Below, piece by piece: positions 1 to 64,000 of a stretch of DNA of 64,000 nucleotides (positions are counted from its first letter, which is position 1; every line of letters begins with the position of its first letter). The DNA comes from Rhodoblastus sphagnicola (GTDB taxonomy: Bacteria; Pseudomonadota; Alphaproteobacteria; Rhizobiales; Beijerinckiaceae), in the NCBI RefSeq assembly GCF_002937075.1, contig NZ_NHSJ01000087.1, positions 62,001 through 126,000 on the forward strand, read 5' to 3'. A program made the position numbers and the translations under genes. The notes under the pieces were generated by a model. The model searched no databases. It had not been told where the DNA came from and was given only the letters and a program-made list of their open reading frames with translations.

Positions 1-911
1 TCCCAGAACCCGTCTTCCGAACAGCCGATGCAGCCATGGCCCGACTGGATCGGGAACGACACGCCGTCGTTCCAGCGCACGGTGGAGCAGGCGTTGTAGG
101 TGGTCGGGCCTTTGCAGCCCATCTTGTAGAGGCAGAAGCCTTTTCTGGCGTTTTCGTCGTCCCACTCTTCCACGAATTGTCCGGCGTCGAAATGCGGACG
201 GCGGTAGCATTTGTCGTGGATGCGTTGCGAATAGAACATCTCCGGACGGCCCTGGCGGTCGAGCGTAGGCAATCTGCCGAAGGTGTTGATGAAGGTGATG
301 ACGCCGGTCATGACTTCAGCGATGGGCGGACAGCCCGGCACTTTAATGATCGGCTTGTCGGTGATGACCTTGTCGATCGGGGTGGCCTGGGTCGGGTTCG
401 GCTTGGCGGCCTGCACGCAGCCCCAGGAGGCGCAGGCGCCCCAGGCGATCACGGCCATGGAATCCGCCGCCATTTCCTTGAGCCGCTCGACGAAGGGACG
501 CCCGCCGTCGATGCAGAACATGCCGTCCTCGTTGAGCGGCGGATTGCCTTCGACCGCGAGGATATACTTGCCCTTGTACTTCTCGCGGGTCTCCTGGAGG
601 ATGGCCTCGGCCTGATGGCCGGCCGCCGCCATCAACGTGTCGTCATAGTCGAGCGAGATCATCGACAGCACGACATCCTTCACCAGCGGATGCGCCGAGC
701 GGATGAAGCTTTCCGAACAGCAGGTGCATTCCAGCCCGTGCATCCAGATCACGGGCACGCGCGGATTGGTTTCCAGCGCGTGCGCGACCTCGGATGCGCC
801 GGTCGCGCCCAACCCCATGCTGGCGGCGGTGAGCGAGCAAAATTTGGTGAAATTGCGCCGGGTTATCCCCTGGCGACGGATCACGTCGTAAAAAGTTTCG
901 GTTGCCGACAT
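1..911 (-). CDS. hupS: Uptake [NiFe] hydrogenase small subunit HupS (3' end outside window)
   Basis: Fe-S small subunit of the membrane-bound H2-uptake hydrogenase; it passes electrons from the NiFe large subunit toward quinone. About 303 residues are visible and the C-terminus lies beyond the left edge. I see a twin-arginine signal (RRNFTKF, residues 18-24), the proximal-cluster CTCC motif in [11 protein letters not shown], then GACASWGC, a GCPP motif, HDKCYRR, and the distal-cluster cysteines in [12 protein letters not shown] and [13 protein letters not shown]. Start chosen at ATG 911, with an AGGAG 8 bases upstream. The Tat signal separates it from the soluble sensor HupU encoded upstream. 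hupL should follow outside the window. Confidence 0.95.
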
Positions 912-1008
912 CAAGCGCGCTCCTGCCCTGCTCCGTTTTTCTGGGCGCCCCATGGATGAACGGGGCGCCCTCGCGGCGGTGAAGACCGCCTGCGGTTACG
1001 CTTGGAAT

Positions 1009-1025
1009 GGCAAGAAGGGCGCCAA
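1009..1025 (-). promoter_or_regulatory. Candidate sigma-54 promoter for hupS
   Basis: Read on the minus strand, TTGGCGCCCTTCTTGCC has GG and GC separated by exactly 10 bases, as in the -24/-12 sigma-54 pattern. It lies about 100 bases upstream of the hupS ATG. Sigma-54 control of hupSL is known in Bradyrhizobium and Rhizobium, whereas Rhodobacter uses sigma-70. The match is from sequence alone and the -24 element deviates from TGGCAC. Confidence 0.35.
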
Positions 1026-1144
1026 CTGCGACAATTTGTCCATGTCGGCTTTATTTCAATCGTTTATCCCCGAACCCTTTCGCCGCTGTGGCGGGGAAAA
1101 TGGAAAGCGCGCTGGCGCCGGAAGCAAGTTTGTTGGCGCCCACG

Positions 1145-1183
1145 CAAAAAAATACCCCCGCCGGTTCGGGCGGAGGTGGTTTT
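1145..1183 (-). terminator. Rho-independent terminator after the small secreted gene
   Basis: On the minus strand a stem ACC-T-CCGCC / GGCGG-G-GGT with a short loop is followed by a run of seven T. It begins about 20 bases past the stop at 1204 and isolates hupS from the upstream genes. Confidence 0.8.
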
Positions 1184-1203
1184 GACCAAATGTCGCCGCC
1201 GCG

Positions 1204-1461
1204 TCAGTAGCGTGCGCTCACCGGGGGGTCGTAGGCCGGCGGACGGTTGACGATGACCAGCGGCGGACGATCGGGATCGTGGGCATAGACTTGCGTGTAA
1301 TACAGTTCGAGGCGGAGCGCCGATTCGGACTGCCCGGCGAGGCAGGAGACGCCACAGACCGAGCCGACAGCCTCGTCCTGCACATAATAGCCGCCCGCAT
1401 GGCTGGCGGGGGCGAGGCCGAACGCCGCCAGAGCGAAGACGAAAGGAACGATTTTGCGCAT
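1204..1461 (-). CDS. Small secreted protein of unknown function
   Basis: 85 residues with a clear Sec signal peptide (MRKIVPFVFALAAFGLAPASHA, cleavage after SHA). The mature part is about 63 residues with two close cysteines (VCGVSC) and a proline-rich C-terminus. I do not recognise the family. It sits between hupV and hupS on the same strand and ends in its own terminator, so it may be transcribed with hupUV or alone. A role in hydrogenase function is only suggested by position. No strong ribosome site is visible before ATG 1461. Confidence 0.6.
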   Translation of the reverse strand: MRKIVPFVFALAAFGLAPASHAGGYYVQDEAVGSVCGVSCLAGQSESALRLELYYTQVYAHDPDRPPLVIVNRPPAYDPPVSARY

Positions 1462-1567
1462 ATTGGGCAACCCGTGAAAGAGTGGGGCGAGCGCGTCGAT
1501 CTTCTGTGTCAACCCTTGCCGCGACGTTACGGCGCCCGCGCGATGCGCAAACGCGGTGAAGCAAGGG

Positions 1568-3001
1568 TTAATGCGCGGTGCAGACCATGCACGGGTCGAA
1601 ACTGCGCACCACATGCTGGATCGCCGCCGCCTTCGCGCCTTGCGCGCCCGTCTCGACCCCGACCAGCGCCTGTTCCAGCGGACCGGGAACGCCAGCGGCA
1701 TCGCGCGGCGAGAAATTCCAGGTGGTCGGCGCGATGATTTGATAGCTGCGGATCACGCCGCGCTCGACGCTGACCCAATGCCCGAGCGCGCCGCGCGCCG
1801 CCTCGATCCTGCCGACGCCAGCACCTTTCACCGCCGCCGCCGAGGCTGCGCAGAAACTCTCGCGCACGTCGAGCGCGCGCGCCCAGTTCTCGGCGGCCAG
1901 CGCCACGGCGGCGATTTCCAGCACGCGGGCGACGACGCGCACCAGCACATGGCTGCCGCGAGCGTCGCCGAGCAGCGCGCGAACCAGTTTGTGGCCGGCG
2001 ACCGCCTGCCGCGCCACGGCCCCGGTTTCCGCCGGCCTGCCGTCGAGACGCGGCGCCTTGGCGAAGGAATAGGCTTGCGCACGCTCCATATCGGGCGTCG
2101 TAAACGACAGCGCCGGGTCTTCCGCGCTGTCGGCGAAAAAGGAGGAGGCGACCTGCTCGCCGATCGCCCCCATCGGCAGCGCCGCGCCGGCGGCGTCGGC
2201 GACGCCCGCGGGAAACAGCGCGCCCTCCGCCGTGTGATAGGCGCCGAAACTCATCAGCGGCAGGGCGCAACGGCCGAGGGTATCGAGGCGCAGGTCGCGG
2301 GCGACGCGCAGGAAGGCGGCGAAATCGCCCGGCCCCTCCGCGAAGGCAGCCAACTGCTCAGGCGTCTCCAACGCCGCGATCTGTTCCAGCGGCGCGCCGA
2401 ACAGATGTTTTTCGGCGAAGGCGCGGAAATCGCCGAGAATCGCCAGCAGCCGCATCTTGCCGCCGAGATCGAGCGCGCGGGTGACGCCGCCCGGTTGCAA
2501 GGCCAGGGAATGCGGCCATTTGCCCGCGATCAGCCCCATAATATGTAGCAGCCGCGCCCGCGCCGGCAGCATGTCGCGCGCGGCGCTCCCCTCCACGGCC
2601 TTGAACCGCTTGTGGATCTCGCCATGCCAGGGTTTTGACGCATATTCGGCGCGACAAAAATCTGGCATAAAGAACAGATAGAAATGGCTGAGATGGTCGG
2701 CGATGTTTTCCGCCGCATGGGCGAGGTTCGCCGCCAGTTCGCCGTTACGCGGCGGTTGGACTCCGCAGAGTTCGCGTAAAACCGCAGCCGCCGCCAGGCT
2801 CTGCGACACCGAGCAAATGCCGCAGATGCGCGGCGCGATGGTCAGCGCATCGCCCGCCGGCCGCCCCACCAGAATCTGCTCGAAACCGCGATAGAGCGTG
2901 GTCGCGACCCGCGCCTCCGCGACGCGGCCGTCCTCGACGTCCAGCGTCAGCTCCAGATCGCCCTCGACCCGGTTGAACGGCCCGACAACCAGCCGGCTCA
3001 T
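1568..3001 (-). CDS. hupV: H2-sensing regulatory [NiFe] hydrogenase large subunit HupV
   Basis: Large subunit (477 aa) of the cytosolic regulatory hydrogenase that signals H2 to the HupT/HupR type two-component system. The N-terminal NiFe ligands are RICGIC (C60, C63) and the C-terminal ligands are DPCMVC (C471, C474). The protein ends exactly at the His of DPCMVCTAH, so the C-terminal extension that uptake hydrogenases lose during maturation is absent. That absence is a hallmark of HupV/HoxC sensors. Start ATG 3001 overlaps the hupU stop (ATGA), implying translational coupling. No histidine kinase gene is adjacent in this window. Confidence 0.93.
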   Translation of the reverse strand: MSRLVVGPFNRVEGDLELTLDVEDGRVAEARVATTLYRGFEQILVGRPAGDALTIAPRICGICSVSQSLAAAAVLRELCGVQPPRNGELAANLAHAAENIADHLSHFYLFFMPDFCRAEYASKPWHGEIHKRFKAVEGSAARDMLPARARLLHIMGLIAGKWPHSLALQPGGVTRALDLGGKMRLLAILGDFRAFAEKHLFGAPLEQIAALETPEQLAAFAEGPGDFAAFLRVARDLRLDTLGRCALPLMSFGAYHTAEGALFPAGVADAAGAALPMGAIGEQVASSFFADSAEDPALSFTTPDMERAQAYSFAKAPRLDGRPAETGAVARQAVAGHKLVRALLGDARGSHVLVRVVARVLEIAAVALAAENWARALDVRESFCAASAAAVKGAGVGRIEAARGALGHWVSVERGVIRSYQIIAPTTWNFSPRDAAGVPGPLEQALVGVETGAQGAKAAAIQHVVRSFDPCMVCTAH

Positions 3002-3993
3002 TTCGCTCTCTTGGGGTTGACGACGACGCGGTCGGCTTCGGCGTTTTGGCGCACCCGCGCCGGCGTCGCCGATTTCGACAGAGCGGCCAGCGTCATGAAC
3101 CAGGCTTTGGGCATGTCGAGCGGCAGGCCCACGGGCACGCCGCCGATTTTCGGGGTGACATGGGTGTCGCGCGCGGCCTCGAAACCGGGCGAGGTGCAGG
3201 AAATGCAGGCGAAACCGGCATGGGTGCAGGAGCCGCCGCCGTTCCAGGCGCGCTGGTTGCAATCGCCGATCGCCTGCGTCGCCTTGCAGCCGAGATGCTC
3301 CATCATGCAACCACGCTCGGAGAGGACGCGCGCGGAAGCCTTGAACTCGTAAAATTCGTTGCGCGAACAGCCGTGATGGGCGAGATGGCCGGCGAAAAAC
3401 AGCGGGCGTCCGAGCGCGTCGAGATCGTCGGGACCGAGGTCGCCGGCGGCGAGCGCGGCCAGGGTTTCGACGATCCAGCCGGGATGCGGCGCGCAACCGG
3501 CGATGTTGACCACCGGCAGACCGGCCCTGGAGCGCCAGTCCGCGTCGAGACTCCCGCCGGGCTCGGCGCCGTCGTAATGCAGGCCGCAGGCCTCGGTGGG
3601 ATCGGGATCGCCGGCGGGGATGCCGCCGAACGCCGCGCAGGAGCCGACGGCGACGCAATATTCGGCGTGCTGGGCGAGCGCGCGGCTGAGATCGAGCAGC
3701 GTGCGCTGCGTGCCGGACAGCCGGTTGAACCGCCCCGTGCCGTTTGGCCCGCGCAGGATGGACCCCTCGACGCAGAGAATGTCGAGCTGTTGCGCGCCGG
3801 TTTCGATGCGCGCGAAAAGCTGCAAAACCTCGTCGCCGGTGGCCTCGCTGACGCTGGGATGCCAGAGCAGGTCGAGGCCGAGGTTTTGCAATTCGGCGAA
3901 CAACCCGGCGCCGCCCTGTTCCAGCGCCGCCATGGTGCAGCCGCCGCACGAGCCGGCCTGGAGCCACAGCAGGGTTTTGCGCTTGGTCGTCAT
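2998..3993 (-). CDS. hupU: H2-sensing regulatory [NiFe] hydrogenase small subunit HupU
   Basis: 331-residue Fe-S small subunit. The proximal cluster motif CGGC (C16, C19) sits near the N-terminus, followed by GSCAAFGG, the GCAPHP motif, and a C-terminal run of cysteines (HGCSRNEF, HLGCKA, CNQRAWNGGGSCTHAGFACISC). There is no Tat signal or membrane anchor, as expected for a soluble H2 sensor. ATG 3993 is chosen because the conserved region starts immediately after it; the ribosome site is weak and an in-frame start about 25 codons upstream is possible. It is coupled to hupV by an ATGA overlap. Confidence 0.92.
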   Translation of the reverse strand: MTTKRKTLLWLQAGSCGGCTMAALEQGGAGLFAELQNLGLDLLWHPSVSEATGDEVLQLFARIETGAQQLDILCVEGSILRGPNGTGRFNRLSGTQRTLLDLSRALAQHAEYCVAVGSCAAFGGIPAGDPDPTEACGLHYDGAEPGGSLDADWRSRAGLPVVNIAGCAPHPGWIVETLAALAAGDLGPDDLDALGRPLFFAGHLAHHGCSRNEFYEFKASARVLSERGCMMEHLGCKATQAIGDCNQRAWNGGGSCTHAGFACISCTSPGFEAARDTHVTPKIGGVPVGLPLDMPKAWFMTLAALSKSATPARVRQNAEADRVVVNPKRAK

Positions 3994-4461
3994 GGCGCCA
4001 CTGTCGCCGTATTGACCGGCGATTTCAATGGCCGCGCGCGCTCCCCTTCCCGGCATCGCCCTTGGCAAGACGGGCGGCCGTCCGGGAACGCCCTATGGCG
4101 GACAAGATGGCGCGACACGCCGAAACGATGCAGGAGATGGACGCCGGGAGGGTCTTTAGCCCGCGCAAAGCTGCGGTCTTGAGCCGCGGTCTTGGCATTA
4201 CGAGGCCTGGAGGGCTTCAGGCGGACCGGCGCCCCGCCTGTTTGCGACCATGAAGGGCCTCCGCGCGCCACAGGGGTAAATCCGCGTCAAGGCCTGGGAA
4301 CATCCCCCCATCCGCGCCAAAAGGCACTTACGTAGTCCCCGCAAAACGCGACTCGACACGCTCGGCCCGATCACAGGCTTCACCGCTAACGCCTTGGGAT
4401 AAAAGGGACATCTCCCGCCTCGCCCAGGATCTGGCGAGGCCGCGCGCGCCACGCCCGGCTC
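3994..4461. other. Intergenic region upstream of hupU, no gene seen
   Basis: I see no supported gene here. Open frames in this stretch have no ribosome site and no recognisable family. It holds a possible hairpin (CTCGCC ... GGCGAG near 4425-4445). In related bacteria hupT or other hup regulators lie here; none is present. Confidence 0.5.
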
Positions 4462-4505
4462 TGTCAAGCCAAGTTGACGGCACAAAGCGTCAAGCTCATA
4501 GTCCA
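4462..4505 (+). promoter_or_regulatory. pucBA promoter with paired PpsR/CrtJ-type boxes
   Basis: Box 1 (4462-4479) is TGT-N12-ACG with TGTCAA/TTGACG symmetry. After exactly 8 bases, box 2 (4488-4505) is CGT-N12-CCA, a degenerate copy. A -35 TTGACG (4474-4479), 17-base spacer and -10 CATAGT (4497-4502) overlap both boxes. The same layout is seen at the second puc operon. PpsR/CrtJ repressors bind TGT-N12-ACA pairs, often 8 bp apart, under aerobic or high-light conditions. Confidence 0.7.
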
Positions 4506-4556
4506 CCTGCGTTGCGGCGGCGATATCTCATTGATTTCGCTTACGTTTATGCCGCC

Positions 4557-4610
4557 TAGCCCCTGAGGCGAATAACCTGCATGCAGGTTAGCACGAAAAG
4601 CCAGGGGCTA
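4557..4610 (+). promoter_or_regulatory. Nested hairpins in the pucB leader
   Basis: The 9-bp arms TAGCCCCTG (4557-4565) and CAGGGGCTA (4602-4610) enclose a perfect 18-base palindrome TAACCTGCATGCAGGTTA (4573-4590). The structure ends 6 bases before the GAGAGGTG ribosome site of pucB. It may stabilise the mRNA or tune translation. Confidence 0.6.
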
Positions 4611-4627
4611 ATTACGAGAGGTGTACA

Positions 4628-4759
4628 ATGGCTGATGTACTTACCCCGGAGCAATCCGAAGAGCTTCACAAGCATGTCATCGACGGAACCCGCGTGTTCT
4701 TCGTGATCGCGATCTTCGCGCACGTCCTCGCGTTCGCTTTCTCTCCCTGGCTGCATTGA
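4628..4759 (+). CDS. pucB: LH2-type light-harvesting beta polypeptide
   Basis: 43-residue antenna beta chain: a polar N-terminus with [13 protein letters not shown], one membrane helix, the bacteriochlorophyll-ligand His in the FAHVLAF segment, and a C-terminal SPWLH. It pairs with the alpha chain to bind B800 and the ring BChl a, in the intracytoplasmic membrane. Start ATG 4628 follows GAGAGGTG. The core is nearly identical to the second beta chain at 43.5 kb but has a shorter N-terminus. It is followed after 12 bases by pucA. Confidence 0.95.
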
Positions 4760-4771
4760 GGAGTTTCTGAT

Positions 4772-4990
4772 ATGAACCAAGGCAAGATTTGGACTGTCGT
4801 CAACCCGAGCGTCGGCCTGCCGCTGCTGCTGGGCTCCGTGGCCGTGACCGCTCTGCTGGTCCACTACGCCGTTCTGACGCACACCACCTGGGTCGCCGCG
4901 TATTTCCAGGGCGGAACCAAGAAGGCTGCCGCTGTCGAGCACATGCAGGCTCCGGTTGCTTCCCTGCCGAGCAACGTCTCCGTCAACTGA
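4772..4990 (+). CDS. pucA: LH2/LH3-type light-harvesting alpha polypeptide, Trp45-to-Phe variant
   Basis: 72-residue alpha chain with the [10 protein letters not shown] start (Met1 is the B800 ligand in this family) and the ring BChl ligand His31. The residues that H-bond the C3-acetyl groups are Tyr44 and Phe45 (AYFQGG) instead of the standard Tyr44-Trp45. The following TTWVAA and the upstream HYAVLTH resemble B800-820 (LH3) alpha chains as I remember them. Replacement at 44/45 is known to blue-shift absorption. The C-terminal tail is longer than usual (about 20 extra residues). Ribosome site GAGGAG precedes ATG 4772. Confidence 0.93.
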
Positions 4991-5107
4991 GACGGTTGAC
5001 GCCATCGGGCGTTAGCTAAACATGTGAAGCCCTTCAGTCATCCCCACGCGGCGCGTCCACCGCCGTTGCTGGCGACAAACGGTCAAGCATGTGCAGCCGA
5101 AGAGTGC

Positions 5108-5138
5108 CGGTCGGTATCGAAGCGATACCGACCGTTTT
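5108..5138 (+). terminator. Rho-independent terminator of the first pucBA operon
   Basis: A perfect 12-bp stem (CGGTCGGTATCG / CGATACCGACCG) with a 3-base loop is followed by TTTT, 117 bases after the pucA stop. Confidence 0.9.
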
Positions 5139-5180
5139 CGCGTTTGAAGCCGGCATCGGCGCCGTCTAGAGCTTTGAAAC

Positions 5181-5227
5181 CGCATATCCGTTTCGCAAAA
5201 CCGGCGTCCCCTTTTGCGGGATATGCG
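5181..5227. repeat. Dispersed palindromic element, copy 1
   Basis: Double inverted repeat: outer arms CGCATATCC / GGATATGCG and inner arms CGCAAAA / TTTTGCG around a CCGG-rich loop. A second, less perfect copy lies at 41452-41497 in the opposite orientation. Similar palindromes are common between genes in Hyphomicrobiales. It directly abuts the hupU relic. Confidence 0.75.
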
Positions 5228-5236
5228 CGAGTGCCG

Positions 5237-5350
5237 GCCGCAGGCTTCGGTGGGGTCGGGATCGCCGGCGGGAATGCCGCCAGAGGCCGCGCAGGAGTCG
5301 ATTGCGACCCAATATCCGGCTTTTTCGGTCGGCGCGCGGCTGAGAGCGAG
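5237..5350 (-). pseudogene. Degraded internal fragment of hupU
   Basis: Translated on the minus strand, this block aligns without gaps to HupU residues 100-137 with 28 of 38 residues identical, including SCAA, GGIPAGDPDP and TEACG. DNA similarity extends slightly beyond both ends and then stops. There is no start, no Fe-S N-terminus and no downstream remainder. One conserved Cys is replaced by Trp. It lies in the same orientation as hupU, on the other side of pucBA, which suggests a duplication or rearrangement around the antenna operon. Confidence 0.85.
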
Positions 5351-5435
5351 CCGCGTAAGCGCCGGCCCCACGCTGACCTGAGTCAATGACTTCAGGGCTG
5401 TCAGGGGCCGCCGATTTGACGTTCGGGGGAAAGTC

Positions 5436-6254
5436 TTAGTTGCGCATGATTTGCGCGGCCAGTTCCGCGACTGTGCCAGGGGCCAAATGGACCGGTTCAG
5501 CGGCTGCGCCAGGGGCCGAACCGATGGGTTTGGCGACGGCGTCAGTGGTCAAACCACCCGGTCTCGCGACCGGACCGGTGGAACGTTCAGCGGCCTTTAT
5601 CGCCAGGCGGAGTTGGCGATCATTGACACTCCAATCCAAATTTAATCTGCCGGTCACGCCAGACTCCGTGATGCCATGGGCAAACCGGCCGTTATCATAA
5701 CAAAATCTGCGAGAACCGCTTGCGTATTTCAAATTATTCTCGAGGCAATGCTCGCGAAAGGATGCGTCAGCTCGCTTTGCGAGGAGATCATTGATGTAGA
5801 CGCCGAGCCCCCCGACCATTACAGCCAAAGCGGAATAAGCCACAGCATTATGAAATAATTTAGATTTGATAAGAGTCAAAAAACCAGAATAAATTTTGCT
5901 CCACAAGGATGACTCTTCAACAGGCGCAGGCTTGGCCTTGGCGCGCAGGGCGCGCTCCATGAGATGGCGCTGAAGCTCCTCCTCGGCTTCTTTCTTCTTG
6001 CGTTCAGCCTCACGCGCTATTTTACGCGCGGCGACCCGGCGCTGGATGACGTCAACCTCAAAGGGATCCTCATCGGCATCTGAAACAACGACTTCACGCG
6101 CCTCGGCTGCGAGTTTGTCGCCATCAGGCGCGCCGGACTCGTCATCGGAGACTTGACGAACTGATTCACGCGCCTCGACTCTGCGCTTGAAGACCTCGGC
6201 CTCATCGGAGGCGCCGCGAATTTGTTTGCCGCTCATGGTAGATTCCAAACGCAT
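5436..6254 (-). CDS. Orphan coiled-coil single-pass membrane protein
   Basis: 272 residues, family not recognised. Residues 15-110 are highly charged with RRV-A-R heptads and a predicted coiled coil (REAERKKKEAEEEL near 81-93). One membrane helix lies at about 137-155 (AVAYSALAVMVGGLGVYI), followed by a domain with two cysteines and a Pro/Ala/Gly tail made of three imperfect repeats of about 12 residues. The repeats are also visible in the DNA (5460-5580). ATG 6236 is an alternative start with GGA upstream. It lies alone between the hupU relic and murB, where ddl-ftsQAZ would be expected. Confidence 0.7.
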   Translation of the reverse strand: MRLESTMSGKQIRGASDEAEVFKRRVEARESVRQVSDDESGAPDGDKLAAEAREVVVSDADEDPFEVDVIQRRVAARKIAREAERKKKEAEEELQRHLMERALRAKAKPAPVEESSLWSKIYSGFLTLIKSKLFHNAVAYSALAVMVGGLGVYINDLLAKRADASFREHCLENNLKYASGSRRFCYDNGRFAHGITESGVTGRLNLDWSVNDRQLRLAIKAAERSTGPVARPGGLTTDAVAKPIGSAPGAAAEPVHLAPGTVAELAAQIMRN

Positions 6255-6547
6255 TCGATTTCGAAATTTCCACCATTCAATTACGCCACAAGCGTTAAAA
6301 CGACATTATCTGGATCAGAAACGCGTTCTTGCTGCATATTTACTCAAACAAAGTGGTTAATAAATTTTATTAATAACTCTAAATCCTAAGGATTACGTTT
6401 TTTGCTTTGGCTTTTAATGTCCAAGAAAACGAATTTTTGTAAACCTGCCGGCGACACCATGACTGGCGCGCATATTGCGGATTTTTATTTCAGTTCAAGA
6501 TCATGGTCGCACAAGGCGACACGAGCCGCCTTGCGCGAAACCAAGCC
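6255..6547. other. AT-rich intergenic region, no gene seen
   Basis: Noticeably richer in A and T than its surroundings (for example around 6350-6420). It has inverted TTAATAAA / TTTATTAA stretches but no supported gene. It probably holds the promoter of the orphan gene. Confidence 0.5.
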
Positions 6548-7471
6548 TCAGCCCTTCACCCCGATCCGCTTGATCTCCCATTGCAAGTCCACGCCCGTCG
6601 CCGCTTTCACCCTGGCGCGGACCTCCTCGCCGAGGTTTTCGATGTCGGCGGCGGTGGCGGCGCCGCGATTGATCAGGAAATTGCAGTGCAGCTCCGACAC
6701 TTGCGCGTCGCCCAAAACCAGCCCGCGACAGCCGGCCCTGTCCACCAATGCCCAAGCCTTTTCGCCCGGCGGGTTTTTGAAGGTGGAGCCGCCGGTCTTT
6801 TCGCGGATCGGCTGAGATTTTTCCCGCGCCTGCGTGATGCGGTCCATTTCGGCCAGAATTTCGGCCGATACGCCCGCCCGCCCCTGAAACAGGGCTTGGG
6901 TGAAAATAATGTCGTCGGGCGCGCCGCTGTGGCGATAGGTCATGTGGAGATCTTCGACCCCAAACAGATGCGCCGCGCCGTTGCGGTCCACGCCCCGCGC
7001 GGAAACCAGCACATCCTTGGTCTCGCCGCCATGGGCGCCGGCGTTCATGCGCAAGGCGCCGCCGATGCAGCCGGGAATGCCGCGCAGAAACGCCAGTCCG
7101 TCAATGCCAGCGTCAGCCGCCGCCTTGGCGACGCGCATGTCCGGGACGCAGGCGCCGGCGCGCAGGCGAAAACCGTCCTCGACCTTGACCTCGCCAAAGG
7201 CGCGACCGCCGAGCCGGATCACCACGCCGGGAATGCCGCCGTCGCGGACGATGAGATTGGAGCCGAGACCGATCACCGTGACGTCAACGTCTCCAGGCAG
7301 ACGCTGGAGAAAATAGCACAGGTCTTCTTCATCGGCCGGATTGAACAGGATTTGCGCCGGGCCGCCGACGCGAAACCAGGTGTAAGCCGCGATCTCGGCA
7401 TTGGCCGTCAGCCGTCCCCGCAGCTCCGGCATGAGACCCGCCAGCGCCGGCGTGACGTCCGCAAAACTCAT
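6548..7471 (-). CDS. murB: UDP-N-acetylenolpyruvoylglucosamine reductase MurB
   Basis: 307 residues; FAD-dependent reduction of enolpyruvyl-UDP-GlcNAc to UDP-MurNAc in the cytoplasm. FAD-binding motifs are visible: TWFRVGGPA, the [12 protein letters not shown] loop, and [16 protein letters not shown]. The catalytic serine region [12 protein letters not shown] is typical of the type I enzyme. It is the last dcw gene here. Its ATG overlaps the stop of the upstream glutamine amidotransferase (ATGA), so it is translationally coupled. Confidence 0.96.
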
Positions 7472-8163
7472 GAGAAAATCCCATCCAGCCAGGACCGGAA
7501 CATTTTTGTCCCGGCGCGGGCCGTCGCCGCGCCATGAACCAAAGCCTGTCGGCGCAGTTCGCCCGGCTTGATCCCGACCATGCCCAATTCGCAGGTGTGG
7601 CCGATCAGCCAGCTCTCAAAACCCTCCGGCTCGGCTTCCGCATGGAATTGCAGCGCCAGCGCATGAGAGCCGAGCGTAAAGGCCTGATGCGGGCACAAAG
7701 GCGTCGAGGCCAGCGAAACCGCGCCCTCGGGCAGACCGAAGGCGTCGCCGTGCCAATGCAGCACGTGCGCGCCCTCCAGGGCGGCGAGCGGCGAATTCGC
7801 GACCGGCGCCAGATGCAGCGGCGCATAACCGATTTCCTTGCCCGGCCCCGGCGCGACCGGCGCGCCGAGCGCGGCGGCCATCATCTGCGCGCCCAGGCAA
7901 ACGCCCAGCGTCGGCTTGCCCGCGCGCAGCCGCGCGCCAATCGCGGCGACTTCCTCGCGCAAAAAGGGGTAATCCTCGATCTCGTGGACCCCGATCGGAC
8001 CGCCGAGCGCGATCAGCAGATCGCAAGCGGCGATTTCGGCGACCGGCAACGGCCCGACGCCGACCTCGTGATAAATGGCGTCAAAACCGTAATCCGGCAG
8101 GATATGCGCGAGGACGCCCAGGTCTTCAAAGGCGAGATGACGCAAAACCAGCGCATGTTTCAT
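7468..8163 (-). CDS. Class I glutamine amidotransferase inserted in the dcw cluster
   Basis: 231 residues with a GuaA-type amidotransferase fold: oxyanion region IALGGPIGV, nucleophile Cys89 in GVCLGAQ, and His174/Glu176 in LQFHAEAE, so the triad looks intact. It transfers ammonia from glutamine to an unknown acceptor. Start ATG 8163 has GGAGGG 7 bases upstream. It lies between murC and murB, coupled to murB. Whether it acts in peptidoglycan synthesis is unknown; a free-standing GMP-synthase-like enzyme is the more cautious reading. Confidence 0.85.
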
Positions 8164-8165
8164 GC

Positions 8166-9566
8166 TCAACCCTCCGCGAGTTGGCCCGGCAGCGCATAGG
8201 CCCATTGGCTGATGCTGCCGGCGCCCAGGCACACCACGTAATCGCCGGGTTTGGCCAGGTCACGGATCAGTTTGGGCAAGGCGTCCGGCGTGGGCAGCGT
8301 GAACACCTGGCGGTGGCCGTGCGCCTTGATGGCGGCGACGAGATGCTCCTTGTCCACGCCGTCAATGGCGGATTCGCCGGCGGCATAGACATCGGCGACA
8401 ATAACCACGTCGGCGTCGTTGAAACAGGTGGCGAAGGCGTCGAACAGGCTTTGCAGGCGGGTGTAGCGGTGCGGCTGCACCACCGCGATGACTTGCGCCT
8501 TGGTGGAGGCGCGCGCGGCGCGCAAAACGGCGGCGATTTCGACGGGGTGATGGCCGTAATCGTCGAAAATCGTCGCCCCGTTCCATGCGCCGGTGCGGGT
8601 GAAGCGGCGCTTGACACCGCCGAAACCGGCCAGACCCTTCTGGATCTGCTCGATGCCGACGCCCAGTTCATAGGCCACCGCTATGGCCGCCGTGGCGTTG
8701 AGCGCGTTGTGGTGGCCGGGCATGGGCAGGACGAGATCGTTCAGCGCGATCTCCTTGCCATGCAGGCGGTCGCGGATCGTCACCTGGAAGCGGCACACGC
8801 CGCCATCAAGATCGATGTTGGACAGCCGCACGTCGGCCTGGGGGTTTTCGCCATAGGTGATGACGCGGCGGTCCTCGATCTTGCCGACCAATTCCTGCAC
8901 AGTCGGATGGTCGAGGCACATGACGGCGAAGCCGTAGAACGGCAGGTTTTCGACAAAAGTGCGGAACGCCTCCTTGATGGCGTCGAAGGTCTTGAAATGG
9001 TCGAGATGCTCCGGGTCGATGTTGGTGACAACAGCCACATCGGCGGGCAATTTCAAAAACGTGCCATCGCTCTCGTCGGCCTCGACGACCATCCACTGGC
9101 CCTCGCCGATGCGGGCGTTGGTGCCGTAGGCGTTGATGATGCCGCCGTTGATCACGGTCGGATCGAGTCCGCCGGCGTCGAGCAAAGTGGCGACCAGCGA
9201 GGTGGTCGTGGTCTTGCCATGGGTGCCCGCCACCGCCACGCATTGTTTCAGGCGCATCAGTTCGGCCAGCATTTCCGCGCGGCGCACGACGGGCAGGCGT
9301 TTTTCACGGGCGGCGGAGAGTTCGGCATTGTCGCGCTTGATCGCGGTGGAGACCACCACCACCTCGGCGTCGCCCAGGTTTTTCGCGTCATGGCCGATGA
9401 AGATTTTGGCGCCCTTGTCGCGCAGGCGCTTGACATTGGCGTTGTCGGAGGCGTCGGAGCCCTGCACCTGATAGCCGAGATTGATCAGCACCTCGGCGAT
9501 TCCGGACATGCCGATGCCGCCGATCCCGACGAAATGGATGGGGCCTAGCGTGCGCGGCAGTTTCAT
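8166..9566 (-). CDS. murC: UDP-N-acetylmuramate--L-alanine ligase MurC
   Basis: 466 residues; ATP-dependent addition of L-Ala to UDP-MurNAc. The N-terminal nucleotide-fold motif GIGGIGMSG (14-22), the ATP loop GTHGKTTTT (114-122), EADESDGTF and the [10 protein letters not shown] motif are all present. ATG 9566 overlaps the murG stop (ATGA). Length and motifs are normal. Confidence 0.97.
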
Positions 9567-10702
9567 TTCGGACTCTCTTGCGTTTCGGATTTCTTGGGAG
9601 GTTCGCCCATCCCCGCGGCGTGCAGGGTGATAAAGGCCAGCCGCTGGGCGGCGTCGGCCACGCCGGCGCTTCTCGCGGCCTGCGCGCGCTTCGTCAAGTC
9701 CTCGGGCTTGGCGAGCGCCTGCCTCAGCCGGTCGGCGAGGCCGGCGGGGGTAAAGTTGATCTGCCGCACCAGTTCCGCCGCGCCGGTCGCGGCGAGATGG
9801 GCCGCGTTGGCGGCCTGGTCGGCGTCGATGGCATGGGGGAACGGCACGAGAATCGAGGGCCGGCCGATCAGGGCGAGTTCCGACACGGTCGAGGCGCCGG
9901 AGCGGCCGATCACGAGATGCGCGGCCGCGATGCGCTTGGGCAGGTCGGCAAAGAAGGGCGACACCTCCGCCGCGACCTTCAGGCGCGCATAAGCCTCCTT
10001 GACGCGCGAAACATCCTCTTCGCGCGCCTGCTGGACCAGGACGATGCGCCCGCGCTCCTCCTCGGTCAGCAGCGCCAGCGCCTCCGGCGCGACATCGGAA
10101 AACACCCGCGCCCCCTGCGACCCGCCGGTGATCAGCAGCCGCAATTTCTGGTCCTCGAAACCGGGATACGGAGTTCTCGCCGCCTCCAGCACCGCCGGGC
10201 GCATGGGATTGCCGACATAGGCGACGCGGGAGCGCAAATCGACCGGCAGGCCGTCGAGAGTGGGAAAGCCGGAAGCGATCACCTCGGCGCGGCCGGCGAG
10301 AAACCGGTTGGCGCGACCGATCACCGCGTTCTGCTCGTGCAGCACCAGCGGCACGCCGCGCAGGCTGCATCCAAGCGCCGGCGGCACGGTGGGATAGCCG
10401 CCAAAGGCCACGATGGCGCGGGGTTTCAGCTCCCCGGCGAGATTGAAGGATTCCAGCACGCCATTGGCGAGGGTCAGCAGCGCCATGAACTTGGCGCCGA
10501 GTCCGCCCCCGGTCGGCGTGGCCGAGGCGATCTCATGCACGGCCTCGGCGGGGAACCCTTCGGCATATTTCAGAGCGCGGTCGTCGGTGGCCAGCCTGAC
10601 GCGCGCGCCCTTCGCGGCGAGCGCGTGGGCGAGCGCGGCGGCGGGAAACAAATGGCCGCCGGTCCCCCCGGCGGCGACGAGGATGAGATTGTCGTTTTCC
10701 AT
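9563..10702 (-). CDS. murG: MurG N-acetylglucosaminyltransferase
   Basis: 379 residues; a GT28 glycosyltransferase that converts lipid I to lipid II on the inner face of the membrane. The first glycine loop [10 protein letters not shown], the GGYPTVP motif, [18 protein letters not shown] and the donor-binding [26 protein letters not shown] motifs are present. The start overlaps the ftsW stop by one base (TGATG). Confidence 0.97.
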
Positions 10703-11847
10703 CAGGCGGCCTGTCCTTCCGGCCCATGATTGAACAGGATTTCCGAGCGCGGACGCTTGCGCGTCACCGCTATCAGAAAACCCATGCCTATGCCTAGGGA
10801 AACCAACGACGATCCGCCATAGGAGATGAACGGCAGCGTCATGCCCTTGGCTGGCATGAGATGCAGGTTGACCGCCATGTTGATCGACGCCTGGATGCCG
10901 AACAGCAGAACCAGCCCCGCCGTGGCGAAGCGGCAGAACGGATCCTCGTTGGCCGCCGCCTTGATCAGGCCGCGGATGACGATGAAGGCGAACAGAGCGA
11001 CCAGCGCCATGCAGAAGATCAGGCCGAACTCCTCGCCGGTGACGGCGAAAATGAAGTCGGTGTGCGAATCCGGCAGGATCTGCTTGAACGTGCCCTCGCC
11101 CGGCCCCTTGCCGAACCAGCCGCCGGAGACAAAGGCGTCATGCGCGGTTTCGACCTGGAACGTGTCGGCCTGGCCGCCGCCCTCGCCGGGGTTGAGGAAG
11201 TTCTGGATGCGCGCCCGCACGTGCGGCGCCAGTTTATAGGCGAGTCCGGCGGCGGTGACCGCGACGCCGCCGAGCGCGGGAAACCACAGCCAGTGGATGC
11301 CGGCCATCACGAACAGCGCGCCCCAGACCAGGCAGATCAGCATGGTCTGGCCGAAATCCGGTTGCAGCACCAGCGGAATCACCGTCACCGGCAACAGCGC
11401 CACCGCCAGAATATTGCCCGGCACGTCGCGGCGGCGCGACCCTTCCGAAATCGCCCAGGCCGCGAGAATGGTGAAGGCGGGTTTCAGGAATTCGGACGGC
11501 TGGATGCCGAAAATCCAGCGCTTGGCGCCCTTGACCTCGTGGCCGAACAGCAGCGCCGCGAAAATCGCCGCCATCGACACGATGTAGAGCAGCAAGGCCG
11601 CGCGGCGCAGATGGCGCGGCGGCAGGAAAGAGACCGCGACCATCAGCACCAGCGAGGGCGCCAGCAGCTCGACCTGTCGGTTGACGAAATGGAAGGTCGG
11701 CAGGCCGATGCGTTCGGCCACCGGGGGGCTGCCGGCCATGATCAGCACGAGGCCGCAGACGATCAGCGCGCCGACCGCACCCAGCAGCCAGCGATCGACC
11801 GTCCACCACCAATCGGCGATCGGAGAACGTTCCGCGCGTGAAACCAT
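10702..11847 (-). CDS. ftsW: Septal peptidoglycan polymerase FtsW
   Basis: 381 residues, SEDS family, with about 10 membrane segments. Family motifs seen: GAKRWIFG-QPSEFLKPAF, QPDFGQTMLI, the large periplasmic loop with HTDFIFAVTGEEFGLI, and LPFISYGGSSLV near the C-terminus. It polymerises glycan strands together with FtsI, encoded upstream in the same cluster. A 36-base gap separates it from the upstream murD. Confidence 0.96.
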   Translation of the reverse strand: MVSRAERSPIADWWWTVDRWLLGAVGALIVCGLVLIMAGSPPVAERIGLPTFHFVNRQVELLAPSLVLMVAVSFLPPRHLRRAALLLYIVSMAAIFAALLFGHEVKGAKRWIFGIQPSEFLKPAFTILAAWAISEGSRRRDVPGNILAVALLPVTVIPLVLQPDFGQTMLICLVWGALFVMAGIHWLWFPALGGVAVTAAGLAYKLAPHVRARIQNFLNPGEGGGQADTFQVETAHDAFVSGGWFGKGPGEGTFKQILPDSHTDFIFAVTGEEFGLIFCMALVALFAFIVIRGLIKAAANEDPFCRFATAGLVLLFGIQASINMAVNLHLMPAKGMTLPFISYGGSSLVSLGIGMGFLIAVTRKRPRSEILFNHGPEGQAA

Positions 11848-11883
11848 TTTTCAGCCCCTTGTCCCTTCGCCCGGAGCCAGAGC

Positions 11884-13431
11884 CTAATGCCCGGCGCCGC
11901 CCTCGCCCTTCGAGACGCCCGCCAGAGCGGGCTCCTCAGGGTGAGGGCTCGTTGATGCCGCGAGAACTTCCGCTTCAACCTCTTCAACCTCATCCTGAGG
12001 CGCCTGCGAAGCAGGCGTCTCGAAGGATGCGTCGACGCGCGAGTCCAGCCCCTTCACCGCCTCCCTGAACGCGTCGCCGCGCTTCTCGAAATTCGGGAAC
12101 TGGTCGTAAGAAGCGCAGGCCGGCGACAGCAGCACCACCGGCTCCGGCGCGTCGCTCGCGGCGGCGTCGCGCGCGGCGGCGGCGGTGGCGACGTCGAGCG
12201 TCCCGCATTGTTCGTAATCCACGACGCCTTCGAGCGTGTGAGCGAAATCCTGCGCCGCGGCGCCGATCAGATAGGCCTTGCGCACTTTCGGAAACAGCCG
12301 GCGCAGCGGCGTGATGCCGCCCTCCTTGGCCTTGCCGCCGATGATCCAGAAAATATCGTTGAAGCTGAGCAGCGCCTTTTCGGCGGCGTCGGCGTTGGTG
12401 GCCTTGCTGTCGTTGACGAACAGCACTTCGCCATGGCGCGCCACCTGCTCCATGCGGTGGGCGAGGCCGGGATAGGATTTCAAACCCGCCACGATTTCGT
12501 CATGCGTCACGCCCAGCCGCTCGCAGACGGAAAAGGCGGCGGCCGCGTTCTGGCCGTTATGCGCGCCGCGCAGCGCCGGCGCCCTGGCGAGATCGATCAG
12601 GGTTTCGTCGAGCGTCTTCATCGCCGGCAGCGCGAAGACGCGGCGCAGCAGCCCCGCCTCGAAGCGCACGGCGCCGAGCGCCTGCGGCTGGCTGTTGGTG
12701 ATGCCCACCACCGCATGGCCCAGTCGTTTCAGGAATTGAAAAATCGCCTCGCAGAATATGTCGTCGCGGCCGACGACAGCGAAATCGCTATGCTCGACCA
12801 GGCGCTGCTTGATGGCCGCGTAATTCTCCATCGTGCCGTGGCGGTCAATGTGGTCGGGCGTGAGATTGAGCAGCACGCCCACGCTCGGATTGAGCGAAGG
12901 CGCGAGATCGATCTGGAAGGTGGAGCATTCCACCACATGGATGCGTTGCTCCGAAGGCGGCTCCAGCTCCAGGATGGGCACGCCGATATTGCCGCCCATC
13001 TGCACGTCGCAGCCGGCCTCGCGCAAAATATGCGCGATCAGCGAGGTGGTCGTGCTCTTGCCATTGGTGCCGGTGATGGCGACCAAGGGCGCGCGGGGCG
13101 CGTGTCGCGCGCGCTCGCGCAGGAACAGTTCGATGTCGCCGATCACTTCGACGCCGGCGGCTTGCGCCTTGAGCACGGTCCAATGCGGCGCCGGATGGGT
13201 CAGCGGCGCGCCCGGCGTGAGGATCAGCGCGTGGAACAAGGACCAGTCGGCCTCGCGCAGGTCATAGGGCGAGAAACCGGCCGCGCTCGCCTTTTCGCGC
13301 GCGCTTTCCGAATCGTCCCACACGAAGACGCGGGCGCCGCCGACGGCCAGAGCCTTGGCCGTGGACAGGCCGGAGCCGCCGAGGCCGAACAGGGCGACGG
13401 TCTTGCCGGAGAAGGTCGAAACAGCAATCAT
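11884..13431 (-). CDS. murD: UDP-N-acetylmuramoylalanine--D-glutamate ligase MurD with a repeat-derived tail
   Basis: 515 residues. The core (about 1-462) has the GLGGSGLS N-terminal loop, ATP loop [11 protein letters not shown], the [10 protein letters not shown] motif, [13 protein letters not shown] and the terminal [22 protein letters not shown] block where MurD normally ends. About 53 extra residues follow. Two stretches of this tail ([11 protein letters not shown] and [16 protein letters not shown]) are translations of palindromic repeats in opposite orientation (11989-12029 and 11901-11947). Catalysis should not need the tail. ATG 13431 overlaps the mraY stop by one base. Confidence 0.95.
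11901..11947. repeat. REP-like palindrome inside the murD 3' end (copy 1)
   Basis: CCTCGCCCTTCGAGACG, a GC-rich inverted core, then CTCCTCAGGGTGAGGG. The same ends occur at 50600-50646, and inverted at 11989-12029. It is translated as part of the MurD tail. Confidence 0.8.
11989..12029. repeat. REP-like palindrome inside the murD 3' end (copy 2, inverted)
   Basis: CTCATCCTGAGGCGC, a core GCCTGCGAAGCAGGC, then GTCTCGAAGGATG; reverse orientation of the copy at 11901. CATCCTGAGG ... CTCGAAGGATG is a widespread intergenic element of alphaproteobacteria. Here it is coding. Confidence 0.8.
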
Positions 13432-14573
13432 CAGCGCACCTTCAGCGTCGTCAGGCCGATCAGGGCCAGCACGAAGGCGATGATCCAGAACCGCACCACG
13501 ACTTGAGGCTCGGACCAGCCGAGCTGTTCGAAATGGTGATGGATAGGCGCCATTTTGAACACGCGCTTGCCCGTGGTCTTGAACGACACCACCTGCACGA
13601 TCACCGACACCGCCTCCATCACGAACAGGCCGCCGACAATGGCGAGCACGATCTCGTGCTTGGTCGCCACCGAAACGGCGCCGAGCATCCCGCCCAACGC
13701 CAGCGATCCCGTGTCGCCCATGAAGATCTGCGCCGGGGGCGCGTTGAACCACAGGAAGCCCAGGCCCGCGCCGATAACCGCGCCGCACATCACCGTGAGT
13801 TCGCCCGAGCCCGCGACAAAGTTGATGCCGAGGTAATGGGCGTAAATGAAATTGCCGGCGAGATAGGCGATGATGCCGAAAGTGCCGGAGGCGATCATCA
13901 CCGGCACGATGGCGAGGCCATCGAGACCATCGGTGAGATTGACGGCGTTGCCGGCGCCGACGATGACCAAAGCCGCGAAGGGAATGAACAGCCAGCCGAG
14001 ATCGAACAGCCAGCCGTTGATGAAGGGCGCCGCCAGCTTGGTCGCCGGCGCCGCCGCGTGAAACGGCGCGACCAGCGCGGTGGTGAGATCGCTGAACGAA
14101 GCCACCGGCGGCGCCGCCGAGGCGCACATCATGAAATAGGCCGCGAGCATGGCGATGCCCGCCTCGATGGCGAGCCGCGACCGGCCGGAAAAGCCGGCGT
14201 GGCTCTGCTTTTTCACTTTCAGATAATCGTCGTAGAACCCGATGGCGCCAAAGCCCAGCGTGACGAACAGCACGATCCAGACATAGGCGCTTTTCGGATT
14301 GGCCCACAGCACGGTGGAGAGCGCGACGCCCGCGAGGATCATCAGGCCGCCCATGGTGGGCGTGCCCCGCTTGGCGAGATGCGATTGCGGGCCGTCCGTG
14401 CGGATCGGCTGGCCCTTGCCCTGTTTCAGCCGCAGCGCGGCGATGACGCCGGGGCCGAACACGGCGACGATGGCGAGCGCCGTGGCGCTCGCTCCGGCGG
14501 CGCGGAACGTGATGTAACGAAAGACGTTGAGCACGCTGAGGTGATGGGCGAGTTCGGCAAGCCAGGTGAGCAT
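13431..14573 (-). CDS. mraY: Phospho-MurNAc-pentapeptide translocase MraY
   Basis: 380 residues, about 10 membrane helices; makes lipid I from undecaprenyl phosphate and UDP-MurNAc-pentapeptide. The [26 protein letters not shown] region, the DDY motif (GFYDDYLK), [25 protein letters not shown] and the HHHFEQ-GW motif are intact. ATG 14573 directly abuts the stop of the murE-murF gene. Confidence 0.97.
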
Positions 14574-17438
14574 CTATGCCTCTGATTTCTGCGCCGGCGC
14601 CGCGAAACGATTTTTCAGCGCCGCGACCAGCATGTGCATTTTCGATCCGTTCGATCCCTTGACCATCAGCGCGTCGCCGGGACACAGCGCGCGCGCCAAC
14701 TCGTCTTCGAGCGCAAGCGCGTCGGGCGCCCAGCCGCCGCGCATGTGCTGCGGCAGGGCGTCGAACAGCGACCGGCTCAGCGGTCCCGCCGCGAAGACCA
14801 GATCAATGCGGTTTTTTTCGAGCGGCTCGACCAGTTGGCTGTGCAAGGCCGGCCCGCTCGGCCCGAGTTCCAGCATGTCGCCGAGCGCGGCGATGCGGCG
14901 GCCCTGGTTGGACACGGGCGCCGCGCCGAGCAGGTCTATGGCCGCGCGCATCGACGCGGGATTGGCGTTGTAGCTCTCGTCGATCAACAGGAAATCGCTG
15001 CCCTCGAACAGCGGATCGAGCCGTAACATTTCGCGCGCGCCGCGCCCCTTTGGCGGCGCGAAGGCGGCCAGCGTTTCGGACGCCTTGCGCGCGTCGATGC
15101 CGACCGAGCGCGCCGCCAGCAGCACCGCGAGACTGTTCAGCGCCAGATGCTTGCCCAGCGCCCCGAGCTTGTAGAGGAAGTCCTCGCCCAACACCCGCGC
15201 CAGCACCAGGGCGGAGGACTCCTGCGGGTCGTAGTCGAGCAATTGCGCGTCCGCCCCCGCCGCCTCGCCGAAGGTCAGCACATGTCCGGCGCCGGCCGCC
15301 CGCGCCGCCTGTTCGAGCAGCGGGAAGGTGTCGTTGTCGCGGTTGAGGATGGCGACGCCGCCCTCGACCAGCCCGGAAAAGATCTCCGCCTTGGCGCGGG
15401 CGATGGCTTCCACATTTTCGAAATATTCGAGATGCACCGGCGCGACATTGGTGATGACGGCGACATGGGGCCGCACCATGTCCACCAGCGCGGCGATCTC
15501 GCCGGCATGGTTCATGCCGATCTCGAACACGGCGAAATCGGCGTCCTCGGGCAGGCGCGCCAGCGTCAGCGGCACGCCCCAGTGATTATTGAAACTTTTT
15601 TCGGAGGCGTGGGTGGCGCCGGCCGCGCGCAGCACTTGCGCCAGCGCCTCCTTGGTCGAGGTCTTCCCGACCGATCCCGTCACCGCGATCACCCCGGCGC
15701 GCGTGCGTTCGCGCGCGGCGCGGGCGAGTCCCTCCAGGCTTTTCAGGACGTCGTGGACGACATAGAGCGTTCCAAGCCCTTTCAGCGCCTGGGCGTGCGC
15801 CTCGTCGACCACGGCCGCCGCCGCGCCGCCCGCGAAAGCCGCCGCGACATAGTCGTGGCCATCGGTTCGGTCGCCCTTGATGGCGAAGAACAGGTCGCCC
15901 GGTTCAAGGGTGCGCGTGTCGATCGACACGCCGTTCACGCCGGCTGGCGCGGCGCCGAGGAGGCGCGCGCGCAGCGGGGCGAACAGGCCCAGCCCGCTCC
16001 ACAGGAACGCCCGCGCCGCCTTCAGCGCGGCGCGCGCGGCGTCGTGATCGGAAAACGGCAGGACGTCGCCGGCGACGATCTGTCCGGTTTCGTGGCCCTT
16101 GCCGGCGATCAGCAGCGCGTCGCCCGGGCGCAGCTCCGCGACCCCCGCGCGGATGGCGCTGGCGCGGTCGCCGATCTCGCGGGCGCCCGGCGCGCCCGCG
16201 AGGATTTGCGCGCGTATGCTGGCGGGCTCCTCGCCGCGCGGATTGTCGTCGGTGACGATGACCAGATCGGCGCCGCGCGTGGCGATCTCGCCCATGATCG
16301 GACGCTTGCCGGCGTCGCGGTCGCCGCCGCAGCCGAACACCACGATCAGGCGGTTTTTCGCGAACGGCCGCAGCGCCGCCAGCGCCTTTTCCAGCGCGTC
16401 GGGCTTGTGCGCGTAATCGACGAACACCGGCGCGCCCCGCCGGTCGCCGACGCATTCGAGCCGCCCCGGCGCGCCCTTGAGCTGCTCCAGCGCGGCGAAA
16501 ACTCTTTCCGCCGGCGCGCCGGCGGCGAGCGCGAGGCCCGCCGCGACCAGCGCGTTTTCCGCCTGGAAGGCGCCGGCGAGCGGCAACAGGATTTCGCGCT
16601 CCACGCCGTTGTGGACCAGGATGAGCCGTTGCTCGAACCCTTCGGCGCGCGCGCCCAAAAGGCAGATCCCCTGACCGCCCGCGCCGACCGAAAAGCTCTT
16701 TATGCCGCGCTGCGCGCAGGCCGCGATCACCCGGTCGGAAAAGGCGCCGCCGGCGGCGATCACCGCGACGCCGCCCCGCGGCAGCAAATCGGTGAACAGC
16801 CGCAGCTTGGCCGCGAAATAGTCTTCGAGATCGGCGTGATAATCGAGATGGTCGCGCGACAGATTGGTGAAGCCGGCCGCGCAAATCCTGACGCCGTCGA
16901 GCCGGCGCTGGTCGAGACCATGCGAGGAGGCCTCCATGGCGAGATGCGTCACCCCCTCTTGCGCCAGCGCGTCGAGGGTCTTGTGCAGCGTCAGCGGATC
17001 GGGCGTGGTCAGCGAACCATAGACGGCGCCCGACGGCTTGATCACGCCGATGGTGCCGAGCGAAGCCGCCGCAAAGCCGCAATAAGCGAAGATCTGTCGG
17101 GTGAAATCGGCCACCGAGGTCTTGCCCGACGTGCCGGTGACCGCGACGATTCTTTCGGGCTGACGCGGATAGAACACCGCCGCGGCCCGCGACAGCGCGG
17201 CGCGGGCGTCATCGACCCGCACATAGCGCGCGGCGATGTTTTCAGGCGCGGGCCGGTCGCCCACCACGGCGACGGCGCCGGCGGCCAGCGCCTTTTCGGC
17301 GAAAGCCATGCCGTCGGCCTTGGCGCCGGCTAGGGCGAAGAAAATGAATCCGGGCGCGACCGCGCGGCTGTCGGCGGTCAGGCCGGCGACGTCCGCGTCC
17401 TCCGGCGCGTCGGGGAAGAAATCCGTGAGCCGCGTCAT
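14574..17438 (-). CDS. murE-murF: Fused MurE-MurF ligase
   Basis: A single 954-residue frame holding two Mur ligases. Residues 1 to about 470 are MurE, with ATP loop GTSGKTS (102-108), DNPR (398-401, the meso-diaminopimelate signature) and GKGHE. Residues from about 479 are MurF: LW start, [21 protein letters not shown] loop GSVGKTSTK (588-596), NNHWGVPLT, and DESYNANP. No stop and no ATG/GTG/TTG restart lies at the junction (about 470-500), so it is a true fusion unless a sequencing indel removed a stop. It should add meso-DAP and then D-Ala-D-Ala. ATG overlaps the ftsI stop. Confidence 0.95.
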
Positions 17439-19321
17439 TCCTCGCCTCCCCCCTGCTGCGCCGGCTGGTTGGCGAAGCCATAGCCCATGCGCGCCAGAAT
17501 CGGGAAGGGCTGCGTCGGCAGTTCAAGGCGCGGCGGCAGGCCGAGGATGGGCGTGACGCGCTCGATCAACCGGCCCGTGACATAGCCGGAATTGTAGGCG
17601 GCGGTGGCGAAATGGCCGTCCTCGGGCAAGCCCTGCGGCTCGTCCATCACCGTCAGGAACAGATAGCGCGGCGCGTCGGAGGGGGCCACCGCCATGAAGG
17701 TGGTGAACAGTTTGGTGTGGTCGTAACGGCCGTGGAAAACCTTTTCCGCCGTGCCGGTCTTGCCGCCGACGAAATAGCCGGGAATGTTGGCTTTCCTGGC
17801 GGTGCCGACCTCGGCGTTGAGACGCATGATGTAACGCAGGGCCTCGCTGGTTTCAGGTTTTATCACGCGCGGCATCGTGGTCTTGTCGAAATCCGCGGGG
17901 CGCTTGAGGAAGGTCGGCGTGACCAGATAGCCGCCATTGACCAGCGCCGCCACCGCCATCATCGCCTGCAACGGCGCCACGGCGAGGCCATGGCCGAAGG
18001 CGATGGTCGCCGACGACACCTGCGACCAATGCGCCTGATGCGGCTGCATCGGCTCGCGGCTTTCCGGCAATTCCGTGCGCATGCGGTCGAGCTGGCCCAT
18101 CTTGCGCAGGAAGCCCTTCTGGTAATCGGGACCGACCGTCAGGGCGAGCCGCGCCGTGCCGACGTTGGATGAATATTTGAACACCTCGGGCAGGGTCAAC
18201 ATCCGGTTCTTGGGGTGGTAATCGTGAATGACATTGCGTCCGATATGCAGCGGCGCCTGGCCGGAGACGGTGGACATCAGTCCGAACTTGCCGGAATCCA
18301 TCGCCATGGCCAGGGTCAGCGCCTTGAAGGTCGAGCCCATTTCAAACACGCCGTAAGTGAGGCGGTTGAAATTGTCCTCCTTCTGCGCGTCGCGGGGATC
18401 ATTGGGGTCATAATCGGGCAAGGATGCGGCGGCGACGACTTCGCCGGTGTTGACATCGAGAATGGCGGAGGCGGCGGCCTTGGCGCGGAAGCGCTCCATC
18501 GCCTTGGCCAGTTCGTCGCGCAGGGCATGCGTGGCGCGCAGGTCGAGCGACAGCGCGACCGGACGCAACTCCTGCTTGGGCATGGCGATGCCGGAGGCGC
18601 GCAGCGCCCCGAGGCCCTGGTCGTCCAGGTATTTTTCCACGCCCATCAGCCCGTCATTGTCGGCATTGGTGAAGCCGACCACATGGGAGCCGAGGCGCCC
18701 GTTGGGATAGACGCGCTTGTGCTCGGGCAGGAAGCCGACGCCGGGCAGGCCCAACCGGAAGATCTGGTTCTGCTGCGTCGGCGTGACCTCGCGCTTGACC
18801 CAGACGAAGCCCTTCTTCTTGCCGAGTTTTTCGCGCAGTTCGGAGGCGTTGAGATCGGGCAGGATGGCGGTGAGCTGTTCGGTCGCCTCGTCCTTGTCGA
18901 CGATGGAGCGCGGCTCCGCGAACACCGACATCACCTTGACGTCGGTGGCGAACACCTCGCCATTGCGGTCGGTGAGGTCGGGCCGCGCGGCCGAAACCGC
19001 CTCGGCGGCGTCGCGCTGCGCCGAATGCTGGCCGGGCGACAGGCCGAACGCGGCGAGACGCGCGACGAAGACGCAAAACAGCGCGGCGAACAGCAGAGCG
19101 ACGAGGCGGATGCGGCCCCGGCTCTTGTCGAGATCGGTCGAGCCGAGCGCGCGCCAGAACGACCGGCGCAGGAAGAACGGCGGCGGCGCGGGCGGCGGCG
19201 GCGGCGCCGGCTCCACGCCTATGGGCTCGAAATTCGGCTCGATCCCTGGCTCCGTCGCGAGATCGGGCGGTTCGAAACGGTCGTTCTGCGCGCGGGCGGC
19301 GGCGGATTGCATGTTCATCAC
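17435..19321 (-). CDS. ftsI: Septal transpeptidase FtsI (PBP3)
   Basis: 628 residues. A proline-rich cytoplasmic N-terminus (37-48) precedes one membrane helix (about 72-92), the pedestal domain and the transpeptidase. Active-site motifs: S330-T-F-K333, S383-S-N385 and K520-T-G-T523. It cross-links septal peptidoglycan with FtsW. The start overlaps the ftsL stop (ATGA), with nearby alternative Met codons at 1, 2 and 4. Confidence 0.97.
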   Translation of the reverse strand: MMNMQSAAARAQNDRFEPPDLATEPGIEPNFEPIGVEPAPPPPPAPPPFFLRRSFWRALGSTDLDKSRGRIRLVALLFAALFCVFVARLAAFGLSPGQHSAQRDAAEAVSAARPDLTDRNGEVFATDVKVMSVFAEPRSIVDKDEATEQLTAILPDLNASELREKLGKKKGFVWVKREVTPTQQNQIFRLGLPGVGFLPEHKRVYPNGRLGSHVVGFTNADNDGLMGVEKYLDDQGLGALRASGIAMPKQELRPVALSLDLRATHALRDELAKAMERFRAKAAASAILDVNTGEVVAAASLPDYDPNDPRDAQKEDNFNRLTYGVFEMGSTFKALTLAMAMDSGKFGLMSTVSGQAPLHIGRNVIHDYHPKNRMLTLPEVFKYSSNVGTARLALTVGPDYQKGFLRKMGQLDRMRTELPESREPMQPHQAHWSQVSSATIAFGHGLAVAPLQAMMAVAALVNGGYLVTPTFLKRPADFDKTTMPRVIKPETSEALRYIMRLNAEVGTARKANIPGYFVGGKTGTAEKVFHGRYDHTKLFTTFMAVAPSDAPRYLFLTVMDEPQGLPEDGHFATAAYNSGYVTGRLIERVTPILGLPPRLELPTQPFPILARMGYGFANQPAQQGGGEE

Positions 19322-19809
19322 TCCGCCTTCGGCTTAGAGACTGTTTTTAAAGGCTTGGCGACGATCTTGGCCGGCGCGGCGGCGTTCGGTTTCGACGTCG
19401 CCGGCGCGCCGCTGGGCGTCGCCGCCCGCGCGCCGTGGGACGGCGTCGCCGGCGCGCTGCTGGCCGAGGGGGTTTTGGTCGGCGCGTCCAGGCCGAGATC
19501 GCTCAGCTTGGCGGCGATTTCGTCGCCGCGCGCCGCCTTGTCCGGCACGGCGCTGGCGCTGACGATCTGCGTCAGTTGCAGGGTCTGGCCGCCGAGATAT
19601 TTGCCCGCCAGCGTCTCGATGCGGTCGGGATTGACGAGGTTCGACCATTCCGCCTTGAGCATGGCGACGCGGTCGGTCTCGCGCGACAGATCGCGCTTGG
19701 CCTTGGCCAGCTGCTCGGCCTGATAGAGCGTCGAATATTTGATCTCATAGGCATAAACGGCCGAACCCACCAGCACGATCACGGCGACGATGTTGAGGAT
19801 GCGGAACAT
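19318..19809 (-). CDS. ftsL: Cell division protein FtsL
   Basis: 163 residues: a short N-terminus, one membrane helix (NIVAVIVLVGSAVYAYEIKY), a coiled coil through about residue 60, and a long Ala/Pro/Lys-rich low-complexity tail. Size and position between rsmH and ftsI identify it, since FtsL sequences are poorly conserved. It bridges FtsB/FtsQ and FtsWI at the divisome. It follows the rsmH stop immediately on the minus strand. Confidence 0.85.
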   Translation of the reverse strand: MFRILNIVAVIVLVGSAVYAYEIKYSTLYQAEQLAKAKRDLSRETDRVAMLKAEWSNLVNPDRIETLAGKYLGGQTLQLTQIVSASAVPDKAARGDEIAAKLSDLGLDAPTKTPSASSAPATPSHGARAATPSGAPATSKPNAAAPAKIVAKPLKTVSKPKAE

Positions 19810-20745
19810 CTAAACCTCCCGGGCCGGGCTGGCGAGCCGCTCCGCCCAGCGCAGCTTTGCGGAGCGGGCGCGCGGATTCTTCAGCGACTCTTCGTAGCCC
19901 GCAGCGACGGGCTGACGCCCGTGGAGGGCGAAAGTGGGTTCGGGCGGAGGGATTTCGCCGGGCAACAGCCGCGAGGCCGCGCGCCCGCGCCCGCTGCGGT
20001 CGCCGAAAAATTTCTTGGCGATGCGGTCCTCCAGCGAATGGAAGGTCACAACGGCGAGGCGACCGCCGGGTTTCAAGAGCCGCTCGGCGGCCTCCAGCGC
20101 GCGCGAAAACTCGTCAAGCTCCTCGTTCACGGCGATGCGCAGCGCCTGAAACGTGCGCGTCGCCGGATGAATGTCCTGGGGGCGGGACGGATTGGCGCGG
20201 GCGACGATTTCGGCGAGGCGCAAGGTGGTGAGGATCGGCGCCTTGGCCCGCTCGATGCAGATGGCGCGGGCGATGCGGCGCGAGGCGCGCTCCTCGCCAT
20301 AGAGATAGATGAGATTGGCGAGGTCGTCCTGCTCCGTCTCGTTGACGAGATCGGCGGCGCTGCGGCCATTGCGCGACATGCGCATGTCCAGCGGCCCGTC
20401 GAAGCGGAAGGAAAAGCCGCGCTCGGCCTCGTCGAACTGCATGGAGGAGACGCCGATATCGAGGGCGATTCCATCGAATTTTTGGTCAGCCGCCACCTGC
20501 TCCATCCTGGAGAACCGGGTTTCCACCAGTTTCAGGCGTCCGCCCGCCTCGGCGACCAGGTCCTGGCCGGCGGCTATGGCGGTGGGGTCGCGGTCGAGCG
20601 CCAGCACGTCGCCGCCGCGCTCAAGAATGCCCCGCGTATAACCGCCGGCGCCGAACGTGCCGTCGATGAAAGTCTTGCCCGGCGCGACGTCGAGCGCGTC
20701 AAGCACTTCGGCGAGCAGGACGGGAATGTGGCGCGCGTCGCTCAT
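19810..20745 (-). CDS. rsmH: 16S rRNA (cytosine-1402 N4) methyltransferase RsmH
   Basis: 311 residues from ATG 20745 (GAGG 7 bases upstream). SAM-binding [16 protein letters not shown], the [31 protein letters not shown] block, and [22 protein letters not shown] are diagnostic. A longer in-frame extension upstream has no recognisable homology and is not used. It is the first gene of the dcw cluster here; mraZ, which often precedes it, is not visible. Confidence 0.95.
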
Positions 20746-21094
20746 CGCGGGCCTCGCGCGGGAAAAAGGGGCAAGGGCATGGATTCCTGAAACTGCGCGT
20801 GGCGGCGCGCACACCAACCCGGCCAGCGCCGAAACGGCGCCGCGCGGAAGTGGAGGCGGGCTAACATGCGTCATGTCTGGGCGTCAACGCGGCCGGGTTG
20901 CGGTGTTCACGCCCATTAAAGCATTCTTAGCGTTAAGACTTTGTTGAGAGAGGAAGAGGTTTTCCGGTCAAAGGCTTGCCCGGCGCCCCTCCCCTTGGGG
21001 TTCTCGCGGGGCGATTGAGCGCGCCCGTGTCGGCGCGCTGCACGTGCGCGCCATGGTCGCCCCCCTTGGGAGCAACCACGGCATATGGGTTTTT
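20746..21094. other. Leader region of the dcw cluster, no gene seen
   Basis: No supported gene and no mraZ remnant. It should hold the promoter of the dcw operon; TTTAAT near 20918 on the minus strand is a possible -10 but has no convincing -35 partner. TTAA motifs are present with the wrong spacing for a CtrA box. Confidence 0.4.
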
Positions 21095-21506
<412 letters not shown>

Positions 21507-21512
21507 CCCTGC

Positions 21513-21803
21513 TTAGGGTTTTTCCGCAGGCGGCGCAACCGGCGATGTGTCCGGCTTCGGCGCTTCCAGCTTTTCGGCCCGCGCCTCGCAGACCGGCTCA
21601 TGCGGCGTGCAGGCGATGCCCGGCGTCGAGCAGGTTTTTTGCGTGCAGATCATGCAGCCGTCGGTCCAGGCGAAGCAGTCGGGATGATCCACGCCATATT
21701 TTTGCACGGCGCGCTGCTCCGCCGGCGTCGGTTCGGGGCCTGGCGTTTCGGCGAGGGCCGGCGCGACGGCCATACAGAACGCGAGCAAGAAGATTCGGCG
21801 CAT
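21513..21803 (-). CDS. Small secreted cysteine-rich protein
   Basis: 96 residues with a Sec signal peptide (MRRIFLLAFCMAVAPALA) and a mature region with six cysteines in the order DCFAWTDGCMICTQKTCSTPGIAC...VC, then a Pro-rich tail. The spacing suggests disulfides in the periplasm. Family not recognised. Start ATG 21803 with GGGAGGG close upstream. It ends a few bases before rnpB, so the rnpB promoter must lie inside this gene or the two are co-transcribed. Confidence 0.7.
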   Translation of the reverse strand: MRRIFLLAFCMAVAPALAETPGPEPTPAEQRAVQKYGVDHPDCFAWTDGCMICTQKTCSTPGIACTPHEPVCEARAEKLEAPKPDTSPVAPPAEKP

Positions 21804-21885
21804 GTCGCCCTCCCGCCGCCAATCTAGCCGCCGCGACGCCGCGCGCAAGATCGACTTGGCTTGTCGGCCATGGTAAAGCCGCGCC

Positions 21886-22809
21886 ATGCTTGAAGGACTG
21901 CCCCCCAACAACGCCGCCTTTGTCATGCGGCTGCGCTGCGATGAAGCGCAGGCGCGCGCGCTCGCCGATCTCGTGGTCGAGACGTTCGACCCCGCCGAAA
22001 CGGCGGCGGCCGCCTTCGAGGAGCAGGCCTCCACCGCAAGCTGGGCGGCGACGCCGTGGGTGGTGGAAGTCTATTTCAGCCACGCGCTGGACGAAGATAA
22101 CGTGCGCGAACTGGCGGCGGTGGTCGTCGGCGCGGAGCTGGCGCAACAGATCAGCTTCGGCCGCGTCTCGCAAAAGGACTGGGTCGCGTCCGCGCTGGAG
22201 GGCCTGTCGGCGGTGCGCGCCGGGCGTTTTCTCGTGCATGGCTCGCACGACCGCGCCAGCGTCAAGGTCAATGACATCGGCCTCGAAATCGAGGCGGCGC
22301 TGGCCTTTGGCACCGGCCACCATGGCACCACGCGCGGCTGTCTGCTGTTTCTGGAAGACATTCTGAAACGCCGCCGCCCGCAAAACATTCTCGATGTCGG
22401 CTGCGGCACCGGGGTTCTGGCGCTGGCCGCCGCCCGCGCCTTGCGCGTAAACGTGGCGGCGGGCGACATTGACGCCGAAGCGGTCAAGGCGACGCGCGGC
22501 AACGCTTTGCTCAATGGCGCCGGTCCCTGGCTCAAACCGGTGCGGGCGCGCGGCGCCGCCCATCCGGCCTTGCGGCGGCTGGAAGGCTACGATCTGATCT
22601 TCGCCAACATTCTGGCCAAACCCTTGCGGATGCTGGCCCCGAGCCTCGCGCAACTCGCCGCGCCCAACGCCGATGTGGTGCTGTCCGGCATGCTGTTGCG
22701 CGATGTGCCCGGCGTGGCCTCCGCCTGGGCGGCGCAGGGTTTCGCCATCGCGCGCCGTCGCGCCATCGACGGCTGGGCGACGCTGCTGCTGCGGCGCGGC
22801 GGCGCGTGA
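21886..22809 (+). CDS. prmA: Ribosomal protein L11 methyltransferase PrmA
   Basis: 307 residues; trimethylates L11 lysines and the N-terminus using SAM. The C-terminal methyltransferase domain contains AFGTGHHGTTRGCL, the SAM loop ILDVGCGTGVLALAA and NILAKPL (the NPPY-like motif). The N-terminal part is the L11-binding domain. Divergent from the Cys-rich gene; its TGA overlaps the ATG of the next gene. Confidence 0.93.
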   Translation: MLEGLPPNNAAFVMRLRCDEAQARALADLVVETFDPAETAAAAFEEQASTASWAATPWVVEVYFSHALDEDNVRELAAVVVGAELAQQISFGRVSQKDWVASALEGLSAVRAGRFLVHGSHDRASVKVNDIGLEIEAALAFGTGHHGTTRGCLLFLEDILKRRRPQNILDVGCGTGVLALAAARALRVNVAAGDIDAEAVKATRGNALLNGAGPWLKPVRARGAAHPALRRLEGYDLIFANILAKPLRMLAPSLAQLAAPNADVVLSGMLLRDVPGVASAWAAQGFAIARRRAIDGWATLLLRRGGA

Positions 22810-23576
22810 CGCGCCCAGGCGCGCTGCGCGCCGACCTTGCCGATTTACGCGAACATTGGCGCCGGCGCACGCCCGCCGCCGCCTCGATCTGGCCGCCGGC
22901 CCTGGCCGCGATCGCGCCAGCGCTGGCTGTTCTGGCCGATATCAGCCTGATTTTCGACGAAATTTTTGCACGGGGCGCCCGTGCGCTGCCGCGCGATCTC
23001 GTCGATGTCTTTCAAATCGTCACCCGCTTCGGCGAATCGCATTGGCTGTTCGCGCTGTCGGTCCTGACTTTTGTCGGCGCCGCCGGCGCCCGCGCCTCCG
23101 CCGTGACGCGCCGGGCAAGGGCGTGTTTTGGGCTGCTGGCGGCGCGTGCGCTCTATGTCTTTGTCGTGCTGGCGGATTCCGGCCTTCTCTCGCAGGCGCT
23201 GAAACATCCGATCGGGCGCGCGCGGCCGGCCCTGCTGGACAAGGTCGGGCCGCATCATTTCGAGTTTTTCTCCCTGCCGTCGATCTACGCCAGCTTTCCC
23301 TCGGGCCACACCATCACGGCCTTCGCCACCGCCGCCGCGCTCGGCTTTTTCCTGCCGCGCCGGTTCAAACCCCTGCCCTTTCTCGCCGCCCTGGCGATTG
23401 CGGCCTCGCGCGTCATCATCGGCGCGCATTATTGCAGCGACGTCCTCGGCGGCGCGCTGATCGGGCTGGCCTGCGCTTACCTTACGGCGCTGGTTTTCGC
23501 GCGGCGAAGACTCGCCTTCACCGTCGCGCCGGACTCGTTCTGGCCCAGGGCGCGGGGATCACGCCTCTGCGCGTAG
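22806..23576 (+). CDS. PAP2-family membrane phosphatase
   Basis: 256 residues, about 6 membrane helices. The three phosphatase signatures are intact: KHPIGRARP, PSGHT, and SRVIIGAHYCSD. The family acts on lipid phosphates such as undecaprenyl pyrophosphate or phosphatidic acid at the periplasmic face; the actual substrate cannot be told. The start overlaps the prmA stop (ATGA type), and the 3' end overlaps the convergent metC-like gene by 18 bases. Confidence 0.88.
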   Translation: MTRPGALRADLADLREHWRRRTPAAASIWPPALAAIAPALAVLADISLIFDEIFARGARALPRDLVDVFQIVTRFGESHWLFALSVLTFVGAAGARASAVTRRARACFGLLAARALYVFVVLADSGLLSQALKHPIGRARPALLDKVGPHHFEFFSLPSIYASFPSGHTITAFATAAALGFFLPRRFKPLPFLAALAIAASRVIIGAHYCSDVLGGALIGLACAYLTALVFARRRLAFTVAPDSFWPRARGSRLCA

Positions 23577-24749
23577 TCGTGCAAATCCCTTGTCCAGATC
23601 GTCCTTCAAATCCTCAATGTCTTCCAGACCGACGGAAAAGCGCAGCGCGGGACCCTCGGGCGCCCATACGGAAGCCGCGCGATAGCTGGAACAGTCGAAC
23701 GGAATGACGAGGCTCTCAAAACCGCCCCAACTGTAGCCAAGCCCGAACAGCTCCAAACCATCGAGCAGCGCGGCGACCGCCCGCTTCGACGCCGGTTTCA
23801 GGATCACCGAAAACAGCCCGGTCGAGCCGAGAAAATCGCGCTTCCACAGCGCATGGCCGGGATGGCTTTCCAGCGCGGGATGCAGCACGCGAGACACTTC
23901 CGGCCTTGACTCCAGCCAGCGGGCCAGCGCGAGTCCCTGCTTTTCCGCCTCGCGCAGACGCAGCGCCATGGTGCGCAACCCGCGCAGCGCCAGCCAGGCG
24001 TCCTCCTGCCCCGCGCAATTGGAAAACAACTGAAAGGTCTGGCGCAGCCGTTTCGCCCATTTGGCGTTGGCCGAAACGAGGCCGAGCAGCAGGTCGGAAT
24101 GGCCCGACAGATATTTGGTGCCGGCGTCGGCAGAGAGATCGACGCCGCGTTCATGCGCCGGGAAAAACATCGGCGTCGCCCAGGTGTTGTCCATGATCAC
24201 GCAGGCGTTTTTGGCGTGGGCGACGGCGGCTATGGCCGGAATATCCTGGATTTCAAAACTTTGCGAACCGGGCGCCTCGACCAGAACCGCCCTGGTGTTG
24301 GGCCGGAACAGAGCCGCGATCCCGGCGCCGACCAGCGGATCGTAAAAGGTGGTTGCGATCCCCATCCGGGTCAGAAACGCCTCGCAAAAGCTGCGGGTCG
24401 GGCCATAGGCCGAGTCGGTGACCAGCACATGGTCGCCGCTCGACAAAGCGGTGAGCAAGGCGAGGCAGCAGGCGGCGAGGCCGGACGGCGCCAGCACGGT
24501 GTCGGCGGCGCCCGAAATTTCGCTCCAGGCCTGTTCCAGCGCTTCGGTGGTCGGCGTGCCGAACGTGCCATAGCGAAAGCGCGAACCCGAGCGCGATTCG
24601 AGCGTGGCCATATCGGGAAACAGCACGGTGGAGCCGCGATAGATCGGCGTGTTGACGAAGCCGAACTGGTCTTCCGGCGCGCGGCCGGCATAGACCAGTT
24701 TTGTGCGCGCGCGCATGTTTTTGCGCGACTCAGGCGTGGATTTGGACAT
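23559..24749 (-). CDS. metC: Cystathionine beta-lyase / PLP sulfur-amino-acid enzyme
   Basis: 396 residues, Cys/Met-metabolism PLP family. PLP lysine in DAGTKYLSGHSD, cofactor loop SGLAACCLAL, substrate-loop MDNTWATP, and a C-terminal RFSVGLED-DLKDDL typical of bacterial cystathionine beta-lyases. It probably makes homocysteine from cystathionine. ATG 24749 is preferred (GGGA upstream); a GTG five codons earlier is possible. Gamma-lyase or related activity cannot be excluded. Confidence 0.88.
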   Translation of the reverse strand: MSKSTPESRKNMRARTKLVYAGRAPEDQFGFVNTPIYRGSTVLFPDMATLESRSGSRFRYGTFGTPTTEALEQAWSEISGAADTVLAPSGLAACCLALLTALSSGDHVLVTDSAYGPTRSFCEAFLTRMGIATTFYDPLVGAGIAALFRPNTRAVLVEAPGSQSFEIQDIPAIAAVAHAKNACVIMDNTWATPMFFPAHERGVDLSADAGTKYLSGHSDLLLGLVSANAKWAKRLRQTFQLFSNCAGQEDAWLALRGLRTMALRLREAEKQGLALARWLESRPEVSRVLHPALESHPGHALWKRDFLGSTGLFSVILKPASKRAVAALLDGLELFGLGYSWGGFESLVIPFDCSSYRAASVWAPEGPALRFSVGLEDIEDLKDDLDKGFARLRAEA

Positions 24750-24923
24750 GAGATTCCCTTTCACGGCGAGAGTGGCGGCGCGCGAGGGGGCGCGTCAAGA
24801 GGCGCGCGCCTTGCTTTGTGCGCGCGATTCCCCTATTGAAAAGGCTGAAAATCCCGGCCGCATTTTGCGCCGCGCGCCCGCAATGGCGCGCCGCCGGGAG
24901 CAGTTTCAGGATTGGGACGCGCA

Positions 24924-25229
24924 ATGACGGCTCGCATCTTCCGCCCCGCCAAGACCGCCACGCAATCGGGACTTGGCAAGACCCGCGCCTGGCGGCTGGA
25001 ATATGTCCCGGAGACGCCGCGCGGCATTGAGCCGCTGATGGGCTGGACCTCGTCTTCCGACATGAAGAGCCAGATCAAGCTGACTTTTCCGACCAAGGAA
25101 GAGGCGGTGGCCTATGCCGAGCGCAACGCCATCGCCTATCGCGTCGAGGAGCCGAACGAGGCCAAGCGCCGCGTCATGTCCTATTCCGACAATTTCAAGA
25201 CCAATCGCGTCGCGCCCTGGACGCACTGA
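24924..25229 (+). CDS. Complex I accessory subunit (NDUFS4/ETC complex I family)
   Basis: 101 residues matching the small family homologous to mitochondrial NDUFS4. It contains the conserved N-terminal ARIFRPAKTATQSGLGKTR, a central GWTSSSDMKSQIKLTFPTKEEAVAYAE, and a terminal YSDNF-NR-APWTH. It is an alphaproteobacterial supernumerary subunit of NADH dehydrogenase, not encoded with nuo. The tRNA-Arg gene follows after 10 bases. A short upstream in-frame ATG (24912) is possible. Confidence 0.9.
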   Translation: MTARIFRPAKTATQSGLGKTRAWRLEYVPETPRGIEPLMGWTSSSDMKSQIKLTFPTKEEAVAYAERNAIAYRVEEPNEAKRRVMSYSDNFKTNRVAPWTH

Positions 25230-25239
25230 AAGCGTAAAA

Positions 25240-25315
25240 GGCCCCGTAGCTCAGTGGATAGAGCAACCGCCTTCTAAGCGGTAGGTCACAGGTTCGAATC
25301 CTGTCGGGGTCGCCA
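25240..25315 (+). tRNA. tRNA-Arg (anticodon TCT)
   Basis: 76 nt with a full cloverleaf: acceptor GGCCCCG / CGGGGTC, anticodon stem ACCGC / GCGGT with loop CTTCTAA (anticodon TCT), T-loop GGTTCGAATCC, and encoded CCA. No second copy of its 3' end is visible in the window, so there is no sign of an integrated element here. Confidence 0.97.
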
Positions 25316-25690
25316 TCCCAAGCGCCATTTTCGATGTGCGGAAACGCACGGGAGCGTCGTCTCGTGAACTCACGAGACCGTCGGAAGCGCCTTCGACTGC
25401 CGTTGAAGCGCAAGCGCGGCTGCCGCCTGCACTCGGGGCGCGCGTGCGAGGGACCGGTCGAGGTCCACAGGGAAAAGAATGCGCCAGAAGGGGAAATTCG
25501 CTTCAGCGGCGTTTCGGATCCGACAAGGCGACGACGTTTGCCCTTCCGAAAAGGCGCTTACGCACCTAACCTGGATTTCCTAACGTAAACAACAATTTAT
25601 TCATGAACTCCGGGCAAAGTCCTTCACGGCGAGAGTGCGGATATGCCGGCTTAAAGCCGCGATTCATTCGCTCGACGGGAGTGTTGCATC
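25316..25690. other. Intergenic region after tRNA-Arg
   Basis: It holds one strong hairpin (GTCTCGTG AACT CACGAGAC, 25359-25378) without a T-run. Open frames here look spurious. The last about 100 bases must contain the promoter of the crotonase gene. No mobile element or att duplicate is seen. Confidence 0.5.
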
Positions 25691-26590
25691 ATGGAATTGA
25701 GGCTTGTGATCCGCCCACGCGAACCGGCTGAGTTTCCGGGGTGGTCCTTTCCGACGCTGGATGTCGAATTCGATGGCGCTTCCCGCGCATTCTGGATGTT
25801 TTACAAGGCGGATACGCCCCCTTGCTTCACGCTTCAGACCATCAACGATATCGTCGATGTGCGGGAATCGCTGCGGGCGTTGTTTCGCGCCGCCGACCCC
25901 GAGGCCTTTCCCGTCCGCTATTTCGTGATGGCGTCAAGGCGTTCCGGCATTTTCAACCTCGGCGGCGATCTCGCGACATTCGCGGACTCGATCCGCAAGG
26001 GAAGCCGGGCCGCCTTCCGGCGTTACGGACACGCCGCCATCGACGGATTGTACGGTCTCACCCAAGGGTTCGGCCTGCCGATCGTCACATTGGCGCTCGT
26101 TCAGGGCGATGCGTTGGGGGGCGGTCTGGAAGCCGCTCTGGCCGAAGACTTTCTGATCGCCGAACGCGGCGCCAAACTGGGTATGCCCGAAGTGGCTTTC
26201 AACACCTTCCCGGGCATGGGCGCCGCCAGCACATTGACGCGGCGCATGGGCGCGGCCTGGGCGGAAGAAGTCATGATGTCCGGGAAAGTGTTTTCCGGCG
26301 CCGAAATGCACGAACAGGGCCTCGTCGACGTCCTGGCCGAAGATGGCGATGGCGTCGCCTGCGCCAACAAATGGATCGCCGGGGACGAAAGCCGTTTCTC
26401 CGACCTGCGCAGCGTGGCGCAAAGCCGTCGCGCCTGTCTGCCGATCTCCTACGAAGAATTGATCGCCGTGAACGATCAGTGGGGCGAATGCTGCTATTCC
26501 GTCGGACCGGCGGATATTCGTCACATGGATCGACTCGTCTCCGCGCAAAGGAAGAAGACCCAAGCGCGAAACAAAACAACATCCTCTTAG
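25691..26590 (+). CDS. DSF-synthase-like enoyl-CoA hydratase (RpfF family)
   Basis: 299 residues, crotonase fold. It carries an oxyanion loop around FNLGGDL, GDALGGGLEAALAEDF with Glu147, and GMPEVAFNTFPGMGA with Glu167. The two glutamates are 20 residues apart, as in Xanthomonas RpfF (Glu141/Glu161), and the FPGMGA stretch is characteristic of RpfF. RpfF makes cis-2-unsaturated fatty-acid signals (DSF) from acyl-ACP. A GGDEF-EAL gene follows after 13 bases, which echoes the RpfF-RpfR pairing of Burkholderia. The function here is an inference. Confidence 0.8.
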   Translation: MELRLVIRPREPAEFPGWSFPTLDVEFDGASRAFWMFYKADTPPCFTLQTINDIVDVRESLRALFRAADPEAFPVRYFVMASRRSGIFNLGGDLATFADSIRKGSRAAFRRYGHAAIDGLYGLTQGFGLPIVTLALVQGDALGGGLEAALAEDFLIAERGAKLGMPEVAFNTFPGMGAASTLTRRMGAAWAEEVMMSGKVFSGAEMHEQGLVDVLAEDGDGVACANKWIAGDESRFSDLRSVAQSRRACLPISYEELIAVNDQWGECCYSVGPADIRHMDRLVSAQRKKTQARNKTTSS

Positions 26591-26603
26591 ATCGGCGCCG
26601 GTC

Positions 26604-28892
26604 ATGTCGCTTCACAGCAAGCCGTCGCCCAAGACGGTCCCGCCGGACATCCATGCCGATCTGGTCGATTCGCTTTTTGGAACCACGGCTTCGTTTTTCG
26701 CTGGCGTGCTCGGCGGTCTGATCGCCCCGGCCATCGCTTATGCCCGCACCGGCGAAAGCGTCTTCATTGGCTTTGCCGCGGCCATGTGCGGCGTGACCGC
26801 GTTCCGCATGGCGGTGTTTAGCGCCTATCGCGCCAGCTCGGTTGCGAAACGACGGGAGAATGCGCGTCGCTGGGAAATTTTATACGCGGTCGGCGCGGTT
26901 GTTTTCATGATGACCGTCGGCGCAACGGGGGCCATTCTGTTTCAGCGGCACGCCGATCCGATGACCATCATCTATGGGCTGGTCGTCGTGCTCGGCTGCG
27001 CCGGCGCCATTCCGGGCCGCAACGCGGCGCGACCCTCCATCGTGCTCGGCCAGGTCGCGGGCCTTTTCCTGCCGCTGTGTCTCGCCTTGTGGCTTGAACT
27101 GGAAGGCTGGCACATCGGCTTGTCGGTCCTGTTGCTGATCATCTTTGTGTCGGTCGTGTCGACAACCAGGTTCCTGAACGCCTATCTGCTGACCGCGCTC
27201 ATCAAGGGGCGCGAAGCCAAGATTCAAACGGACCGCCTCGACGCCGCCCTGAACAACATGTCGCAAGGCCTCTGCATGGTCGACATGAACGGGGTCCTCT
27301 CCGTCGTCAACCGCCGTTTCCCGGACCTGTTCGGCATCAAGGCGAATTTGGTTGGGATGGACACGCGCGAACTGGCGCAACAAATCGTGGCGGCGCAGGG
27401 CTTGTCGCAACTTGACGGCCATGCCTTCATTGTTGACTTCGATCGTCATATCAACAAGGTGGAAGGGAGCGTTTTCACCGCTGCGCTTGGCGAGGCCATT
27501 TTCGATTTTCGTTGCGATCCGATGGATGACGGCGGGCTTGTCATCGTGGCGGAAGACGTGACCGAAACGCGCCTCGCATCGAGAAAAATCGAGCACATGG
27601 CGCTGTTCGACACGTTGACCGGTCTTCCGAACCGCATTCAATTCCGCGACCGCATGCAAGCCGCGTTCGATCACAGCGACAAAAGCGGTCTCGGATTTTC
27701 GGTCCTTTACGTCGACCTCGACCTGTTCAAGGAGGTGAACGACACGCTCGGCCATCCCGTCGGCGACAAGCTTTTGCGCGAAGTGGCCAAAAGATTGGAA
27801 GCCTCGGTTCGAAGCGTCGATCTCGTCGCCCGTTTTGGCGGAGACGAATTCCTGATCCTCATGACTCCGACGCGTGACGTCATCGATCTCGACGCCGTGA
27901 GCGAACGTCTGATCGCGGCCCTCAGCGCGCCCTATCAAATCGCCGAACACAAGATTGTCATCAGCGCGAGCATTGGCGCCGCGTCCGCGCCAAAAGACGG
28001 CGCCAACGCCGACGACATCATCAAGAACGCCGACATGGCGCTCTATCACGCCAAGGCGTGGGGTCGCGGCTGTTTCCGGCGCTTCTCCGCCTCCATGGAC
28101 GAACAGGCGCAGAGCAAACGCCAGATCGAGGTCGATCTGCGCAAGGCGCTCGTCCATGATGAACTGGAGGTGTTCTACCAGCCCGTCGTCGATATTCGCA
28201 CCGGCCGCGCCAACGCTTTCGAGGCCTTGCTGCGGTGGCGTCACCCTTCGCAAGGCTTTATTTCGCCGACGGTGTTCATTCCAATCGCCGAGGAAACCGG
28301 CATGATCGTGGAAATCGGCGAATGGGTTCTCAATCGCGCATGTCGCGACGCGGCCTCATGGCCGGACAATATCCGCGTGGCCGTGAATTTCTCGGCGATC
28401 CAGTTTCGCCGCAGCAATATCTGCGACGTGATCACGCGAGCGCTTGCGTCCTCGAGACTCGCGGCAAACCGACTGGAGGTCGAGGTCACCGAAACGATCG
28501 TCATTCAGGACACGGAAGCGACGCTCCTGGTCTTTCATGAATTGGCCGCGTTGGGCGTGCGTTTGGCGCTCGACGATTTCGGCACCGGCTATTCCAGCCT
28601 GAGCTATCTGAACCGATTCCCATTCCATAAAATCAAGATCGATCGCGCCTTCGTCAAAGACCTCGATGATCCCAAGTCGCTCGCGGTCATCACCGCCATC
28701 ATGCATTTGGCGAAAGACCTTGATATATCGATGGTTGTCGAGGGCGTCGAGACGCCCGCGCAGCTCGCTCTGCTGGCCGCGCGAGGCATTCACGAAATTC
28801 AGGGCTTCCTGTTCAGCCGGCCGGCGCCTCTCGGCGAAATCATGGAAATGATCCGAGTTCCCTTCCGTTTGCCCTTTTCGCAAGCGGCTTGA
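26604..28892 (+). CDS. Membrane-anchored PAS-GGDEF-EAL protein
   Basis: 762 residues. About five to six membrane helices lie in residues 25-200, a PAS-like domain at about 210-325 (MSQGLCMVDMNG), then GGDEF and EAL domains. GGDEF is intact (412-416) with the inhibitory RxxD site (R403-D406). EAL is intact (FEALLRW, 540-542) with DDFGTGYSSL, KIDRAFV and VVEGVET. So both cyclase and phosphodiesterase activities look possible. It lies 13 bases after the crotonase and is likely co-transcribed. Unlike RpfR, its N-terminus is a membrane region rather than a soluble DSF-binding domain. Confidence 0.93.
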   Translation: MSLHSKPSPKTVPPDIHADLVDSLFGTTASFFAGVLGGLIAPAIAYARTGESVFIGFAAAMCGVTAFRMAVFSAYRASSVAKRRENARRWEILYAVGAVVFMMTVGATGAILFQRHADPMTIIYGLVVVLGCAGAIPGRNAARPSIVLGQVAGLFLPLCLALWLELEGWHIGLSVLLLIIFVSVVSTTRFLNAYLLTALIKGREAKIQTDRLDAALNNMSQGLCMVDMNGVLSVVNRRFPDLFGIKANLVGMDTRELAQQIVAAQGLSQLDGHAFIVDFDRHINKVEGSVFTAALGEAIFDFRCDPMDDGGLVIVAEDVTETRLASRKIEHMALFDTLTGLPNRIQFRDRMQAAFDHSDKSGLGFSVLYVDLDLFKEVNDTLGHPVGDKLLREVAKRLEASVRSVDLVARFGGDEFLILMTPTRDVIDLDAVSERLIAALSAPYQIAEHKIVISASIGAASAPKDGANADDIIKNADMALYHAKAWGRGCFRRFSASMDEQAQSKRQIEVDLRKALVHDELEVFYQPVVDIRTGRANAFEALLRWRHPSQGFISPTVFIPIAEETGMIVEIGEWVLNRACRDAASWPDNIRVAVNFSAIQFRRSNICDVITRALASSRLAANRLEVEVTETIVIQDTEATLLVFHELAALGVRLALDDFGTGYSSLSYLNRFPFHKIKIDRAFVKDLDDPKSLAVITAIMHLAKDLDISMVVEGVETPAQLALLAARGIHEIQGFLFSRPAPLGEIMEMIRVPFRLPFSQAA

Positions 28893-28954
28893 ACCTCGTT
28901 CCAACAGCTGTTCGATTTCCCAACCGTCAGCGATGTTCGCAGCCGTCGCTATCC

Positions 28955-29659
28955 TCAGGCGCCGTGTGCCGCGCGCACCAGTTCATAGGGAACCGGCATG
29001 ACCAGGCGTTGGGCCCGGTACATATGGGACAGGGCGTTGTGACGGCGCAGGTTTTTGTTGAGGAATTCGATTATGGCGTCGTCGCCGTCGCCAATGCCCT
29101 CCGCGACGTGGCGCGCCAGCAGCATGTCGCGCATGGCGTGGGCGCTCAAACGTTCGCGATCGAGCATGGCGCGCTCTGCACGCGCCATGCCGATTTTTCT
29201 GGCCAGAAACGCGTAAGCGCCGCCAAAAGGAGACAAGGTGAAAGTTGCGCAGGGTTCCGCTGCGATCATCGAGCAGGCCAAGGCGAATTCCAAATCGGCG
29301 CCGACCATGTCCCCGCGCGCCCAGGCGACCGCAACCGTGGAGGAATTCGCGATGAGATTGGCGGCGGTGTGAACGAGTTCCGCGAGCCCGTCGTTTTCGG
29401 ATTGCGTGGCCGAGCCGGCCGAACGATGAGCAAAATCGAAAATCAGAAATTTCGGATTTTCGTCCAGGGCCTCTTCCAAGACATCGCCGAAGGCGACGAT
29501 GTCGTCGGGGCCGAAACCCGCCGTCCATTTCGAAGCGATGACCGAACTCAGTTCGGGAAGCCGCCGAACGCTGACTTTGTCATCTCCGGCCGAAAAGACC
29601 CGCGCGCCGCCGTCGGTTTTGATATGTTCGGCGACATCCAAACCAGCATCGAAAGTCAT
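28955..29659 (-). CDS. Divergent crotonase-like protein lacking one catalytic Glu
   Basis: 234 residues with a crotonase-like core: VAWARGDMVGADLEFALACSMIAAE matches the oxyanion and first-Glu region of the protein at 25691, but the second catalytic position (MPE there) is LSP here, in FTLSPFGGAYAFLARKIG. It is shorter at the N-terminus. It may therefore be inactive or a regulator; RpfB/RpfF-like activity is not supported. It faces the GGDEF-EAL gene (convergent, 62-base gap) and has a CtrA-type box 20 bases upstream of its ATG. Confidence 0.7.
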   Translation of the reverse strand: MTFDAGLDVAEHIKTDGGARVFSAGDDKVSVRRLPELSSVIASKWTAGFGPDDIVAFGDVLEEALDENPKFLIFDFAHRSAGSATQSENDGLAELVHTAANLIANSSTVAVAWARGDMVGADLEFALACSMIAAEPCATFTLSPFGGAYAFLARKIGMARAERAMLDRERLSAHAMRDMLLARHVAEGIGDGDDAIIEFLNKNLRRHNALSHMYRAQRLVMPVPYELVRAAHGA

Positions 29660-29678
29660 TGTGTCACGCCCTTTCAGG

Positions 29679-29694
29679 TTAAGGATATATTAAC
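29679..29694 (-). promoter_or_regulatory. CtrA-type box upstream of the second crotonase
   Basis: TTAA-N7-TTAACC on the minus strand, an exact match to the full CtrA recognition pattern (TTAA-N7-TTAAC) of alphaproteobacteria. It ends 20 bases before the start codon, so it could repress or activate depending on the unknown start of transcription. Confidence 0.6.
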
Positions 29695-29753
29695 CGGAGT
29701 GACGGCTTTGTCTCAGTTTTTGAATGTTTTTGTTAAGCTTTTCGAAACCATGG

Positions 29754-29955
29754 TTAATTCTCGGCTCTTTCCCCAACGCGAACCCTTGCCCCCGCCCGCG
29801 AACCCTCGATCTTGAAGGGCTGGCCGTCGCGCGTGTTTACGCGGATGGTCTTGTTGCATTTACAGTCGTGGGGTTGCTGGGCGATGTCAGCTTCGGCGCA
29901 CGCGGCGCTGGACAGCGCCAAAAACGGCGACGGTGGCGAACATCAGCTTTTTCAT
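29754..29955 (-). pseudogene. Small exported protein gene broken by one extra T
   Basis: From ATG 29955 (GAGG upstream) the frame reads MKKLMFATVAV and then stops early. Dropping one T from the T5 run near 29920 gives an uninterrupted 66-residue protein: a signal peptide with a possible lipobox (LSSAAC), then CKCNKTIRVNTRDGQPFKIEGSR, ending at TAA 29754. The 202-base span is exactly one base more than 67 codons. It is either a recent pseudogene or a sequencing error in a homopolymer. Function unknown. Confidence 0.7.
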
Positions 29956-30006
29956 AAGGCCTCGCGGGAGCCGGGAGGCGAGGCCATCGCGAACGCGCCT
30001 CATCAC

Positions 30007-30080
30007 AAAAAAAGAGCGCCGCCAGTACATCCGTGGCGCGCGCTCCTTCCCAGTTGGCCAGTTGGGGAAGGAGCCCCAAC
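30007..30080 (-). ncRNA. Candidate small RNA 3' part with anti-Shine-Dalgarno loop and terminator
   Basis: On the minus strand, GTTGGGG-CTCCTT-CCCCAAC (30061-30080) presents the loop CTCCTT, complementary to AAGGAG. It is followed by a GAGCGC-rich stem and seven T (30007-30045), a good intrinsic terminator. An alternative stem GCTCCTTCCC / GGGAAGGAGC is mutually exclusive with the first. No minus-strand gene ends nearby, which is why I suspect an sRNA. Its 5' end and promoter are not defined. Confidence 0.4.
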
Positions 30081-30249
30081 CGATCAGTTCGTTATGGTCA
30101 ACGAAGCTTGCGCGAGCCTCGCCAGCGCGATTTACCCTTTTCGTCCGCCCTGAATCCTTCCCCCGCGCCTGCTCAAATCCTGGGCATGATTACGAATTGT
30201 TTATCGCCATGCTCCAGCATAGCATCCCGACAAAGCAACAACACTCGAA

Positions 30250-30702
30250 TTGGAACGCGCCGTGTCGTCCGCGGAAAGCTATGGCGAGCTTGTCCAGATC
30301 ATCTACAGCAGCCGCAGCCTCCTGGCCGGGACGACGGCGGAGATTGCAGCGGGGATCGCCGACATTCTCGCTGTCTCCCATCGCAACAACGCGCGCGACG
30401 ACGTCACCGGCGCGCTGTTTTTCAATGGGCGCTCCTTCGCGCAGACGCTGGAAGGCAAATCGCTCGCCGTCGCCGATTGCTATGCGCATATTCTCAAGGA
30501 CAAGCGACACACCGACATCCGCCTGCTGCGACACGAATACGTCACAGCGCGCTGCTTCGAAGGCTGGGCCATGGCCTATGTCGAGGGTCCGTGCGGCCTG
30601 GGATTCACCATTTCGCCCGGCTTTCTGCACGCCACCGTCGCGAAAAACGACGAAGCCGCCGCCGTCCTCGAACTGATGCGCCACGTCATGGCGTATCCGT
30701 GA
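30250..30702 (+). CDS. BLUF-domain blue-light photoreceptor
   Basis: 150 residues, a single short BLUF domain binding FAD. Key positions fit the family: Tyr19 in IIYSS, Asn in HRNNARDDVTGALFF, Gln65 in FAQTLEG, and Trp106/Met108 in FEGWAMAY. No fused output domain is present, so it must act through a partner. The start is uncertain: TTG 30250 gives the full domain, GTG 30262 is an alternative, and no clear ribosome site is visible. The neighbouring SDR gene is convergent. Confidence 0.88.
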   Translation: MERAVSSAESYGELVQIIYSSRSLLAGTTAEIAAGIADILAVSHRNNARDDVTGALFFNGRSFAQTLEGKSLAVADCYAHILKDKRHTDIRLLRHEYVTARCFEGWAMAYVEGPCGLGFTISPGFLHATVAKNDEAAAVLELMRHVMAYP

Positions 30703-30706
30703 GCGG

Positions 30707-31483
30707 CTACGCGCCGCCGCGCCCGGGCGCCTCCATCATCGTGTTGAACTGCGTGAACTGCGCGTCATAGTCGCCGCGCCGCTCGGCCTCGCGCAGCAGC
30801 AGCACGCGCTCAACCAGAATCTCATGCGCGTCGGGATCGCGCTCCAGCACGGCGAAAGTCTCCGCGATAAAATCTTCCAGCGGCATGGCGCGGGGGTCGG
30901 CGGCCTGACGTTCGCCGGTGAGCCCGGTTTGCACATAGGGCGGGGCGATTTCGTGGACCTTGACGGACGTGTCGCGCAATTGCCAGCGCAGCGATTGCCC
31001 CCAGGAATGCAGCGCCGCCTTGGTGGCGCAATAGGTGGGCGTCGCCGCCAGCGGCAGGAAGGCCAGGCCCGACGTCGTGGTCAGCACGGCGGCGTCGGCC
31101 TGCCGGGTCAGATGCGGCAGCAGCGCCAGGGTCAGGCGGATCGGACCGAGCAGGTTGGTGGCGATCGTGGCTTCGGCCGTGGCGAGGCTGGCGGGATCGC
31201 GCAGGTTTTCGGTCTGCATCATCCCGGCGTTGTTGATGAGGACATTGAGATCGGGAAAGATTTGCGTCGCCTCCTCGGCCAGTCGCGCGATGGAGTCGGG
31301 GTCCGTCATGTCCACGGTGGCGAACTCCATGCCGGGATTGGCGGCTGCGACCGCCTCCAGCCTGTCGCGCCCGCGCCCCGCGATCAGCACGCGATTGCCC
31401 CTGGCGTGAAAGCCCTCGGCGAGGCCGCGCCCGATGCCGGAGCCGCCGCCAGTGATGAGAATGGCGTTGCCGGAAATCTTCAT
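30707..31483 (-). CDS. Short-chain dehydrogenase/reductase
   Basis: 258 residues, classical SDR: NAD(P) motif TGGGSGIG, NNAG, catalytic Ser and YCATK (Tyr-x3-Lys). The start ATG 31483 has a perfect AGGAGG 7 bases upstream. It resembles DltE/oxidoreductases of unknown substrate. Divergent from an HxlR regulator, which commonly controls such an enzyme. Confidence 0.88.
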   Translation of the reverse strand: MKISGNAILITGGGSGIGRGLAEGFHARGNRVLIAGRGRDRLEAVAAANPGMEFATVDMTDPDSIARLAEEATQIFPDLNVLINNAGMMQTENLRDPASLATAEATIATNLLGPIRLTLALLPHLTRQADAAVLTTTSGLAFLPLAATPTYCATKAALHSWGQSLRWQLRDTSVKVHEIAPPYVQTGLTGERQAADPRAMPLEDFIAETFAVLERDPDAHEILVERVLLLREAERRGDYDAQFTQFNTMMEAPGRGGA

Positions 31484-31547
31484 GGTCCAACCTCCTGATG
31501 CGGCCGGACTCGACCGCATCCCCAATCTGGGGCCAAGCCGATCAAAA

Positions 31548-31576
31548 TTGAAGAAGGCATGAAAAAGTTCTATACT
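31548..31576 (+). promoter_or_regulatory. Promoter of the HxlR regulator, with possible operator
   Basis: -35 TTGAAG (31548-31553), 17-base spacer, -10 TATACT (31571-31576), placing the start of transcription about 13 bases before the ATG. A short AAGT-N5-ACTT palindrome covers the -10 and could be the autoregulatory operator. Confidence 0.55.
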
Positions 31577-31595
31577 TACCAAAAAGAGAGTGAAG

Positions 31596-31991
31596 ATGAT
31601 CGCCAAGGCCGCAACCGAAAACACGTCCGGCGTCACCGACCCGCGGCTCGACGCCCTGGTCACTGAAATCATCGGCCGCGTCGCCGACAAATGGACCATG
31701 CTGGTGCTGGAGGAACTGGAGGCGGAGAGTCCGCTGCGCTTCACCCGGCTGCTGGAGCGGGTTGACGGCGTGAGCCAGAAAATGCTGACCCAAACCTTGC
31801 GCCACATGGAGCGCGACGGCCTGTTGACGCGCAAGGTCTATGCCGTCGTCCCGCCGAAGGTCGAATATGCGCTCACGCCGCTGGGGCGCGGCCTTGGCGA
31901 GGCGTTCTGCGGGGTGTGGCGCTGGGCGGAACGGCATTTCGAAGAGATCGGGGCGGCGCGGCGCGCGTTCGACGACGGTCGCGACCGCTGA
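31596..31991 (+). CDS. HxlR-family winged-helix regulator
   Basis: 131 residues from ATG 31596 (GTG 31590 is an alternative). HxlR features: [15 protein letters not shown] near the N-terminus, [33 protein letters not shown] (helix-turn-helix), and the [10 protein letters not shown] wing. There is no cysteine in the N-terminal sensor position, so redox sensing as in YodB/HypR is not evident. It probably regulates the divergent SDR and itself. Confidence 0.88.
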
Positions 31992-32082
31992 AGCAAATTT
32001 CCGCGATCTCGATGGTCTTTTCCGCCACCTTGAAGGAATTGGCCACTGGCGGCGGCGGCCTCGGTGGATTATGAAGGCTTTC

Positions 32083-33264
32083 ATGAGCCTTGTGACCGAT
32101 TCTGACGAACTGGCGGCCTTGTGCCGCGAATTCTCCCAGCATGAATTCGTGACGGTCGATACGGAGTTTCTCCGCGAAACGACCTTCTGGCCAAAAGTCT
32201 GCGTCATTCAGGTGGCCTGCGACACCAAGGCCGCCGCCATCGACGCGCTGGCCGAAAACCTGGACATGTCGCCGTTCTTCGAACTGATGGCCAACGAAAA
32301 GGTCGTGAAGGTTTTTCACGCGGCGCGGCAGGATCTGGAAATCATCTGGAATCTGGCGAAACTCATTCCCGCGCCTTTGTTCGACACCCAGGTCGCCGCC
32401 ATGGTGTGCGGCTATGGCGACCAGATCGCCTATGGCGAGTTGGCGCAAAGCCTGTGCAAGGTGACGCTCGACAAGAGTTCGCGCTTCACCGACTGGTCGC
32501 GGCGGCCGCTGTCGGACGCCCAGATCGATTACGCCATCGCCGACGTCACCCATTTGCGCGACATTTATCGGGCGCTGAAGCAGAAGCTTGAAAAAGCGGG
32601 ACGGTTGCATTGGCTGGCCGACGAAATGGCCACACTGACCAATCAGGACACCTACGAAATGCGGCCGGACCGCGCCTGGGAGCGCTACGCCCATCGCGCG
32701 CGAAAACCCCGCGACCTCGCCGTGCTGATGGAGTTGGCCGCCTGGCGCGAACAGGAGGCGCAGACCCGCGACGTGCCGCGTTCGCGCGTGCTCAAGGACG
32801 ATATTCTGACCGAGATCGCGCTGGCGGCGCCGCGCACGGTGGAGGCGCTGGGCAATCTGCGCGCCTTTCCGCGCGGCATGGAGCGCTCGCGCTCCGGCGC
32901 GGACATTGTCGCGGCGGTGGAGCGCGGCCTCGAACGCGATCCCAAAACCCTGCCGCGCATCGACCGCGAACGGCGCAGCAACGGCACGGGCGCCACGGTG
33001 GAGCTGTTGAAAGTGCTGTTGCGGCAGGTGGCGGAGGCGCAGGGCGTCGCCGCCAAGATGATCGCGACCACGGACGATCTCGAAGCGCTCGCGAGTGACG
33101 ATTCCGCCGATATCAGCGCGTTAAAAGGGTGGCGGCGCGAGCTGTTTGGCGAAAAGGCGTTGCAGCTCAAGCACGGGCGTTTGGCCCTCACCGTGGAGAA
33201 AAACCGCGTCGTGACGCTCGAATATCACGAGGGCGACGCGGAAGAGGAAGCGCCCGAGGCGTAA
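32083..33264 (+). CDS. rnd: Ribonuclease D
   Basis: 393 residues; 3'-5' exonuclease in tRNA 3'-end maturation. DEDD motifs: VDTEFLRE (I), HAARQDLEI (II), and YAIADVTHL (III); an HRDC region with [23 protein letters not shown] follows. ATG 32083 fits the usual N-terminus ([13 protein letters not shown]); ATG 32071 is also possible. In many relatives rnd directly follows ppk-ppx; here it is on the opposite strand with two other genes between. Confidence 0.94.
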
Positions 33265-33295
33265 ACGGGGCGCCGCCCCGCTCGCCCCGCCTTTC

Positions 33296-34303
33296 TCAAA
33301 TCTCCAGACAGATCTTGCCGAAGTGCTTGTTGCTTTCCTGATGGCGGAAGGCGGCGACGATGTCCTCCAGCGCGAAAACCTTGTCGATCACCGGCTTTAA
33401 TCCAGTGGCGTCGATGGCGCGGATCATGTCGATCTGCTGGCGCCGGCTGCCGACCAGCACCGCGCGCAATTGCTGCTGGCGCACCAGCGCGTTGACCAAT
33501 GGGAAATCGCCGGCGAGGCCGGTGAGGATGCCGATCACCGCGATGTGGCCGTGGACGCGCGTGGCGATCATGCTTTGCGCCAGAGTCGCGGGGCCGCCGA
33601 CCTCGATGACGTGATCGACGCCGCGCCCGTCCGTCAATTTTCGCGCGACGTCGCCCCAGTCGGGCGTGGCGCGATAGTTGATGACGTGATCGGCGCCAAG
33701 GCTTTTGAGTTTTTCCAGCTTTTCGTCGCTCGACGAGGTCGCGATCACCGTCGCGCCCGCCTGTTTGGCGAATTGCAGCGCGAAGATCGACACCCCGCCT
33801 GTCCCCTGCACCAGCACGGTCGCGCCGGCCTTGACGCGGCCCTCGTCGTGCAGCGCGCGCCAGGCGGTCAGGCCCGCCGTGGTCAGCGTGGCGCTTTCCA
33901 CCGCGCTCCATCCTCTGGGCGCATGGGTGAAGCCGTTGGCGGAGGCGGTGACCACTTCACGCGCGAAACCATCGACGCCGTCGCCGGGCGTGGTGGCGAA
34001 ACCCTCGACCTCCGGTTCGCCGTCGAGCCAGGTGGGGAAGAACGTGCTGACCACGGGATCGCCGGGTTTGAAGTCGGTCACGCCCTCGCCGATAGCGACA
34101 ACTTCGCCGGCGCCGTCGGCCATGGGGATGCGCGGCTCGGTCGGCCCCCACATGCCGCTGACCACGGCGTAATCGTGATAATTCAGCGAGGAGCCGCGCA
34201 GCCGCACCTGGATTTCGCCCGGTCCCGGCGCCGGGGCCGCGCGCGTTGTCAGCGTCACCTTGTCGAAGCCGCCGCCCTTTTGCACCACGATCGCCTTGGC
34301 CAT
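33296..34303 (-). CDS. Zinc-independent NAD(P)H:quinone reductase / MDR alcohol dehydrogenase
   Basis: 335 residues, medium-chain reductase family. Rossmann motif VLVQGTGGVSIFALQFAKQAGATVIATSSS; no cysteine-rich zinc loop. The N-terminal SLNYHDYAVVSG matches the family. Start ATG 34303 with GGGAGG upstream. Substrate unknown; likely reduces quinones or enones. It follows the EamA gene on the same strand with a 40-base gap. Confidence 0.88.
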   Translation of the reverse strand: MAKAIVVQKGGGFDKVTLTTRAAPAPGPGEIQVRLRGSSLNYHDYAVVSGMWGPTEPRIPMADGAGEVVAIGEGVTDFKPGDPVVSTFFPTWLDGEPEVEGFATTPGDGVDGFAREVVTASANGFTHAPRGWSAVESATLTTAGLTAWRALHDEGRVKAGATVLVQGTGGVSIFALQFAKQAGATVIATSSSDEKLEKLKSLGADHVINYRATPDWGDVARKLTDGRGVDHVIEVGGPATLAQSMIATRVHGHIAVIGILTGLAGDFPLVNALVRQQQLRAVLVGSRRQQIDMIRAIDATGLKPVIDKVFALEDIVAAFRHQESNKHFGKICLEI

Positions 34304-34343
34304 TTGAGCCTCCCTGTTGGTTGAAGGATTTGACCGCAGATGT

Positions 34344-35246
34344 TCAGTCGGCGCGAGAAGACCTTGGTCCACTTGCGCGATGTGGCGCGAACACCGAAAC
34401 CGCCAACCCCGCGAGCACCACGACAATCCCCGCCAGCGTCGCCGCGTTCAGCGTTTCGCCGAACACCAGCGCCGCGCTCGACAGGCCGAACACCGGCACC
34501 AGCAGCGAAAACGGCGCGACCAGCGCGACGGGATGACGGCTGAGCAGCCAGGACCACAGGCCGTAGCCGACCATGGTCGGGCCATAGGCCAGAAAGGCCG
34601 CCCCGCCCCACACCGCCACGCTCGGATGGGTGAGCGCGTGAACGATGGCCGCGTGATCTTCCAGCGTCCAGGACAGCGCCAACAGCGGCGCCGGCGAAAA
34701 CAGGCTCGACCAGACGATGAAGCCGAGCACATGCACCCGTCCGGCGCGGATCGAGAACAGGTTGCCCCCCGCCCAGCAGGCGGCGGCGGCCACCACGGCG
34801 GCGAAGGGGACAAGCGGCGCCGCGGCGCCGCGTGAAAATGCGATCAGCGCCACGCCCGCCAGCGCCACGCCGGCGCCGATCCATTGCGCCGCGCGGGGTT
34901 TTTGCCCCAGCAGCGCCCAGGCGAGCAGGATGGTGAACACGGACTGGATCTGGATCACCAGCGAGGCCAGCCCCGCCGGCATGCCCTGGCTGATGGCGGC
35001 GAACAACAGGCCGAACTGGCCCAGACCAATGCACAGGCCATAGCCGGCGAGATCGCGCAGCCGCGCCTTGGGCCGGGGGACGAAAAACACGGCGGGAATG
35101 GCGGCGAGAAAGAAGCGCAAGGCGGTGTAGGCGAGCGGCGGCGCCTCGGCCACGCCCGCCTTGATGGCGATGAAGCTGACCCCCCACAAAGCCGCGATCA
35201 GCACCGCGAGGGCGAGATCGCGCGCGGGAAGTTTTTCGGGCGTCAC
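34344..35246 (-). CDS. EamA-family (DMT) transporter
   Basis: 300 residues, ten predicted membrane helices in two EamA halves (LIAALWGVSFIAIKAG... and PFAAVVAAAACWAGGNLFSIRAG...). Resembles exporters of amino acids or metabolites such as EamA. It uses a GTG start that overlaps the ppx stop (GTGA), so it is translationally coupled to ppx. Substrate cannot be told. Confidence 0.85.
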   Translation of the reverse strand: MTPEKLPARDLALAVLIAALWGVSFIAIKAGVAEAPPLAYTALRFFLAAIPAVFFVPRPKARLRDLAGYGLCIGLGQFGLLFAAISQGMPAGLASLVIQIQSVFTILLAWALLGQKPRAAQWIGAGVALAGVALIAFSRGAAAPLVPFAAVVAAAACWAGGNLFSIRAGRVHVLGFIVWSSLFSPAPLLALSWTLEDHAAIVHALTHPSVAVWGGAAFLAYGPTMVGYGLWSWLLSRHPVALVAPFSLLVPVFGLSSAALVFGETLNAATLAGIVVVLAGLAVSVFAPHRASGPRSSRAD

Positions 35247-36745
35247 GCGATCGCCATCGCCGGCTTGCGGCCGAGCAGCCGCGCCAGTTGCTTGAGCCGG
35301 CCGCCGAGCCTTTCGCCGGCGAGATCGGCGAGGTCCGGCGGCAGCGTCAGCAGCAGCTCCCCCTTGGCGCAGGTCAGTTTTACACGCGGCAGCACGCCTG
35401 GGTTGGAGGCGGAAATAATATAGGCGACGCGTTGCAGCGCGCCCATGATGCGGGCGCGGTCCATCAGGCGCGGGGTGGCGAGGCCCCGGATCAGCGGATT
35501 GACGTCCTCCTCCATGCCGATGTGGCGATAGGCCACGGCCATGCCGAGATAGGCGCGGCCGGCATGATCGACGCCCATGGTCGGGGTGTTGGCGAGCAGG
35601 TCCATGGCGAGGCGGGCGCGATGGTCCGGCGAGGTGCGCCAGCCGATATCGCCGTAAAGACAAGCGGCGTGACGCAGTCTTTTCTCCTCCGCCGTTTCGT
35701 TGAGCTGGCTCGACGCGAAAAAGGCGTCGGACCAGTGGATCATGTCCTCGCCATGGCCGGGCGAGCGCGAGCGCAACAGATTGTAGGCGCGCGCCGCCTC
35801 CAGCAGCGGGTCGCGCGCCTGGGTCGCGGCGTCGAGCCGGGTGTAGAGCAGGCCTTCGCGCACGCCGCCGATCGACACCACCACGCGCGCCGGCTTGCCG
35901 CGCCGGATGATTTCCTCCAGCGCCACCGCGCCATAGGCCAGTGAGGGTCGGCGCTGCTGCGACACCACGCCGACGGACACCAGCGCCTCGCTGTCCACGC
36001 GCTCCACCAGCGCGGCGAAATCCAGCGCGTCACGCGCGGGAATCTCATAGCCGTGCATGACTTCGAGCGGATAATTGCGCTGGCGCATGTGCAGCTTGGC
36101 CAGCGACCGCCAGGTGCCGCCCACGGCGTAAAACGTGCGGCCGCGCAGGGTTTCCAAAGGCGCCGCATCGGCCAGGGCGTCGCGCGCGATTTTCACCGCC
36201 GCCTTGGGCGAGGCGCCGGAGGCGTCCATCAGCGCGAGCGCGCCGAGTTTCAAGGACACGCCCACGCCGGGCTGGCCAGCCTTGACCTCGATCAGCTCCA
36301 GCGAGCCGCCGCCGAGATCGCCGACCACGCCATCGGCTTGATGAAAGGTGGAAATCACGCCCAGCGCCGAAAGCTCGGCCTCGCGGGCGCCCGAAATCAG
36401 TTCGATCGGCCGCCCGATCGCCGCGCCCGCCGCCGCCAGGAAGGCCGGGCCGTTGGCGGCGTCGCGCGCGGCCGCCGTGGCGATCGGCGTGACATCGTCG
36501 ATCCGCATGATCTCGCACAGCTTGCGGAAGCGCCGCAGCGCCGCCAGCGCGCGCTCCATGCTCTCGGCCGCGAGTTCGCCGGTGGTGGCGACGCCCCGGC
36601 CGAGGCCGCACATCGCCTTTTCGTTGAAAATCGGCGATGGCGAGCGCGTCACGCCCTCATAGGCGACGAGGCGCACCGAATTGGAGCCGATGTCGACGAT
36701 GGCCGCCGGCTTTACGCCGGGCAGCCGGCCCTGTCCCCTGACCAT
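35243..36745 (-). CDS. ppx: Exopolyphosphatase (Ppx/GppA)
   Basis: 500 residues, ASKHA fold. N-terminal phosphate loop AAIVDIGSNSVRLVAY, second loop GVVGDLGGGSLELIEV and YAVGGTWRSLA are diagnostic. Releases phosphate from polyphosphate ends (and possibly from pppGpp). It begins 4 bases after ppk, forming a polyphosphate synthesis/breakdown pair. Confidence 0.93.
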   Translation of the reverse strand: MVRGQGRLPGVKPAAIVDIGSNSVRLVAYEGVTRSPSPIFNEKAMCGLGRGVATTGELAAESMERALAALRRFRKLCEIMRIDDVTPIATAAARDAANGPAFLAAAGAAIGRPIELISGAREAELSALGVISTFHQADGVVGDLGGGSLELIEVKAGQPGVGVSLKLGALALMDASGASPKAAVKIARDALADAAPLETLRGRTFYAVGGTWRSLAKLHMRQRNYPLEVMHGYEIPARDALDFAALVERVDSEALVSVGVVSQQRRPSLAYGAVALEEIIRRGKPARVVVSIGGVREGLLYTRLDAATQARDPLLEAARAYNLLRSRSPGHGEDMIHWSDAFFASSQLNETAEEKRLRHAACLYGDIGWRTSPDHRARLAMDLLANTPTMGVDHAGRAYLGMAVAYRHIGMEEDVNPLIRGLATPRLMDRARIMGALQRVAYIISASNPGVLPRVKLTCAKGELLLTLPPDLADLAGERLGGRLKQLARLLGRKPAMAIA

Positions 36746-36749
36746 GTCT

Positions 36750-38960
36750 TCAGTTCCGCTCGCGCTTCTTGAACAAGGGTTTGGGGCTGGACTCGCGCAG
36801 GCTGGCGCCGCGCCCCGACAGCGACGGATTGGTCATGAAATACTCATGCAGGTTGAACGGCTCCTCGTTCGGCCCGCACTCGATATGCACGGAGGAGCCG
36901 TCGGGCAGCACGCGATAGGATTGCTGGTTGTCCAGCATGTTGGCGACGAGGATCTGGTCGAGAACCTGCTCGTGCGTGGTCGGATTGGTCACCGGCAGCA
37001 GCGATTCCACGCGGCGCTCGAGATTGCGCTGCATCAGGTCAGCCGAGGAAATATAGACGTAAGCCTTCTTGTGCGGCAGGCCATGGCCGCCGCCGAAGGC
37101 GTAGATGCGGGTGTGCTCCAGGAAGCGCCCGATCACCGATTTCACGCGGATGTTCTCGGACAGGCCGGGAACGCCGGGCCGCAGGCAGCAGATGCCGCGC
37201 ACCACAAAATCGATGGAGACCCCGGCCTGGCTGGCGTCGTAAAGCGCATCGATGATTTCGGGATCGACCAGCGCATTGCATTTGCCCCAGATCGCCGCCG
37301 GCTTGCCGGCCCGCGCGTAACCGACCTCCTCGGCGATATGGGCGAGCAGCTTCTTCTTCAGCGTCAGCGGCGAGACCGACATGCGCTCCAGCCCGACCGG
37401 CTCGGCATAGCCGGTGATGTAGTTGAAAATGCGCGACACGTCGCGCCCGATGGCGGGATCGGCGGTGAACAGCGACACGTCCGTATAGATCTTGGCGGTG
37501 ATCGGGTGATAATTGCCGGTGCCGATGTGGCAATAGGTGGCCAGCGCGCCGCCTTCGCGCCGCACGACAAGCGAGAGTTTGGCGTGGGTCTTCAGCTCGA
37601 TGAAGCCGAACACCACCTGCGCGCCGGCGCGCTCCAGGTCGCGCGCCCAGCGGATGTTGGCCTCCTCGTCGAAGCGCGCCTTCAGCTCGACCAGCGCGGT
37701 CACCGACTTGCCCGCCTCCGCCGCTTCGATCAGGGCGCGCACGATCGGGCTGTCGAGCGAGGTGCGGTAAAGCGTCTGCTTGATGGCGACCACATTGGGA
37801 TCGTGCGCCGCCTGCATCAGGAACTGCACCACGGCGTCGAAGCTCTCGTAGGGGTGGTGGACGACCAGATCCTTCTGCTTGACGGCCAGGAAGATGTCGC
37901 CGCCATTTTCGCGCACGCGCTCGGGAAAGCGCGGGGTGTAGGGCTTGAATCTCAGATCGGCGCGCGGCAGGCTCACCACTTCCGACAGGTCCTTCAGCGC
38001 CAGCATGCCTTCCAGCGCGATGATTTCGTCGGCCTCGACATCCATTTCCTCCGCGACAAAAGCGCGCAGGTCGGCGGGCATTTGCGCGTCCGTCTCCAGC
38101 CGGATCACCGAACCGCGCCGGCGCCGCTTCAGCGCGGTCTCGAACAGGCGCACCAGATCCTCGGCCTCCTCCTCGACTTCGAGATCGCTGTCGCGGACGA
38201 TGCGGAACAAGCCCTTGCCCTTCACCGCAAAGCCCGGAAACAGCTTTTGGATGTGGGTGAGGATCAGCGCCTCCATCGCCACCAGCCGGAAGCCGCCGCC
38301 GGGCGTGTCCGGCAGGCGGACGAAGCGCTCGATGTTCTGCGGCACGCGCACCAGCGCCTTCATCCGATCGTGACCTTCCTGTTCATAGGTCGTGGCGGCC
38401 TCGAGATCCAGCGCCAGCGACAGGCCGAGATTGGGGATGAAGGGGAAGGGATGGGCGGGATCGATGGCGAGCGGCGTGAGAATGGGAAAGACATGGGCGA
38501 AGAAATAATCGTCGAGCCAGAGCTTTTCCGCCTTGTTCAACTCGTCGGGATTGACGATGGCCATGCCCTCGGCAACCAGCTCCTCCTGCAAATCGAGCCA
38601 GCGCCTGGTTTGTTCGCGCGCCAGCAGGCTGACGCGGGCATGGATCAGCGGCAGATTTTCGGCGGGGGTGAGGCCGTCGTCGGACGGGGTTTCCACCCCG
38701 CTGCGCAACTGGCCGCGCAGGCCGGCGACGCGCACCATGAAGAATTCGTCGAGGTTATTGGCGGATATGGAGACGAAACGCACCCGCTCCAGCAGCGGAT
38801 GCGCCAGATTGGACGCCTCCAGCAGCACGCGGCGGTTGAACTCCAGCCAGGACAATTCGCGGTTGATGAAGCGCTTGGGCGACAGCCGCAGATTTTCATC
38901 GGCCAAGGCCGGGTCGCCCGACGGGGTCATGACGGTCACGGACTCAATCGCCTCGCTCAT
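36750..38960 (-). CDS. ppk: Polyphosphate kinase 1
   Basis: 736 residues. The N-domain has the [17 protein letters not shown] and [18 protein letters not shown] blocks. The catalytic part has [20 protein letters not shown] and CHIGTGNYH (catalytic histidine region), then [21 protein letters not shown]. Reversibly makes polyphosphate from ATP. Part of the permease-hdaA-ppk-ppx order conserved in Hyphomicrobiales. Confidence 0.97.
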
Positions 38961-39032
38961 TTACGAATCGCTTTCACACTGCGGCTGAAGATTATTGCGC
39001 TGCGGCATAATGTCTCCCCCGCCTTCAAAAGG

Positions 39033-39728
39033 TCAATCGCTGTCATCGTCGTCGGCGCCACAGCCGAATTGCGGGTTGCCCCGCAAAAACTCGCCGGCGA
39101 AGGCGCGCGTCACCGCCCGCCCCCGCGCCAGCGCCTCGCGGTCGAGCGCGCTCACCAGCGCCCCGCAGGTTGCGAGGGAACGCTCGATGCGCGCGGCCAG
39201 ATAGGCGATGGTGGCCGCGTCCACGCGAATCTGGCGGTCGTCGAACAGCTTGACGAGAATCGTTTGCAGGAACGCCTCGTCGGGCGCGGCGATCTCGGCT
39301 TGCGGCATGCGGCGCAGCCGCGACAGCAGGTCGGGGGTCTTGAGGCCCCAGAAGTCGGGCGCGCGCGCCGCCGTCAGCATCAGCGCCGCGCCGCTTTCCA
39401 TCAACACATTAAGGAGGTGGAACAGTTCTTTCTCCGGCGCCAATTCGGCGTTCTCCAGCAGCAACGCCTTTTCGCCGGCGAGCGCCGGCGGCCCGCCCGC
39501 GTCGAGATCGCGCCCGTCAAAAATCCGTGCTCCGGCCCGCGCCGCCCAGATCGCCCCGAGATGGCTCTTGCCCGACCCCGACGGCCCGGTCAGCAGCAGC
39601 ATGTGGCGCGGCCAGTCCGGCCACAGCCGCACCAGCGCCAGCGCCTGCGCGTTGCAGGGGCTTTCCAGGAAATCCTGTTCGCCAAAGCGCGGCGCCAACG
39701 CCAGATCCAGCGGCAATTGCCCGCTCAT
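39033..39728 (-). CDS. hdaA: DnaA-related replication regulator HdaA
   Basis: 231 residues: an N-terminal clamp-binding peptide region (QLPLDLA), a Walker A-like LTGPSGSGKSHLG, and the remainder of a DnaA-type AAA+ domain, but no DNA-binding domain. Hda proteins promote hydrolysis of DnaA-ATP at the replication clamp. The start overlaps the permease stop (ATGA). Confidence 0.92.
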   Translation of the reverse strand: MSGQLPLDLALAPRFGEQDFLESPCNAQALALVRLWPDWPRHMLLLTGPSGSGKSHLGAIWAARAGARIFDGRDLDAGGPPALAGEKALLLENAELAPEKELFHLLNVLMESGAALMLTAARAPDFWGLKTPDLLSRLRRMPQAEIAAPDEAFLQTILVKLFDDRQIRVDAATIAYLAARIERSLATCGALVSALDREALARGRAVTRAFAGEFLRGNPQFGCGADDDDSD

Positions 39729-40831
39729 GTCGGACCGATGTCCATGCCGTGGAACAGCGTGCTCTGCTTGTAGCGGCGCGCGGCGAAGCGCACGACCACG
39801 CCGAAGGCGGCCGCCGCCGGCACGGCCAGGATCATGCCGGCGAAGCCGAACAGGCTGCCGAAGGCGAGCAGGGCGAAGATCAGCCAGACCGGATGCAGCC
39901 CGACCGAGCCGCCGACCAGTTTCGGCGTCAGGAAATTGCCCTCCAGAAACTGGCCGACGCCGACCACCGCCAGGGCCTCGCCGAACAGGCCGAGGCTCGG
40001 CCAACCCTGGACGATGGCGACGACGGCGGAGAAGATCAGCGCCGTGAGCGAGCCGACATAGGGAATGAAGCTGAGCAGGCCGGCCGATGTGCCGATCAGG
40101 AAACCGAAATTGAGGCCGATCATCGACAGACCGACGCCGTACCACAGGCCGAGAAAGAGGCAGACCAGCGATTGCCCGCGTAAAAAGCCGCTCAGCGCCC
40201 GGTCGATCTCGGTGGCGATTTCGAGCACGGCGGGGCGGTAGCGCGGCGGCACGAGGCTGTGCAGCACGGCGATCATCTCGTCCCAGTCGAGCAGCAGATA
40301 GAAGGTGACCACGGGGGTGATGACCGTGAGCGTGACGATGCCGACCAGCGCCTGGCCGCCGGACCAGATGCTCTTGAGGAAATTGCCGAACCATTGCACG
40401 CCCTGGCCGACGAAATTGCCCAAGGATTTCTGGATCGATTCATTGGCGCTGGCGCTGTCGATTCCCAGCTTTTGCAGCCAGTCGCCGCCGTATTTCTGCA
40501 AGAACTCGGCCGCCTGTTCCGTGATCAGGGACTGAAGCTTGGCGGCATAGACCGGCAGGCTCTCGGCAAAGCCCACCACCTGCCGTCCGAGCACGGGCGC
40601 CAGCACGAAGATGACGATGGTCAGCACCACGACGAACACCGCCAGGATCACCAGCGTCGCCAGCAGGCGGCTCAGGCCGAGCCTTTGCAGCCGGTCGGCC
40701 ACGGGGTCGAGCACATAGCCGAGGATCAGGGCGGCGACGAAGGGCGCCAGCACGCTCGCGGACATGTAAAGGCCGAGACCGGCCAGAACCAGCATCAAAA
40801 ACCAGAACGCAAGCTGCCATTCAATGCGCAT
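39725..40831 (-). CDS. AI-2E family (PerM-like) permease
   Basis: 368 residues, about eight membrane helices; typical segments include GYVLDPVADRLQR, the central LVGIVTLTVITPVVTFYLLLDWDEM, and the C-terminal FIPYVGSLTALI and LVGGSVGLHPVWLIFALLAFGSLFG. The family includes autoinducer-2 exporters and ion antiporters; the role here is unknown. Coupled to hdaA by an ATGA overlap. Confidence 0.9.
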   Translation of the reverse strand: MRIEWQLAFWFLMLVLAGLGLYMSASVLAPFVAALILGYVLDPVADRLQRLGLSRLLATLVILAVFVVVLTIVIFVLAPVLGRQVVGFAESLPVYAAKLQSLITEQAAEFLQKYGGDWLQKLGIDSASANESIQKSLGNFVGQGVQWFGNFLKSIWSGGQALVGIVTLTVITPVVTFYLLLDWDEMIAVLHSLVPPRYRPAVLEIATEIDRALSGFLRGQSLVCLFLGLWYGVGLSMIGLNFGFLIGTSAGLLSFIPYVGSLTALIFSAVVAIVQGWPSLGLFGEALAVVGVGQFLEGNFLTPKLVGGSVGLHPVWLIFALLAFGSLFGFAGMILAVPAAAAFGVVVRFAARRYKQSTLFHGMDIGPT

Positions 40832-40880
40832 GAGCCAGTCCTCTTGAGGCAGTCCTCTTGGGCCAGTCCCGGGGCGGGCG

Positions 40881-41426
40881 TCACGAATGCATGTGCGCGA
40901 CCCACCGTTTGAAATAGGCCGCCAGCGAGGCCAAGGTCAATGCCGCGACCAGCCAGACTCCCGCTGTGAACCAGGGCATGGGGAGATGGAAGGCCAATGC
41001 GGCCAACAGCATGACGACAAAAGCGATCTGCGCGGCGGTGTTGGCCTTGGAGAGAAAATGCGGCCGGATGGTCATGGGCCTGTCCATCACCCGGCAGAGG
41101 ATGACGGCGCCGACAATCAGCAGATCGCGCGTCACCACCAGCAGGACGAGGTAGAGCGGAACCAGCCCGACGCCCGCGAGCGTAACGTAATTGCACACCA
41201 GCAGCGCCTTGTCGGCGAGGGCGTCGAGATAGGCGCCGAGTTCCGAACGCAGGTCGAAGCGCCGGGCGATCCAGCCGTCGAGCGCGTCGGACAGGCCGGC
41301 GACGACGAAAATCGCGAGCGCCTCGGTCCAGCGCCGCTCCACGATCATCTCGACCGAAAACGGGGCCAGCACCAGACGCGCCAGGCTGATCAGGTTGGGC
41401 AGGAAGGCGAACCACGTGCGGGGCAT
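40881..41426 (-). CDS. CDP-alcohol phosphatidyltransferase (PgsA-like)
   Basis: 181 residues, about five membrane helices, with the full family signature SDALDGWIARRFDLRSELGAYLDALADK (D-G-x2-A-R-x8-G-x3-D-x3-D). Transfers a phosphatidyl group from CDP-diacylglycerol to an alcohol such as glycerol-3-phosphate. Short for PgsA but complete. Between it and the permease are two direct copies of CAGTCCTCTTG. Confidence 0.9.
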   Translation of the reverse strand: MPRTWFAFLPNLISLARLVLAPFSVEMIVERRWTEALAIFVVAGLSDALDGWIARRFDLRSELGAYLDALADKALLVCNYVTLAGVGLVPLYLVLLVVTRDLLIVGAVILCRVMDRPMTIRPHFLSKANTAAQIAFVVMLLAALAFHLPMPWFTAGVWLVAALTLASLAAYFKRWVAHMHS

Positions 41427-41451
41427 GGAAACTCAACGATACTAAACGCAA

Positions 41452-41497
41452 GCATATCCCGCAAAAGTGGACTCCGGTTTTGCGAAAGGGAGATGCG
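41452..41497. repeat. Dispersed palindromic element, copy 2
   Basis: Same element as at 5181-5227, in opposite orientation: GCATATCC, inner arms CGCAAAA / TTTTGCG and a CCGG-containing loop, with the right outer arm degraded. It lies between pucC and the phosphatidyltransferase gene. Confidence 0.7.
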
Positions 41498-41514
41498 CTT
41501 TAACGGAAAACCTG

Positions 41515-41548
41515 AGCTTTCCCCACTTCAAGCCAAGCGGGGAAAGCT
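41515..41548 (-). terminator. Hairpin downstream of pucC, possible terminator
   Basis: 10-bp perfect stem AGCTTTCCCC / GGGGAAAGCT with a 14-base loop. On the minus strand it is followed by CAGGTTTTCC, so T-richness is weak. It is about 80 bases after the pucC stop. Confidence 0.5.
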
Positions 41549-41628
41549 TTGGGATACGCGCTGACTATGCGGCGGGCACCGCTCCCTGACAAGGGGGGCG
41601 TCGCGGCGGGAACCCGGCGGCGCTCGCC

Positions 41629-43035
41629 TCACGCGGAGGTTTGCGGGGCAGCCGCGCGCGGCGCGCGGCGCAGCAGCGGAAACATCACCACGATGGCGCA
41701 CAGCAGAAACACGATTTCAAGGCTGTAAACCGTGTTGTACGGCGTCGCCGCGCCAAATGGCTGCTCGATCGGCAAGCCCGCGACCACGTCGCGAATCACG
41801 CCGCCCAGCGCGATGGCTATGCCCGCCGCCGAAGCTTGAACCGCGCCCCAGGCGCCCAGCGCCAGACCGGCCTGATCGTCGGGGGCCGTTTGCATGGTCG
41901 CGGTCAGCGTGCCGTGCCCGAACAAGCCGGCGCCGAAGCCGATCAGCGCCGTGCCCAGCGCGAACAGCGCCATGGAATTGAACGGCGCGGCGAGAATGAC
42001 CGCGAGGAAGGCGGGAATCCCGACCAGGGCGCCGTAGCTGGCCATGCGGAACGGATCCGCGCCGCGGCTCAGGACGCGCGACGCCAGCGCAAAACCGAAA
42101 AGGCCGCCGATTGCGAGGGTCGCCGTCAGTTTCGTTGTTTGCCCGACGGTAAGGTGAAGAACCTGACCGCCATAGGGTTCGAGCAGGACGTCTTCCATGC
42201 TGAAGGCCATGGTGCCAAAACCGACCGCGACCAACCGACGGATGGCGCCGAGACCCGAGGTGAAATTCACCCAGGCTTCGCGGAACGATGGCAAGCGCGC
42301 GGAACTGGGCGCCCCCGACCCCGGCTTGCGCGCCTCCTGCTGCCAGACCGCGGTCACGTTGAGGATCAACGTCGCCACAGCCGCGCCCTGGATGACCTGG
42401 ATCAGGCGCGCCGGCGAAAACTCCGTCAAAAAGTAGCCGAAAACCTGCGCGCAGACGATCATGCCGAGCAGCAGCGACACATACATGAGGCCCACGACCT
42501 TGGGCTGCGACTCAGGCGGCGCCAGATCGGTGGCGAGGGCGAGGCCGACGGTCTGGATCATGTGCAGACCGGCGCCGACCAGCAGGAACGCAGCGCCTCC
42601 GCCGAGATAGCCAAGCCAGACCGGCGCGTGATTGGCATGTCCCTGGCCGGTCAGGACGAGAATCGCGAAAGGCATGATGGAGAGGCCGCCGAACTGCAGC
42701 AGCGTGCCCTTCCAGATGAAGGGAACCCGCTTCCAGCCAAGCGCCGAAGTATGGTTGTCCGAGCGAAACCCGATCAGGGCGCGCAAGGGCGCGAAGACAA
42801 GCGGCAGCGACACCATGATGCCGACCAGCGAGGCCGGCGCCCCGAGTTCGACGATCATCACGCGGTTGAGGGTTCCAACCAGCAGCACCAGCGCCATGCC
42901 GACCGAAACCTGGAACAGGGAGAGACGCAGCAGCCTCGACAGCGGCAGTTCCGGCGTGGCGGCATCCGCGAACGGCAGGTAGCGCGCGCCCCGCGCCATC
43001 CATGCGCGCATCGCCTTCTCGCTGAATCGGTTCAT
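41629..43035 (-). CDS. pucC: PucC-type antenna assembly MFS protein
   Basis: 468 residues, 12 membrane helices, BCH/PucC/LhaA family. Conserved stretches: LRLSLFQVSVGMALVLLVGTLNRVMIVELG, LRALIGFRSDNHTSALGWKRVPFIW, and DVLLEPYGGQVLHL. The family is needed for LH2 assembly, possibly as a BChl or antenna chaperone. It follows the second pucBA on the same strand after 217 bases that contain a tandem repeat and a hairpin. ATG 43035 is chosen from the conserved N-terminus; its ribosome site is weak. Confidence 0.93.
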   Translation of the reverse strand: MNRFSEKAMRAWMARGARYLPFADAATPELPLSRLLRLSLFQVSVGMALVLLVGTLNRVMIVELGAPASLVGIMVSLPLVFAPLRALIGFRSDNHTSALGWKRVPFIWKGTLLQFGGLSIMPFAILVLTGQGHANHAPVWLGYLGGGAAFLLVGAGLHMIQTVGLALATDLAPPESQPKVVGLMYVSLLLGMIVCAQVFGYFLTEFSPARLIQVIQGAAVATLILNVTAVWQQEARKPGSGAPSSARLPSFREAWVNFTSGLGAIRRLVAVGFGTMAFSMEDVLLEPYGGQVLHLTVGQTTKLTATLAIGGLFGFALASRVLSRGADPFRMASYGALVGIPAFLAVILAAPFNSMALFALGTALIGFGAGLFGHGTLTATMQTAPDDQAGLALGAWGAVQASAAGIAIALGGVIRDVVAGLPIEQPFGAATPYNTVYSLEIVFLLCAIVVMFPLLRRAPRAAAPQTSA

Positions 43036-43048
43036 GAGATGTAGACCC

Positions 43049-43084
43049 AAGTTTACGACGATTGACAAGTTTACGACGATTGAA
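43049..43084. repeat. Tandem 18-base repeat upstream of pucC
   Basis: Two adjacent copies of AAGTTTACGACGATTGAC/A, starting 14 bases upstream of the pucC ATG. Could be a protein-binding site or a simple duplication. Confidence 0.7.
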
Positions 43085-43180
43085 CCGGCGGGATCCGATG
43101 ATCGGGAACCAACACCCGCGCCGCGCGCCCAAAGGGCGAATGGAAAGCAGGCGCGCTGACCGCCCCACGTGAAGAAACGA

Positions 43181-43200
43181 CCGGTATCACATGACACCGG
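43181..43200 (-). promoter_or_regulatory. Intercistronic hairpin between pucA and pucC
   Basis: CCGGTGTC ATGT GATACCGG on the minus strand (one mismatch), followed by TCGTTTCTTC. It may attenuate read-through or protect the abundant pucBA mRNA from decay, giving more antenna than PucC. Confidence 0.45.
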
Positions 43201-43252
43201 CCGCGAGAAAGCTTTATCAGCTCATGGGGCGTCGAATGACGCTGCGATCAAC

Positions 43253-43438
43253 TCAGCCGAAAACGGAGGTCTCGATCGCGGCAGCCTTCTTCACGCCACC
43301 CTGCCAGTAGGCCGGGAACCATGTGGTGTGCGAGATCAGCGCAAGATGCACCAGGATCGCAATCACGGTCACGGAGCCGAGCAGCAGCGGGAGGCCAACG
43401 CTCGGGTTGACGACAGTCCAAATCTTACCTTGGTTCAT
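43253..43438 (-). CDS. pucA: LH2 light-harvesting alpha polypeptide, B850 type
   Basis: 61 residues. [10 protein letters not shown] start, ring ligand His31, and the standard Tyr44-Trp45 pair in [11 protein letters not shown], which gives B800-850 absorption. The first about 53 residues are close to the R. acidophilus B800-850 alpha chain. Only a short C-terminal tail is present ([10 protein letters not shown]), unlike the long tail of the copy at 4.8 kb. GAGGAG precedes ATG 43438. Confidence 0.95.
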
Positions 43439-43450
43439 ATCAAAGACTCC

Positions 43451-43597
43451 TCAATGCAGCCAAGGAGAGAAAGCGAACGCGAGAACGTGCGCGAAGATCG
43501 CGAGCACGAAGAACACGCGGGCGCCGTCGATGACGTGCTTGTGAAGCTCTTCGGATTCAGCTGCGGTCAAGCCCGTCAGCCCCTTTTCATCAGCCAT
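43451..43597 (-). CDS. pucB: LH2 light-harvesting beta polypeptide
   Basis: 48 residues. N-terminus [10 protein letters not shown] extends five residues beyond the copy at 4.6 kb; thereafter [19 protein letters not shown] and the membrane helix with FAHVLAF, ending SPWLH. Start ATG 43597 follows GAGAGGTGGACA, nearly the same ribosome site as the first operon. pucA follows after 12 bases. Confidence 0.95.
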
Positions 43598-43717
43598 TGT
43601 CCACCTCTCATGTAACGCCACCAGCTCCGCTCCACGCGGAAACCACGAGAAGCTTTTTTTGCCTGTGGCCAGGAGGCCCACAGCGCCCCGAGAGTCTCGT
43701 TGCGACCTGCAGGCGAC

Positions 43718-43761
43718 CGTCACTATATATTGACACTTGATACTGTCAAGCTGGTGTGACA
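43718..43761 (-). promoter_or_regulatory. pucBA promoter with two PpsR/CrtJ boxes 8 bp apart
   Basis: Box 1 (43744-43761) is a perfect TGT-N12-ACA palindrome (TGTCA ... TGACA). After exactly 8 bases, box 2 (43718-43735) is TGT-N12-ACG on the minus strand. A near-consensus promoter overlaps them: -35 TTGACA (43744-43749), 16-base spacer, -10 TATAGT (43722-43727). The leader to pucB is about 118 bases and contains a GC hairpin at 43663-43683 followed by an A-run. Confidence 0.85.
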
Positions 43762-44062
43762 TAAATTTCGACGGAACACGGCTTCTTTTCGGAACCGCTG
43801 GCGCGGCTGAGTTTTTCCTACCTTTTGGCCGGATTTCCTGGCGAAGCGGGGGCGATGCGACGGATCGTGTTGGGGCGTGGACTGCGGCTTGCCGCAAGCC
43901 GGAAGGAAAGACCCATTCCCTCAACGGGAGGGGCTGGACCGTCTGGCCCGAAGGGCGCAAACCCTTAAGGCTCAGGCATTGCGTCGAAGAAAAGCCTGTT
44001 CGTCTGGCGCCGATGCGCTTGTTCGGAAGAGTCGGAAGAGTCGGAAGAGAAGGAAGTAGCCC
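43762..44062. other. Divergent intergenic region upstream of the repeat protein
   Basis: No gene is supported. Near 43947-43976, CCCGAAGGGCGCAAACCC followed by CTCAGGCA resembles the core of glycine riboswitches, but the pairing arms are poor. At 44032-44054 the 9-mer GGAAGAGTC is repeated in tandem just before the ribosome site AAGGA of the gene at 44063. Confidence 0.4.
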
Positions 44063-45217
44063 ATGACCACCATCATCACGCGGCTATATGCCGCAGAGGA
44101 GCACGCGAACGCCGCGATCCGTGCTCTGAAGCATAGATTCGGGGATGACGAGATCAGCCTGGTTACGCGGAAAAGTGGTGGGGACATCAAGGGAAAGATC
44201 ATCAAGGGCGGCGTGAAGCCGGCCAACGCGCAAGCTTTGGCCGATAGCGTAAGCAGGGGCGGCGCGGTCGTCACCGTCCGGGCGTCCTGGGGCTTCGCGC
44301 GCGAAGCCATCAAGCATCTCGAGGCGCAAAAGCCGACCGGAGCCGGTTCGGAGCATAGCGTCAGGGCCACCGGCGCCTACAATCCGACGCCGCTCTCGAA
44401 ATTGCTGCACCTGCCGGTTCTGGAGGACTTCGGCTCCGAAATCCTGCTGCTGGATTCGGCGGCGCCGCTTTCGGAAAGCCTGAACATCCCAACGTTGCTG
44501 AACACGAAGCCCCAGGCGACGTTGATCGACAAGCCGGCCTTGCTGTCCGACAGCCTGGGCCTGCCGACGATCATTCACACCGAGCCGTTTTCGGCCCTGC
44601 TCCCGACCCAGGCCGGCGTGGCCTTGCTCGACATCGCGGCGCCGCTCTCGGACCTCCTGAACCTCCCGACGCTGCTGAACATAAAGTCCAAGGCGACGCT
44701 GATCGACGCGCCGACCTTGTTCTCCGACATCCTGAACCTGGCGACGGTCATTCGCACCAAGCCGTTTTCGTCCCTGCTCCCGAGCACGGCCGGCGTGATG
44801 CTGCTGGACATCGCGGCGCCGCTCTCGAAGCTCCTTGGTCTTCCGACGCTGATCGACTCAAAGCCCCAGGCGACCTTGATCGATGCTCCGACCTTGCTCT
44901 CCGACATCCTGAACATCGGGACCGTCATTCGCACCAAGCCGTTTTCTTCGCTGCTTCCGAGCGAGGCCGGCGTGGTGCTGCTGGATATCGCGGCGCCGCT
45001 CTCCAAGCTCCTGGGTCTTCCGACGCTGATCGACTCAAAGCCCCAGGCGACCTTGATCGATGCGCCGGCGTTGCTCTCCGACAGCCTGAACCTGCCCACG
45101 TCGATTGAAACGAAGCGGGAGGGCTTGCTGCCGTGCGGGCCGTCCAAGGTGGTCCTGCTCGACTGCCCGGATCCGATTTCCCGCCTGTTCTTCTTCCCGC
45201 TGAAGAAGCGCGACTGA
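44063..45217 (+). CDS. Tandem-repeat protein beside the puc operon, unknown function
   Basis: 384 residues. Residues 1-88 form a small alpha/beta domain ([22 protein letters not shown] ... [21 protein letters not shown]) reminiscent of stress-protein 17M/YflT-like modules. Then come four repeats of exactly 59 residues (127-185, 186-244, 245-303, 304-362) and a partial fifth. Each repeat has two half-units with the pattern LID-A-LLSD-LNLPT, for example [17 protein letters not shown] and [13 protein letters not shown]. There is no membrane segment or signal peptide. It is divergent from pucBA and faces bciA. Function unknown; a pigment- or antenna-related scaffold role is speculation from position. 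Confidence 0.85.
44441..45148. repeat. Four in-frame 177-bp coding repeats
   Basis: Units begin at 44441, 44618, 44795 and 44972. The third and fourth are most alike at the DNA level (long identical runs around CTGATCGACTCAAAGCC), indicating recent duplication. All keep the frame. Confidence 0.9.
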
Positions 45218-45284
45218 TGTCCGCGCGCCGGCTTCGCCTCCAGGGGCGCGGCCGGCGATGCGCGGCCGGCTTCTTCCGTCGGCT

Positions 45285-46286
45285 TCAGAAAACCGCGTGA
45301 TCGCCGCGATCCGGCGCCGCCGCGCCCGAGATCACGGACGCGTAAAAATCGTACAGCGTCTCGGAGCCCGTCGAGGGCGTGGCCTCCGCGTCGTAGCAGC
45401 CCGTTTCCGGGTTCAGCGCCAACATGGATTCGGTCGCGTAATAGCGGCCGATTCGCGCAAATTCGGCCTTTTCCGCCAATCGGGACGAGAGCGGCGCGAG
45501 AAAACCGAGCGCCCCGATGATGACGTCCATCAACGCGACCGGAACCTTTCGGAACGCGGGCTTTCGGTTGAGCAGCGAAAACAGGATTTCTCCCTGCCGC
45601 TTCGGCGTGATCGCCTCGCCGGGGCCGCCGATGGGAAGCACGCGATTCCAGCGCGACTCGTCCTCCAGGCACGAGGCCAGATAATCAGCGAGATCGTCGT
45701 CGCTGATCGGCTTGCACGCCGTCAGCGTCCCGTCGCCGAAAACCAGGAATGGCTTGCCCTGGCGCACCCGCTCGATCTGCCCCGACAGCGACTTGAAAAA
45801 CGCCGTCGGCCGCACGATGGAATATCTTACGCCCGAGTCGATCAGCGCCTTCTCGAACGCCAGTTTGGCGTGTTGGAAGGCGAGTTGCGGTTTTTGGACG
45901 CAGATGGCCGAGAGTTGCACGAAATGGCCGACGCCGGCCGCGCGCGCCGCCTCCAGCAGATTGACATGCGCCCGGTGGTCGATCGCCCAGGCGTCCTTGG
46001 GCGCGCCGGTGCGCGAGGCCATGCAGGACACCACGGCGTCGAAGCGCTCGCCCTTGAATCCGTCCGCAGCAAGCGACATCGGATTGGAAAAGTCGACGAA
46101 CCTGACTTCGGCGCCCGCGACATCGGCCGCGCCGCCGGGCCGCGGGCGCAGGAAACAGACCACCTCATGGCCGCGCCGCGCCAGCGCGCGCGCCGTCGCC
46201 CGCCCGATCGTGCCGCTGGCGCCGGCGAGGCAAATTTTCTGGGGCGAGGGTTGCGCTGTGTCGGCGCCGTCGGCCTCGGTCATCAT
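45285..46286 (-). CDS. bciA: Divinyl (proto)chlorophyllide 8-vinyl reductase, BciA type
   Basis: 333 residues, atypical SDR/NmrA-like fold. GASGTIGRATARAL for NADPH, then blocks typical of DVR/BciA: CMASRTGAPKDAWAIDH, LSAICVQKPQLAFQHAKL, YSIVRPTAFFKSL, GDGTLTACKPIS, VLPIGGPGEAITPKRQGE, and IGRYYATESML. Reduces the C8-vinyl group during bacteriochlorophyll synthesis. It is convergent with the repeat protein. ATG 46286 or 46283 is the start. Confidence 0.93.
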   Translation of the reverse strand: MMTEADGADTAQPSPQKICLAGASGTIGRATARALARRGHEVVCFLRPRPGGAADVAGAEVRFVDFSNPMSLAADGFKGERFDAVVSCMASRTGAPKDAWAIDHRAHVNLLEAARAAGVGHFVQLSAICVQKPQLAFQHAKLAFEKALIDSGVRYSIVRPTAFFKSLSGQIERVRQGKPFLVFGDGTLTACKPISDDDLADYLASCLEDESRWNRVLPIGGPGEAITPKRQGEILFSLLNRKPAFRKVPVALMDVIIGALGFLAPLSSRLAEKAEFARIGRYYATESMLALNPETGCYDAEATPSTGSETLYDFYASVISGAAAPDRGDHAVF

Positions 46287-46375
46287 GTTCACGGCTTCCT
46301 CATTCCGGTCGGAGCGCGCCAGCGCTTTCGACCGGACTCTTAGCAGCCGCGCCCGCGTGCTCGCAAGACGCGACG

Positions 46376-46597
46376 TCAGTTGAGGCCGTTCGAGACCGTG
46401 ACGAACTTCCCATTCACCTTGGCGCCCGCGCCCGTGAGGGTGGCGATGGCGGTGACCGAGATCAGCGCCGCGATCAGCCCGTATTCGAGGGCCGTCGCGC
46501 CGGACTCGTCGCATATGAAGCGGAGCAACCCGCCCTTGAGCGTCGTCTTTTTGCGCGCGATGGACCCTTGGAGGCCTGTGCTGGGGTGGAGCGGCAT
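46376..46597 (-). CDS. Flp/Fap-type pilin subunit
   Basis: 73 residues. The Flp prepilin signature is present: a short basic leader, cleavage G/ATALEYGLIAALISV with Glu at +5, and one hydrophobic helix. ATG 46597 has AGGAAG upstream. No tad/cpa assembly genes are in the window, so it is an isolated pilin gene, between bciA and purM. Confidence 0.85.
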   Translation of the reverse strand: MPLHPSTGLQGSIARKKTTLKGGLLRFICDESGATALEYGLIAALISVTAIATLTGAGAKVNGKFVTVSNGLN

Positions 46598-46896
46598 ATC
46601 CGTACTTCCTTGTGAGACGACTTGTTCTTGAGGAAATCCATACGAGCGCCGGCTTTCCGCAACGTTATGTCCACAATGCAAAAAGGGTTTACCTGCGTTA
46701 AGCATGAGCGAGGCCAGCGCGGCCCGCCGAAACCGGTCGACGCGGCGCGCCTTGCCAGCCCCGCGCCAAGCCGCTAGAGCAGGACGCGAGAAGGCAGGCG
46801 CCGGTTGTTCGCGAAAACATCGCGAAAATAGCTGAAACTGGACTGCAATGGACGGGATCGCCCGCGCCAGCGCGGGCGCGCAAGACGAGGAGCCTC
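46598..46896. other. Divergent region between Flp pilin and purM
   Basis: No gene is supported. A GC palindrome (CGCCCGCGC / GCGCGGGCG, about 46858-46877) lies just before the purM ribosome site. A purine-responsive element was not recognised. Confidence 0.4.
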
Positions 46897-47970
46897 ATGA
46901 CCCAGCCCGGCGACAAGCCCGCGGGACTGACTTACGCGCAAGCCGGCGTCGATATCGACGCGGGCGCGCGCATGGTCGAACTGATCAAGCCGCTGGTGCG
47001 CGCCACGCGGCGGCGCGGCGCCGACGCCGAAATCGGCGGCTTTGGCGGGTTGTTCGATTTGAAAGCCGCCGGCTTCACCGATCCGATCCTGGTCGCCGCC
47101 AATGACGGCGTCGGCACCAAGGTCAAGATCGCCATCGAGACGGGCATTCACGACACGGTCGGCATCGACCTCGTCGCCATGTGCGTCAACGATCTGGTGG
47201 TGCAGGGCGCCGAGCCGCTGTTCTTCCTGGACTATTACGCCACCGGCCATCTCGACCCGGAAACCGGCGCCCAGATCGTCAAGGGCATAGCGGCGGGATG
47301 CCTGGAGGCCGGCGCGGCGCTGATCGGCGGCGAGACCGCCGAAATGCCCGGTCTTTACGCCGGCGGCGATTACGATCTCGCCGGTTTCGCCGTCGGCGCC
47401 GCCGAACGCGGCGATCTTTTGCCGCGCGCCAACATTCAAGTCGGGGACGTGGTGTTCGGGCTGCCGTCGTCGGGCGTGCATTCCAATGGCTATTCGCTGG
47501 TGCGCAAGATCGTGGAGCGCACAGGCCTCGCCTGGGACGCGCCCGCGCTTTTCGCGGAAGGCAAGACGCTGGCCCGGGCTCTGCTGGAGCCGACCCGCAT
47601 CTATGTGAAGCCGCTGTTGCAGACCCTGCGCCAGACCCATGCCATCAAGGCGCTCGCCCATATCACGGGCGGCGGCTATCCCGAGAATCTGCCGCGCGTG
47701 CTGCCCAAGGGTTTGGGTGTGAAGATCGATCTTTCGGCCATACCGGTGTTGCCGGTGTTCCGCTGGCTGGCCGAACAGGGCGGCGTCGCCGAGCATGAAA
47801 TGTTGCGCACCTTCAATTGCGGCCTCGGCATGATCGTGGTCGGCGCCGTTTCACGCGCCGACGAGATCGTGGAAGCGCTGCACGCCTCGGGCGAGGCCCC
47901 GGTTCGCCTCGGTCAGGTCGTCGAAGCCGGCGACGAACGCGTCGTCTATGAAGGAAAATTGGCGCTGTGA
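46897..47970 (+). CDS. purM: Phosphoribosylformylglycinamidine cyclo-ligase PurM
   Basis: 357 residues; makes AIR from FGAM with ATP. Motifs: [13 protein letters not shown], the GGFGGLFDL segment, [52 protein letters not shown] and [16 protein letters not shown]. Ribosome site GAGGAG. Overlaps purN by GTGA. Confidence 0.97.
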
Positions 47971-48629
47971 GCCGCAAACGCGTCGCCATTCTGATTTCCG
48001 GGCGCGGCTCCAACATGCGCGCTCTGATCGCCGCCGCGAAAGACGAAAAGTTTCCGGCTGAGATCGCGCTGGTTCTCTCAAATGTCGCCGACGCTGGTGG
48101 ACTGGATTTTGCGCACGGCGAGGGTATTGCGACGGCGGTGGTCGATCACAAGGCTTTTGCTTCGCGTGAAAATTTCGAGCGGGCCGTGCAGGCCGCGCTG
48201 GAGGCGAAAAACATCGAACTGGTGTGCCTCGCCGGGTTCATGCGGCTGTTGTCGCCCTGGTTTGTCGAAAACTGGCGCGGGCGGATGCTGAACGTGCATC
48301 CCGCGCTGCTGCCGTCCTATCGCGGGCTGCACACCCATGAGCGGGCGCTCGCCGACGGCGTAAAGATCCACGGCGCCACCGTGCATTTCGTCGTTCCCGA
48401 AATGGACGCCGGCCCCATTGTCGCCCAGGCGGCGGTGGCGGTGCGCGGCGACGACACGCCCGAAATTTTGGGCGCGCGCGTGCTGGAACAGGAACATGTG
48501 ATTTATCCGCGCGCGCTGGCGCTGGTGGCGTCCGGCGCGGCGTTGGTGGAGGGCGCGCGCGTGCGTCTCGCCGAGGAGCCGGCGCCGGGGTTGGCGCTGG
48601 TGTCGCCGGCTGCGGATTTTTCACGATAG
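47967..48629 (+). CDS. purN: Phosphoribosylglycinamide formyltransferase PurN
   Basis: 220 residues, GTG start overlapping the purM stop. [12 protein letters not shown] at the N-terminus (phosphate loop), catalytic [16 protein letters not shown]..., [20 protein letters not shown] and [23 protein letters not shown] with catalytic Asn/His/Asp. Formylates GAR using 10-formyl-THF. Confidence 0.97.
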
Positions 48630-49093
48630 GGCGCGTTTCGAGCGAGGCGGATGCCGGTTCGCGTGAAGAAACTGCCGCGCCTATGCGGTTGACGCCGACA
48701 CCCACTAAATGTGGATTCAGCTGCGGGCCAGAGCGGAGCCGGCTGATCGGCCGCGATCGGCGGATTGCGGACGGCCGCGGACGCCGCCAGGATGGAGCGT
48801 TTTGGCCCAATAAGCTGTCCTTCGTCGTGCATTCAACGGCGCCATGCGGCGGACAAAGACCTGCGTTTAGATCCGGCGGGCCGCCATGGCGGCCTGATTT
48901 GAACGAAACGCCTCGGGCAAACCCGGGGCAGTTCACCACAATGTCATTGGGCAATACCAAAAAAATCATTGGATGCTACCAAAAAAATGATATCCTCGCT
49001 TTTAATCTCAATAACGTTACTCCGAAACTAGAGGGCTTTGACGCCATCTTAAACGGATTAGTTATCTTAACGAGATTAACAGGAGCTTCGCAA
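48630..49093. other. Intergenic region after purN
   Basis: No supported gene. The first half is GC-rich; the second (from about 48940) is AT-rich and leads into the LGFP gene, marking the edge of a compositionally distinct patch. No direct repeats or transposase remnants were recognised at the edge. Confidence 0.4.
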
Positions 49094-49876
49094 ATGCCCA
49101 TCCGCTTTGCCCAAGCCACCGCCTTTAAGTGGTGGTATCTGAGTTTTACTGCTCTGTTTTGTACAATTTTTTTAGATACATGCGCGCCTAATAGCGCGTG
49201 TGCGTTTGCGGTTTATGGGGATATTGGAATTAAGTACGCAGCGGTTGGTGGCCCATCTGGTCCGCTTGGGCAGCCGTTAAGTGATGAGGCCGGCGTTCCC
49301 GAAGGAGGTCGATTTAACGACTTTCAACATGGATCTATTTACTGGCACCCCAAGACTGGCGCGCACGTAATCCTTGGGGCTATTCGGGATAAATGGCGTC
49401 AGCCGGGATGGGGAGCGGGTTGGCTTGGCTATCCGACCACTGATGAAACAACCACTCCGGATGGGATAGGCCGTTTCAATCATTTTCTGCGGGTCACCAA
49501 CGGAGCCGAAGCATCAATATATTGGACGCCCAAGACAGGTCCAGTTGAGATCTATGGCGATATTCGAAAACGATGGGCGCAGCTGGGATGGGAAAGGAGT
49601 TCGTTCGGCTATCCAATAACTCCTGAATTTCAAGAATACCAAGGTACGCCTATTCGGAGCCAGCAGTTTGAACACGGTAAACTGTGGTGGAGTCCAAAAA
49701 CAGGTGTAACGACAGAAAACCCAGTCGCGGCTTACACTCCGCCTGCGCCGCCGGCGCCGCAGAAGGTAAAGTATTGCACAGATTACACCTGCGACGCTTG
49801 CAAACGGGATGGCCTTCGGTGTGAGTTAAACAGTTCGGCATGTCCTAACATTAATTCATCATGGGCCTGTTACTAG
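49094..49876 (+). CDS. Secreted LGFP-repeat protein with Cys-rich tail
   Basis: 260 residues from ATG 49094 (AGGAG 8 bases upstream). A Sec signal peptide (FKWWYLSFTALFCTIFLD...SACAFA) is followed by three LGFP-type modules, with GPLGQPLSD, GWLGYPTTDE and SFGYPITPE, each closed by YW/WW-x-PKTG. A Pro-rich linker (PPAPPAPQK) leads to a C-terminal segment with six cysteines. LGFP modules occur in cell-wall-associated or lectin-like exported proteins. The gene is AT-richer than its neighbours, suggesting transfer. Function unknown. Confidence 0.85.
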   Translation: MPIRFAQATAFKWWYLSFTALFCTIFLDTCAPNSACAFAVYGDIGIKYAAVGGPSGPLGQPLSDEAGVPEGGRFNDFQHGSIYWHPKTGAHVILGAIRDKWRQPGWGAGWLGYPTTDETTTPDGIGRFNHFLRVTNGAEASIYWTPKTGPVEIYGDIRKRWAQLGWERSSFGYPITPEFQEYQGTPIRSQQFEHGKLWWSPKTGVTTENPVAAYTPPAPPAPQKVKYCTDYTCDACKRDGLRCELNSSACPNINSSWACY

Positions 49877-50184
49877 CGGTTGCGGACGATCGCGGTCACC
49901 TCATGCGAATGACGGCCGCAGCAAGGTTTGCCATTAACGCGAAGCTGGTGTCGGTCTTACAGGTCTTTCTCTGGTCTGCGACATAGACGAGATGCTGCGA
50001 TTCCGGTAAGGCGGAATACGGAAACTGCGGCTTACGGCCCGAACGAGACATTCGCCACACCGATCAGTAAGGTCGCCTTCGAGCCGGTTCCTGCCTCTGC
50101 ATCGAGCGCGCGTCCCTCTATATGTAGTGTCTGCGCTAACCGGATGGGCACGGACAATGCGACAGTCCTGAAAACGTGAGCGCA

Positions 50185-50242
50185 ATGTCCCGGCGTGGAT
50201 GCCCGGGACAATCTCCCGGTCAAGCCCGGGACGGGGATGACG
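50185..50242. repeat. GC-rich palindromic intergenic repeat
   Basis: Built from ATGTCCCGGCGTGGATGCCCGGGAC and its near-inverse TCAAGCCCGGGACGGGGATGACG; this GTCATCCC...CCGGG type of element is common in alphaproteobacterial genomes. Confidence 0.6.
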
Positions 50243-50526
50243 TCCGTGGGGGCGGGATGGCGGCGGGAGCAAGCCCGGCACTGTTGCCTTCGAGGAAATT
50301 TCAATTTCTGATTGTGGCGCGTGGGGTCGAAACCGAGAAAAAGCGCGCGATTTTTGTGACTTTTGTGCGAATTCCTGCATGGAATCGACGATTTTTGCGC
50401 GCGCAATCGCTTGGTTGTGTACGAGATGTGCCGGGTTTTGCGCGCGGGGCGCGGTGCGGCGCTTCGGGTGGCTTTGATTTTTTTTATTTTTTTACAAGCG
50501 GTTAGTTGACCATGGGGTCTTGATGT

Positions 50527-50542
50527 CGTTTCACGTGAAACA
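50527..50542. promoter_or_regulatory. parS-like chromosome partition site
   Basis: CGTTTCACGTGAAACA matches the 16-base parS consensus TGTTTCACGTGAAACA at 15 positions and contains the perfect 14-base palindrome GTTTCACGTGAAAC. It lies in a non-coding stretch next to T-runs. ParB binds such sites, usually in the origin-proximal part of the chromosome. parA/parB are not in the window. Confidence 0.75.
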
Positions 50543-50599
50543 AAACAAGAACAATATCTTGTGGGGGGCGCATTTCCACTTTAGCGCCGCGTGGACCGC

Positions 50600-50646
50600 C
50601 CTCGCCCTTCGAGACGGCTCCTTCGGAGCCTCCTCAGGGTGAGGGC
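50600..50646. repeat. REP-like palindrome (copy 3)
   Basis: CCTCGCCCTTCGAGACG, core GCTCCTTCGGAGC, CTCCTCAGGGTGAGGGC. Same family as the two copies translated within murD. Here it is intergenic, just downstream of the FIST-MCP gene. Confidence 0.8.
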
Positions 50647-50687
50647 TGATGACGGGGTTCGGCCTCAGACCCTGTTTCGCCGCGCGT

Positions 50688-52661
50688 TCACTCGATCCGG
50701 CGCAGCCTTGCGATTTCCTGCTGGATTTCCGCCGCCGCGACGCGCTGGGTCGAGACCAGTTGCGCCAGCCCCGCCAGCGTGCGGTCGATCAGGCCGGATT
50801 GCGAGAACAGCGATTCCACCTGTTCTATCGTGGCGCGATAGCGTGTTTCCTCGGCGTCGAAGCGCTCGCGCGTGCCGTCGATGATGCCGCCGAGCAGGCC
50901 AAGCGACTGCTCCATGCCGGCGATCGACCCTTGAGTCTGGGCCAGCGTCGATTTGGTGTTGGTGGCGAGCTTCTTCACCTCGGAGGCCACGACCGAAAAG
51001 CCCCGGCCGGCGTCGCCGGCGCGCGCGGCCTCGATGGTGGCGTTGAGCGCCAGCAGATTGGTCTGGCCGGCGATGGAGTCGATCACCCTGAGCACATTGC
51101 GCAAGCCGGACATGGAATCGGCGAGGCTCTGGAACTGCTGCGACAGTTTGCCGGAATTGCCGTCATCGGTAAAATCCGCTTTGGCGGAGGCGAAAATGAC
51201 GCCGCGCACGCGCTCCATCGCCTCGTGCATCTCCGAGGTCCTTTCCAGCGCGTGTTCGATCTCCTTGACGAAATCGAGCTGCTCGGCCATGCGGGCGATG
51301 ATGGCCGAACGGAACCTGTTGAGAATGCCCGCCTGCTTCAGCGCGCAGGTGGTGAAATAATTGACGAAGCGCGCGTAATGGATGGGGAAGCCGTCGAGGA
51401 AATCGTCGCGATAGCCGGGCCGGTCCTCGAAGAAGGCGATGGCGCTCAGCGTCTCGTTGATGTTGATGCCAAACAGTTCGCCGAAGGTGGAAAAGCCCGC
51501 CGCCGGCGCGCGCCACAGATTGTCGAGCGCGGACAGCGCCGCATTGTTGTTGAGGCGGCGCAGGATGCAATCGTTGAGAATCAGGCCGAGCGGCTCCGGC
51601 TTGCCGCGCAAGAAGGCCTCGTAGTCCGCGCGGGTCTGGCCGGCGAAATCATTGGCCTTCAGCAGCAGCAATTCGTCGCCCGGATTGACGTCGCAATAGA
51701 AATTCACCGCGCCGGTCTGGGTGTCGATGCCGGAAACCGAGCGCACGAAAATTTCGCCGTCGACCTCGACGCCAAAAGTGTGGCCGGCGAGTTTTGCCGG
51801 GACGTTCGCGCCGCTGACGCCGAAATGCGCCGCCAAAACCTCGGCGAAAGGGTCGATGTCCATACCGTTGGCGGTGAGCGCGCCGCGCACCACGCGGGCG
51901 TCGGGATCGGCGTCGAGAATGGTGAAGCTCTTGCCGGTTTTTGTGAAATTCTGGGTCTTGAACACGCCGTAGCGGCGGCCCGGCGCCATGCGGACAAAGA
52001 TGATCACCGCCTGGCCGTGCAGGGTCTGGCCGCCGTCGAACAGCGACGTCTCCTTGAAATCGAACTTGCCGCCGGCGGAGCCGCCGATGAACAGGCAGGG
52101 GAAGCGGCCGGAGCGATAGACCGCCTCCATCAACACGTCCTCGGCGCCGGACACGCCATCGACGAGCGTGAGCGCGAACACGCGGTTTGCCTCGATCTGG
52201 AACGGCGGCGCGACGCGGGCGAGATCGGCGGCGATTTTTTCCACGCGGTTTGCGCGCGTCCCGTCCTTGGGCAACGCGACCCGGTGGACCGACACCGCCT
52301 CGAACAGGTCCGGCGGGAAAATCTGCACGGTCAGGCTCGACCAACTGGCTCCCGTCGGGCGATAGAGCGCGCCGGCGTTCGAGCACAATTCACCGGCGGT
52401 GGAAACGGCGACCAGCGGCGCGGAGCCGGCGAGCGCCTTCAGCCGCGCCGCCACCTGGGCGAAATCGACATGGGGCGAGATGAAGGCCAGAGCCAGCGCG
52501 GCCGGGCGGCCGGCATAGCTGAAATCCTCGGCGGAAAGACCGGCGAGCGCGGCGTCCGAGGTCTTGACGCGCATCGGCAAGGCGGCGACGGCCGCCGGAT
52601 GGGAACCGGCGGCCTCTGGAACGGGACCGGGCATTGCAGAAGTCTGGTTGCGAGAGAACAT
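50688..52661 (-). CDS. Soluble FIST-domain chemoreceptor (MCP)
   Basis: 657 residues, no membrane helix or signal peptide. N-terminal FIST domain (about 30-230, with [12 protein letters not shown]) and FIST C domain (about 235-400) form the sensor. The C-terminus holds an MCP signalling core, with [40 protein letters not shown] as the hairpin tip. FIST domains are thought to bind small ligands such as amino acids. The ligand is unknown, and no che genes lie nearby. The start has several Met options near the N-terminus. Confidence 0.9.
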
Positions 52662-53046
52662 TATTCGCCTCTGTTGCCCGCAACCGAGGGCTCCGCCCCG
52701 TTCGCGCCGGTTCCATTACAATTCGCCAGTTAGACCCTACAGTGGAGGAGCTTGCGCAAAGCTGACGCCCGGGAGACGATCCCAAAATCGCGCGCCACGC
52801 ATTCGGACCATATTTCGGCCCGCCGGACGGCGGCGCGGGGCGCGCCGCGCCCGATTTTCGGCAGCGCCCTGCGCGATGACCAGGCGGAGACGACTCCGGG
52901 CCTCGTCGCCCATGGCGCGCACGTCAGGCAGACCTGGTTCTCGCAAAAAAAGGCCCACCAAACGGCGGGCCAGGGATCAAGCCGACAGGCTTGAGTTTGG
53001 CGGGGTCGGATTGATTGCGCCCGCGCCCCTCCGGGCATTGTTCATT
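52662..53046. other. Intergenic region upstream of the FIST-MCP gene
   Basis: No gene is supported; the open frames lack ribosome sites and families. It holds the terminator at 52944-52971 and should hold the promoter of the FIST-MCP gene. Confidence 0.4.
52944..52971 (-). terminator. Rho-independent terminator after the RlpA-like gene
   Basis: Minus-strand stem GGCCCGCC GTTT GGTGGGCC followed by seven T, 75 bases past the stop at 53047. Confidence 0.9.
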
Positions 53047-53403
53047 TCATAGCGTCGAAATACGCACCGACGCGACGCCGCGTCCGCGCATGCCCAGTTC
53101 GCCGGCGGCGCCGTTGGACACGTCGATGATGCGGCCGCGCACGAAGGGGCCGCGATCATTGATGGTGACGACGGTCGAACGGCCATTGGAAAGATTGATG
53201 ACCTTCACCTTGGTCCCGAACGGAAGCGAGCGGTGCGCCGCGGTGCGGACGCCGACACGGCTGCCGCTCGCTGTGTGGCCGCGGCCGGAATAATACGAAG
53301 CCTTGCCAGCCCAGGTCTGCGCTTTGGCCTGTCCTTCGGGTGCAAGAGAAACAGCAGAAAAAACAATTCCGAGGGTGAGGGTTTTGATCAGGATGCTCTT
53401 CAA
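53047..53403 (-). CDS. RlpA-like double-psi beta-barrel protein
   Basis: 118 residues: a Sec signal peptide (to about GQAKA) then a single RlpA/DPBB domain with GKASYYSGRGHTASG, AAHRSLPFGTKVKV, NLSNGRSTVVTINDRGPFVRGRIIDVS. The catalytic Asp-His pair of lytic transglycosylases appears present (H in AAHRSLPFG, D in NDRGPF). No SPOR domain, so septal targeting is not expected. Likely acts on peptidoglycan in the periplasm. Confidence 0.88.
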   Translation of the reverse strand: MKSILIKTLTLGIVFSAVSLAPEGQAKAQTWAGKASYYSGRGHTASGSRVGVRTAAHRSLPFGTKVKVINLSNGRSTVVTINDRGPFVRGRIIDVSNGAAGELGMRGRGVASVRISTL

Positions 53404-53751
53404 ACGCTGAACCTTTCGCTTGTGTTCACAAAAATGTTATCGCGAAAGAATATGGCTCGAAAAAGACCTGATATTTCGGCTTTTACTGATTACGTTCGTC
53501 ATGTGTTTGGTTTTTTGCGGCGTCAATTCAATCAAAGAATTAGCGTAATAATTAACTCTACGATTTCTATACGATTATTTCGTGAGTAGGCTACGAAAAG
53601 GGACAGAGCACTGTATTCGCGAATCTGTCGGGCGGCGCTTGATTCGCGCATTGGTTGCGTGATTGCGACTGAATTGTGACACAATCCACTCAAGGCAAAA
53701 AGAAAGGGCCGGGCTTGCGCCCGACCCCTGTTGGCTTGAAAAAGTGTCAGA
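53404..53751. other. AT-rich intergenic region
   Basis: AT-rich from about 53410 to 53600, with no supported gene. It contains the upstream region of the RlpA-like gene and the ndk terminator (53697-53727). Confidence 0.4.
53697..53727 (-). terminator. Rho-independent terminator of ndk
   Basis: Minus-strand stem GGGTCGGGC GCAA GCCCGGCCC followed by TTTCTTTTT, about 25 bases after the ndk stop. Confidence 0.85.
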
Positions 53752-54174
53752 TCAGCCGACGATTTCGTTGCCGGCGAACCATTGCGCGATCTCCTGCGCG
53801 GCGGTTTCCGGCGCGTCGGAGCCATGAACCGAGTTCTCGCCCATGTTCAGCGCATAATCCTTGCGGATCGTGCCGGCGTCGGCCTTTTCCGGATTGGTGG
53901 CGCCCATCACGTCGCGATAGCGCTTGATGGCGTCCTCGCCTTCGAGCACCTGAACCACCACCGGCGCCGCCGACATCTGCTCGACCAGTTCGCCGAAGAA
54001 CGGGCGCGCGCTGTGGACGGCGTAAAAGGTTTCCGCCTGAGCGCGGGTCATGTGGACGCGCTTCTGCGCGACAATGCGCAGGCCGGCGGCCTCGATCTTG
54101 GCGTTGATGAGGCCGGTCAGGTTGCGGCGGGTCGCATCGGGCTTGATGATGGAAAACGTGCGTTCTAGAGCCAT
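53752..54174 (-). CDS. ndk: Nucleoside diphosphate kinase
   Basis: 140 residues, normal length. N-terminal [46 protein letters not shown], and the active-site histidine in NSVHGSD. Balances NTP pools using a phospho-His intermediate. Proximity to purMN fits rhizobial gene order. It lies 69 bases after aapM on the same strand. Confidence 0.97.
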
Positions 54175-54243
54175 TGTGGCGCTTCCTTTTGCTGACGAAA
54201 TGGGCTTGCGGCGCTTATAGACGCGGCGCCCGACTCCCGCAAG

Positions 54244-55347
54244 CTACCGCCGCGCCTCCGCCAGCCTTCCCTCCAGCGCGCGCGCGTAGGACGACATCGC
54301 CAGGCAGAAGCCCAGATAGAACGCGGCGGCGAAAATATAGCCGGTGAGCGCGATTTGCGGCCCCGCCCAGGCCGGATCGAGCCGCGCCGTCTCGATGGCG
54401 TGCAGGAAATCGAACAGGCCAACAATGGCCACCAGCGTGGTGTCCTTGAACAAAGCGACGAAATTGTTGACGATGCCTGGAACCACCGCGCCCAAAGCCT
54501 GCGGCAGCACGATCAGCCGCAGCCCCTGCCAACGCGAAAACCCCAGCGCGGCCGCCGCCTCGCTTTGCCCCAACGGCACGGCGGCGAGACCGCCGCGCAC
54601 CACTTCCGCCATATAGGCCGAGGCGAACAAAGCGATGCCGAACAGGGGCCGCAGCAACCGGTCCGGCGCCCAATCGGGCGGCAGAAACAGCGGCAGCAGC
54701 ACATTGGCCATGAACAGCACCGCGATCAACGGCGCGCCGCGCACAAACTCGATGGTTCCCACGCACAGCCAGCGCAAAGCCGGAAGCTTCGAGCGCCGCC
54801 CCAAAGCCAGCGCCACGCCCCCCGGCAGGGCGGCGGTCATGCCGGCCAGCGCCATGATCAACGACACCAGCGCGCCGCCCCACAGGTTCGTCCCCACCAC
54901 AGGTAGGCCCAGCGCGGGCGCGCCATGCAGCAGGATGAAGCCGACAACAGGCAGGCCGATGAAAAAGCCGCCGAGAGCGTAGTTTTTATATTTCGCGCGC
55001 GGGCGCAGCAGCCAGACGATAAGGACGAGCGCGAGCAGGAAAGCGGTGTTGACCCGCCAGGGCTGGGGATAGGCGCCGTAGATGAAGAAAGGCAGTTTCG
55101 CGGCCACATAAGCCCAGCACGCCCCGGCGCCCGGCGCGCGGCACAAAGCCCCGTCCGGCGCGGTCCACACGGCGTCGATGAACAGATAGCGGACAGCGGG
55201 CGGCAAAAGCAGACCCGCCGCGACCAGCAGGCCGAGCGTGATCGCCGTCGCGCGCGCATCGCCAAACAGTTTTTCGCGCCAGCTTTTTCCGCGCGCCGGC
55301 GGCGGCGGCAGCGGAGACAAGAATTCGGCGCGCAGAAAATCGCTCAT
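54244..55347 (-). CDS. aapM: General L-amino acid ABC transporter permease AapM
   Basis: 367 residues, about eight membrane helices; HisM/PAAT family. ABC-interaction EAA loop AALGFSRWQGLRLIVLPQALGAVVPGIVN and the EFVRGAPLIAVLFM segment are present. ATG 55347 overlaps the aapQ stop (ATGA). Works with AapQ and the binding protein AapJ. The partner ATPase AapP is not encoded next to it; ndk follows instead. Confidence 0.92.
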   Translation of the reverse strand: MSDFLRAEFLSPLPPPPARGKSWREKLFGDARATAITLGLLVAAGLLLPPAVRYLFIDAVWTAPDGALCRAPGAGACWAYVAAKLPFFIYGAYPQPWRVNTAFLLALVLIVWLLRPRAKYKNYALGGFFIGLPVVGFILLHGAPALGLPVVGTNLWGGALVSLIMALAGMTAALPGGVALALGRRSKLPALRWLCVGTIEFVRGAPLIAVLFMANVLLPLFLPPDWAPDRLLRPLFGIALFASAYMAEVVRGGLAAVPLGQSEAAAALGFSRWQGLRLIVLPQALGAVVPGIVNNFVALFKDTTLVAIVGLFDFLHAIETARLDPAWAGPQIALTGYIFAAAFYLGFCLAMSSYARALEGRLAEARR

Positions 55348-56291
55348 CTGGCCCCCCATTCGGAGCCGCGCTCGAAGCGGCGCATCAGCGCCAGCGTCAG
55401 CATGGAGAGACCGAGATAGAGCGCCATGTCGACGCCGAGCGTCTGCAACGCCGCGCCGGTCTGATTCAGGATGGTGCCGGACACCTGCATCAGGTCGGCG
55501 AAGCCGATGAAGGCGGCGAGCGACGAGTTCTTTGTCAGCGCAAGATACTGGCTGATCAGCGGCGGCAGCGCCACGCGCAGGGCCTGAGGCAGGACGACAA
55601 GGCGCCGCGTCTGCGCCGCCGAGAGCCCCAGCGCGGAGGCCGCCTCGATCTGACCCCGTGGCACGGCCTGGACTCCGGCGCGCAAAATTTCGGCGATGTA
55701 GCTGGCGGTGTAGAAAGTCAGCCCCAAAATCATCGCGGCGGCTTCCGGCGCCAGTCTCAGCCCGCCCTCGACGTTAAAAGCGTTACGCGCCGGATCGAAC
55801 AGCGGCCAGCCCAGACCCGGAAACGGAAAATAAAGCCCGCGATTGTTGAGCAAGACGCCGCCGAGCGACAGCGAATGCTCCGGCGCCGGCAAGGGCGTGA
55901 GCAGCACGATGTACCAGAACAGCAAGTGCAACAGCAGCGGGATGTTGCGCAGCGTCTCGACATAAAGCGCCGCCAGCCGCGACAGGCCCCAATGCGACGA
56001 CAGCCGCGAAAACCCCACGGCGAAGCCGACCAGGGTCGCCAGCGCGGACGCCACCACGGACACGATCAGCGTGTTGAGCGCGCCCGCCAGCAGGGCGCGG
56101 CCGTAGGAATCGAGCGGGGTATAGGGAATGACGCTCTGATTCATGCCAAACCCCGCCGTCTGCCACAGGAAGGCGAAGGAAGTGGGCATGTTGCGCGCTT
56201 CGAGATTGGCGCGGGCGTTCAAGAAAGCCGCGACAAAAACTCCGGCGACCAGCAGCAACAGCAGGGCCTGGAGCGCGACGCGCCGGTTCAT
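55344..56291 (-). CDS. aapQ: General L-amino acid ABC transporter permease AapQ
   Basis: 315 residues, multiple membrane helices. YVETLRNIPLLLHLLFWY and the EAA loop ASALGLSAAQTRRLVVLPQALRVALPPLISQYL are typical of AapQ/BztB. Shorter than the usual about 400 residues: the long N-terminal extension of rhizobial AapQ seems reduced. Begins 4 bases after aapJ. Confidence 0.92.
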   Translation of the reverse strand: MNRRVALQALLLLLVAGVFVAAFLNARANLEARNMPTSFAFLWQTAGFGMNQSVIPYTPLDSYGRALLAGALNTLIVSVVASALATLVGFAVGFSRLSSHWGLSRLAALYVETLRNIPLLLHLLFWYIVLLTPLPAPEHSLSLGGVLLNNRGLYFPFPGLGWPLFDPARNAFNVEGGLRLAPEAAAMILGLTFYTASYIAEILRAGVQAVPRGQIEAASALGLSAAQTRRLVVLPQALRVALPPLISQYLALTKNSSLAAFIGFADLMQVSGTILNQTGAALQTLGVDMALYLGLSMLTLALMRRFERGSEWGAR

Positions 56292-56295
56292 CGCG

Positions 56296-57318
56296 TCACC
56301 GCACCGGCGGGGCGTAATGCAGCCCGCCGTCGCGCCATTGCGCGTTCAGTCCGCGCGGAATCTTCAAGGGCGATCCCTCCCCCAGATTGCGTGAAAAGAT
56401 TTCGCCATAATTGCCCACCGCCTTGACGATGCGCGCCACCCAATCCTTGGACAGCCCCAATCCCGCGCCAAAATCATTGTCCGCGCCGAGCAGGCGGCGG
56501 ATTTCGGGATTTTGCGACTCGCGCAAGGATTCGACATTGGCGGAGGTCACGCCCAGCTCCTCGGCGTCGAGCAGCGCGAAATGGGTCCATTTCACCAGAT
56601 TGAACCAGCGGTCGTCGCCCTGCCGCACCACCGGCCCGAACGGCTCCTTGGAAAGGGTTTCGGCCAAAACCTCATGGTCGTCCGGCGCCGACAGTTTCAG
56701 CCTTTGCGCATAGAGCGCGGAGCCGTCTGTGGTGTAGGCGTCGCAGCGCCCGCTCTCATAGGCTTTCAACGCCTCGTCGCCGCCGGTGAAGACGACGGTT
56801 TCGGCTGAAATTCCGGTTTTCCTGAAGTAATCGGCGAGATTGAGTTCGGTGGTGGTGCCCTGCTGCACGCAGATGCTGGCGCCTTTCAGATCACGCACGG
56901 ATTTCAGATTGCGCGCCTTTCGCGCCAGAAAAGCCTGGCCGTCGAAATAGTTTATGCCAACAAACAGGAGTCCCTGTCCGGCCTCGCGCGATTGCGTCCA
57001 GGTGGTGTTGCGCGACAAAATGTCGATCTCGCCCGATTGCAGCGCGGTGAAGCGGTCCTTGCCCGACAGCGGCGTGAACCGCACTTTTTGCGCATCGCCG
57101 AAGATCGCCGCCGCCACCGCCCGGCAATAGTCGATGTCGAAGCCGCGCCAAGACCCGCGATCGTCCGGCAGGCCGAAGCCGGCCAGCCCGATATTGACCC
57201 CGCACACCAGCGCGCCGCGCGCCCGCACCTGATCAAGCGTGTCGGCGCGCGCCCCCACCCCCGCCAAAAACAGCGCGAGACCGAGCGCCAGGACGATTTT
57301 CTTGACGACAAGAACCAT
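56296..57318 (-). CDS. aapJ: General L-amino acid binding protein AapJ
   Basis: 340 residues with a Sec signal peptide (MVLVVKKIVLALGLALFLAGVGARA). Solute-binding family 3: VRARGALVCGVNIGLAGFG-DD-GSWRGFDIDYCRAVAAAIFGD, the SGEIDILSRNTTWT block and CVQQGTTTELNLADYF. Delivers amino acids to AapQM. A GTG four codons upstream is an alternative start. Confidence 0.93.
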   Translation of the reverse strand: MVLVVKKIVLALGLALFLAGVGARADTLDQVRARGALVCGVNIGLAGFGLPDDRGSWRGFDIDYCRAVAAAIFGDAQKVRFTPLSGKDRFTALQSGEIDILSRNTTWTQSREAGQGLLFVGINYFDGQAFLARKARNLKSVRDLKGASICVQQGTTTELNLADYFRKTGISAETVVFTGGDEALKAYESGRCDAYTTDGSALYAQRLKLSAPDDHEVLAETLSKEPFGPVVRQGDDRWFNLVKWTHFALLDAEELGVTSANVESLRESQNPEIRRLLGADNDFGAGLGLSKDWVARIVKAVGNYGEIFSRNLGEGSPLKIPRGLNAQWRDGGLHYAPPVR

Positions 57319-57510
57319 GCGCAAACCCACTCTTGCCCCAGCCTATGCGCTCCTCGCCGCACGCGCAAAGCAAAATGGCGGCGCGGGGCGCGCCGACCGA
57401 AGCTTGCCTGAGCCGCCACGGCGTTGTTCCTTGCATAACCGCGATCAAGGGGCATATTCGCTTCCAAGGCTTCGGCGACGAACCGGAGCCGCGACATTGC
57501 GGAGAGCTGG

Positions 57511-58080
57511 ATGCCCCATCGCCTCAAACATGCCCTGCTGACCGTCGCCGCCGTCGTCTTCCTGATCGAGGCGTGGCTGTGGGACTTGACGATCGCGCTG
57601 GGCCACTGGGTCGTTGGCCTGCTGCCCTGGCGGGAATTCAAGGCCACCGTCGTCCGAATCGTGCAGCGCCTGCCGCCCTATGGCGCGCTGCCGTTGTTCC
57701 TGATTCCCTTCGTCGTCATCGAGCCGCTGAAGATCATCGCGATCGAGCAGATCGCGCACGGCCATTTTTTTCGCGGCGTCCTGGCCTTCATTGTGCTGAA
57801 ATTCGTCGGCGTCGGCCTCATCGCCTTCATCTTCGACCTCACGCGCGAAAAGCTGCTGGCCATCGGCTGGTTCGCGAGTTTTTATCGCTGGGTCGTGAAA
57901 TGGCGCGACAAGGCCCATGCGTTCATTGAACCCTACAAGGTAGCGGTGCGCGCGCGGATCGCCGATCTCAAGTTCCGGATTTCGGAGATCAGACGCCGCC
58001 TCAACCTGTCCGCCGGCAAGGGCGGAGTCATGGAGCTGCTCGTTCGGCTGCGGGCGCGGGCGCGCAAGCCGCAAGGCTGA
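57511..58080 (+). CDS. Membrane protein of unknown function
   Basis: 189 residues. Three hydrophobic segments (about 8-38, 60-80 and 88-110) precede a basic amphipathic C-terminal half (KVAVRARIADLKFRISEIRRRLNL) likely cytoplasmic. Family not recognised with confidence; related conserved proteins occur in Hyphomicrobiales. Divergent from aapJ, with GGAGAG upstream of ATG 57511. Confidence 0.65.
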   Translation: MPHRLKHALLTVAAVVFLIEAWLWDLTIALGHWVVGLLPWREFKATVVRIVQRLPPYGALPLFLIPFVVIEPLKIIAIEQIAHGHFFRGVLAFIVLKFVGVGLIAFIFDLTREKLLAIGWFASFYRWVVKWRDKAHAFIEPYKVAVRARIADLKFRISEIRRRLNLSAGKGGVMELLVRLRARARKPQG

Positions 58081-58123
58081 GCGCGTCGCCTTGTCGCCCC
58101 GAACGCATCGCCTGGAAATCCCG

Positions 58124-59638
58124 TCAGGAGACCACCGGGAATGTCGCGCAAATGGCCCAGGCCAGCGCGGCCGCGTTGCTCAGGGCGGCGACGCGCGGAT
58201 CGCCCGTGCGCGCATAGGTCCAGCGGCTGACCCAGCCAAACACCGCGAAGAAAAGGCAGATGACGGGAACGATGATGACCAGGAAAAACAATTTGTGAGG
58301 ATTGAGGGCGACGGCGATCGCCAGCGAGACGACGAAGCAGATTTTGGAAAAGACATATCCGCCCGTCGCCGCGCCCGGCCCGCTCGTCAGCCATTCATCG
58401 GCAAGAAAATAGATGACGGTGCAACACAGCAGCGCGGGGATCAGCAGCCAGCGCAGCGAGGATGGCGCGATGGAGGTCACGAATGTGTCGATCGGCAACC
58501 CGAGGCCAAGCCCGTAATAGGCGAGGACCGCCAAAGCCGCCAGAAGGCGCCCGCGCCAGGGAATGCGCCAACCGGCTCCGCCCGGAGGCTTCGTGAGCCA
58601 CAGGCCGAGCAAGGTCAGCGCGCCGTAAACGGCGAAATGCGCGGCGAGATAATCGCCAAGCAGGATCGGCAGAAAATCCGTCGGCGCTTTCCATAGGATC
58701 AGCGGCGTCAGCAGCGCCGGCGCGACGGTGAGCGGCCATTGCCGTCTCCAGCCAGGTCCGGCCCCCAGCGGCAGCGGCGACAGCGCCGGCAGCAGACGCG
58801 ACAGCGGCAGCGCGAGAGCGACAAGGCCGAGAAAAAGCAGCGCCATCCCCCCTCCCCTCGCGTCGATGGCGCCGCTTTCCGCGCGTTCGAACACGGCGTT
58901 CATCCAGTTCCGCATTTCGGTGAGGCCATCGCGGCTGTAAATGACGCCGATATGCTCGGCGCCTTCGGCATAGGCCAGCCGGCGCGCCGTGCCGCGCGCC
59001 ATCTCGCCGTAGGTGACCCGTTCCCGCGGCGCCGCGCCGGAGGCCATGGCGACGATCCGCAAGGCGTCGTTTTTCAGGGCCGCCGCCTCCCATGCGCCGT
59101 CTATGACCAGAAGGTTTCTCGGTTCGCTCGCCGTCGCATTGCTGCCGAAATTGGAAAAGGCCACCACGCCGGCGACCGCGTCGTTGCGGACCGCGCTGTT
59201 GATGATCAGAATCGCCGCCATCGAATGTCCGACAAGGCCCAGCCGTGGCCCCGCACCGGGCAGGGTCAAGCCGAACCGAATCATCTTGTCGATTTCCTCG
59301 CCGAGGAGACGCGCGCTCTCGTCGTGGTTCTTGATCCCGCCAGAAAGCGGGCGCGCGTTGCGGCCATGGCCGGCGAAGTCGAAGGTGACGGCGGTATAGC
59401 CGGCGTGAGCGAGCGTCATGGCGGCCGGTTGCATCAGTTGTTGCGAACCGGCGAAACCATGGGCGATCACGATTACGGGGCCAGGAGATGCGCTCTCGGA
59501 CCGAAACACCGAGACGGGAATTTCATCGACTTGCGCATGGTCGATTTTCAAATCGGCCGATGGCGCAAGCAGCGACCAGAGCCCTGTGGCGATTGCGAAA
59601 GCAGCGGCGAGAAACACCAAAAAAACACGTTTGTTCAT
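58124..59638 (-). CDS. Alpha/beta hydrolase fused to a membrane domain
   Basis: 504 residues. A signal anchor (about 1-25) precedes an alpha/beta hydrolase domain with oxyanion VIVIAHGFAGSQQLM, FDFAGHGRN and nucleophile elbow LVGHSMAA (G-x-S-x-A). From about 275 on come at least six membrane helices. The architecture suggests an exported or membrane-facing esterase or acyl hydrolase. Substrate unknown. ATG 59638 is chosen because the signal anchor starts there. Confidence 0.75.
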   Translation of the reverse strand: MNKRVFLVFLAAAFAIATGLWSLLAPSADLKIDHAQVDEIPVSVFRSESASPGPVIVIAHGFAGSQQLMQPAAMTLAHAGYTAVTFDFAGHGRNARPLSGGIKNHDESARLLGEEIDKMIRFGLTLPGAGPRLGLVGHSMAAILIINSAVRNDAVAGVVAFSNFGSNATASEPRNLLVIDGAWEAAALKNDALRIVAMASGAAPRERVTYGEMARGTARRLAYAEGAEHIGVIYSRDGLTEMRNWMNAVFERAESGAIDARGGGMALLFLGLVALALPLSRLLPALSPLPLGAGPGWRRQWPLTVAPALLTPLILWKAPTDFLPILLGDYLAAHFAVYGALTLLGLWLTKPPGGAGWRIPWRGRLLAALAVLAYYGLGLGLPIDTFVTSIAPSSLRWLLIPALLCCTVIYFLADEWLTSGPGAATGGYVFSKICFVVSLAIAVALNPHKLFFLVIIVPVICLFFAVFGWVSRWTYARTGDPRVAALSNAAALAWAICATFPVVS

Positions 59639-60016
59639 TGAGCCTGGCTGCTTTCGTTCGCGCCTGACGCGCTTGCTGGATTGGGGCGCATGGAAGCGCA
59701 ATCGTCAAGCGCCGCGCACGGAGGGCCGCGCCCCGGCCTTCCAGCATTCTCAAGCGAAGGCGATTCCAGCTCGCGTGAAGAATATACGCAATAACAAGCC
59801 TCTAGAGACCCAATCAGATCAGGACTCCCGAAGCAAATATCAAGAACTTATGGCTCTTATGCAAAGTTTTCACGACAAATGCGAGATGACAAACCGAGCA
59901 GTTACGTTCAAGCTCGACCAGAGAAAACAACAATCGTTCAGTTGCATCGCAACGGGCTTGCCTTATGAACAACCTCTGCTTACTCTCTCCCAAATGTTAC
60001 GCGAATGGAGTTTTCC
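59639..60016. other. Divergent intergenic region
   Basis: No gene is supported; moderately AT-rich from 59780 to 60000. GCTCGCGTGAAGAA near 59770 resembles TTCGCGTGAAGAA near 48656 and could be a fragment of a dispersed repeat. Confidence 0.35.
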
Positions 60017-60991
60017 ATGACCTTCAGTCGTCCGACAGCTTTCATGCTTTTTTTATTCGCGGCGACTTCCGGCGCCTCGGCCCAGACGCCGGCCAGCGGC
60101 GCTTTCGCGGCGACGCAGGTCTGCCCGGCGACGCGATCGATCCATGGCGGCGCCAGCGCCGACGACGTTCTGGTTCAACCCGGCCAATCCTACACTCTGG
60201 TTGGCAAGAACAAGCCGGACGCAACCCATTATCTGATCGAGGTCGAAGGCGCCGAACCGTTGCGCCGATGGGTGGCGACAAAATGCGGCACGATCGATGG
60301 CGCGTCGTCCTCAAGTTCGCAACCGGGCGAAAACGGCGGCGCCAATCTGCTCGCCGTGAGCTGGCAGTCGGCGTTTTGCGAGAACCACGCGCAAAAGCAG
60401 GAATGCGCGACTCAGACCCCGGAGCGTTTCGACGCCACCCATTTCACCTTGCACGGCCTTTGGCCTCAGCCCAGGGGGGTCGCCTATTGCAATGTCGCCG
60501 ACAGCTATGTCGCCCTGGACAAGGACCACAATTGGGATCAATTGCCGCCCGTGGCGCTCTCCGACGACACCCTTTCGGCCTTGACCGAGGTCATGCCCGC
60601 GGTCGCCTCGAAACTGGAACGGCATGAGTGGATCGTGCACGGAACCTGTTTTCGCGATGCGTCCTCGCAAGACGCCTATTTCGCCCGCGCGGTGAAACTT
60701 ATGGCGCAGTTGAACGCCTCCCCGGTGCGAGACCTGTTTGCGCACAACATCGGCGGCAAGATTACAGCCGATCAGATCAAACAGGCGTTCGACGACGGTT
60801 TTGGCGCCGGCGCGGGCGATCGCGTGATGATTTCGTGTCCGGGCAGCCGCCGCTTGATCGTGGAAATGACCATCGGTCTGGTCGGCCGGATCGACGACAA
60901 TCCATCGCTGGCCCAATTGATCGCGGCCGCGAAGCCCGTCGCCAATGTCGGATGTCCGTCGGGCGTTGTAGACGCCGTCAAGCGGAATTGA
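60017..60991 (+). CDS. Secreted ribonuclease T2 family protein
   Basis: 324 residues from ATG 60017 (GGAG 6 bases upstream; ATG 60005 is less likely). Sec signal peptide ending at GASA. Both catalytic blocks are present: FTLHGLWPQ (CAS I) and HEWIVHGTC (CAS II), with both catalytic histidines. Degrades RNA in the periplasm or outside. An N-terminal extension of about 90 residues before the core is unusual. Several cysteines suggest disulfides. Confidence 0.93.
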   Translation: MTFSRPTAFMLFLFAATSGASAQTPASGAFAATQVCPATRSIHGGASADDVLVQPGQSYTLVGKNKPDATHYLIEVEGAEPLRRWVATKCGTIDGASSSSSQPGENGGANLLAVSWQSAFCENHAQKQECATQTPERFDATHFTLHGLWPQPRGVAYCNVADSYVALDKDHNWDQLPPVALSDDTLSALTEVMPAVASKLERHEWIVHGTCFRDASSQDAYFARAVKLMAQLNASPVRDLFAHNIGGKITADQIKQAFDDGFGAGAGDRVMISCPGSRRLIVEMTIGLVGRIDDNPSLAQLIAAAKPVANVGCPSGVVDAVKRN

Positions 60992-61022
60992 CCATTGGCG
61001 ACGCGCCGGCCGAGGGAAAGCC

Positions 61023-61172
61023 TCAAGCTTTCGGCTCCGGCCATTTGAAGCCGAGATAAAGCCCGCTGGAGAGTCCCGCGAGGATCAGCAGGTTGGCGCC
61101 GAATTTGGGAAAATGAGCGTCGACACCCGCGAACACAGGCGGGAAGACCACTGCGTATTTTCCACGCGCCAC
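61023..61172 (-). CDS. Putative 49-residue single-pass membrane protein
   Basis: From GTG 61172 (AAGG 5 bases upstream) the frame reads VARGKYAVVFPPVFAGVDAH, then a membrane helix FGANLLILAGLSSGLYLGF, ending KWPEPKA. The hydrophobic pattern looks real; no family recognised. It could equally be the remnant of a longer gene, since the frame stays open for some codons upstream. Confidence 0.4.
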   Translation of the reverse strand: MARGKYAVVFPPVFAGVDAHFPKFGANLLILAGLSSGLYLGFKWPEPKA

Positions 61173-61275
61173 GCATGCCTTGGTTGAGTCGCCAACGAAT
61201 GCCTGCGTGGCTCCTTTGTTTCAGTAGGGTATTTGCCCGAAAACCGGCGGCGGCGCTTCGGTCTGGCTTGCGGCC

Positions 61276-62244
61276 TCAGGCCACCCCCGCCCGCAGCAGG
61301 TCGTGGATGTGCAGGATTCCGGCCGGCTTGCCCGCGTCGAGGATGAACAGGACGGTGATCTTCCTCCGGTTCATCATCTCCAGGGCGGCGGAAGCGAGCG
61401 AACCGAGTTTCACGGTGCGCGGGTCGCGCGTCATCATTTCGACGGGGCGCCGGTCCTGCATGTCCGGGCCCCAGTTCCGGCGCAGGTCGCCGTCGGTGAT
61501 GATGCCGGCCAGGGCGCCGTCGCCATCGACGAGGCCGACGCAGCCGAAGCGTTTGCCCGACATGACCAGGATGACCTCGCTCATGCTGGCGCTTTCCGGC
61601 AGCAGCGGCATGTCGTCGCCGCTATGCATCAGGTCGTCCACCTTGTGCAGCCGCGCCCCGAGTTTTCCCCCCGGATGAAAAACCCGAAAATCCCGCGCGG
61701 TAAACCCGCGATCCTCGATCAGCGCGACCGCCAGCGCATCGCCGAGCACCAACTGGATGGTGGTGGAGGTGGTCGGCGCGAGACCGTTGGGGCAGGCTTC
61801 CTCGACCTGCGGCAACAGCAGCAGGACGTCCGCCGCGCGGCCGAGGGCGCTGTCGCGTTTGGAGGTGCCGGCGATCAGCGGCACGGCGAATCGCTTGGAA
61901 TATTCGATGAGATCGGCGAGTTCCGACGTCTCGCCCGACCAGGAGAAGGCCAGCAGCACGTCTTCCTGGGTGACCATGCCGAGATCGCCGTGGCTGGCTT
62001 CGGCGGCATGGAGGAAAAAGGCGGGCGTGCCGGTGGAGGCCAGCGTCGCCGCCACCTTGCGCCCGATATGGCCTGATTTGCCCATGCCCGAAACCACCAC
62101 GCGCCCGCGCGCTCCGCGGATGACGTCGATGGCCTTTTCGAGCGCCTTGCCCAGTTCGGCGTCGAGCGCGGCGCGCAACTGCGCCATGCCCCTGGTTTCG
62201 ATCTCAACGCTTTTTCGCGCGGCTTCAAGTGCGACCCGTGTCAT
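61276..62244 (-). CDS. kdsD: Arabinose-5-phosphate isomerase (KdsD/KpsF)
   Basis: 322 residues. An SIS domain (VVVSGMGKSGHIGRKVAATLASTGTPAFFLHAAEASHGDLGM, SWSGETSELADLI) is followed by two CBS domains (about 205-322). Isomerises ribulose-5-P to arabinose-5-P for Kdo synthesis. Complete and of normal length. Confidence 0.95.
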   Translation of the reverse strand: MTRVALEAARKSVEIETRGMAQLRAALDAELGKALEKAIDVIRGARGRVVVSGMGKSGHIGRKVAATLASTGTPAFFLHAAEASHGDLGMVTQEDVLLAFSWSGETSELADLIEYSKRFAVPLIAGTSKRDSALGRAADVLLLLPQVEEACPNGLAPTTSTTIQLVLGDALAVALIEDRGFTARDFRVFHPGGKLGARLHKVDDLMHSGDDMPLLPESASMSEVILVMSGKRFGCVGLVDGDGALAGIITDGDLRRNWGPDMQDRRPVEMMTRDPRTVKLGSLASAALEMMNRRKITVLFILDAGKPAGILHIHDLLRAGVA

Positions 62245-62362
62245 GCGATCCTCTTCTCGCGGGGATCCCTAAACCATCGGCTCGCCTTCGGCAAATTTTC
62301 CATGACGTTTGGGGAAACATGACGCCTGTGGAATAACAACAGCTTGCCAGCGACGCAGGTGT

Positions 62363-64000
62363 TCAATCCGGGTCCGCCACATAGGCGTGAAACCGGATCA
62401 CCCCGTTGTCGTCCACTTCGCGGTGCAGGCCCTGGATTTCCGCTTCAAAACCAGGGAACAGATTGGCGCCGCGCTCGAACGTCTTGAGATAGTCCAGCAT
62501 CGGCCTGGCGCGCTCGTCGAGCACTTCGCCCGGCGCGATGGTGGCGATTCCCGGCGGATAGACCACGAACAGGGTGGTGGCGATCTTGCCGAACATTTCG
62601 TCGAGCGGCAGATAGCGCACCTGGTTGCGGGTGAGTTTCTGCACCGCCTCCTGCTGGCGCATCACCATGGTCGGCAGATGATCGGGCCGGAACTGGCGGC
62701 GTTGCAGGTCTGATGTGTTGGCCGCCTTGTAAAAGGCGTGCATCTGGCCGCACAGGTCGCGCAGCCGCATTTTGGCGTATTTCTTCGGGCGCTTGGCGAC
62801 GAATTCCGGAATGACCTCGTCGAGCGGCGCATTCTCGTCGTGATAGGTCTTGAAGGCGACCAAAGCCGAGATCAGCGCGCCGGCCTTGCTCGATTCCACG
62901 CCGGGGGTGAGCAGGAACAGCAGCGAGTTCAGGTCGTTCTTTTCCGCCACGATGCGGTTTTCGCGCAGATATTGCGCGACAATGGGCGCGGGCACGCCGT
63001 GGTCGAGATATTCGCCGGTCTTGCGGCTGAAGCCGGGCGTGATCAGTGTGAGCTTGCAAGGATCGGTCAGGGCGTAATTGTCGGACACATGCTGGAAACC
63101 GTGCCATTTGGCGCCGGGATCGAAGGTCCAGTAGGTGGAGTTTTCGGCGAGATCGTCGGTCGCCACGTCCTCCCAGGCCATCCAGCCGTCGGGCGTCTCG
63201 ACCTCGTCGGGCACGAAGGGGTCGAAGAACCAGGCGTTGGACCTGTCCTTGGCCTTTTCCGAGAATTCCTTGCCGAGCGCCCGGATTTTCTTGCGGATCT
63301 CGATGCCGAGCCGAATGGTGTCGTCCCACAGCACCACGCCGGACTTGCCCTTCATCATCTGCGCGCCGACGTCGAGCGAGGCGAACAAAGGATAAAACGG
63401 CGAGGTCGAGGCGTGGATGAGGAAGGTCTCGTTGAAGCGCTTGTGCTCGATGCGCCGGCTCTGGCCCTTGATGTGGCGATCCTTGAAATGGATTTGCGAG
63501 GCCTGCGAAAAACTCGCGAGCTGCTTGTGGGTCGATTGCGTTGCGATGATGCCCGGGGCGTTCGGACCAAGGTTTTGCAAGCCCATGGCGAAATGGCCGG
63601 CAAAGATCGGATGGAACTTCATGAAGCCGGCCCAGGCCTCGTCGAACAGGATATAGTCGCAGAGGTGGCCGATCTTGGCGAGGATCATTTCGGCATTGTA
63701 GATCGTGCCGTCATAGGAGCATTGCTCGATCACCGCCACGCGGAACGGGCGCTCGCGCTTCCAGGCGTCCATGTCGGTCACCAGCGGATTTTCGCGGATT
63801 TTGTCGCGGATCGCCTTCTCGTCCAAGGCCTCGTAGTCGATCGGGCCGATCAGGCCGAAAGCGTTGCGGTCGGTTTCGAGATAGACCGGTACGCCGCCGC
63901 CGAGCACGAGCGCGCCGTGATGCGCCGCCTTGTGGTTGTTGCGGTCAAACAGCACGAGATCGCCGGGCGCGACCAGAGCCGACAAAACGATCTTGTTGGA
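62363..64000 (-). CDS. Ornithine/lysine/arginine decarboxylase (5' end outside window)
   Basis: 546 residues are visible and the N-terminal part lies beyond the right edge. Fold-type I PLP decarboxylase: PGDLVLFDRNNHKAAHHGAL, LFDEAWAGFMKFHP (Asp binding PLP), PLP lysine in TQSTHKQLASFSQASQIHF, and a C-terminal domain ending RFHAYVADPD. Belongs to the large biodegradative type (Adi/Cad/Spe). Which amino acid it uses cannot be told from this part. Confidence 0.92.
   Translation of the reverse strand, partial: SNKIVLSALVAPGDLVLFDRNNHKAAHHGALVLGGGVPVYLETDRNAFGLIGPIDYEALDEKAIRDKIRENPLVTDMDAWKRERPFRVAVIEQCSYDGTIYNAEMILAKIGHLCDYILFDEAWAGFMKFHPIFAGHFAMGLQNLGPNAPGIIATQSTHKQLASFSQASQIHFKDRHIKGQSRRIEHKRFNETFLIHASTSPFYPLFASLDVGAQMMKGKSGVVLWDDTIRLGIEIRKKIRALGKEFSEKAKDRSNAWFFDPFVPDEVETPDGWMAWEDVATDDLAENSTYWTFDPGAKWHGFQHVSDNYALTDPCKLTLITPGFSRKTGEYLDHGVPAPIVAQYLRENRIVAEKNDLNSLLFLLTPGVESSKAGALISALVAFKTYHDENAPLDEVIPEFVAKRPKKYAKMRLRDLCGQMHAFYKAANTSDLQRRQFRPDHLPTMVMRQQEAVQKLTRNQVRYLPLDEMFGKIATTLFVVYPPGIATIAPGEVLDERARPMLDYLKTFERGANLFPGFEAEIQGLHREVDDNGVIRFHAYVADPD

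What the first reader, a model, noticed from the sequence alone, without database searches (positions are those of the whole stretch)
44063..45217. Undescribed tandem-repeat protein divergent from pucBA
Four repeats of exactly 59 residues, each built of two LID-A-LLSD-LNLPT half-units, follow a small alpha/beta domain. The gene lies between the LH2 operon and bciA in a compact photosynthesis island. I know of no described function for such a protein. Regular amphipathic repeats could form a scaffold binding antenna, pigment or membrane, but that is speculation.
Basis: partly seen in the sequence, partly recalled or inferred. Interest (0 to 1): 0.8.

Follow-up and report, generated by a model that had tools for sequence, protein, structure and literature searches.

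The report
LH2-antenna-linked repeat protein family
A repeat protein that the family libraries searched do not name is encoded next to the LH2 light-antenna genes in every genome where we found it in full, and it may be a belt-like extra part of a textbook photosynthetic antenna.

Summary
Window 44063-45217 (+) encodes 384 aa: an alpha/beta domain (1-90), then a 177-bp (59-aa) tandem array without indels (TRF: 3.7 copies). The orthologue in Rhodoblastus acidophilus DSM 137 is 72% identical.

Pfam, NCBIfam and PDB searches give no family. Searches found full-length relatives in 43 alphaproteobacterial genomes, all 43 beside LH2 genes, in three main arrangements. They occur in 43 of 48 LH2-bearing genomes examined and in 0 of 92 with one or two LHC genes only (LH1-type).

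Across the family the basic repeat is 16 residues, about [TA]P[LF]SSx[LF]GLPxL. The nearest solved thing is LH2-gamma of Rhodopseudomonas palustris: 16-residue repeats wrapping the LH2 ring, each holding one extra bacteriochlorophyll, reported as confined to Rhodopseudomonas. Unit profiles resemble each other (permutation p = 0.0016), but homology is not detected and the conserved serine is shifted.

Best reading: a dedicated LH2 accessory subunit that girdles the ring like gamma. LH2 dedication is well supported; girdling is inferred; pigment binding is a hypothesis. No PDB chain matches the family, although R. acidophilus LH2 (1NKZ) is there.

The parts
44063..45217 (+). Gene X: 384-aa puc-linked repeat protein (stop included)
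   Evidence: ORF; dN/dS 0.34 against the R. acidophilus orthologue
44063..44332 (+). N-terminal alpha/beta domain, residues 1-90 (beta-alpha-beta-alpha-alpha-beta-alpha), ferredoxin-like/PII-like shape
   Evidence: AlphaFold2 pLDDT about 95-98; VIA-align Z up to 7.7, not diagnostic
44384..45112 (+). Repeat region, about residues 108-350, motifs such as [12 protein letters not shown]; predicted extended or disordered
44444..44620 (+). 59-aa copy 1 (residues 128-186)
44621..44797 (+). 59-aa copy 2 (residues 187-245)
44798..44974 (+). 59-aa copy 3 (residues 246-304)
44975..45151 (+). 59-aa copy 4 (residues 305-363), last quarter diverged
45113..45214 (+). C-terminal cap ending ...[14 protein letters not shown], nearly identical in R. 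acidophilus
   Evidence: translations
43451..43597 (-). pucB (LH2 beta)
   Evidence: PF00556 E=3.9e-8
43253..43438 (-). pucA (LH2 alpha); best PDB match is B800-850 alpha, 1KZU/1NKZ/2FKW
   Evidence: PF00556 E=6.4e-14; PDB E=1.1e-29
41629..43036 (-). pucC (start taken at the ATG at 43036)
   Evidence: PF03209 E=1.2e-151 on the longer ORF
43598..44062 (.). Shared divergent regulatory region pucB / gene X
43722..43749 (-). sigma-70-like promoter for pucBA (TTGACA-16-TATAGT)
   Evidence: 11 of 12 matches
43744..43761 (+). TGTN12ACA site (PpsR/CrtJ-type consensus, recalled), overlaps the puc -35; same place in R. acidophilus
45285..46286 (-). bciA-like SDR gene, convergent neighbour (name recalled)
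   Evidence: PF13460 E=7.8e-22

Best explanation
Gene X encodes a dedicated accessory subunit of the LH2 antenna. A small cytoplasmic alpha/beta domain is followed by an extended ribbon of short Pro/Ser/Leu repeats (16 residues per unit across the family; in Rhodoblastus a 59-residue super-repeat that I read as 2x16 + 3x9). The ribbon lies at the cytoplasmic edge of the LH2 ring, about one unit per alpha-beta protomer, as LH2-gamma does in Rps. palustris; it stabilises or organises the ring and may hold extra B800-type bacteriochlorophyll. Shown here: the protein, its repeats, purifying selection, the strict link to puc, the 16-residue family period, the disordered or extended prediction. Inferred: location and binding along the ring. 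Hypothesis only: pigment ligation.
For: (1) 41 of 41 fetched full-length homologues have pucA/pucB within 57-2271 bp: 22 in order pucB-pucA-pucC-X, 9 with X after pucB-pucA and before pucC, 9 divergent, 1 convergent; 2 more (G020, G060) lie about 0.2 kb from an LHC match (coordinates). (2) 43 of 48 LH2-bearing genomes carry X, 0 of 92 genomes with only one or two LHC genes. Of the ten genomes drawn from the window's genus, 4 of 4 with LHC genes have it and 6 of 6 without lack it. (3) Family period 16: Stouffer z 30.3 at lag 16, 23.9 at 32, 13.3 at 48, 16.4 at 64; LH2-gamma: 16, 32, 48. (4) Unit profile of 17 strongly 16-periodic members against gamma repeats: best cyclic match puts G-x-P-L-[LI] (and, more weakly, a Lys) in register, p = 0.0016 by column permutation. 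(5) In 13 of 41 members the region after residue 95 is 95-106 residues, about six units long, as in gamma. (6) AlphaFold2: repeats mostly without secondary structure, block pLDDT 38-60 and 47-61 in a distant member with regular 16-aa repeats; gamma is described as extended, without helix or sheet (PMC9618040). (7) gamma is RPA1495, three locus tags from pucBe/pucAe, RPA1491/RPA1492 (PMC5069747).
Against: No PDB chain matches the family, although the R. acidophilus LH2 structure 1NKZ is there. The family profile does not find gamma (7zcu_S) either. The conserved Ser is at Pro-6 (or -5), not Pro-3 as in gamma. In the four Rhodoblastus members lag 16 is not among the six strongest lags. By length some members have 13 or more units, above the nine protomers of a nonameric ring. 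The window's genome has seven pucBA pairs and one X. Five LH2-bearing genomes lack X. Short paralogues in Rhodoblastus lie away from puc. The unit profile was built from 17 hand-chosen members of 41.
Confidence: 0.5

Rival explanations
1. X is an LH2 assembly factor: it holds alpha and beta polypeptides or bacteriochlorophyll at the membrane and works with PucC, but is not in the finished ring.
For: X runs in the same direction as pucB, pucA and pucC in 31 of 41 loci and is next to pucC in 29 of them; no PDB chain matches it; one X goes with seven pucBA pairs in this genome.
Against: The 16-residue register equals that of a structural ring subunit; a long periodic ribbon suggests a periodic partner. 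LH2 genes with pucC but without X exist (G610, G228, G334, G383), so it would be a dispensable assembly factor.
Confidence: 0.25
2. X is a scaffold that ties several LH2 rings together or to the curved membrane, with no pigment and no one-to-one unit/protomer register.
For: The region after residue 95 varies from 85 to 290 residues; the separate N-domain could anchor or oligomerise; Rhodoblastus motifs are spaced 25 and 34, not 16.
Against: The multiples of 16 in most members and the resemblance to gamma units fit one ring better.
Confidence: 0.15
3. X is a homologue of PucE, the 14-kDa LH2 gamma polypeptide reported for Rhodobacter capsulatus, encoded downstream of pucC (recalled; sequence not available here).
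For: Same gene place, pucBAC-X, in 22 of 41 loci.
Against: Untested; PucE is recalled as short and I know of no tandem repeats in it.
Confidence: 0.05
4. X is a general stress (YflT-like) protein whose gene happens to lie by puc.
For: N-domain-only relatives occur in genomes without LHC genes; sub-threshold YflT matches in 6 of 31 members, best E 0.014; short paralogues away from puc in three Rhodoblastus genomes.
Against: Every full-length X found lies by puc (43 of 43) and none was found in 92 genomes with only one or two LHC genes; three gene arrangements keep the linkage.
Confidence: 0.02

Closest known systems
LH2-gamma polypeptide of Rhodopseudomonas palustris (RPA1495; PDB 7ZCU, 7ZDI, 7ZE3, 7ZE8)
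   Same: Tied to puc genes; 16-residue period; about six units in 13 of 41 members by length; G-x-P-L-[LI] core; extended rather than folded; a conserved Ser per unit.
   Different: X has an N-terminal alpha/beta domain that the 97-aa gamma chain lacks; Ser sits at Pro-6, not Pro-3; no detectable sequence homology; X is widespread in Alphaproteobacteria whereas gamma was reported only from Rhodopseudomonas; binding to LH2 is unproven for X.
PucE (LH2 gamma, 14 kDa) of Rhodobacter capsulatus (recalled)
   Same: Place in the puc cluster after pucC in many genomes.
   Different: Not compared by sequence; no repeats recalled.
YflT / general stress protein 17M domain (PF11181)
   Same: Weak profile matches to the N-domain (6 of 31 members, best E 0.014).
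   Different: Below Pfam cut-off; no repeats and no puc link recalled.
PucC (PF03209)
   Same: Same gene cluster and direction in 31 of 41 loci; devoted to LH complexes.
   Different: A polytopic transporter-like membrane protein (MFS match); unrelated sequence.

Membership tests
LH2-gamma (RPA1495-type) | Gene tied to puc genes | tested here: met
   41 of 41 loci; RPA1495 lies three tags from RPA1491/1492 = pucBe/pucAe
LH2-gamma (RPA1495-type) | 16-residue tandem repeat | tested here: inconclusive
   Met for the family as a whole, z 30.3 at lag 16; in the window protein itself the period is 59 with lags 25 and 34, read only by inference as 2x16 + 3x9
LH2-gamma (RPA1495-type) | Sequence homology to RPA1495 | tested here: not met
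   Family profile does not list 7zcu_S at E up to 10; gamma query finds nothing in G000 at E up to 0.01; only a unit-profile resemblance, p = 0.0016
LH2-gamma (RPA1495-type) | Ser three residues before Pro (SGxPL) as Mg ligand | tested here: not met
   Conserved Ser at Pro-6 / Pro-5
LH2-gamma (RPA1495-type) | Bound around the LH2 ring with extra bacteriochlorophyll | not testable with these tools
   Needs protein or structure work
YflT (PF11181) | Profile score over the gathering cut-off | tested here: not met
   6 of 31 members match weakly, best E 0.014; window protein no match
Antenna alpha/beta (PF00556) | LHC profile match | tested here: not met
   No match
PII / ferredoxin-like fold (N-domain) | Fold match well above background | tested here: inconclusive
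   Best Foldseek E 0.14; Z up to 7.7, PII chains about 7.0; such Z is common
PucE of Rba. capsulatus | Sequence homology | not tested

The most novel reading that the evidence does not exclude
Most LH2 antennas of Alphaproteobacteria, the Rhodoblastus acidophilus textbook LH2 included, have in the living cell an overlooked third polypeptide: a repeat ribbon around the ring whose 16-residue units each ligate an extra bacteriochlorophyll, lost on detergent purification; the Rps. palustris gamma is one diverged or convergent case of a widespread class.
Probability: 0.3. Interest if true: 0.92.

Novelty: new variant of a known kind. Interest (0 to 1): 0.75.

Why it matters
LH2 is the model for light-harvesting physics and is treated as a two-polypeptide ring; gamma was reported as confined to Rhodopseudomonas. 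A third protein that goes with LH2 in 43 of the 48 LH2-bearing alphaproteobacterial genomes examined, and is here encoded opposite the pucA gene whose product is closest to the 1KZU/1NKZ LH2 chain, means that models of native LH2 (pigment count, symmetry, packing) may lack a part. It names a gene that can be deleted to test this.

Tried and rejected
Rejected: ribosomal protein L2 (E 0.43), internalins (E 0.12) and PHROG 17138 (E 0.37) as chance or compositional matches; NF009675 pyroglutamyl-peptidase (1 member of 31, E 2.4e-5) as an isolated match, not followed up; PII, AGPS and BMC structures for the N-domain as a common fold. The VIA list did not extend much beyond residues 1-94, so the repeats are barely tested by it; the second model was not searched. 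A beta-solenoid for the repeats was not predicted in the window protein or in a member with regular 16-aa repeats, though low confidence does not exclude it. A gamma match in G200 (E 1.2e-4) is a repetitive stretch in a genome with no LHC match, taken as chance. No match on plasmids with the window protein. One scan of genome contigs, with the window protein alone, gave only R. acidophilus DSM 137. TGTN12ACA occurs 4 times in the window against 3.57 expected, so the site at 43744 is suggestive only because of its place and its recurrence in R. acidophilus and two congeners. The window's genome has no short paralogue. PucE of Rba. capsulatus could not be obtained. The PADLOC library was not searched.

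Limits of the counts: the family-level search used a single protein and missed two members (G020, G060) that the profile then found, and the profile was run on the LHC-bearing genomes and six congeners, not on all 199; 4 of the 48 LH2-bearing genomes (G131, G195, G377, G581) show only two LHC genes and count as LH2-bearing because X lies beside that pair, so without them the figure is 39 of 44; 'LH1-type only' means one or two LHC matches without X, not a proven LH1. The unit profile compared with gamma used 17 of 41 members picked for a strong lag-16 signal; L033 (z 5.0 at lag 16) was left out although it would have qualified.

Full report
OBSERVATION. The window lies in a 5.09-Mb genome, contig C87. 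The only named relative found is Rhodoblastus acidophilus DSM 137, whose orthologue is 72% identical over its length and has the same neighbours: pucC, pucA, pucB divergent, bciA convergent. The gene at 44063-45217 (+) encodes 384 residues. TRF reports a 177-bp period, 3.7 copies, no indels, at 44445-45094. Laid out in 59-residue rows the first three copies share 38-47 of 59 residues; the fourth diverges after about 45 residues. dN/dS against R. acidophilus is 0.34 (N-domain 0.22, repeats 0.35), so the protein is under purifying selection.

FAMILY AND LINKAGE. Pfam and NCBIfam give no family for the window protein at E up to 1, and PHROGs only one chance-level match, E 0.37; the 31 members of alignment A2 give only sub-threshold or isolated matches; the profile finds PDB chains only at chance level. 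A search of 199 genomes of the same taxonomic family found 14 with matches. In the ten of these outside the window's genus the gene follows pucB, pucA and pucC on the same strand. A profile search of 297 genomes of the order gave 18 with full-length matches, the window's genome included; the 17 others all have pucB, pucA and pucC close by, while two N-domain-only matches that were fetched do not. A search of 385 genomes of the class gave 11 full-length genomes, ten besides the window's; all ten have pucBA beside the gene, and three fetched N-domain-only matches do not. Tabulated over 41 loci, the distance to the nearest pucA or pucB match is 57-2271 bp: 22 loci have pucBA-pucC-X, 9 have X after pucBA and before pucC (in 2 of these a second pucBA pair lies between X and pucC), 9 are divergent as in the window, 1 is convergent. 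Two further members (G020, G060), found with the profile, lie about 0.2 kb from an LHC match by coordinates. Linkage kept through three arrangements points to function, not to chance neighbourhood.

CO-OCCURRENCE. Antenna genes (PF00556) were counted in the same draws. Counting as LH2-bearing any genome with three or more LHC matches, plus four in which the only LHC pair lies beside X, there are 48 distinct genomes: 16 in the family, 21 others in the order, 11 others in the class. X is present in 16, 17 and 10, in all 43 of 48; without the four circular cases, 39 of 44. The five without X are four genomes of one genus (g73) and G610; stretches around their puc genes were searched with the profile, two were read as ORF lists, and the whole genomes were searched: N-domain-only matches in the four, none in G610. 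Of genomes with one or two LHC matches and no X there are 43 in the family, 35 others in the order and 14 others in the class; in these 92 the profiles found no match reaching through the repeats. In the family subset the best match among the 43 had E = 1.1e-9 and covered the N-domain only. Six congeners without any LHC match have no X.

THE REPEAT UNIT. Autocorrelation of the region after residue 95, scored with BLOSUM62 against shuffles and summed over 41 members, peaks at lags 16 (z 30.3), 32 (23.9), 64 (16.4) and 48 (13.3). In the window protein and R. acidophilus the peaks are 59, 25 and 34; two other genomes of the genus show 50, 41, 25 and 9 among their six strongest. I read these as 16-residue units with 9-residue inserts (59 = 2x16 + 3x9); that is inference. 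The unit consensus is about [TA]-P-[LF]-S-S-x-[LF]-G-L-P-x-L-[ST]-[KR]. AlphaFold2 gives a confident N-domain (pLDDT about 95-98) and an unfolded repeat region with three short helices at PLSxxL motifs; a distant member gives the same picture.

CLOSEST KNOWN THING. PMC9618040 (abstract and five sections read: overall structures, interactions, the gamma polypeptide, bacteriochlorophyll groups, modelling) describes LH2 of Rps. palustris with a third polypeptide, gamma (RPA1495): an extended undulating ribbon near the cytoplasmic side around six of nine protomers, with six repeats, a Ser of each ligating an extra bacteriochlorophyll; the authors' BLASTp found it only in Rhodopseudomonas. Its PDB chain is 97 residues; the repeat period is 16. 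RPA1491/RPA1492 are pucBe/pucAe (PMC5069747, passage). Family units (from 17 chosen members) and gamma units, compared as 16-column profiles in all cyclic shifts, match best with G-x-P-L-[LI] in register; 20,000 column permutations give p = 0.0016. This is resemblance in kind, not proof of descent: the profile does not find gamma, the conserved Ser is at Pro-6 rather than Pro-3, and X carries an extra domain. So I do not file X as LH2-gamma; I say it probably works like it.

REGULATION. The 465-bp divergent region holds a sigma-70-like promoter for pucBA and a TGTN12ACA site at 43744-43761 (a PpsR/CrtJ-type consensus, recalled). The site recurs at the same place in R. acidophilus, and such sites occur in the corresponding regions of two congeners; over the window the pattern is no more frequent than chance.

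MECHANISM. Most likely the N-domain stays at the cytoplasmic surface and the repeats run along the rim of the LH2 ring, one unit to a protomer, stabilising or organising it. Whether the serines or other groups hold bacteriochlorophyll is open. The weightiest contrary facts are that no PDB chain matches the family although R. acidophilus LH2 is solved, the seven pucBA pairs to one X in this genome, the shifted Ser, and region lengths that allow more than nine units in some members. The assembly-factor rival fits most of the same facts and would be separated by mass spectrometry of gently prepared LH2.

LITERATURE. Seven paper searches (listings and abstract openings seen) and passages of PMC5783997, PMC5069747 and PMC12700997 show no description of this gene; the library lacks most subscription papers.

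On recounting against the calls I mended the number of loci in which X is next to pucC (29, with 31 in the same direction), the number of members of about six units by length (13 of 41), the status of the 16-residue feature for the window protein itself (inconclusive), and the description of the structure jobs. None of these changes the odds.

Noticed in passing
window 4640-4939 (+): A second pucB/pucA pair in the same window; the genome carries seven pucBA pairs in all.
   Followed up: partly
L035 9452-9949, L036 9869-10366, L037 9402-9749, L038 9618-9968: Short paralogues (116-166 aa) with a shortened N-domain and few units, in three other LH2-bearing genomes of the genus, without puc matches in the 20-kb stretches fetched; not found in the window's genome or in four congeners without LHC genes.
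   Followed up: partly
L087 1183-1626 (-): G330 has a second, short protein ending in two family-like units besides its puc-linked one.
   Followed up: no
window 44023-44049: Three perfect 9-bp tandem copies (TCGGAAGAG) just before the start of gene X.
   Followed up: no
window 43048-43083: Two perfect 18-bp tandem copies just upstream of the likely pucC start.
   Followed up: no
L024 3-1553, L023 7136-9909: Arrays of three and five pucBA pairs in tandem beside gene X in two congeners.
   Followed up: no
window 46376-46705 (-): A small Flp-pilin-like ORF (impression, not scanned) between bciA and the next gene; also at this place in R. acidophilus, 72% identical over 74 residues.
   Followed up: no
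G013, G111, G133 (genus g14): Five to nine N-domain-like matches per genome in this genus with two LHC genes, so the N-domain belongs to a larger, multi-copy family.
   Followed up: no
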